Shown here one piece after another: positions 1-20,188 of a stretch of DNA of 20,188 bases; the first letter of the stretch is position 1, and each line of letters starts with the position of its first letter. A program made the position numbers and the translations under genes. The stretch comes from a virus. The stretch lies in the IMG/VR virus record IMGVR_UViG_3300046095_000094, positions 1 through 20,188 of that record; one strand, written 5' to 3'. The notes below the pieces were generated by a model. It had not been told where the DNA came from and searched no databases. It worked only from the letters and a program-made list of their open reading frames with translations.

Positions 1-1
1 C

Positions 2-88
2 ACATATACGCCTGACTTCCGTGGCACTCAAGGTTCTAACACAACAGGCTACAAAGCTGGTGTTGACTTTAAAGGCATTACTTTCTAA
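2..88 (+). CDS. C-terminal end of an unidentified phage protein (partial, 5' end outside window)
   Basis: An open frame runs from the window edge and ends at TAA 86-88. The visible 28 residues are polar and glycine-rich (TYTPDFRGTQG at the start, VDFKGITF at the end). The stop overlaps the AAGGA ribosome binding site (87-91) of the next gene, which starts 11 bases later, so the two are probably co-transcribed. The position just before a virion transglycosylase suggests another virion protein, but the fragment is too short to identify. The coding call rests on the uninterrupted frame and the tight junction. Confidence 0.6.
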   Translation, partial: TYTPDFRGTQGSNTTGYKAGVDFKGITF

Positions 89-99
89 GGAATAAAATT

Positions 100-2517
100 A
101 TGGCATATGACGCATTTGGAAATTACACAGGTCCTGACATTGAAGCAGTTGATCCAATGTCTTACGAAACAGAAGAAGAACGCCGCAAGCGTTTAGCAGC
201 TGAAGCTAAGGCAAAGGGCACTGAGGTCACAGCAAAACAAGAAGTTACTACCTACGCTGATGGTAGTCAGACACGCACGATTCAACAAGAAGTTCCAGCA
301 CAACCAGTTGCTCCAGTTGCTGCTCCACAAGCTGCTCAAGTTCAAGCTCCAGTTGCTCCTTCAGCATACAACACTAGCATTGCACAACAAGAGTCTGGTA
401 ACAATCCTAACATTGGTTACCATAATCCTCAAGCTGGCAGTGCTTATGGCACTTATGGTATTACTGCACCAGGTTATCAAGATGCACGTAAATTGAATCC
501 AGCATTGCCTCAAGATATTACGCAAGCAACTCCAGCGCAGCAAACACAAGCTATGGATGCTTACACACAGCAGAACGCAAAGTATCTGACAAACTACGGT
601 GTGGAACCAACACAACAAAACTTGGCAGCAGCACACTTCTTAGGTGCTAAAGGTCTTAGTGACTATCTTCGTGATGGCACAATTAGTCCAGCAGCAGCAC
701 AAGCCAATGGTGGTGAAGAAAAAGTGCGAGCTATTGTTAACGCACGTCTGGGCGGTCAGCCAGCGGCAGCTAGTGGTGCAGTAGCTGCGGCTCCTACAGC
801 AGCACCCGCAGCAGCAACTCCAGAATCTATGTTTGAAGCTGCTGGTAAGGATCCGTTTGCATGGATGAAGTTGGCACAAGATAAAACATTGCCACCAGCA
901 ACACAAATGGCTGCTAAACAACATGCTCATGAATTGCTAACGCAAGAGTTCAATATGGGCAAAGCCAAAGAACAAGCAACAGCAGCAATTACTGCCGCAG
1001 CTTCTGGCGATCCAAAAGCAAGTCGTGCTATTGCTGATGAATTAAAGAATCAAGAAGGCTCATGGGTTAAGATGATCTTGTTGGGTTTCTTAAGTCCACA
1101 ACTTGCTGGTGAAGAAGCTGTTAAATTAGGCTTTGGTAACAAGTGGGTTTCAGCAACTGATGACAAAGGTAACACAGGCTTGATTCAAGTTAACGCCAAA
1201 GGTATGCCACTTAAAGGTATCACTGCGGATAACAAGACAATGAGTCAAGAAGAAGTTGCTCGCTTTGGTGCAGGTGGTGTTGGCGCTCTAAAAGCAGCTG
1301 AATTACCTAGCGTTCATGGCACACCAGTTGTTAACGCAGCAGGCGAAGGCGGTATGCGCATGTATGATCCACGCACACGCCAGGCTTATGTTCAAGTTGG
1401 TAAAGAACGTCGTCCTGATCAAGGTTGGACTACAACCGGTCAAGCACCAGGTGCTACATTTAACGCAGCCGCAGCCAAAGCGCAAGGCACAGCAGCAGGT
1501 GAAGGCTTAACTCCAACACCAGTTCCAGCAATGCCAGGCGTAGCCAACACAGGCACACCAGGTATGATGCCAGCACAACCAGGCGCCGCAGTTGGTCCAG
1601 GTGCAGTAGCGGGTCCAGCAGTTCCAGGCACACCAGCAGTAACAGGCGCAGTTCCAGTTCCTCAAGGTGGCGCTCCAGTAACGGCTCCAGTTGCTCCAGG
1701 TGTAGCAGTTGCAGGTCGACCAGCAGCTACTATTTCTCAGCAACGTTTGGGCATTGAAGCACAAAAAGATCAACAACAAGCATACACAAAATATGTTGCT
1801 GAAGATATTCAACCTAAAGCTGATGCTGGCGCACAAATTAGCAGAATCCGTAAAGATCAAGTTGCTGGTCCAGATGGTATTCTAAACAATCCTGAGCTTG
1901 CAGGCTTAATGCAAGGCACTGGCGGTAAAGGTGCTGAAGTTGCTAACATTGTTCGAGACTTGATCACAGGCAACTTTAAAGATCAAGCTGACCTAAGCAG
2001 TCGTGTTGCTGCTTTAGACTTAACTCCACGTCAGAAAGATGTGTTGTATAAGCAAATTGGCTTGAATACACAAATTGCTCCGTTAACATTGAAAGCTAAC
2101 GCTGGTGCTGGTTCTGTAAGTGATTCAGAACAAAAGGCCAACCGTGAAGCCAACGTGGACATTACACGTCAACCATTGTATTCTGGCTTGACTCTAATGA
2201 CACGTGACCAATTTGAAAAGGACTTGCAAGTTGCTCGCAATGATTTCCGTAGTGCTCGACCTGACATTGCAACTACTGATCAATTGAACAGAGCCTGGTC
2301 AGATGAAAAGCGTAAAGCACAAGCTGCATACGATCAGATCTATTCAGCTCGCGCAGCTTACATCGCCAAATATAACCCAGACGGTAAAAACGCTGGTGCA
2401 GTTGTTGATGCGTTTAAGCACTATCCAGTTCCAGAGTGGACAGGACAATCATGGGACTATAAGACAGACTATGCTCGCAAAGCTGCTCGTCCAGGATTAA
2501 GTAGTTTTAACAAATAA
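100..2517 (+). CDS. Virion-associated protein with N-terminal lytic-transglycosylase-like domain (805 aa)
   Basis: Residues about 90-215 look like a soluble lytic transglycosylase/lysozyme-like fold. The motif AQQESGNNP (E98 the likely catalytic glutamate) is followed by an AYGTYGITAPGYQ stretch, matching the E-S-G...G-x-x-G-I/L-x-Q/I pattern of SLT domains, then by helical sequence ending near NARLGG. Ala/Pro linkers (66-88 and about 470-545) flank a central domain (about 245-445) with a short hydrophobic segment (WVKMILLGF, 322-330). The last 260 residues are charged and probably helical. The expected role is local peptidoglycan cleavage during DNA entry, as in ejection proteins of short-tailed phages. 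Start chosen because AAGGA lies at 87-91. The gene precedes another putative ejection protein by 9 bases. The hydrolase class is fairly sure; the virion role is inferred from size and neighbours. Confidence 0.75.
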   Translation: MAYDAFGNYTGPDIEAVDPMSYETEEERRKRLAAEAKAKGTEVTAKQEVTTYADGSQTRTIQQEVPAQPVAPVAAPQAAQVQAPVAPSAYNTSIAQQESGNNPNIGYHNPQAGSAYGTYGITAPGYQDARKLNPALPQDITQATPAQQTQAMDAYTQQNAKYLTNYGVEPTQQNLAAAHFLGAKGLSDYLRDGTISPAAAQANGGEEKVRAIVNARLGGQPAAASGAVAAAPTAAPAAATPESMFEAAGKDPFAWMKLAQDKTLPPATQMAAKQHAHELLTQEFNMGKAKEQATAAITAAASGDPKASRAIADELKNQEGSWVKMILLGFLSPQLAGEEAVKLGFGNKWVSATDDKGNTGLIQVNAKGMPLKGITADNKTMSQEEVARFGAGGVGALKAAELPSVHGTPVVNAAGEGGMRMYDPRTRQAYVQVGKERRPDQGWTTTGQAPGATFNAAAAKAQGTAAGEGLTPTPVPAMPGVANTGTPGMMPAQPGAAVGPGAVAGPAVPGTPAVTGAVPVPQGGAPVTAPVAPGVAVAGRPAATISQQRLGIEAQKDQQQAYTKYVAEDIQPKADAGAQISRIRKDQVAGPDGILNNPELAGLMQGTGGKGAEVANIVRDLITGNFKDQADLSSRVAALDLTPRQKDVLYKQIGLNTQIAPLTLKANAGAGSVSDSEQKANREANVDITRQPLYSGLTLMTRDQFEKDLQVARNDFRSARPDIATTDQLNRAWSDEKRKAQAAYDQIYSARAAYIAKYNPDGKNAGAVVDAFKHYPVPEWTGQSWDYKTDYARKAARPGLSSFNK

Positions 2518-2526
2518 GGAAACAAC

Positions 2527-3264
2527 ATGGCATTTGATCGTGAAGCCGCTATAGCAGCAGGTTATACAAATGATGAGATTAACGCTTATCTACAAGCTGA
2601 GAGAAAGAAGTCCAAACAACCTGGACCAGTTACAGCAGACGTAGGGGAGCCACCAGCTCCTACTACTCAGATTACTCCAGTTGAAACATCAGCTGGTAGT
2701 ATTGCTACTCAAGGTGGATTGGCAGTTGCTCCATATGCAGGTGCAGCAGCTTTAGGAGCTGGTGCGTTATACGGCGGCGGTGTTGCTAAGAAAGCATTTG
2801 ACACAATGCAAGCTGTCAATGCAACTAAGCAAGCTGAAATCGCAGGCTTACAAAATCGTTTTGATGCTCGTATGGCACAACAAGCTGGTCAAGCTGTGCG
2901 TCCAGTTGCTCCTGTAGGTGCTCCAGCAGCAGCCCCAGTTGCTCCAGTTGCTCCCGCAGCTCCTGTTGCAGCACCACAAGCAGCCGCAGCAGCTGAACAA
3001 GGTATTATGAGTCGTGCGTCAGACATTGTTAAACGTCTAGCATTAGACAAAGTTATGCCAGGCTTAGCACGAGCAGGTGTTGGTGCTGGTGCAGCATTAT
3101 ACAGTTCAGACTTAGGTCCTAAGACTCCACAAACTGGTCGTATGCGTGGTATGGAAATCAATCCTCTAACTGGCGCACCATGGACTCCAGAACAAATTGC
3201 ACAGTATGAAGCCAATGCAGCACAGTTTGATGCGCAAATGGCACCACCACAGATGAGACGATAA
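2527..3264 (+). CDS. Ala/Pro-rich putative internal virion (ejection) protein, 245 aa
   Basis: No enzyme motif is visible. The N-terminus (FDREAAIAAGYTNDEINAYL, residues 3-22) is a short helical motif of a kind I associate with N-termini of phage internal virion proteins. Residues 62-86 are a Gly/Ala-rich hydrophobic stretch (glycine-zipper-like, possibly membrane-active) and 178-192 a second weaker one. Between them residues 125-157 are a P-V-A-P linker very like the one in the upstream 805-aa protein. The C-terminus is polar. AAGGA (2516-2520) sits just before the ATG. Following a transglycosylase and containing membrane-active-looking segments, it could help form the ejection conduit, but that is inference. 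Confidence 0.6.
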   Translation: MAFDREAAIAAGYTNDEINAYLQAERKKSKQPGPVTADVGEPPAPTTQITPVETSAGSIATQGGLAVAPYAGAAALGAGALYGGGVAKKAFDTMQAVNATKQAEIAGLQNRFDARMAQQAGQAVRPVAPVGAPAAAPVAPVAPAAPVAAPQAAAAAEQGIMSRASDIVKRLALDKVMPGLARAGVGAGAALYSSDLGPKTPQTGRMRGMEINPLTGAPWTPEQIAQYEANAAQFDAQMAPPQMRR

Positions 3265-3265
3265 T

Positions 3266-3697
3266 ATGACAACAGTAGAACAATTAACACAAGTATTCAA
3301 CGACAACTTTGTAGCATACTTTAGAAGTCATGCTGCACATATCAACATTACAGGACGCAACTTTCGTAGTGATCACAAATTGCTGCAAGGTGTTTACGAA
3401 CGCAGACAAGCACAAATTGATATTATTGGTGAATTGCTACGCACTGTAGATGAGTATATGCCATGTGACATATTTGAAATTCTAGACTCAAGTGAAGTGA
3501 AGCCTACACGCATTGAAGGCTCTAGTGATGAACTATTGGAAGCAGTGCAAGCGGATTTAGAAACACTAAAAGGTTGCTATGAAGAACTAATGGCCATTGC
3601 TGCCATTGAAGGTCATGAAGAAATTGCCAACTATGCCCAGGATCAGATCCTAGACATAGCTAAAAGTATTTGGATGTTAAAGTCCACAGTGGGTTAA
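3266..3697 (+). CDS. dps: Dps/ferritin-like protein (143 aa)
   Basis: The protein follows the Dps four-helix plan. Helix A ends in YFRSHAAHINITGRNF (18-33), matching the Dps pattern H-W-N-x-x-G-x-x-F. Helix B is SDHKLLQGVYERR (35-47) continuing to IDIIGELLR (51-59). A C-terminal helix contains IAKSIWMLKS (131-140). Against E. coli Dps, H25, H37, D52 and E56 line up with the ferroxidase ligands H51, H63, D78 and E82, while Q41 replaces D67. Known Dps proteins form 12-subunit cages that oxidise Fe2+ with peroxide and shield DNA. The lysine-rich DNA-binding tail of E. coli Dps is absent, as in many family members. The start lies one base after the previous stop, so translation is probably coupled. 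It ends the + strand unit and faces the converging acetyltransferase gene. I am fairly sure of the fold and less sure that the iron site works. Confidence 0.75.
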   Translation: MTTVEQLTQVFNDNFVAYFRSHAAHINITGRNFRSDHKLLQGVYERRQAQIDIIGELLRTVDEYMPCDIFEILDSSEVKPTRIEGSSDELLEAVQADLETLKGCYEELMAIAAIEGHEEIANYAQDQILDIAKSIWMLKSTVG

Positions 3698-3741
3698 GAC
3701 GCCCTGAGTGCTATTAAGAACCCAGCAGATTTTGCGTCTTT
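3696..3741. terminator. Possible bidirectional terminator between converging genes
   Basis: AAGACGC (3696-3702) pairs perfectly with GCGTCTT (3734-3740), enclosing a 31-base loop that can itself fold (TGCT with AGCA), and is followed by TTTCT. It lies in the 78-base gap between the + strand Dps gene and the converging - strand GNAT gene, where both transcripts must stop. A second competing pairing, CCCAG (3721-3725) with CTGGG (3746-3750), is possible. The long loop makes this a weak terminator prediction. Confidence 0.35.
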
Positions 3742-3775
3742 CTAACTGGGGCATCAAGGAATTGGCAGGCCTGGC

Positions 3776-4270
3776 TTATACCGCACTCAACTTTTTGTAA
3801 GCATAGCTACCACGCACATCATAACCATGTCGTGCGTGTAGTTTTAAGAATCCATCTTGCTCTTTACGCATAGTAGTTGAACAGATAACAGGTGTATTAG
3901 TTGCAACAGCAAACTTTTCCCAAATGTCTAACATATCAGTTATTAATCGTAAGCGGTCACGAGAACTAAGTTGCAAGTCAACGTGTGCCATACGAATGAC
4001 AATCATAGTGTCGTCACTCCAAGGTGCTCGTTCTCCTGACTTTGCCCAAGTGTAGCCCAATAGCTTATTGTCAGCATCTTTAGCAACATAAAGTAGCTCA
4101 GAGCCTGGCAAATAAAATTGGTTTACAACTGCAAAGGTAATGTTGCGACTGTAAGCAACAGGATCGGGTGTAAAAACTGTGTCAACTTCAGTTTGGAAAT
4201 GGCCTACTGCCATTTGGACAATGTCAGCAACATCAGTTCCGTGTGCTGGAGTCCAGGTGTATTGTATCAT
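3776..4270 (-). CDS. GNAT-like N-acetyltransferase (164 aa), the only reverse-strand gene
   Basis: The order of elements fits a GNAT fold: strand ELLYVAKDADNKLLGYTWA (58-76), strand MIVIRMAHVDLQL (89-101), helix RLRLITDMLDIWEKFA (106-121), strand PVICSTT (127-133), then FLKLHARHGYDVRGSYAYKK (141-160), the typical last part (x-F-Y-x-x-x-G-F). The acetyl-CoA loop, normally R/Q-x-x-G-x-G/A, reads LSSRDRLRL and has no glycine, so cofactor binding may be altered or lost. Start ATG (4270) is chosen because AAAGGAAT (complement of 4275-4282) precedes it. A longer reading to 4342 would run across both divergent promoter motifs. The substrate is unknown. The TTAAATA element upstream suggests its own late promoter. 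Inverted placement in a co-directional late region suggests a separately acquired unit. Confidence 0.65.
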   Translation of the reverse strand: MIQYTWTPAHGTDVADIVQMAVGHFQTEVDTVFTPDPVAYSRNITFAVVNQFYLPGSELLYVAKDADNKLLGYTWAKSGERAPWSDDTMIVIRMAHVDLQLSSRDRLRLITDMLDIWEKFAVATNTPVICSTTMRKEQDGFLKLHARHGYDVRGSYAYKKLSAV

Positions 4271-4293
4271 TACTATTCCTTTCAATGAAACAG

Positions 4294-4300
4294 TATTTAA
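4294..4300 (-). promoter_or_regulatory. Putative late-type promoter element TTAAATA for the GNAT-like gene
   Basis: On the - strand TTAAATA lies 24 bases before the start codon of the reverse gene, with its ribosome binding site in between. It is the only TAAATA hexamer I found on the - strand of the window and it sits in front of the only - strand gene. It differs by one base from the six + strand CTAAATA elements. Confidence 0.5.
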
Positions 4301-4319
4301 GCTCGTTAGAATATAGGTG

Positions 4320-4326
4320 CTAAATA
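4320..4326 (+). promoter_or_regulatory. Putative late-type promoter element CTAAATA (site 1)
   Basis: CTAAATA is followed by AAAGTATGG. The first 13 bases, CTAAATAAAAGTA, are identical to those at 12135-12147. If it acts like a T4 late -10 box, transcription would start about six bases after its last A, at the A of ATG 4332. No Shine-Dalgarno sequence precedes that ATG. It is 20 bases from the divergent TTAAATA element. Confidence 0.55.
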
Positions 4327-4331
4327 AAAGT

Positions 4332-4679
4332 ATGGAAAACATAGAATCAAATAGTATAGAACCCGCAGGTCACGGAGGTGCTCGCCCTGGTGCTGGTCGC
4401 CCAAAAGGCCAAACAAATAGATTAACTGCCAAAGAGATCTTAGACACTGCCAGTTCGATGATGGGCAAGCCCTTTGTTGTAAGTTTAATCGAAGGCTACA
4501 TTGACACAATTAACTCAGGTGATGTTCGTAATCGTGTAGTTTACGAAAAGATGATCTTAGATAAGACTGCTACAACAATCATTGAAGCAGAAATAACGGA
4601 CAGTTCTGATGCGGTTGAAATGAAGAAAGCAGCGTTTGCAGAAGCAATGGCCAATTTATTAAAAACAAAATCAGACTAA
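4332..4679 (+). CDS. Putative terminase small subunit-like protein (115 aa)
   Basis: The N-terminus carries GGARPGAGRPKGQTNR (residues 15-30), a basic Gly/Arg/Pro motif common at the start of phage small terminase subunits and related DNA-binding proteins. Helical sequence follows (LTAKEILDTASSMMG, FVVSLIEGYIDTINS) with a charged C-terminus. Known small terminases form rings that recognise the packaging site and stimulate the large terminase. The large terminase lies 2.9 kb downstream rather than next door, so this is uncertain; the 99-aa gene at 7103 is a rival candidate. Start ATG 4332 is chosen because it lies exactly at the transcript start predicted from CTAAATA 4320-4326. A GTG at 4317 in the same frame would overlap that element. 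Neither start has a Shine-Dalgarno sequence, so a leaderless mRNA is likely. Confidence 0.5.
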   Translation: MENIESNSIEPAGHGGARPGAGRPKGQTNRLTAKEILDTASSMMGKPFVVSLIEGYIDTINSGDVRNRVVYEKMILDKTATTIIEAEITDSSDAVEMKKAAFAEAMANLLKTKSD

Positions 4680-4682
4680 ATA
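4676..4682 (+). promoter_or_regulatory. Putative late-type promoter element CTAAATA (site 2)
   Basis: The element contains the TAA stop (4677-4679) of the upstream gene and is followed by TAATATG. The predicted start near 4687-4688 gives a leader of about 45 bases before the next gene, which has its own AAAGGA site. An ATG at 4687 opens a five-codon frame (MLMLP, stop TGA 4702-4704) of unknown meaning. Confidence 0.5.
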
Positions 4683-4693
4683 TAATATGCTAA

Positions 4694-4715
4694 TGCTGCC
4701 ATGAAGGCTGCGGCA
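4694..4715 (+). other. Small hairpin in the leader of the orphan-gene unit
   Basis: TGCTGC (4694-4699) can pair with GCGGCA (4710-4715), six pairs including one G-U, with a ten-base loop. It lies 6-7 bases after the predicted transcript start of site 2 and just before the ribosome binding site at 4720-4726. No T-run follows, so it is not a terminator. It could be chance. Confidence 0.25.
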
Positions 4716-4732
4716 AACAAAAGGAAAATAAA

Positions 4733-5065
4733 ATGAAAGAATCAAACAGTCAGAAAGCCGTTCCTGGTTATGATGCCGCAACAGGCACTTCAAACCCTGG
4801 TTACAGCCGACACGCTGACAAGTTCGCTAAGAACCAGCACACAGGTCACAGCAATGATGGTCGCACAGTAAACTTTGGTCGTGGCCCAACTGGTGGCGGA
4901 ACCAAAGTTCCAGTTGCTAAAGAAATCACAATGGGTTGTCACCAACCACAAGTGCGCACTCCAGGTGGCACTCGTGCATTTGATCCAAGCGCAACAAAGA
5001 ATTACAAAGGCAACGCTGACAGCATTAACGTAGGACGTGGCCCAACTAAAGGGAACCAACAATAA
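4733..5065 (+). CDS. Gly/Asn-rich small protein with repeated RGPT motif (110 aa), unknown function
   Basis: I do not recognise this family. The protein is polar, low in hydrophobic residues and probably mostly unstructured. It carries NFGRGPTGGG (47-56) and NVGRGPTKGN (about 99-108), near copies of each other. A third copy (KRGPTTGN) lies near the start of the protein at 5435. The central part has two His-containing stretches (NQHTGHSND and GCHQPQ). AAAAGGA (4720-4726) precedes ATG 4733. The stop overlaps the next start (TAATG), so the two are translationally coupled. Its place in the late region suggests a minor virion or assembly factor. That is inference only. Confidence 0.6.
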   Translation: MKESNSQKAVPGYDAATGTSNPGYSRHADKFAKNQHTGHSNDGRTVNFGRGPTGGGTKVPVAKEITMGCHQPQVRTPGGTRAFDPSATKNYKGNADSINVGRGPTKGNQQ

Positions 5066-5487
5066 TGAACGCATATCAAGTTATTGGCAACACTGAAGTT
5101 ATCACAGCAACTGCCACTTCAAGTGAAATCAACATTACTCCACAAGAAACTTTGGGTCTTGGTGGCGTTATTGGTCCTAAGTATCTAAAGATTACTAACG
5201 GTAGCGCTGATCAAAACGTTTACTTCAAAACTGGTTTAACTAGTCAGACAGCAGTTATCCCAACAGCAGGCAGTCCAGGTAGCACACCTATCCCAGCATA
5301 CGGTGAAGTTATTATTCAAGTTGCCGCAGACAGTGTTAACCCACCAGCAACAGTTTATGTTGCCGCAGTAGCTGCAAGTTCAAGCACAGTATATGTGACA
5401 CCTGTTGTATTAGCAGGATTCTAAAGGAAAAATTATGTCAACAAACCCACAAGGCAACAAAGCCATTAATCAGAAGCGTGGCCCAAC
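4880..5487 (+). repeat. Dispersed 11-bp DNA word CGTGGCCCAAC encoding RGPT (three copies)
   Basis: CGTGGCCCAAC occurs at 4880-4890, 5036-5046 and 5477-5487, each time in frame as R-G-P-T (last T completed by the following base). Two copies are in the 110-aa gene and one in the 94-aa gene, with an unrelated gene between. Identical codon choice at all three suggests recent duplication or selection on the DNA word. Confidence 0.6.
5065..5424 (+). CDS. Beta-rich small protein, putative virion decoration protein (119 aa)
   Basis: The sequence alternates short hydrophobic strands and turns (KYLKITNG 44-51, NVYFKTGL 56-63, GEVIIQVA 80-87, TVYVAAVAA, TVYVTPVVLAGF at the end), suggesting a compact beta sandwich without catalytic motifs. 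This style fits small capsid decoration or fibre-attachment proteins, but I do not recognise the family. It starts within the stop codon of the previous gene (TAATG, 5063-5067) and ends ten bases before the next start, so it belongs to the same four-gene unit. Virion role is inferred from fold style and location. Confidence 0.6.
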   Translation: MNAYQVIGNTEVITATATSSEINITPQETLGLGGVIGPKYLKITNGSADQNVYFKTGLTSQTAVIPTAGSPGSTPIPAYGEVIIQVAADSVNPPATVYVAAVAASSSTVYVTPVVLAGF

Positions 5488-5719
5488 AACAGGCAACGCA
5501 GGTAACACAACCAAGCGTAATACTTTCATGGATGAAAAGTCAGCTACTGGTAGCGAACGTGCTACTATTGCCAACATGATCACAGATGCTTTAGGCATGC
5601 GTGGCCGTGGTCAAGCTCCTACTGTTAATCCAGCATTGGAAGGCTTACACGATCGCACTGGTCCTAAAAAGAATCCAACTGCTAACGGAAGCAAGTTGCC
5701 AGCCAAGTATAAGAAGTAA
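5435..5719 (+). CDS. Basic polar small protein with RGPT motif (94 aa), unknown function
   Basis: The N-terminus (NQKRGPTTGNAGN, residues 12-24) repeats the RGPT-x-G motif of the 110-aa protein two genes upstream. The rest is polar, with a possible short helix around SERATIANMITDALGMRGRG and a lysine-rich end (KLPAKYKK). The net charge is positive, so nucleic acid or partner binding is possible. AAAGGA directly follows the previous stop and supports the start. I do not recognise a family. Confidence 0.6.
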   Translation: MSTNPQGNKAINQKRGPTTGNAGNTTKRNTFMDEKSATGSERATIANMITDALGMRGRGQAPTVNPALEGLHDRTGPKKNPTANGSKLPAKYKK

Positions 5720-5724
5720 GCATC

Positions 5725-6216
5725 ATGGGCTTTATGTCAACAATGCCAGCTTTAGGTGGAGATCAGCCACAAGGTCCTCAAATGGGTTTTGGGCTTGATC
5801 CAGCTACAGGTTTGCCATTTGGTCAAGACGGTATGCAAGCACAGCCAATGCCAGTGCAACAACCTGGCGCACAACTACAACCATTGCCAGCAGGATTGCC
5901 AACTGTTGGACTAGGTGGTGGCAAAGGTATGACAATGCAACCAGCTCCACAAGTTGGTAATATGCCTAACGCTGGTTTAAATCCACCACAGATGCAATTG
6001 CCACAAGGTCCGCAAATGGGTTTTGGTATGCCAGCACCAATGGCACAACCTGGTAATCAGATTACAGCTCCAAGCGGTGGTTCTAACTCACCAGTTAGAA
6101 CACAGTTGCCACAGCAAGCACCACAGCAAGCGCAGCCTATCAATCGCTTTGCACCTCCTAATGCCCCTGGTGTTAGACCCGGAGCAAATCGCTACACACG
6201 CACTCGCCTTCGCTAA
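5725..6216 (+). CDS. Gln/Pro/Met/Gly-rich low-complexity protein (163 aa), unknown function
   Basis: About the whole length is low complexity, dominated by P, Q, G, M and A, with an arginine-rich C-terminus (ending RTRLR). An internal duplication places QGPQMGFG at about residues 17-24 and again at about 96-103. No domain is recognisable and the chain is probably disordered. The start has only a weak AAG-type site in the tail of the upstream gene. An in-frame ATG nine bases later (5734) is an alternative. The stop TAA lies inside the next CTAAATA element. It could be a disordered virion protein or assembly adaptor, but there is no direct evidence. Confidence 0.55.
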   Translation: MGFMSTMPALGGDQPQGPQMGFGLDPATGLPFGQDGMQAQPMPVQQPGAQLQPLPAGLPTVGLGGGKGMTMQPAPQVGNMPNAGLNPPQMQLPQGPQMGFGMPAPMAQPGNQITAPSGGSNSPVRTQLPQQAPQQAQPINRFAPPNAPGVRPGANRYTRTRLR

Positions 6217-6219
6217 ATA
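6213..6219 (+). promoter_or_regulatory. Putative late-type promoter element CTAAATA (site 3)
   Basis: The element contains the TAA stop (6214-6216) of the upstream gene. The predicted transcript start near 6225 lies at the foot of a perfect hairpin (6227-6251). It is placed to drive the run from the 274-aa gene through the large terminase. Confidence 0.5.
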
Positions 6220-6226
6220 GAACAGC

Positions 6227-6251
6227 AGCAACGGGACAGACTCCCGTTGCT
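6227..6251 (+). other. Perfect 10-bp hairpin at the predicted 5' end of a transcript
   Basis: AGCAACGGGA (6227-6236) pairs without mismatch with TCCCGTTGCT (6242-6251) around the five-base loop CAGAC. The following bases (TATGCATAG) contain no T-run, so it is unlikely to be a rho-independent terminator. It begins about two bases after the start predicted from site 3 and ends 28 bases before ATG 6279. A protective 5' stem-loop or a protein-binding site would fit. The alternative is a rho-type or weak terminator for the upstream unit. Confidence 0.5.
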
Positions 6252-6278
6252 TATGCATAGAAAATAAAGGAAAAGAAC

Positions 6279-7103
6279 ATGCAAAAATCAAACACTCCAG
6301 CGGACAATCCTTGGGATGCTCCAGTAGAAGCAACATCCGAGAAAGCTCCAGCAAAAACTCCCAAAGCAAGCAAGTCAAAAACAGAATGGATTGTAACTCC
6401 AGAAGTTGCAGCAGCACCTGTTGTCCCAGCAGCCACTAACGCTGGCGAATATGACTTAGAAGGCTTGATGACTGACTTCCCAACTGCAACAGACTTAGAA
6501 CGTTTTGTTTACGACGAAACTGGTATCGTATTAGCTCTTAAAGGTCGTGCCAACAAATTAAAGTATCAAGTTGCAATGGACGCACTTAACGGTGTTGCAG
6601 TTGATGCCAAGTATATTGGTAATGACAACCCTTACATTGACCGCACTGAATTAGTTCCCATTGACCCAATCAAGGAACCACCAGCACGTAGTTCTGCATT
6701 GCCAGATCGCAGCCAGGTTCAGAACGTATTCTTAAGCAACGTTATTCCTCATCCAGATGAAGAAGCACGAGCACAAGATAAAAAGGTCAGTATGTTGTTC
6801 CGCAAATACAACAACGGCATGATCAGTTATGAAACATTGGGTCCTTTAGAACAACGCCCATACGGTGAGAAGATTGACAAGTTTGGTCGCACACGTCCAG
6901 AAGTTATCAAGTGGGTTGATCCACGCACAGGTGAACAAGTTATCATGCGTGAAGATGGCACACTAACTCCACAAGGTAAACGTCTACGTGCTATGATGCA
7001 AACTTTCAAAGTTAACAAGAGCAACCAATGGGACACTTGGATTGACCGCGAATTTGTTTCGTTGAATGATGCAGTTGCACACAACCCATGGGATCTTAAG
7101 TAA
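6279..7103 (+). CDS. Uncharacterised phage protein (274 aa)
   Basis: Not recognised. The first 55 residues are a Lys/Ala/Pro-rich probably disordered arm (NPWDAPVEA, KTPKASKSK). Residues about 60-110 look alpha/beta (ATDLERFVYDETGIVLALKG, LKYQVAMDAL). The C-terminal half has conserved-looking charged motifs (RTRPEVIKWVDPRTGEQ, LTPQGKRLRAMM) and ends in PWDLK, partly echoing the NPWDAP near the N-terminus. AAAGGAAAAG sits before ATG 6279. The stop overlaps the next start (TAATG). It is the first gene after promoter site 3 in the packaging cluster, so a role in packaging or head assembly is plausible but unproven. Confidence 0.6.
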   Translation: MQKSNTPADNPWDAPVEATSEKAPAKTPKASKSKTEWIVTPEVAAAPVVPAATNAGEYDLEGLMTDFPTATDLERFVYDETGIVLALKGRANKLKYQVAMDALNGVAVDAKYIGNDNPYIDRTELVPIDPIKEPPARSSALPDRSQVQNVFLSNVIPHPDEEARAQDKKVSMLFRKYNNGMISYETLGPLEQRPYGEKIDKFGRTRPEVIKWVDPRTGEQVIMREDGTLTPQGKRLRAMMQTFKVNKSNQWDTWIDREFVSLNDAVAHNPWDLK

Positions 7104-7402
7104 TGAGCACTACTCCTGAGGCTCGCGATACAATTATTGACCAAGCCCAGCAAGAGCGTATGACTCGTGATACGCTTATTTTGCAAAAGGTCAACAGTGC
7201 TCACCGCGAAGCATTTATCCAAAAGTTTCCTGGACAATGTGAACACATTCTACGATTGATTGCTGAACGCTTGCAAGCCATTATGACTAACAAGCCGCCA
7301 GCACTTAACGATCCAGAAACATGGGCAGCTACGGCAGCGGAAATTGCTTCACTATCTGAAGCACTATACTACATCTATCAAGTTCACCGGGAGCAAAAAT
7401 GA
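7103..7402 (+). CDS. Small helical protein upstream of the large terminase (99 aa)
   Basis: The chain is almost wholly helical by composition (ARDTIIDQAQQERMTRDTLIL, CEHILRLIAERLQAIM, AATAAEIASLSEALYYIYQVHRE), with no metal or nucleotide motifs. It starts in the TAATG junction with the 274-aa gene and its stop overlaps the next start (ATGA), so three genes are coupled. Small terminase subunits are often helical proteins of about this size lying just before the large subunit, so this is a second candidate for that role besides the gene at 4332. I cannot decide between them from sequence alone. Confidence 0.6.
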   Translation: MSTTPEARDTIIDQAQQERMTRDTLILQKVNSAHREAFIQKFPGQCEHILRLIAERLQAIMTNKPPALNDPETWAATAAEIASLSEALYYIYQVHREQK

Positions 7403-7584
7403 CAAACATTGCATCTAATGAAGACAGCAGTTTTAATGTCACTGCTACTCCTGTTCCTACACTTGGCACACATATCACATTTCGTTTAGAAGAAGATGGT
7501 ATGGGCACAACTGAAATTGATTATGTGTTTGATCAATACGATCTAGAAAACTTAATCAATTATCTAACGCAATTTAAAGTATAA
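7399..7584 (+). CDS. Very small alpha/beta protein (61 aa), unknown function
   Basis: The second half reads as two strands and a helix (HITFRLEEDGMGTTEIDYVF then QYDLENLINYLTQF); the first 20 residues are polar. It is acidic and has no known motif. GGGAG (7389-7393) precedes the ATG, which overlaps the previous stop (ATGA), and the large terminase starts one base after its own stop. The coupling on both sides supports it as a real gene despite its length. Confidence 0.6.
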   Translation: MTNIASNEDSSFNVTATPVPTLGTHITFRLEEDGMGTTEIDYVFDQYDLENLINYLTQFKV

Positions 7585-7585
7585 G

Positions 7586-9211
7586 ATGATAGGCACAGAA
7601 ACCTTAATGGCTCGTGCCTTGCGTTATTCGCTCGATGATCAAGGCGTTGCACCTGAAACTTATCTAACCTGGCCTACCAATTTACAAAATGTAATGCAGG
7701 ACTTGGTTATAGGAGTAGCAGATGACATGAAGTATAATCAATTAAAATACTTTAGGCCATTTGATCATCAACTTACTTTCTTTGGCACAGGATCAAATAA
7801 AAGTAGTGAACGACGCGGCATTCTAGCCGCAAACCGTATTGGTAAAACAGTAAGCACATGTGCGGAAACAGCCATGCATCTAACAGGACAATATCCTGAA
7901 TGGTGGAATGGTCATCGTTTCAATAAGCCAATCACTTGTATGGTAGCAGGTGAAGGTTGGTCACAGGTTGCGCTTGTATTACAGAATGAACTGCTGGGAA
8001 CCCAAGATGTTAAGATTACAGAGAACTTAGGCACGGGTTTCGTTCCTCGCGACTGCATCGTTACAGACACTATGCGCAATGATGGTGCTAACTGTATTGG
8101 TGTAGAGATCAAACATGTAAGTGGCTCAAACAGCTACTTGCTATTTGCAAACTATACGCAGGAAGTTCGTCAGCTACAAGGTTTTAAATTGAACCTTGCA
8201 GTGTTTGATGAACAGCCACCAGATGACTTTTTCTCTGAAATCGTTACTAGAACTGCTACCACACAAGGTAAAGTGTTGTGTTCGTTTACACCACTTAAAG
8301 GCCTTAACGGTCTAGTATCAAAGTTTTGGAACAAAGAAGAAGGATATGAGTTTATTCGTGTAAGTTGGGATGATGTTCCAGAGTATGATCCCTGGGGCAT
8401 GCCATTCCTGCTGAAGGAGACTCGCCGTCAGTTAGAGCGTGATTACTTGCCACATGAACGTGAAGCACGTATTGCTGGTAAACCAGTTATGGGTAAAGGT
8501 GCTGTGTTCCAATTACGTGAATGGCCTACTTACACTACTGGTGAAATTGATTTTACACGCATACCAAACATCCATCGTGTTATTGCACTTGACTTAGGCT
8601 TGGTAAATGACCAAACAGTCATATCATTAATGTATTGGGAACCATATGAAAGAACAGCTTACTTACATAGACAAATTTGTGTGCAGGGCATTGAAGAAGC
8701 TGTGCCCTCTCAGTATATCAATCATTTACTTCGTCCTGAAGTGTTTGGCACTCCTATCGTTTTACCTGCTGATGCTAGCACTGCTGGCCGATACACAATG
8801 AGTAGTAACAGCATTCGTGAAATGTTTGAAAGCTATGAACTAAACGTATATCACAAAGCAATTATGAATCCCCCTGACCAAGAAGGTCGTGTAACTAATC
8901 ATAAGAGTTATGGTATCAACCAGATGCGCCAAATGTTAGAAGTTGGCAGTCTAATGATCAATGAAAATTGCACACAGTTTCTAAGTGACGCACGTAACTA
9001 TTACGTAGACTCACAAGGACGCTTCTCTGACCCAGACGACACCATTGACTCTGCACGTTATGCATTGCTGGCGTGCTTGCAAGGAATAGCTGAGCCGTGG
9101 GACAATAGAACACCACAGCAAAGAATGATGGCTGCAAGAGACAAGTATTACCGTCCAAAAGACGAATCTAACTTGCCAGCTTGGAAAAAGACAATGAACC
9201 CAGGAGGTTAA
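7586..9211 (+). CDS. terL: Terminase large subunit, ATPase and nuclease (541 aa)
   Basis: This is the DNA packaging motor that cuts concatemers and pumps DNA through the portal. The ATPase half shows a variant Walker A AANRIGKTVS (81-90, K87), Walker B NLAVFDEQ (203-210, D208 and catalytic E209) and coupling motif CSFTPLKGL (232-240). The linker REARIAGKPVMGKGAVF (292-308) is the G-x-P-x-x-G-x-G-x-V-F signature of phage terminases. The RNase H-like nuclease half has VIALDLGLVND (332-342, D336), LPADAS (393-398, D396) and DPDDTIDSARYA (482-493), giving the three acidic metal ligands. The length is normal. The start is one base after the upstream 61-aa gene, so it is probably coupled; no strong ribosome site is visible. 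Downstream are a small zinc-type protein and the portal. Confidence 0.95.
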   Translation: MIGTETLMARALRYSLDDQGVAPETYLTWPTNLQNVMQDLVIGVADDMKYNQLKYFRPFDHQLTFFGTGSNKSSERRGILAANRIGKTVSTCAETAMHLTGQYPEWWNGHRFNKPITCMVAGEGWSQVALVLQNELLGTQDVKITENLGTGFVPRDCIVTDTMRNDGANCIGVEIKHVSGSNSYLLFANYTQEVRQLQGFKLNLAVFDEQPPDDFFSEIVTRTATTQGKVLCSFTPLKGLNGLVSKFWNKEEGYEFIRVSWDDVPEYDPWGMPFLLKETRRQLERDYLPHEREARIAGKPVMGKGAVFQLREWPTYTTGEIDFTRIPNIHRVIALDLGLVNDQTVISLMYWEPYERTAYLHRQICVQGIEEAVPSQYINHLLRPEVFGTPIVLPADASTAGRYTMSSNSIREMFESYELNVYHKAIMNPPDQEGRVTNHKSYGINQMRQMLEVGSLMINENCTQFLSDARNYYVDSQGRFSDPDDTIDSARYALLACLQGIAEPWDNRTPQQRMMAARDKYYRPKDESNLPAWKKTMNPGG

Positions 9212-9457
9212 ATGAACAAAACAGGACGCTTTTTAACAACAGTGGGGGAACAACCCCCTGTTGTGCTATGTGAAGAACACGCTAAGGTGTTTGAAATGGC
9301 AATGGTAGCCAATGAAATACCACATACCATCTACGAGTTTGATGATGAAACGGAAAGCCAATACTGTCAAGCATGTGATTTGCAAGTGGCCAAAGCATAC
9401 GCAAAGCAAGTAGAAGATGCAAGCACTCCAAAGATTGTTATGCCAGGTGAATTTTGA
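9212..9457 (+). CDS. Small putative zinc-binding protein (81 aa)
   Basis: C20-x2-H23 (LCEEHAK) and C52-x2-C55 (YCQAC) are spaced like the two halves of a zinc knuckle, with a short alpha/beta stretch between (FEMAMVANEIPHTIYEFDDE). The family is not recognised. A near-ideal AGGAGG (9201-9206), the strongest ribosome binding site in the window, lies inside the end of the terminase gene, and ATG 9212 directly follows the terminase stop. The protein should therefore be made in larger amount than its neighbour. Zinc binding is inferred from cysteine spacing only. Confidence 0.65.
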   Translation: MNKTGRFLTTVGEQPPVVLCEEHAKVFEMAMVANEIPHTIYEFDDETESQYCQACDLQVAKAYAKQVEDASTPKIVMPGEF

Positions 9458-9462
9458 ATTGA

Positions 9463-9469
9463 CTAAATA
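9463..9469 (+). promoter_or_regulatory. Putative late-type promoter element CTAAATA (site 4, portal)
   Basis: The element lies in the 39-base gap before the portal gene, five bases after the upstream stop. The predicted start near 9475 leaves a leader of about 22 bases containing the portal ribosome site AAAAGGG (9479-9485). Confidence 0.5.
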
Positions 9470-9496
9470 AGTTATTAGAAAAGGGACCTCATACCA

Positions 9497-11773
9497 ATGT
9501 TAGATATTAAAAATATCCCAGTAGAGAACATCAATCAGAACAAAAAGATCAATGCCACTTTTGTTCGCATGAAAAACCAAATGGATGTCAAAATGGCATC
9601 TTATTTGCGCTACCTGGGCACAAAAAACGCTGTTAATAGAGCAAGTGATTATCACTACTTGTGCCTAGCAGTTACAGACTCTACTGCGCCAGTTAACGGC
9701 ATTGACTACATTCACCCAAGCGTTAAACCAGTTGTTGATTATGCAACAGCAGTTATTGCAAAGGGTCTTATGCCCAATGGTGAAATTAACTTTGACTTTG
9801 TAGCCGATGGTGAAGATGACGAAGCAGCCGCAAGACAAGCAACAAACATGGTTAGCAAAGTTGTTAACCAAATGAATGATCCACACTTTGTTTTAGAACG
9901 CTGGGTTATGGATGCTAACATGCACAAAAACGGTATGATGATGATTAAACCTGTGCGTGAACAAATTACTCGTTATGTTGAAACGTCAGGCACAAACGAT
10001 CAACTACGTGCATTTGAATTACAAGCTGCTGAATCGGGTTTAACTGCATTGCGTCAAAGCAAGCGTCGTGAAACAGTTGACATGATGAAAGTCATGGAAG
10101 AAGCTACACAATTACTAGGCGAACAAAAAACAGAATACGCCAAAGGTGTTGCACAACGTTTCATGATGGATTTAAATGAAGGCGAAGAAGCAGCACAACA
10201 ATTTGGTGCCGAAGGCGACAGCATTGTTCAAGGCAACTTAGACGAACAAGAATCAATTATCAACGATGCTATTGCTCGTAACACAACTTACAAAGCCAAG
10301 TATAAACTAACTGGCTATAACATTAACGTTAAGTTTCATCCTATTGCACAACACTATTGGATTTGCGATCCAACAGTTCCTGAAATGAAAGATCAACCAT
10401 TCTGTGGTTACTACGATCCAATGAGCATTCAGGAAGCAATGGACTTGTATCCAGACATTGACTTAGAGCAGTTCCGTGTTCACGCAGAATACAACATGAA
10501 CGGTGCTTACCAAGCTGGTTCAGTATTAAACAACTTGGCTATCCATGCACGTGACTCAGTTCCAGTTATGGGTATTCCGGTAAGTTCAGCAGCAAGTGCT
10601 GATCCAGACAGCCGCCAAGTGTCTATTGTTACAGTATGGAACAAGTATGACATTGATGGTGATGGCGAACTAGAACTAGTGGAATTGATTTATTCTGGTA
10701 GCTACATTATCTCTGCTCGTGAAGTAGAGTTTATCCCAGTTGCTAACATGTGTCCAAAGCCATTGCCAGGCAACTTCTATGGTATGAGTATTGCTGAGTC
10801 AGTTATTCCAATGCAGGAATACAACACATCCGCAGCTCGTGCAGAAATTCAATTGGGCTTGCTAACAGCTACTCCACGTATTGGTGTTAAGCCTGACCGT
10901 GTTGACTTTGAAATGATGCAAGATGGCGAATCAGCAATCTTTATCCTGGACTCAAAATTTGACCCAGCCAAAGACATTTACCAAATGCCACCTCCTTCTG
11001 GCAACTTGCAATTCTTAGAAGTTGCAATGAACCGTATCCAACAAGATACAATGGCCATGGTTGGTATGACTACTCCACAAGATGTATTCAATCCAGAAGT
11101 AATGGCTCCTGGTAACTCAGGCATTAAGTTGCAAATGGCTCTAAGCCCTAACCAAATTATTCAAGACAACACAGTTCGTAACGCTGCTGAAGGCTTACGT
11201 GAAGCGTTGTGGTTGGTATGGCGCACATTGATCCAATACGGTGACGACTACGGCGTTAAGAAATTAGCTGCCACTTGCCACCCAGACAAGAAAGCTGAGT
11301 TCTTAGACTACCTAGCATGGGATGACATGAACTTCTGTGATCGTAAGCAATTACACTTAGAACTTGCATTAGGCATGAAGTCTGAAGAAAACGCATTGGG
11401 TCGCTTACAAATCATCCAAAAGTGCCAAACTGATTTATATCAAATGGTTCAAGGTATGGCTGCTAGCGGTTCAATGACTCCTGAAATTTACAAGAAAGTT
11501 AAAAAGCCATTTGCTGATACGCTGTATGTGCTTGGCGTTAAAGACTGCAACTCATACTTGCCAACAGATGATGAAGTTGTTGCTATGATTGAAGCAGGAC
11601 AAAAAGCCTCAGCTAACAAGGGCCCAAGCCCAGTAGATCAGAAGGATCTAAGTGTTGCTAAATTGAATGAAGTTAAAGCACAGCAAATTGCCGCAGAAGT
11701 TGCAGGTCAAGACGCTGAAAGCCAATTAGACTTTATGTCAATGGCCGCAGGTGATCCAAAAGTTTACAGTTAA
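9497..11773 (+). CDS. Portal protein, P22 gp1-like (758 aa)
   Basis: The portal is the 12-subunit ring at the capsid vertex through which DNA enters and leaves. Features of the large podovirus-type portals: SDYHYLCLAVTDSTAPVNGIDY early on, an acidic Ala-rich segment, then the core with GNFYGMSIAES (about 425-435), AARAEIQLGLLTATPRIGV and a long helical part rich in PNQIIQDNTVRNAAEGLREALW. The length of 758 is close to P22 gp1 (725). Residues around 170-265 are a charged, repetitive helical region; the C-terminal 60 residues are helical and Gln/Ala-rich. The gene stands between the terminase cluster and the scaffold, as in many head modules. ATG 9497 follows AAAAGGG with an 11-base gap. Confidence 0.9.
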   Translation: MLDIKNIPVENINQNKKINATFVRMKNQMDVKMASYLRYLGTKNAVNRASDYHYLCLAVTDSTAPVNGIDYIHPSVKPVVDYATAVIAKGLMPNGEINFDFVADGEDDEAAARQATNMVSKVVNQMNDPHFVLERWVMDANMHKNGMMMIKPVREQITRYVETSGTNDQLRAFELQAAESGLTALRQSKRRETVDMMKVMEEATQLLGEQKTEYAKGVAQRFMMDLNEGEEAAQQFGAEGDSIVQGNLDEQESIINDAIARNTTYKAKYKLTGYNINVKFHPIAQHYWICDPTVPEMKDQPFCGYYDPMSIQEAMDLYPDIDLEQFRVHAEYNMNGAYQAGSVLNNLAIHARDSVPVMGIPVSSAASADPDSRQVSIVTVWNKYDIDGDGELELVELIYSGSYIISAREVEFIPVANMCPKPLPGNFYGMSIAESVIPMQEYNTSAARAEIQLGLLTATPRIGVKPDRVDFEMMQDGESAIFILDSKFDPAKDIYQMPPPSGNLQFLEVAMNRIQQDTMAMVGMTTPQDVFNPEVMAPGNSGIKLQMALSPNQIIQDNTVRNAAEGLREALWLVWRTLIQYGDDYGVKKLAATCHPDKKAEFLDYLAWDDMNFCDRKQLHLELALGMKSEENALGRLQIIQKCQTDLYQMVQGMAASGSMTPEIYKKVKKPFADTLYVLGVKDCNSYLPTDDEVVAMIEAGQKASANKGPSPVDQKDLSVAKLNEVKAQQIAAEVAGQDAESQLDFMSMAAGDPKVYS

Positions 11774-11793
11774 GAATTTAAAAAGGAAAAGCA

Positions 11794-12138
11794 ATGATTA
11801 GTGAAGAAGCAGTAGACGCTTACAATAGACGTCTAACAATTGATACAAGTAACCCAAAGAAACTTACGCCAAGTCAACGAGATGCTGTGAAGAGCTATGG
11901 CTCCCAGGCAGAAGCATTAATGAAGAATCGTGAATTGGCTATGTTTATACATCACTTCAAATTTGAAGTAAATGATGTAATGGCAAATATTAGAACACAT
12001 TCAGAGGAAGCAAATGCAGAACGTATTGCACTTGCCAATCAGCTCTCTGGCATTGACAGTTTTGTAAACACATTAAAAAGTGCAATTTACAAACGAAATA
12101 TGCTGATCAAAGCAGAAGCCTCGGAATCAAAAGACTAA
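11794..12138 (+). CDS. Small helical protein between portal and scaffold (114 aa), unknown function
   Basis: The sequence is charged and helical throughout, with a probable coiled segment from about residue 47 to 108 (ELAMFIHHFKFEVNDVMANI, ERIALANQLSGIDSFVNTLK). It has no cysteines or enzyme motifs. AAAAAGGAAAA before ATG 11794 is a good ribosome site. The stop TAA (12136-12138) lies inside the next CTAAATA element. The place between portal and scaffold suggests a minor head-assembly protein. The family is not recognised. Confidence 0.6.
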   Translation: MISEEAVDAYNRRLTIDTSNPKKLTPSQRDAVKSYGSQAEALMKNRELAMFIHHFKFEVNDVMANIRTHSEEANAERIALANQLSGIDSFVNTLKSAIYKRNMLIKAEASESKD

Positions 12139-12141
12139 ATA
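12135..12141 (+). promoter_or_regulatory. Putative late-type promoter element CTAAATA (site 5, scaffold and capsid)
   Basis: CTAAATAAAAGTA (12135-12147) is identical over 13 bases to site 1, and the TAA stop of the upstream gene is embedded in it. It is placed to drive the scaffold and major capsid genes, which need the highest expression and end at the strong terminator at 14581. Confidence 0.55.
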
Positions 12142-12163
12142 AAAGTAGAGGTAACCGCAAGGC

Positions 12164-12180
12164 CCTTTTACAATTAAAGG
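12164..12180 (+). promoter_or_regulatory. Leader stem that would mask the scaffold ribosome binding site
   Basis: CCTTT (12164-12168) can pair with AAAGG (12176-12180), the core of the AAAGGA ribosome site of the scaffold gene, across a seven-base loop. The stem has only five pairs, so any effect on translation would be modest. Confidence 0.25.
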
Positions 12181-12187
12181 ATAGAAA

Positions 12188-13351
12188 ATGACAGACACGA
12201 TCATCCCTAACGCTCCCCAGAGCGCGGGCACTGAACAAAGTGCAGTTCCAAGTTTAGACTCAATAGCACAGAAAATGACCGCGATGCGAAATGAAACATT
12301 GCGTAATCAAATCCGTCCTACTGAACAAACTGCAACAGGAGCAGAAGTAGAGGAAGATACTTCCAGCCCTGTGGCACCCAGCGATACAGCTGAAGCCGAA
12401 GTTGTTGAAACTAACGACACTGAATATGCTAGCGACAATCAAGAAGCAGAAGCCCATGAAGATGTAAGCTCTGATAGTAATGATTCTAGTGCAGAAGAAC
12501 TAATTGACTTCATTGAATTTGCAGATAGTAATCCTAATGCAAAGTTCAAGTTCATGAAAAATGGAAAAGAAGTTGTTATTGATGCCAAGAAAGCCGCAGC
12601 CATTTTAGGTCAGGGATCAGCAATACACGAAGAAGCACGCCAACTGAAGATTGACCGCGCAGAGTTTGATGAATATATCAACGATGTTCGCTCTAGACAA
12701 GAAGGTTTGACTCTAGCGATGGAATTCACCGTGCAACCAAAATTGCAGAAAGCATATGACGAGATTCTTAAAACGCAATCTTATCAAACAACTTTCCAAC
12801 AACAGTTAGCACAAACCCGTGATCCAGCACAAGTTGCAAGGATCCAAGCAAGTATGCAACAGAATGAACAATACATTCGTCAGCAACAACAGACTATTGG
12901 TCAGTTGAAACCAGCTGTAGATCAGTTCAGACAAGTGCGTGCTCAGCAGGTAACAGAGCGCTTAGATCATGCTCGCAAGGGCTTCAAAGACAAGGATTTG
13001 AAAAATGAATTTGTCTATAATGAAGTTCGCGACAAGCTAAGTAAACTGTGGCCCGAAGCTAAAGGTGAAATCATTCCTGGAGTTTCTAATATTGACTTGC
13101 TGTCAAGTGATGAAGGTTTATTAAGCCTAGTCCGTGACGGTTTGCGATACAGAGATAAACCAACTACTAAGTCTGCAGGGAGCTCAATGGCAGCATTGAC
13201 TCAACGTAAAGGTTCAACCGCACAGCGCAGCAGTGGTGATAGTGATATCAGTAAACTTCGTGAACAAGCCAAAGGCGGCGATAAAAAAGCCGCAGACAAC
13301 CTCTTAGTAGCTCAGTTGCAAAGATTGCGACAGGGAAGAGGCGGAAGATAA
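12188..13351 (+). CDS. Putative capsid scaffolding protein (387 aa)
   Basis: Position directly before the major capsid gene and composition fit a scaffold, the internal protein that guides procapsid assembly and then leaves. The N-terminal 110 residues are strongly acidic and probably disordered. A short alpha/beta patch (AKFKFMKNGKEVVIDAKKAAAIL, about 118-140) follows, then long Gln-rich helices (QPKLQKAYDEILKTQ to QVTERLDHARKG). The C-terminus is basic (LREQAKGGDKKAA, ending RLRQGRGGR), as expected for a capsid-binding tail. Sequence identity to known scaffolds cannot be judged by eye, since this class diverges quickly. AAAGGA (12176-12181) precedes the ATG. Confidence 0.75.
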   Translation: MTDTIIPNAPQSAGTEQSAVPSLDSIAQKMTAMRNETLRNQIRPTEQTATGAEVEEDTSSPVAPSDTAEAEVVETNDTEYASDNQEAEAHEDVSSDSNDSSAEELIDFIEFADSNPNAKFKFMKNGKEVVIDAKKAAAILGQGSAIHEEARQLKIDRAEFDEYINDVRSRQEGLTLAMEFTVQPKLQKAYDEILKTQSYQTTFQQQLAQTRDPAQVARIQASMQQNEQYIRQQQQTIGQLKPAVDQFRQVRAQQVTERLDHARKGFKDKDLKNEFVYNEVRDKLSKLWPEAKGEIIPGVSNIDLLSSDEGLLSLVRDGLRYRDKPTTKSAGSSMAALTQRKGSTAQRSSGDSDISKLREQAKGGDKKAADNLLVAQLQRLRQGRGGR

Positions 13352-13378
13352 TAACCATAATTTAAAGGAAAAATAATC

Positions 13379-14554
13379 ATGGCGGAAATTACTACGAGTC
13401 AGATTGGTAACGGCACTACAGCTTATGGCAGTGACATCGTTGTCAAAGACTTAGACCTAGATGTGTCTAACCGTGTTAAAGATGACACACCTGTATTGAA
13501 CATGGCAATGTCTAAAAAGCGTAAAGTTAACTCTACTTTGCCTTTGTGGACAGACGATATCTATCGTGCTCCAGCAGTTCAAGCGCAAGTTGAAGGCGCA
13601 GCAGTTGCAACAAGTCAAGGCGAGTCAAACTCTCGTTTCAACTTGGGTAACTACACACAAATTTTCAGCACAGTTATTGCATCAAGCGGCACAGCTCGCG
13701 CAGTTATGCAAGCTGGTGGCGATCCACAAGCATACCAAGAAGTTAAGCAATTGATTGAATTGATGTTTGACGTTGAAATGCAATTGGTTCGTAACGACCA
13801 AATCGGCACAAAGTATGCTGGTCAAACTGGTTCAGCTTCTGGCTTGCCAAGTGGTCAAACTGGTCGTCGTATGGGTTCATTGGCTTCTTTCGCAGGCACA
13901 ATGTCTTTCAATACAACTTCTGGCACATTAAGCGGTTTGGATACATTCACAAACAACGAATCTACAGACAGTGCGTCTCAAGGTTCTAACGTTTTGAACA
14001 TCAACGCTAACGGTAGCAACTTCTACTCTGGCACATTTACTAACCAGTATTTCTCTCCAGCGTTATACAAGCAGTTGGTTACAGTTGCTGAACAACGTTA
14101 CAATGCGAAAATCCGCACTGTAGTTGCTCCAACAAGCCTACGCACTTCGATCAGTGACAACATTGCTCAATCACGTGGTATCAACCGTGTTGATTCTGCT
14201 CGTGGTGACACGATTCAGACTTACGAAGGTGACTTCAACTACAGCTACGAAATTCACGATTCTTGGATCATGGATCAAGCTGGTGTTTCTAACAGCATCT
14301 ACTTCTTGAACGAAGACGTAGTTCAGTGGGGTTCATTGCGTGATCTAGGTCCAAACAACGAAGTGTTCTCGAACGCTGACGCTAGTTTAGATCAGTTCAT
14401 CATGGAAGGAACATTGATTGTTCGTAACCCAGCTGGTGTTGGTATGTTGAACAACATCACAGCAGGCACAACTGCACAAGCCTCTTTACCAGGTGCTCGC
14501 CCAGCGGCATTGGTTCAGCGTGTAAACAGCGGTGCTGGCGACGTTACTCCTTAA
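13379..14554 (+). CDS. Major capsid protein, SU10/DUF5309-like (391 aa)
   Basis: This protein forms the icosahedral or elongated head shell. The family pattern is visible: an N-terminal arm with DLDVSNRVKDDTPVLNMA, then LPLWTDDIYRAPAVQAQVEG, FNLGNYTQIFSTVIASSGTARA, a helix VKQLIELMFDVEMQLVRND and a C-terminal domain with YEGDFNYSYEIHDSWIMD. This order is that of the DUF5309 proteins, which include the phage SU10 capsid, with the HK97 fold. Codon choice is noticeably biased (many GTT, GCT, AAC, CGT), as expected for the most abundant virion protein. AAAGGA precedes ATG 13379. The gene follows the scaffold by 27 bases and is closed by a strong terminator. Confidence 0.88.
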   Translation: MAEITTSQIGNGTTAYGSDIVVKDLDLDVSNRVKDDTPVLNMAMSKKRKVNSTLPLWTDDIYRAPAVQAQVEGAAVATSQGESNSRFNLGNYTQIFSTVIASSGTARAVMQAGGDPQAYQEVKQLIELMFDVEMQLVRNDQIGTKYAGQTGSASGLPSGQTGRRMGSLASFAGTMSFNTTSGTLSGLDTFTNNESTDSASQGSNVLNINANGSNFYSGTFTNQYFSPALYKQLVTVAEQRYNAKIRTVVAPTSLRTSISDNIAQSRGINRVDSARGDTIQTYEGDFNYSYEIHDSWIMDQAGVSNSIYFLNEDVVQWGSLRDLGPNNEVFSNADASLDQFIMEGTLIVRNPAGVGMLNNITAGTTAQASLPGARPAALVQRVNSGAGDVTP

Positions 14555-14580
14555 TTCGTAATAGGATTAGGTTGAACACA

Positions 14581-14606
14581 GAAAAGACCCTTCGGGGTCT
14601 TTTCTT
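14581..14606 (+). terminator. Rho-independent terminator after the major capsid gene
   Basis: GAAAAGACCC (14581-14590) and GGGTCTTTTC (14595-14604) form a perfect 10-bp stem capped by a very stable TTCG tetraloop, with TTTTCTT at the 3' side. It lies 26 bases after the capsid stop codon and only six bases before the next promoter element. It should limit read-through from the highly expressed capsid unit. Confidence 0.92.
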
Positions 14607-14612
14607 ATGACA

Positions 14613-14619
14613 CTAAATA
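14613..14619 (+). promoter_or_regulatory. Putative late-type promoter element CTAAATA (site 6)
   Basis: The element directly follows the capsid terminator and restarts transcription. ATG 14625 lies 12 bases from its first base, the same spacing as at site 1. This places the predicted transcript start on the start codon itself. No Shine-Dalgarno sequence is present. Confidence 0.55.
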
Positions 14620-14624
14620 ACACT

Positions 14625-15209
14625 ATGAGCGATAATAACCAACCAGAATACCTAGACGACAGCGACCCAGAAAAGAATTACGATTACTGGCGTCAAGATC
14701 ATGGCGGCATGATCACAAACCACAACGGTTTAGCAGATAAACTGTTAACAAACGACAACCTTTACCGTAGCATGAAAGGTGATTGGACACGCACAGCATG
14801 GAACAAAGGCGAAAACATCAAAGTGACTACTGGTCGCGAAGATGGTAAGTTTTACATCAAACGCGAGCAAATGAACACTGATGAAATCAAGCAACGTGTT
14901 AAGATGTATAGATTGGCTGCTGAACGTGGCGGCTTAGATCCATTAGCACCATTAGGCGATGATGGTAAGCTAAGCCACAAGTGGATGGAGCTACCAACAG
15001 TTATTGCTATTCGTATTAGTGACCAATACTTTGATGGCATTCCTTGGGCAGCATTAAAGAACGACAGAACAATGAAAGCACAATTCTACCGAGTAGTAGA
15101 AACAGAATATCCTGAGTATGTGTGCTACCCAGGCGGTAAATTGCCAATCCCAGTTGCGGTGCCATACCCAACTAAAAAGGGCGAACAGAAATATTTCAAA
15201 GGAAACTAA
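14625..15209 (+). CDS. Uncharacterised phage protein downstream of the capsid gene (194 aa)
   Basis: Not recognised. The N-terminus is acidic and polar (SDNNQPEYLDDSDPEKNYDYW). The middle holds charged helices (QMNTDEIKQRVKMYRLAAERGG). The C-terminal part is rich in aromatic and proline residues (DQYFDGIPWAALKNDR, YPEYVCYPGG, PIPVAVPYPTKKG). No enzyme motif is visible. An in-frame ATG at 14607 would give 200 residues, but it abuts the terminator hairpin and lies upstream of the predicted transcript start, so ATG 14625 is preferred. There is no ribosome binding site at either. It directly precedes the adaptor gene (start right after the stop), suggesting a head-completion or neck-related role. 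That is inference. Confidence 0.6.
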   Translation: MSDNNQPEYLDDSDPEKNYDYWRQDHGGMITNHNGLADKLLTNDNLYRSMKGDWTRTAWNKGENIKVTTGREDGKFYIKREQMNTDEIKQRVKMYRLAAERGGLDPLAPLGDDGKLSHKWMELPTVIAIRISDQYFDGIPWAALKNDRTMKAQFYRVVETEYPEYVCYPGGKLPIPVAVPYPTKKGEQKYFKGN

Positions 15210-16418
15210 ATGTTTACAATCCCAACAGGTGATGCCCTAGTAGAGTTTATTAAAGACTTCACTGGTAGCACAAACGACACAGAAATCAAACAGTGTATTT
15301 TTATGGCAGAGATGTCAATGAGAAACATTGAATTGCCTGCACTACGCAGTGATCCATACGCACCAGAAAACATTGGCGTTGCTGATGCTAATGGACGTGT
15401 GCCAATTCCCGGTGACATGAACAAGCCAATCTTGTTTTTCAAGCAAGGACAGCAAGTTACAACTACTGCAAACGCAACAGGCACAAGCGGACAATTTACT
15501 GTAACACTAACAAGTATTCCAAGCCAAGCATTACAAAATAACATGTTGGTTACAGGCACTGGCATTGGCGTTGGCGCAATAATCACAAACATCAATGGTG
15601 CAGGTGGTATTGGCACTATTATTACATTAAGTGCTTCAAACACAGGCACAGTTAACGGAACACTTACTTTTAACACAACAGGCAATTCATCAAGCCAAAC
15701 AGGTCCTTGGATTGTTTATGACCGTGTTGGTGATCGTGACATTATCACACAAAGCATGATTGCACAGTTGTATTTGCAACCAGTAAACGTGCCAGCAGTT
15801 ATTCGTGGTAAGTTCTCAGAAGTGTTTAACAAGTATCAATTCTTGCCTTACATTGCAGAAGGTGATTTGATCAACTTGTATTACTACAAAGCATGGCCAT
15901 TGTTGTTTGCTCCATTGGTAGATGAAGTTATTAGCACAACAGGTGCAGTAAGTTCTATTACTGGAACAGGTCCTTGGACATTTACAGTAAGCGGTATGAC
16001 CACAGTTGGTGACTTAGAAGTTGGTGATGAAATTTATGCAACAGATGGCGTAGGTTCATTTGGCACAGGTGGCGTTACTCGAGTTACAAGCATTATCAAC
16101 TCAACCAGCATCACAGCAACTACAACAGGTGGCACTGGTCCCGATGGCGGCACAGTTACAGGTATCACACAAACTGGTTTAACAGTTCAAAACAACGCAG
16201 TGCTACAAACATGGCCAGAAGGCTATGTATATGCTACATTGCGTGAATACTACATCAAGCGTCACAACGATACAGACGCTGCGGTATATCAAGCCAAGTT
16301 TAACGAAGCAGTAAACACAGTTGAAGATCAAAACAACTTAGGCAAGTGGTCAGGTGGACACACACGTTTAACAAGTGTATGGCAACCAAGACAGTATCGC
16401 CAATACAACATCAAATAA
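15210..16418 (+). CDS. Head-tail adaptor (gp4/tail tubular A-like) with two inserted beta-rich domains (402 aa)
   Basis: The core fits the adaptor that docks under the portal in short-tailed phages: helical start (TGDALVEFIKDFTGS, IKQCIFMAEMSMRNIELPAL), GRVPIPGDMNKPILF (62-76), IVYDRVGDRD (168-177), GDLINLYYYKAWPLLF (218-233) and a helical C-terminus (LREYYIKRHNDTDAAVYQAKFNEAV). The core is broken twice by Thr/Gly-rich beta stretches at about residues 83-163 and 242-325. Removing them joins core segments smoothly. Adaptors of this family are usually much shorter (P22 gp4 is 166 aa, T7 gp11 196 aa); without the inserts this one is about 240. AAAGGA (15197-15202) precedes the ATG, which directly follows the previous stop. 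Confidence 0.7.
   Translation: MFTIPTGDALVEFIKDFTGSTNDTEIKQCIFMAEMSMRNIELPALRSDPYAPENIGVADANGRVPIPGDMNKPILFFKQGQQVTTTANATGTSGQFTVTLTSIPSQALQNNMLVTGTGIGVGAIITNINGAGGIGTIITLSASNTGTVNGTLTFNTTGNSSSQTGPWIVYDRVGDRDIITQSMIAQLYLQPVNVPAVIRGKFSEVFNKYQFLPYIAEGDLINLYYYKAWPLLFAPLVDEVISTTGAVSSITGTGPWTFTVSGMTTVGDLEVGDEIYATDGVGSFGTGGVTRVTSIINSTSITATTTGGTGPDGGTVTGITQTGLTVQNNAVLQTWPEGYVYATLREYYIKRHNDTDAAVYQAKFNEAVNTVEDQNNLGKWSGGHTRLTSVWQPRQYRQYNIK
15456..15698 (+). other. Inserted beta-rich domain 1 within the adaptor gene
   Basis: Residues about 83-163 are dominated by T, G, N, V and I (SGQFTVTLTSIPSQALQN, NNMLVTGTGIGVGAIITNI, GTIITLSASNTGTVNGTLTF). The pattern resembles a small beta sandwich or prism repeat. 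The same order (S/R-G-Q-x-x-V-T, V-T-G-T, T-x-T-L-S, G-T-L-T) recurs in the tail fibre gene near 19386-19590. Confidence 0.5.
15933..16184 (+). other. Inserted beta-rich domain 2 within the adaptor gene
   Basis: Residues about 242-325 are again T/G-rich (GPWTFTVSGMTTVGDLEVGD, GGVTRVTSIINSTSITATTT, GGTVTGITQTG). The pattern FTVSG, then L-x-V-G-D-x-I-x-A-T, then V-T-x-I-x-x-S-T-x-I-T resembles insert 1 loosely, suggesting two copies of a related module. Confidence 0.5.
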
Positions 16419-16428
16419 GGAATTTACA

Positions 16429-19400
16429 ATGACAAGTAGCTCAAGTTTATACGGCACACCACCTAATCAGGACGTAAGTTCTACAAACTCAACAAGTTTG
16501 TATGGTGGTGCTGATACCCCAATCCCAAACAGTGATGGTAACATTGTAGTTCGTGGTGACTTAATTGTATTAAGCGGCAACATCTTAACCACTGCAACAA
16601 CTGGCAATATTTTTCCTGCCAACGCAACAACTATTAACTTAGGCAATGCGGCCACAACAATCAACATTGGTGCTGGCACAGGCACAACTACAATCAACAA
16701 CAACTTGGTTGCACAATCAGCTGACTTTGGTAACATCACCATTGCTGTTGCTGATGATCAAACAATTACAACAACCGCAGGTGAACTACGTTTAGGCAGC
16801 ACAAGTGGTGCTGTTAAGTTAACTGGCGTAGATACACTTTACACAGATACAACAGGCACATTCAACGTGCTTAACCAACCAACAACAGTTTATGCTTTCC
16901 GTGCTGCTACTACATTATTGTTGGGTGAAGATTCTGGCACAACTGAAATCAGAAACAACTTACAAGTTGACGGAACAACTGTTGGTTTAGCACAAGCCAC
17001 AGACATTTTATATTCAGAAGCCAACAACCGTTTAAATCGTCCAAACATTCAATCAACTACTGGTAACACAAGTGGATTGCGTATTATTGCTCCAAACGCA
17101 ACTGCCAGTGCTGTTTCTACATTAAGTGCGATTTCAACTAACGATCAAGACAACAACAATTTTATTGCAATACAAGCTCGTGGATCTGTAAATCCATTAC
17201 GCATTCAGACTGGTGAGTTTGTTGGTGGCGTGCAAGGTGCGTCAAATGAAAGCGTTAGTTTTGTTGACTTTTCAAACGTATACGCAACTGTTAATCCAGC
17301 AGGTCCTACAATTGGCACTGACTTAACAACTAAGACTTATGTCGATGGTCTGATCCCATCAATTACATCTTACACAATTGATGCTTCTACTACCACAGGT
17401 GGTGCTAACTTTAACTTGGTAGGATCAGATGCAACCACTGATACTATCAAGTTTGCTGAAGGCACTGGTGTAACAGTAACCAGAACTGATGCCAACACAA
17501 TTACAACCAGCATTGGTCAAGCAGTTGCAGTAACTGATGCGGTTGCGTTTGCAAGTGTTACAACACCAACATTAAATTCAGGTGGTGCTAGTCCTTTGAC
17601 TATCACTGGCGGTGCTGTTGATCCAAGTATTATCACTGTAGATGGCGGACAAACTACTATTGATTTAAACGGTGGACTTGGTGCTGATGATGCACAATTA
17701 CTGTTATCTTCAGGCTATATGCAATGGATTCACACTGCGGCTGGTATGGGCAGTGTAAGTGGCACGTGGGGATTGAATGCTGATGGCACAACAAGTTTCC
17801 CAAGCTACACATTCCCATTTGCTGATGGATCTGCTAATCAAGTTTTAAAGACAAACGGTTCAGGCGTATTAGCATGGTATAGCCCAGCTGACTTGAACAC
17901 AACTTACACAATTGACGCTTCTGCAACAACAGGTGGTGCAAACTTGAACTTGGTTGGATCTGATGCAAGCACTGACACAATTAAGTTTAGTGGATCGGGC
18001 GCAACAACTGTTGCTCAAACAAGTGCTAATGAAATTACTATTAGTTCTGTTGACACAAACACAACTTACACACAAGACGCTAGCACAACAACTGGTGGTG
18101 CTAATGTAAACTTGGTAGGTTCAGATGCCACAACTGACACAATCAAATATGCTGGTGCTGGTTCTGTAACTGTTGTTGCTACAGATGCAAGCACAGTTAC
18201 TATTACAGGCACAGATACAAACACAACATATACAGTTGATGCTTCTGCAACAACCGGCGGTGCTAACTTGAACCTAGTAGGCTCTGACGCTACAACTGAC
18301 ACTGTTAAGTTTAGTGGTTCTGGCGCAACTACTGTAGCGCAAACAAGTGCAAATGAAATCACAATTAGCAGTGTTGATACAAACACAACATATACCCAAG
18401 ATGTTAGCACAACAACTGGCGGTGCAAACTTGAATCTTGTTGGTAGCGATGCTACAACTGACAGTGTTAAATTTGCTGGTGGCACCAATGTAACTGTAGT
18501 AGCAACTGATGCTAGCACAATGACAATCAATGCTACTGACACCAATACAACTTACGATTTTGCTGCAACATCAACAACAGGTGGTGCTAACTTAAACTTA
18601 ACAGGTTCAGATGCAACTACAGATACTGTTAAAATCAGCAATGGCACTGGTGTAAGTGTTACACAAATCAGCGGCACTGAAGTAAGTGTTGCTATTGGTC
18701 AAGCTGTTGACACTGGTGCAAGTCCTAGCTTTGCAGGTGTTTCTGCTGGCAACTTAACAGTAGGCGTTGCCACTGACAACACTATTGCGTCTACTGATAC
18801 AAACGGTGACATTGTTCTTACTCCAAACGGCACTGGCGAAGTTATTTTTGGTTCTCTTATTTCACGAGCATTAGGTGAAATCCAAGCTACAACAAACTTG
18901 TCTTATGTGTTTCCTGCACAAACTTTAAACACAATTACTGATAACAACGGCTATTCAGCTGCCAGTTCATTCCCAGCAGGCACAAACGGTTATGGTGCCA
19001 ACGCTGGTTTCCAGAGTTATTATGGCGACACACTTGCTGGCACAAACACTGCTCCAGCGTTTAGCTTCCGTAATGCCAACGGTAACTCAGTAACAGGGGT
19101 TACAGTTCCGTTTACTGGTTTAACTTCTGTTGCACCAAGTGCTACTTTGGTTAACCAGGTAATGGGCACATTAAACTTTAACGGTTATGGCACTACGGGC
19201 TTTACAAACGACACTGCAACACAAAACCAAGGTGGTGGTATTACTGCATTGCAGGCTGTGCAAATCCAAGGTTATCCAATTGAAAACCTTAGCGATTCTA
19301 CACTTACATTGACTTCTGCTAACGTAACTGGTGTTACATCAAGTTTCCGTGCAACATTAGGTTCGCCAAGTGTAACTGGCACAAGAGGTCAGATCTCTGT

Positions 19401-20166
19401 AACTTCAACTACTTTAACAGTTGGTATGGCGGTTCGTGTAACTGGCACACTAACTGGAACTGCTACTGGTATTGTTAGTGGTCAAAACTATTACATCATT
19501 GTAACCAACGGCACTACTACAGCAACGCTAAGTGCAACACCAAACGGTAGTCCAATTGTAACCACAGCCGGAACGTTGACTGGTTTAACATTGACACGCT
19601 GCGGTATTACATTTACAATGACTGGCTTAACAAACGTGCCATTTGGTCGTGGTGCGTTAGTTACAGTATCAGGTGTTACCAACGTAACTGATGGCACATA
19701 CCCAGTCTACGGTAACCCAAGCACTACAGCATTGACAATGGGTATCCCACATGCAGTAGCTCCAACTGTTGGCGGCTCACAGTCGTTTAGCTGTTTAACT
19801 ACCTACATGGGCGGCGGTTTTAGAGTTCGTGCGTTTCCAGCAGCTACTCCTGCTAACTTCCAAAACCGTTTGGAAATTATTGACTTGACTCCAACTGCTG
19901 GTATTGTTCGCACAGATACTTTCTCAGTAAGAGGTGGTGCATATGGTAACACAGGCACTGACAGATTAGTAGTTGACTCAGCTAAGATTACTGCGGCACT
20001 TCCAATTAAGTTTCCAACTTACACAGCCGCAGCGGCTGCTGCTGTTACAGGTGCAGTGGGTTGGCAAATTTCAATTAGCGATAGTCCAACAGTTGGTGGA
20101 CGCATGGCTTTCTGGGACACTACTAACGCTCGTTGGAGCTACATTAGCGATAACACGGCAGTGTAA
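16429..20166 (+). CDS. Repeat-built tail fibre / receptor-binding protein (1245 aa)
   Basis: A long Thr/Gly/Asn/Ala-rich beta-structured protein after the adaptor, the usual place for a fibre. The N-terminus carries two related SLYG stretches (SSSSLYGTP and STNSTSLYGG). Residues about 35-310 are fibre-like beta repeats (NATTINLGNAATTINIG). Residues 313 to about 760 hold six copies of a 54-residue unit with core TTGGANLNLVGSDATTD. The distal part includes the beta modules near 19348-19745 and ends in a tip (VTGAVGWQISISDSPTVGG, RMAFWDTTNARWSYI) likely to bind the host or trimerise. Start ATG 16429 follows TAAGGA (16416-16421). An upstream ATG (16375) in this frame overlaps the adaptor gene and has no ribosome site. 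Expected role: host recognition. Confidence 0.82.
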   Translation: MTSSSSLYGTPPNQDVSSTNSTSLYGGADTPIPNSDGNIVVRGDLIVLSGNILTTATTGNIFPANATTINLGNAATTINIGAGTGTTTINNNLVAQSADFGNITIAVADDQTITTTAGELRLGSTSGAVKLTGVDTLYTDTTGTFNVLNQPTTVYAFRAATTLLLGEDSGTTEIRNNLQVDGTTVGLAQATDILYSEANNRLNRPNIQSTTGNTSGLRIIAPNATASAVSTLSAISTNDQDNNNFIAIQARGSVNPLRIQTGEFVGGVQGASNESVSFVDFSNVYATVNPAGPTIGTDLTTKTYVDGLIPSITSYTIDASTTTGGANFNLVGSDATTDTIKFAEGTGVTVTRTDANTITTSIGQAVAVTDAVAFASVTTPTLNSGGASPLTITGGAVDPSIITVDGGQTTIDLNGGLGADDAQLLLSSGYMQWIHTAAGMGSVSGTWGLNADGTTSFPSYTFPFADGSANQVLKTNGSGVLAWYSPADLNTTYTIDASATTGGANLNLVGSDASTDTIKFSGSGATTVAQTSANEITISSVDTNTTYTQDASTTTGGANVNLVGSDATTDTIKYAGAGSVTVVATDASTVTITGTDTNTTYTVDASATTGGANLNLVGSDATTDTVKFSGSGATTVAQTSANEITISSVDTNTTYTQDVSTTTGGANLNLVGSDATTDSVKFAGGTNVTVVATDASTMTINATDTNTTYDFAATSTTGGANLNLTGSDATTDTVKISNGTGVSVTQISGTEVSVAIGQAVDTGASPSFAGVSAGNLTVGVATDNTIASTDTNGDIVLTPNGTGEVIFGSLISRALGEIQATTNLSYVFPAQTLNTITDNNGYSAASSFPAGTNGYGANAGFQSYYGDTLAGTNTAPAFSFRNANGNSVTGVTVPFTGLTSVAPSATLVNQVMGTLNFNGYGTTGFTNDTATQNQGGGITALQAVQIQGYPIENLSDSTLTLTSANVTGVTSSFRATLGSPSVTGTRGQISVTSTTLTVGMAVRVTGTLTGTATGIVSGQNYYIIVTNGTTTATLSATPNGSPIVTTAGTLTGLTLTRCGITFTMTGLTNVPFGRGALVTVSGVTNVTDGTYPVYGNPSTTALTMGIPHAVAPTVGGSQSFSCLTTYMGGGFRVRAFPAATPANFQNRLEIIDLTPTAGIVRTDTFSVRGGAYGNTGTDRLVVDSAKITAALPIKFPTYTAAAAAAVTGAVGWQISISDSPTVGGRMAFWDTTNARWSYISDNTAV
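17365..18708 (+). repeat. Six 54-codon repeats in the fibre gene, four in direct tandem
   Basis: Copies start at 17365, 17899, 18061, 18223, 18385 and 18547, each opening with T-T/S-Y and containing TTGGAN-x-NL-x-GSDA-x-TD. The four copies 17899-18546 are exactly 162 bp apart. They alternate in type: copies at 17899 and 18223 share GSGATTVAQTSANEITISS, while those at 18061 and 18385 share VTVVATDAS. The higher-order unit is therefore 324 bp. Confidence 0.85.
19348..19745 (+). other. Distal beta modules of the tail fibre related to the adaptor insert
   Basis: The segment reads RGQISVTSTTLTVGMAVRVT, then TGTATGIVSGQNYYIIVTNG, then TATLSATPNGSPIVTTAGTL, followed by a second stretch (ITFTMTGLTNVPFGRGALVT, VSGVTNVTDGTYPV). 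The order of motifs matches insert 1 of the adaptor. It is followed by the fibre tip. Confidence 0.45.
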
Positions 20167-20188
20167 TGTTTTTAATAGTGCCTAAACT
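20166..20188 (+). CDS. Start of a further gene (partial, 3' end outside window)
   Basis: ATG 20166-20168 overlaps the fibre stop codon (TAATG), as at three other junctions in this window. The visible residues are MFLIVPK. Too short to identify; the junction style is the only evidence. Fibre tip or chaperone genes often follow fibres, but nothing here shows that. Confidence 0.45.

Follow-up and report, generated by a model that had tools for sequence, protein, structure and literature searches.

The window, which is the entire 20,188-base IMG/VR record IMGVR_UViG_3300046095_000094, carries the short motif CTAAATA where genes meet, and this raises two questions: whether the motif is a late promoter and, if so, what reads it. 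T4-type late promoters (TATAAATA) are read by gp55 together with gp33 and gp45, and are known as part of that machinery of large phages.

Placement of the motif in the window

A scan of the window found CTAAATA six times, on the + strand only (positions 4320, 4676, 6213, 9463, 12135 and 14613), and one further TAAATA on the − strand at 4299-4294 (TTAAATA from 4300), which precedes the sole − strand gene (3776-4273). An earlier note on this DNA had listed just these copies and had stated that no other TAAATA exists on either strand; both statements proved correct, with exactly seven in the window. By bare count TAAATA is ordinary or slightly low (7 versus 11.7 expected), and CTAAATA, with 6 copies against a shuffle mean of 2.5, reached at least six in 3 of 100 shuffles; it is the placement that matters. 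Within coding sequence there was no TAAATA, sense or antisense, where 4.8 and 5.6 were expected from 500 synonymous-codon shuffles, none of which was as low as the value observed. Three copies (4676, 6213 and 12135) share bases with the preceding gene's TAA stop codon, so that "at a boundary", as every copy had been described, is right. The copies had no −35 element in common, as had also been claimed, and position-specific information around −35 was low. The genes concerned are as follows.

3776..4273, − strand: GNAT-type acetyltransferase by eye, without family match, conserved in relatives
4332..4679, + strand: small basic protein, the probable small subunit of terminase (terS; weak match to phrog_18735, E 0.0018), at the head of a transcript predicted to be leaderless
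7586..9211, + strand: terminase large subunit (terL; PF03237, PF17289, phrog_2)
9497..11773, + strand: portal protein, SU10 family (PF23899, E 1.5e-44)
12188..13351, + strand: scaffold-position protein between the portal and capsid genes, named from gene order, without family match
13379..14554, + strand: major capsid protein (MCP), SU10 family (PF17236, E 2.7e-35)
14625..15209, + strand: conserved late protein, 194 aa long, whose mRNA is predicted to be leaderless

The scaffold-position protein was present in 20 of the clustered record groups, and the phages of this clade are probably short-tailed.

Conservation and proposed architecture of the promoter

The predicted promoter sites and the hairpins beside them are listed in order of position.

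4294..4300, − strand: predicted divergent promoter TTAAATA of the GNAT-like gene, reading 4300 to 4294
4319..4326, + strand: predicted late promoter GCTAAATA; +1 expected at 4332, the first base (A) of the terS start codon, which would give a leaderless mRNA
4675..4682, + strand: predicted late promoter ACTAAATA, which shares bases with the terS stop codon; +1 expected near 4688
6212..6219, + strand: predicted late promoter GCTAAATA, which shares bases with the stop codon of ORF 5725-6216; +1 expected near 6225
6225..6256, + strand: hairpin at the extreme 5' end of the predicted 6225 transcript; z-score −6.1 against dinucleotide shuffles; core 6227-6251, AGCAACGGGA-CAGAC-TCCCGTTGCT
9462..9469, + strand: predicted late promoter ACTAAATA ahead of the portal gene; +1 expected near 9475
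12134..12141, + strand: predicted late promoter ACTAAATA for the scaffold-position gene, which shares bases with the stop codon of ORF 11794-12138; +1 expected near 12147
14580..14601, + strand: terminator-like hairpin for the transcript of the capsid gene, GAAAAGACCC-TTCG-GGGTCTTTTC; z-score −5.3
14612..14619, + strand: predicted late promoter ACTAAATA; +1 expected at 14625, the first base (A) of the start codon, which would give a leaderless mRNA

TAAATA was retained at the orthologous boundaries of relatives: it preceded the portal gene in 71/71, gene 14625 in 38/38, terS in 32/34, gene 6279 (site 6212..6219) in 44/54, and the divergent GNAT-like gene in 35/36, where the base before the motif was T, A or G and never C. 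Upstream of the scaffold-position gene it was present in 28/49, and an alternative copy one gene upstream, before ORF 11794, occurred in 21/50; a site able to shift in this way is more in keeping with a promoter than with an element tied to one gene. Control junctions had few copies (0/73 for gene 7103, 1/78 for terL, 1/34 for gene 15210 and 4/44 for the MCP gene). Over 80 related IMG/VR loci, CTAAATA occurred 235 times on the late-gene strand and 22 times on the other, versus 59:44 for the reversed-motif control. The earlier note had proposed that a normal frequency of TAAATA inside genes would speak against a promoter; in five whole or nearly whole genomes there were 3-10 copies within genes versus 16-41 expected, and the promoter reading thus withstood this check. 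Since the overlapping hexamer ATAAAT was likewise depleted in all five, as were further AT-rich hexamers in some of them, this in-gene depletion is not specific to TAAATA. A few copies lie off boundaries, for example inside terL of one relative (L085, at 10288), and a few sit in variable early modules. The strand ratio, the in-gene depletion and the conservation at orthologous boundaries rule out a chance origin of the pattern. The sister clade (terL identity 52%) is without the motif, with a strand ratio of 26:14 and TATAATC ahead of genes; in the genes of sister phage ctfne034, TAAATA was found 13 times versus 16 expected, and so was not depleted.

The full element is [A/G][C/A]TAAATA without a −35 element, lying ahead of structural (late) genes in the correct orientation. 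Over 203 distinct copies, the base ahead of the C was A at a frequency of 0.53, G at 0.45, and C and T at 0.01 each, and the −12 base was C or A in nearly all late-strand promoter sites. Upstream of gene 14625, the gap between motif and ATG was 5 nt in 31 of 34 distinct sequences and 6 nt in the other 3, and the distance from terminator to motif was variable; terminator-like hairpins were present in the relatives. The 4675..4682 site, in relatives, lies 5-6 nt ahead of an ATG that opens a gene for a small basic protein. SD-like sequence was found ahead of 7/74 genes of the class with a 5-6-nt gap (4/38 for gene 14625; 2/31 copies of the terS-type arrangement), versus 71/71, 44/44 and 53/55 elsewhere. 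In two genes a motif 5-6 nt before the ATG, together with the lack of a Shine-Dalgarno sequence, leads to the prediction that their mRNAs are leaderless.

We propose that [A/G][C/A]TAAATA is the −10-only late promoter of a clade of ~35-kb phages, spanning about −13 to −6, and that it would be read by RNA polymerase with a non-sigma-70 specificity factor of T4/Aeh1 gp55-type specificity. Transcription would start about six bases (5-7 nt) past the last A of the motif. In one class (terS and gene 14625) the start would be the A of the ATG, yielding a leaderless mRNA; in the other (portal, scaffold-position and 6279 genes) it would leave a leader of 20-60 nt with a Shine-Dalgarno sequence. Early genes would use ordinary host sigma-70 promoters. 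Taken as a whole, with its −10-only element, gp55-type reader, two start classes and sigma-70 early genes, we regard this proposal as quite probable. From the class with 5 nt to the ATG, late mRNAs without a leader are predicted to be a regular feature of these phages, in which case start sites could be read from the sequence. The motif also allows transcription units to be mapped on hundreds of uncultivated contigs. Leaderless phage mRNAs have general precedent, sharing the 5'-end AUG and the lack of a Shine-Dalgarno sequence; the difference here is that a T4-type promoter architecture is repeated, at terS, gene 14625 and others, throughout the clade.

The element resembles the T4 late promoter in being −10-only with no −35, in its TAAATA core from −11 to −6 and in its location ahead of structural genes, and differs in having mostly C at −12 and A or G at −13. 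A literature search on late promoters with TAAATA gave no match; the literature matches to CTAAATA were Aeh1 and EspM4VN. The late promoter of Aeromonas phage Aeh1 reads RCTAAATA from −13 to −6, with a/g at −13 followed by CTAAATA starting at −12 (PMC1524935, PMC2988020), the same consensus as here including the −13 purine; in both, A is favored at +1 and sites lie downstream of terminators. The 5-nt spacing to the ATG was found at 89/265 sites in the clade versus 1/27 of the Aeh1 sites scanned. Aeh1 is a 233-kb phage of the Straboviridae with a gp55 gene (PMC1524935). The regulatory motif of EspM4VN (Ackermannviridae) is CTAAATAcCcc (PMC7283392), with the CTAAATA core in common but a C-rich downstream extension where the extension here is A-rich; Vi01-like phages encode both gp55 and gp33 (PMC3184105). 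The strand ratio of CTAAATA in phages coding for gp55 was 26:0 in S-RIM2 and 8:0 in ACP17.

A gene-end element acting at the RNA level, in processing or stability, would account for the three of six copies that overlap stop codons and for the conserved hairpin that follows one copy (6225..6256), whose stem sequences vary but still pair in most of 34 relatives. Such an element is very improbable, however, given that the depletion extends to the antisense strand of genes, that the motif lies upstream of the divergent gene, that its 5-nt spacing is fixed ahead of SD-less ATGs and that it matches a known promoter class exactly.

Early promoters and the search for a reader

The early region of one complete genome (G005) contained sigma-70 promoters, two matching at 12/12 and two at 11/12 positions, with 29 matches versus 14.4 expected; the window had 35 sigma-70-like sites versus 35.1 expected. 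Strong early sigma-70 promoters, clear in G005, were sparse or absent in two others (G019 and G021). Factors of the sigma-70 type flip the bases A-11 and T-7, and with an invariant TAAATA these two cannot both be satisfied; lacking this pair as well as a −35 element, the motif is ruled out as a host sigma-70 −10 box. Orthologous boundaries, strand bias, in-gene depletion, the partition from sigma-70 promoters and the Aeh1 match together give strong support to the late-promoter class that the earlier note had put forward.

That note had also suggested dependence on gp55 and a search for gp55 or another small sigma factor; the promoter class stood, and a gp55 encoded by the phage did not. Neither gp55 nor a sigma-70 domain was detectable in four complete relatives (34-37 kb) and about 20 partial ones. 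A gp55 profile search of the clade returned nothing (best E 0.43), although the same profile picked up distant gp55s withheld from it, with E values no higher than 4e-15. When 39 families were compared profile to profile by hhalign, the best probability was 0.9%, versus 98.5-99.6% between true gp55 groups. PHROG gp55 and Pfam sigma domains gave no score above cut-off in the clade: Sigma70_r2 0/23, r4_2 0/8, and r4 nothing but one sub-threshold score (E 0.007, G022). No gp33 or gp45 was seen among the annotated ORFs of the clade. PF00940 gave 0/8, the control set likewise being without any match, and no ORF of G005 resembled a single-subunit RNA polymerase. A T4-type promoter is thus fixed across a widespread clade of phages of 34-37 kb, with SU10-type portal and capsid proteins and no recognizable gp55, unlike T4, and the candidate readers (a new type of sigma, a host factor or a co-infecting phage) make this a sharp, testable question. 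We rank an unrecognized phage protein about level with a host factor, and both ahead of a co-infecting T4-like phage.

The first of these, which we rate as no more than tentative, would be a sigma or sigma-appropriating protein that the phage encodes in its conserved core and that is so diverged, or so new in type, as to escape recognition. Every part of the clade has the motif, and several small proteins without annotated function are just as universal, such as those of genes 7103 (99 aa), 11794 (114 aa) and 9212 (81 aa, with Cys/His pairs visible by eye). The clade is related to SU10, phiEco32 and 7-11 through the SU10_MCP and SU10_portal families, and 7-11 has phage-specific late promoters, with motif tgatgttata, and encodes its own sigma for them (PMC4331800); the difference is that no sigma was found here. 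Against a phage-encoded factor are the negative profile searches above and the lack of any early-module gene common to all complete genomes: iterative profile search with 58 early ORFs found no common early regulator. An HTH protein (L088:2917-3621) was rejected as a shared regulator, being in just 9 record groups; it had no match in the phage collection. Genes 7103 and 6279 were rejected as sigma factors, as their predicted structures (that of 6279 of modest confidence) matched no solved fold, sigma included. Both genes are themselves downstream of CTAAATA promoters, and therefore neither product could be the first to act unless the virion brought it in.

A host alternative sigma factor or activator exploited by the phage, a possibility that we rate about as tentatively, would explain why no phage gene qualifies and why early modules are exchanged wholesale between relatives, all of which retain the motif. 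Its presence in one clade and absence from the sister clade could follow a change of host. To our knowledge, however, no bacterial sigma has TAAATA specificity and no −35, and the conflict between A-11 and T-7 counts against a host reader too. A scan of genome contigs for a prophage that would point to the host gave a single remote match, to a Woesearchaeota MAG contig (26% identity), and a tRNA search found none.

Virophages and giant viruses have late promoters in common, and by analogy phages of ~35 kb unable to read their own late promoters might pirate the gp55 of a co-infecting T4-like phage. This we consider unlikely. The motif is a gp55-type late promoter to the base, including the a/g at −13, and no gp55 of the phages' own was found; three of four complete genomes had no recognizable replication protein among the ORFs examined, and an early-module ATPase has its closest annotated relatives in T4-like phages. 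In contrast, some clade members have primase-like proteins, the set of capsid, terminase and tail genes is full, and early sigma-70 promoters are of consensus type at least in G005. The early ATPase and a 218-aa protein were found in IMG/VR on contigs of ≤36 kb only, and tail fiber and early genes had no homologues on contigs >40 kb, so that this link to large phages was not found.

Placement of TAAATA at gene boundaries

The window is a whole IMG/VR record of 20,188 bases and covers part of a tailed-phage genome; it encodes a terminase, a ferritin/Dps-type protein, and portal and capsid proteins of the SU10 family. It carried six copies of CTAAATA, all on the + strand and all correctly located in an earlier note. 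That note had also reported no further TAAATA apart from one on the − strand, and we likewise found seven in all on both strands; as dinucleotide shuffles predicted 11.7, the raw count was unremarkable. What was unusual was their position. No TAAATA lay inside a window gene, compared with a mean of 10.4 in synonymous-codon shuffles (0 of 500 shuffles were as low), bearing out the claim that the element occurs only at boundaries. Three motif copies overlapped the upstream gene's stop codon, and one lay after a hairpin resembling a strong terminator (14580-14601, z −5.3).

To follow the element among relatives, we used 80 loci nearer to the window than its closest deposited phage, ctfne034 (MW202484, 41.8 kb; terL identity 51%). 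In these loci CTAAATA favoured the late-gene strand by 235 copies to 22, with 59:44 for the reversed control. When orthologous genes were chosen independently of the motif and TAAATA was scored within 110 nt upstream, it preceded the portal gene in 71/71 loci, gene 14625 (a conserved 194-aa late protein) in 38/38, terS in 32/34, and gene 6279 in 44/54, whereas the junctions without a predicted promoter, upstream of gene 7103, terL, gene 15210, and MCP, gave 0/73, 1/78, 1/34, and 4/44, respectively. The scaffold promoter sat one gene further upstream in some relatives, showing that the position of the element can shift. The only divergent gene, a GNAT-like minus-strand gene (3776-4273), had TAAATA in 35 of 36 loci; the preceding base was T, A or G, in no case C, and these sites perhaps form a weaker class.

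Because their ends overlapped by 109-188 bp at 99-100% identity, we took four relatives (G005, G013, G015, and G019) to be complete circular-permuted genomes of 34-37 kb, which IMG/VR labels linear. Across five genomes that were complete or almost so, genes contained TAAATA only 3-10 times, compared with 16-41 expected; the normal frequency that would have spoken against a promoter was not seen. ATAAAT, which has five bases in common with the motif, was likewise depleted in these genomes, and therefore the depletion is not perfectly specific. In ctfne034 itself there were 13 copies inside genes compared with 16 expected. The motif was absent from the ctfne034 clade (45 loci), where TATAATC stood upstream of genes in its place; the promoter system is therefore a feature of one clade. 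This sister clade (L087, L110-L153; about 41 kb) retains related structural genes, has TATAAT-like motifs in front of its genes, and carries Erf, SSB, RusA, and Cro-like genes; the ferritin/Dps-type protein (PF00210, phrog_3636; window 3266-3697), present in most of the window clade, was not detected in ctfne034.

Predicted promoter form and transcripts

Alignment of 203 distinct copies gave A/G directly before CTAAATA, mostly A directly after it, and no −35 element; A can stand in for the C at orthologous sites. The published late-promoter consensus of the T4-like phage Aeh1 has CTAAATA from −12 with a/g at −13 (PMC1524935; PMC2988020), exactly the clade element, and that of T4, TATAAATA, is close to it. 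The Aeh1 sequence, when inspected, showed the same promoter form, and A was the preferred base at the site taken as +1. Strand counts in two phages coding for gp55, the T4 late sigma factor, were 26:0 for CTAAATA and 38:4 for ATAAATA in S-RIM2, and 8:0 for CTAAATA in Acidovorax phage ACP17. At the level of sequence, then, the predicted promoters agree on every criterion with the Aeh1/T4 class, in line with the resemblance to T4-type promoters that the earlier note had pointed out.

The promoters fell into two classes. In class I, to which gene 14625 and terS belong, the motif lies close before the ATG; for gene 14625 the gap was 5 nt in 31/34 cases and otherwise 6 nt. With the first motif base at −12, a 5-nt gap places the predicted start on the A of the ATG. 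Shine-Dalgarno (SD)-like sequences preceded only 7/74 class I genes, compared with 71/71 portal, 44/44 MCP, and 53/55 gene 6279 sequences, and the motif-ATG gap was fixed while the terminator-to-motif distance varied. Since the predicted start, the few SD-like sequences and the fixed gap coincide, the natural reading is that class I mRNAs would be leaderless. Class II genes have a predicted leader of 20-60 nt with an SD.

The predicted leader of gene 6279 (window 6225-6278) opens with a hairpin whose stem varies in sequence among relatives with pairing kept, and whose loops fall into a few classes (CAGAC/AAGAC, ATGGG/ATAGG, and ACTA), followed by conserved GCATAGAAAA; it may act as a translational operator or stabilise the 5' end. 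At window 4687-4732, the second terS-region promoter of relatives precedes a small basic protein (~50-60 aa) whose start lies 5-6 nt past the motif; in the window this protein is seemingly reduced to a short remnant, with the promoter retained.

Search for the reader and the early region

The earlier note had reasoned from a T4-like promoter to a phage gp55-type sigma factor; the promoter part held, the gp55 part did not. PHROG gp55 and Pfam Sigma70_r2 matched 0/23 records and Sigma70_r4_2 0/8, and Sigma70_r4 gave a single sub-threshold match in one record. A profile built from nine diverse gp55 proteins, which in leave-one-out tests recovered every member at E ≤4e-15, gave a best E of only 0.43 against clade ORFs. 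In profile-profile comparison, 39 clade families reached ≤0.9% probability with gp55, compared with 98.5-99.6% among true gp55 groups. These searches thus did not support a gp55 encoded by this phage, and on the gp55 criterion the predicted system as a whole falls outside the class.

Most likely, these are −10-only late promoters read by RNA polymerase that carries a specificity factor other than sigma-70; late in infection this polymerase would recognise them and produce leaderless and leadered transcripts in turn, both start sites and reader being predictions. The reader could be either an unrecognised phage protein or a factor supplied in trans by the host; supply in trans by a co-infecting T4-like phage is less likely. 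As to a phage protein, the variable early module held no gene common to the complete genomes, and AlphaFold models of the conserved proteins from genes 7103 and 6279 matched no solved fold.

The non-structural region of G005 contained two perfect TTGACA-17-TATAAT promoters and two matching at 11/12, with 29 promoter matches compared with 14.4 expected, whereas the 20-kb late window had 35 compared with 35.1. Near-consensus sites were fewer in G013 and G015 and rare or absent in G019 and G021 (a further relative), so that an early/late partition is clear only for G005.

The early module was nearly all different among relatives whose terminases were 82-93% identical (L088, L090, L093, L099, and L100), and included ATPases, homing-endonuclease-like and primase-like proteins, a ParB-methyltransferase, and a glycosyltransferase-like protein. 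A 234-aa protein with two C-terminal helix-turn-helix motifs (L088:2917-3621), present in 9 record groups, had no match in the phage collection. An AAA-type ATPase related to phrog_1250 (L107:4160-5008, minus strand) adjoins a homing-endonuclease-like ORF; T4-like phages supply most of its closest annotated relatives (NrdC.10-like).
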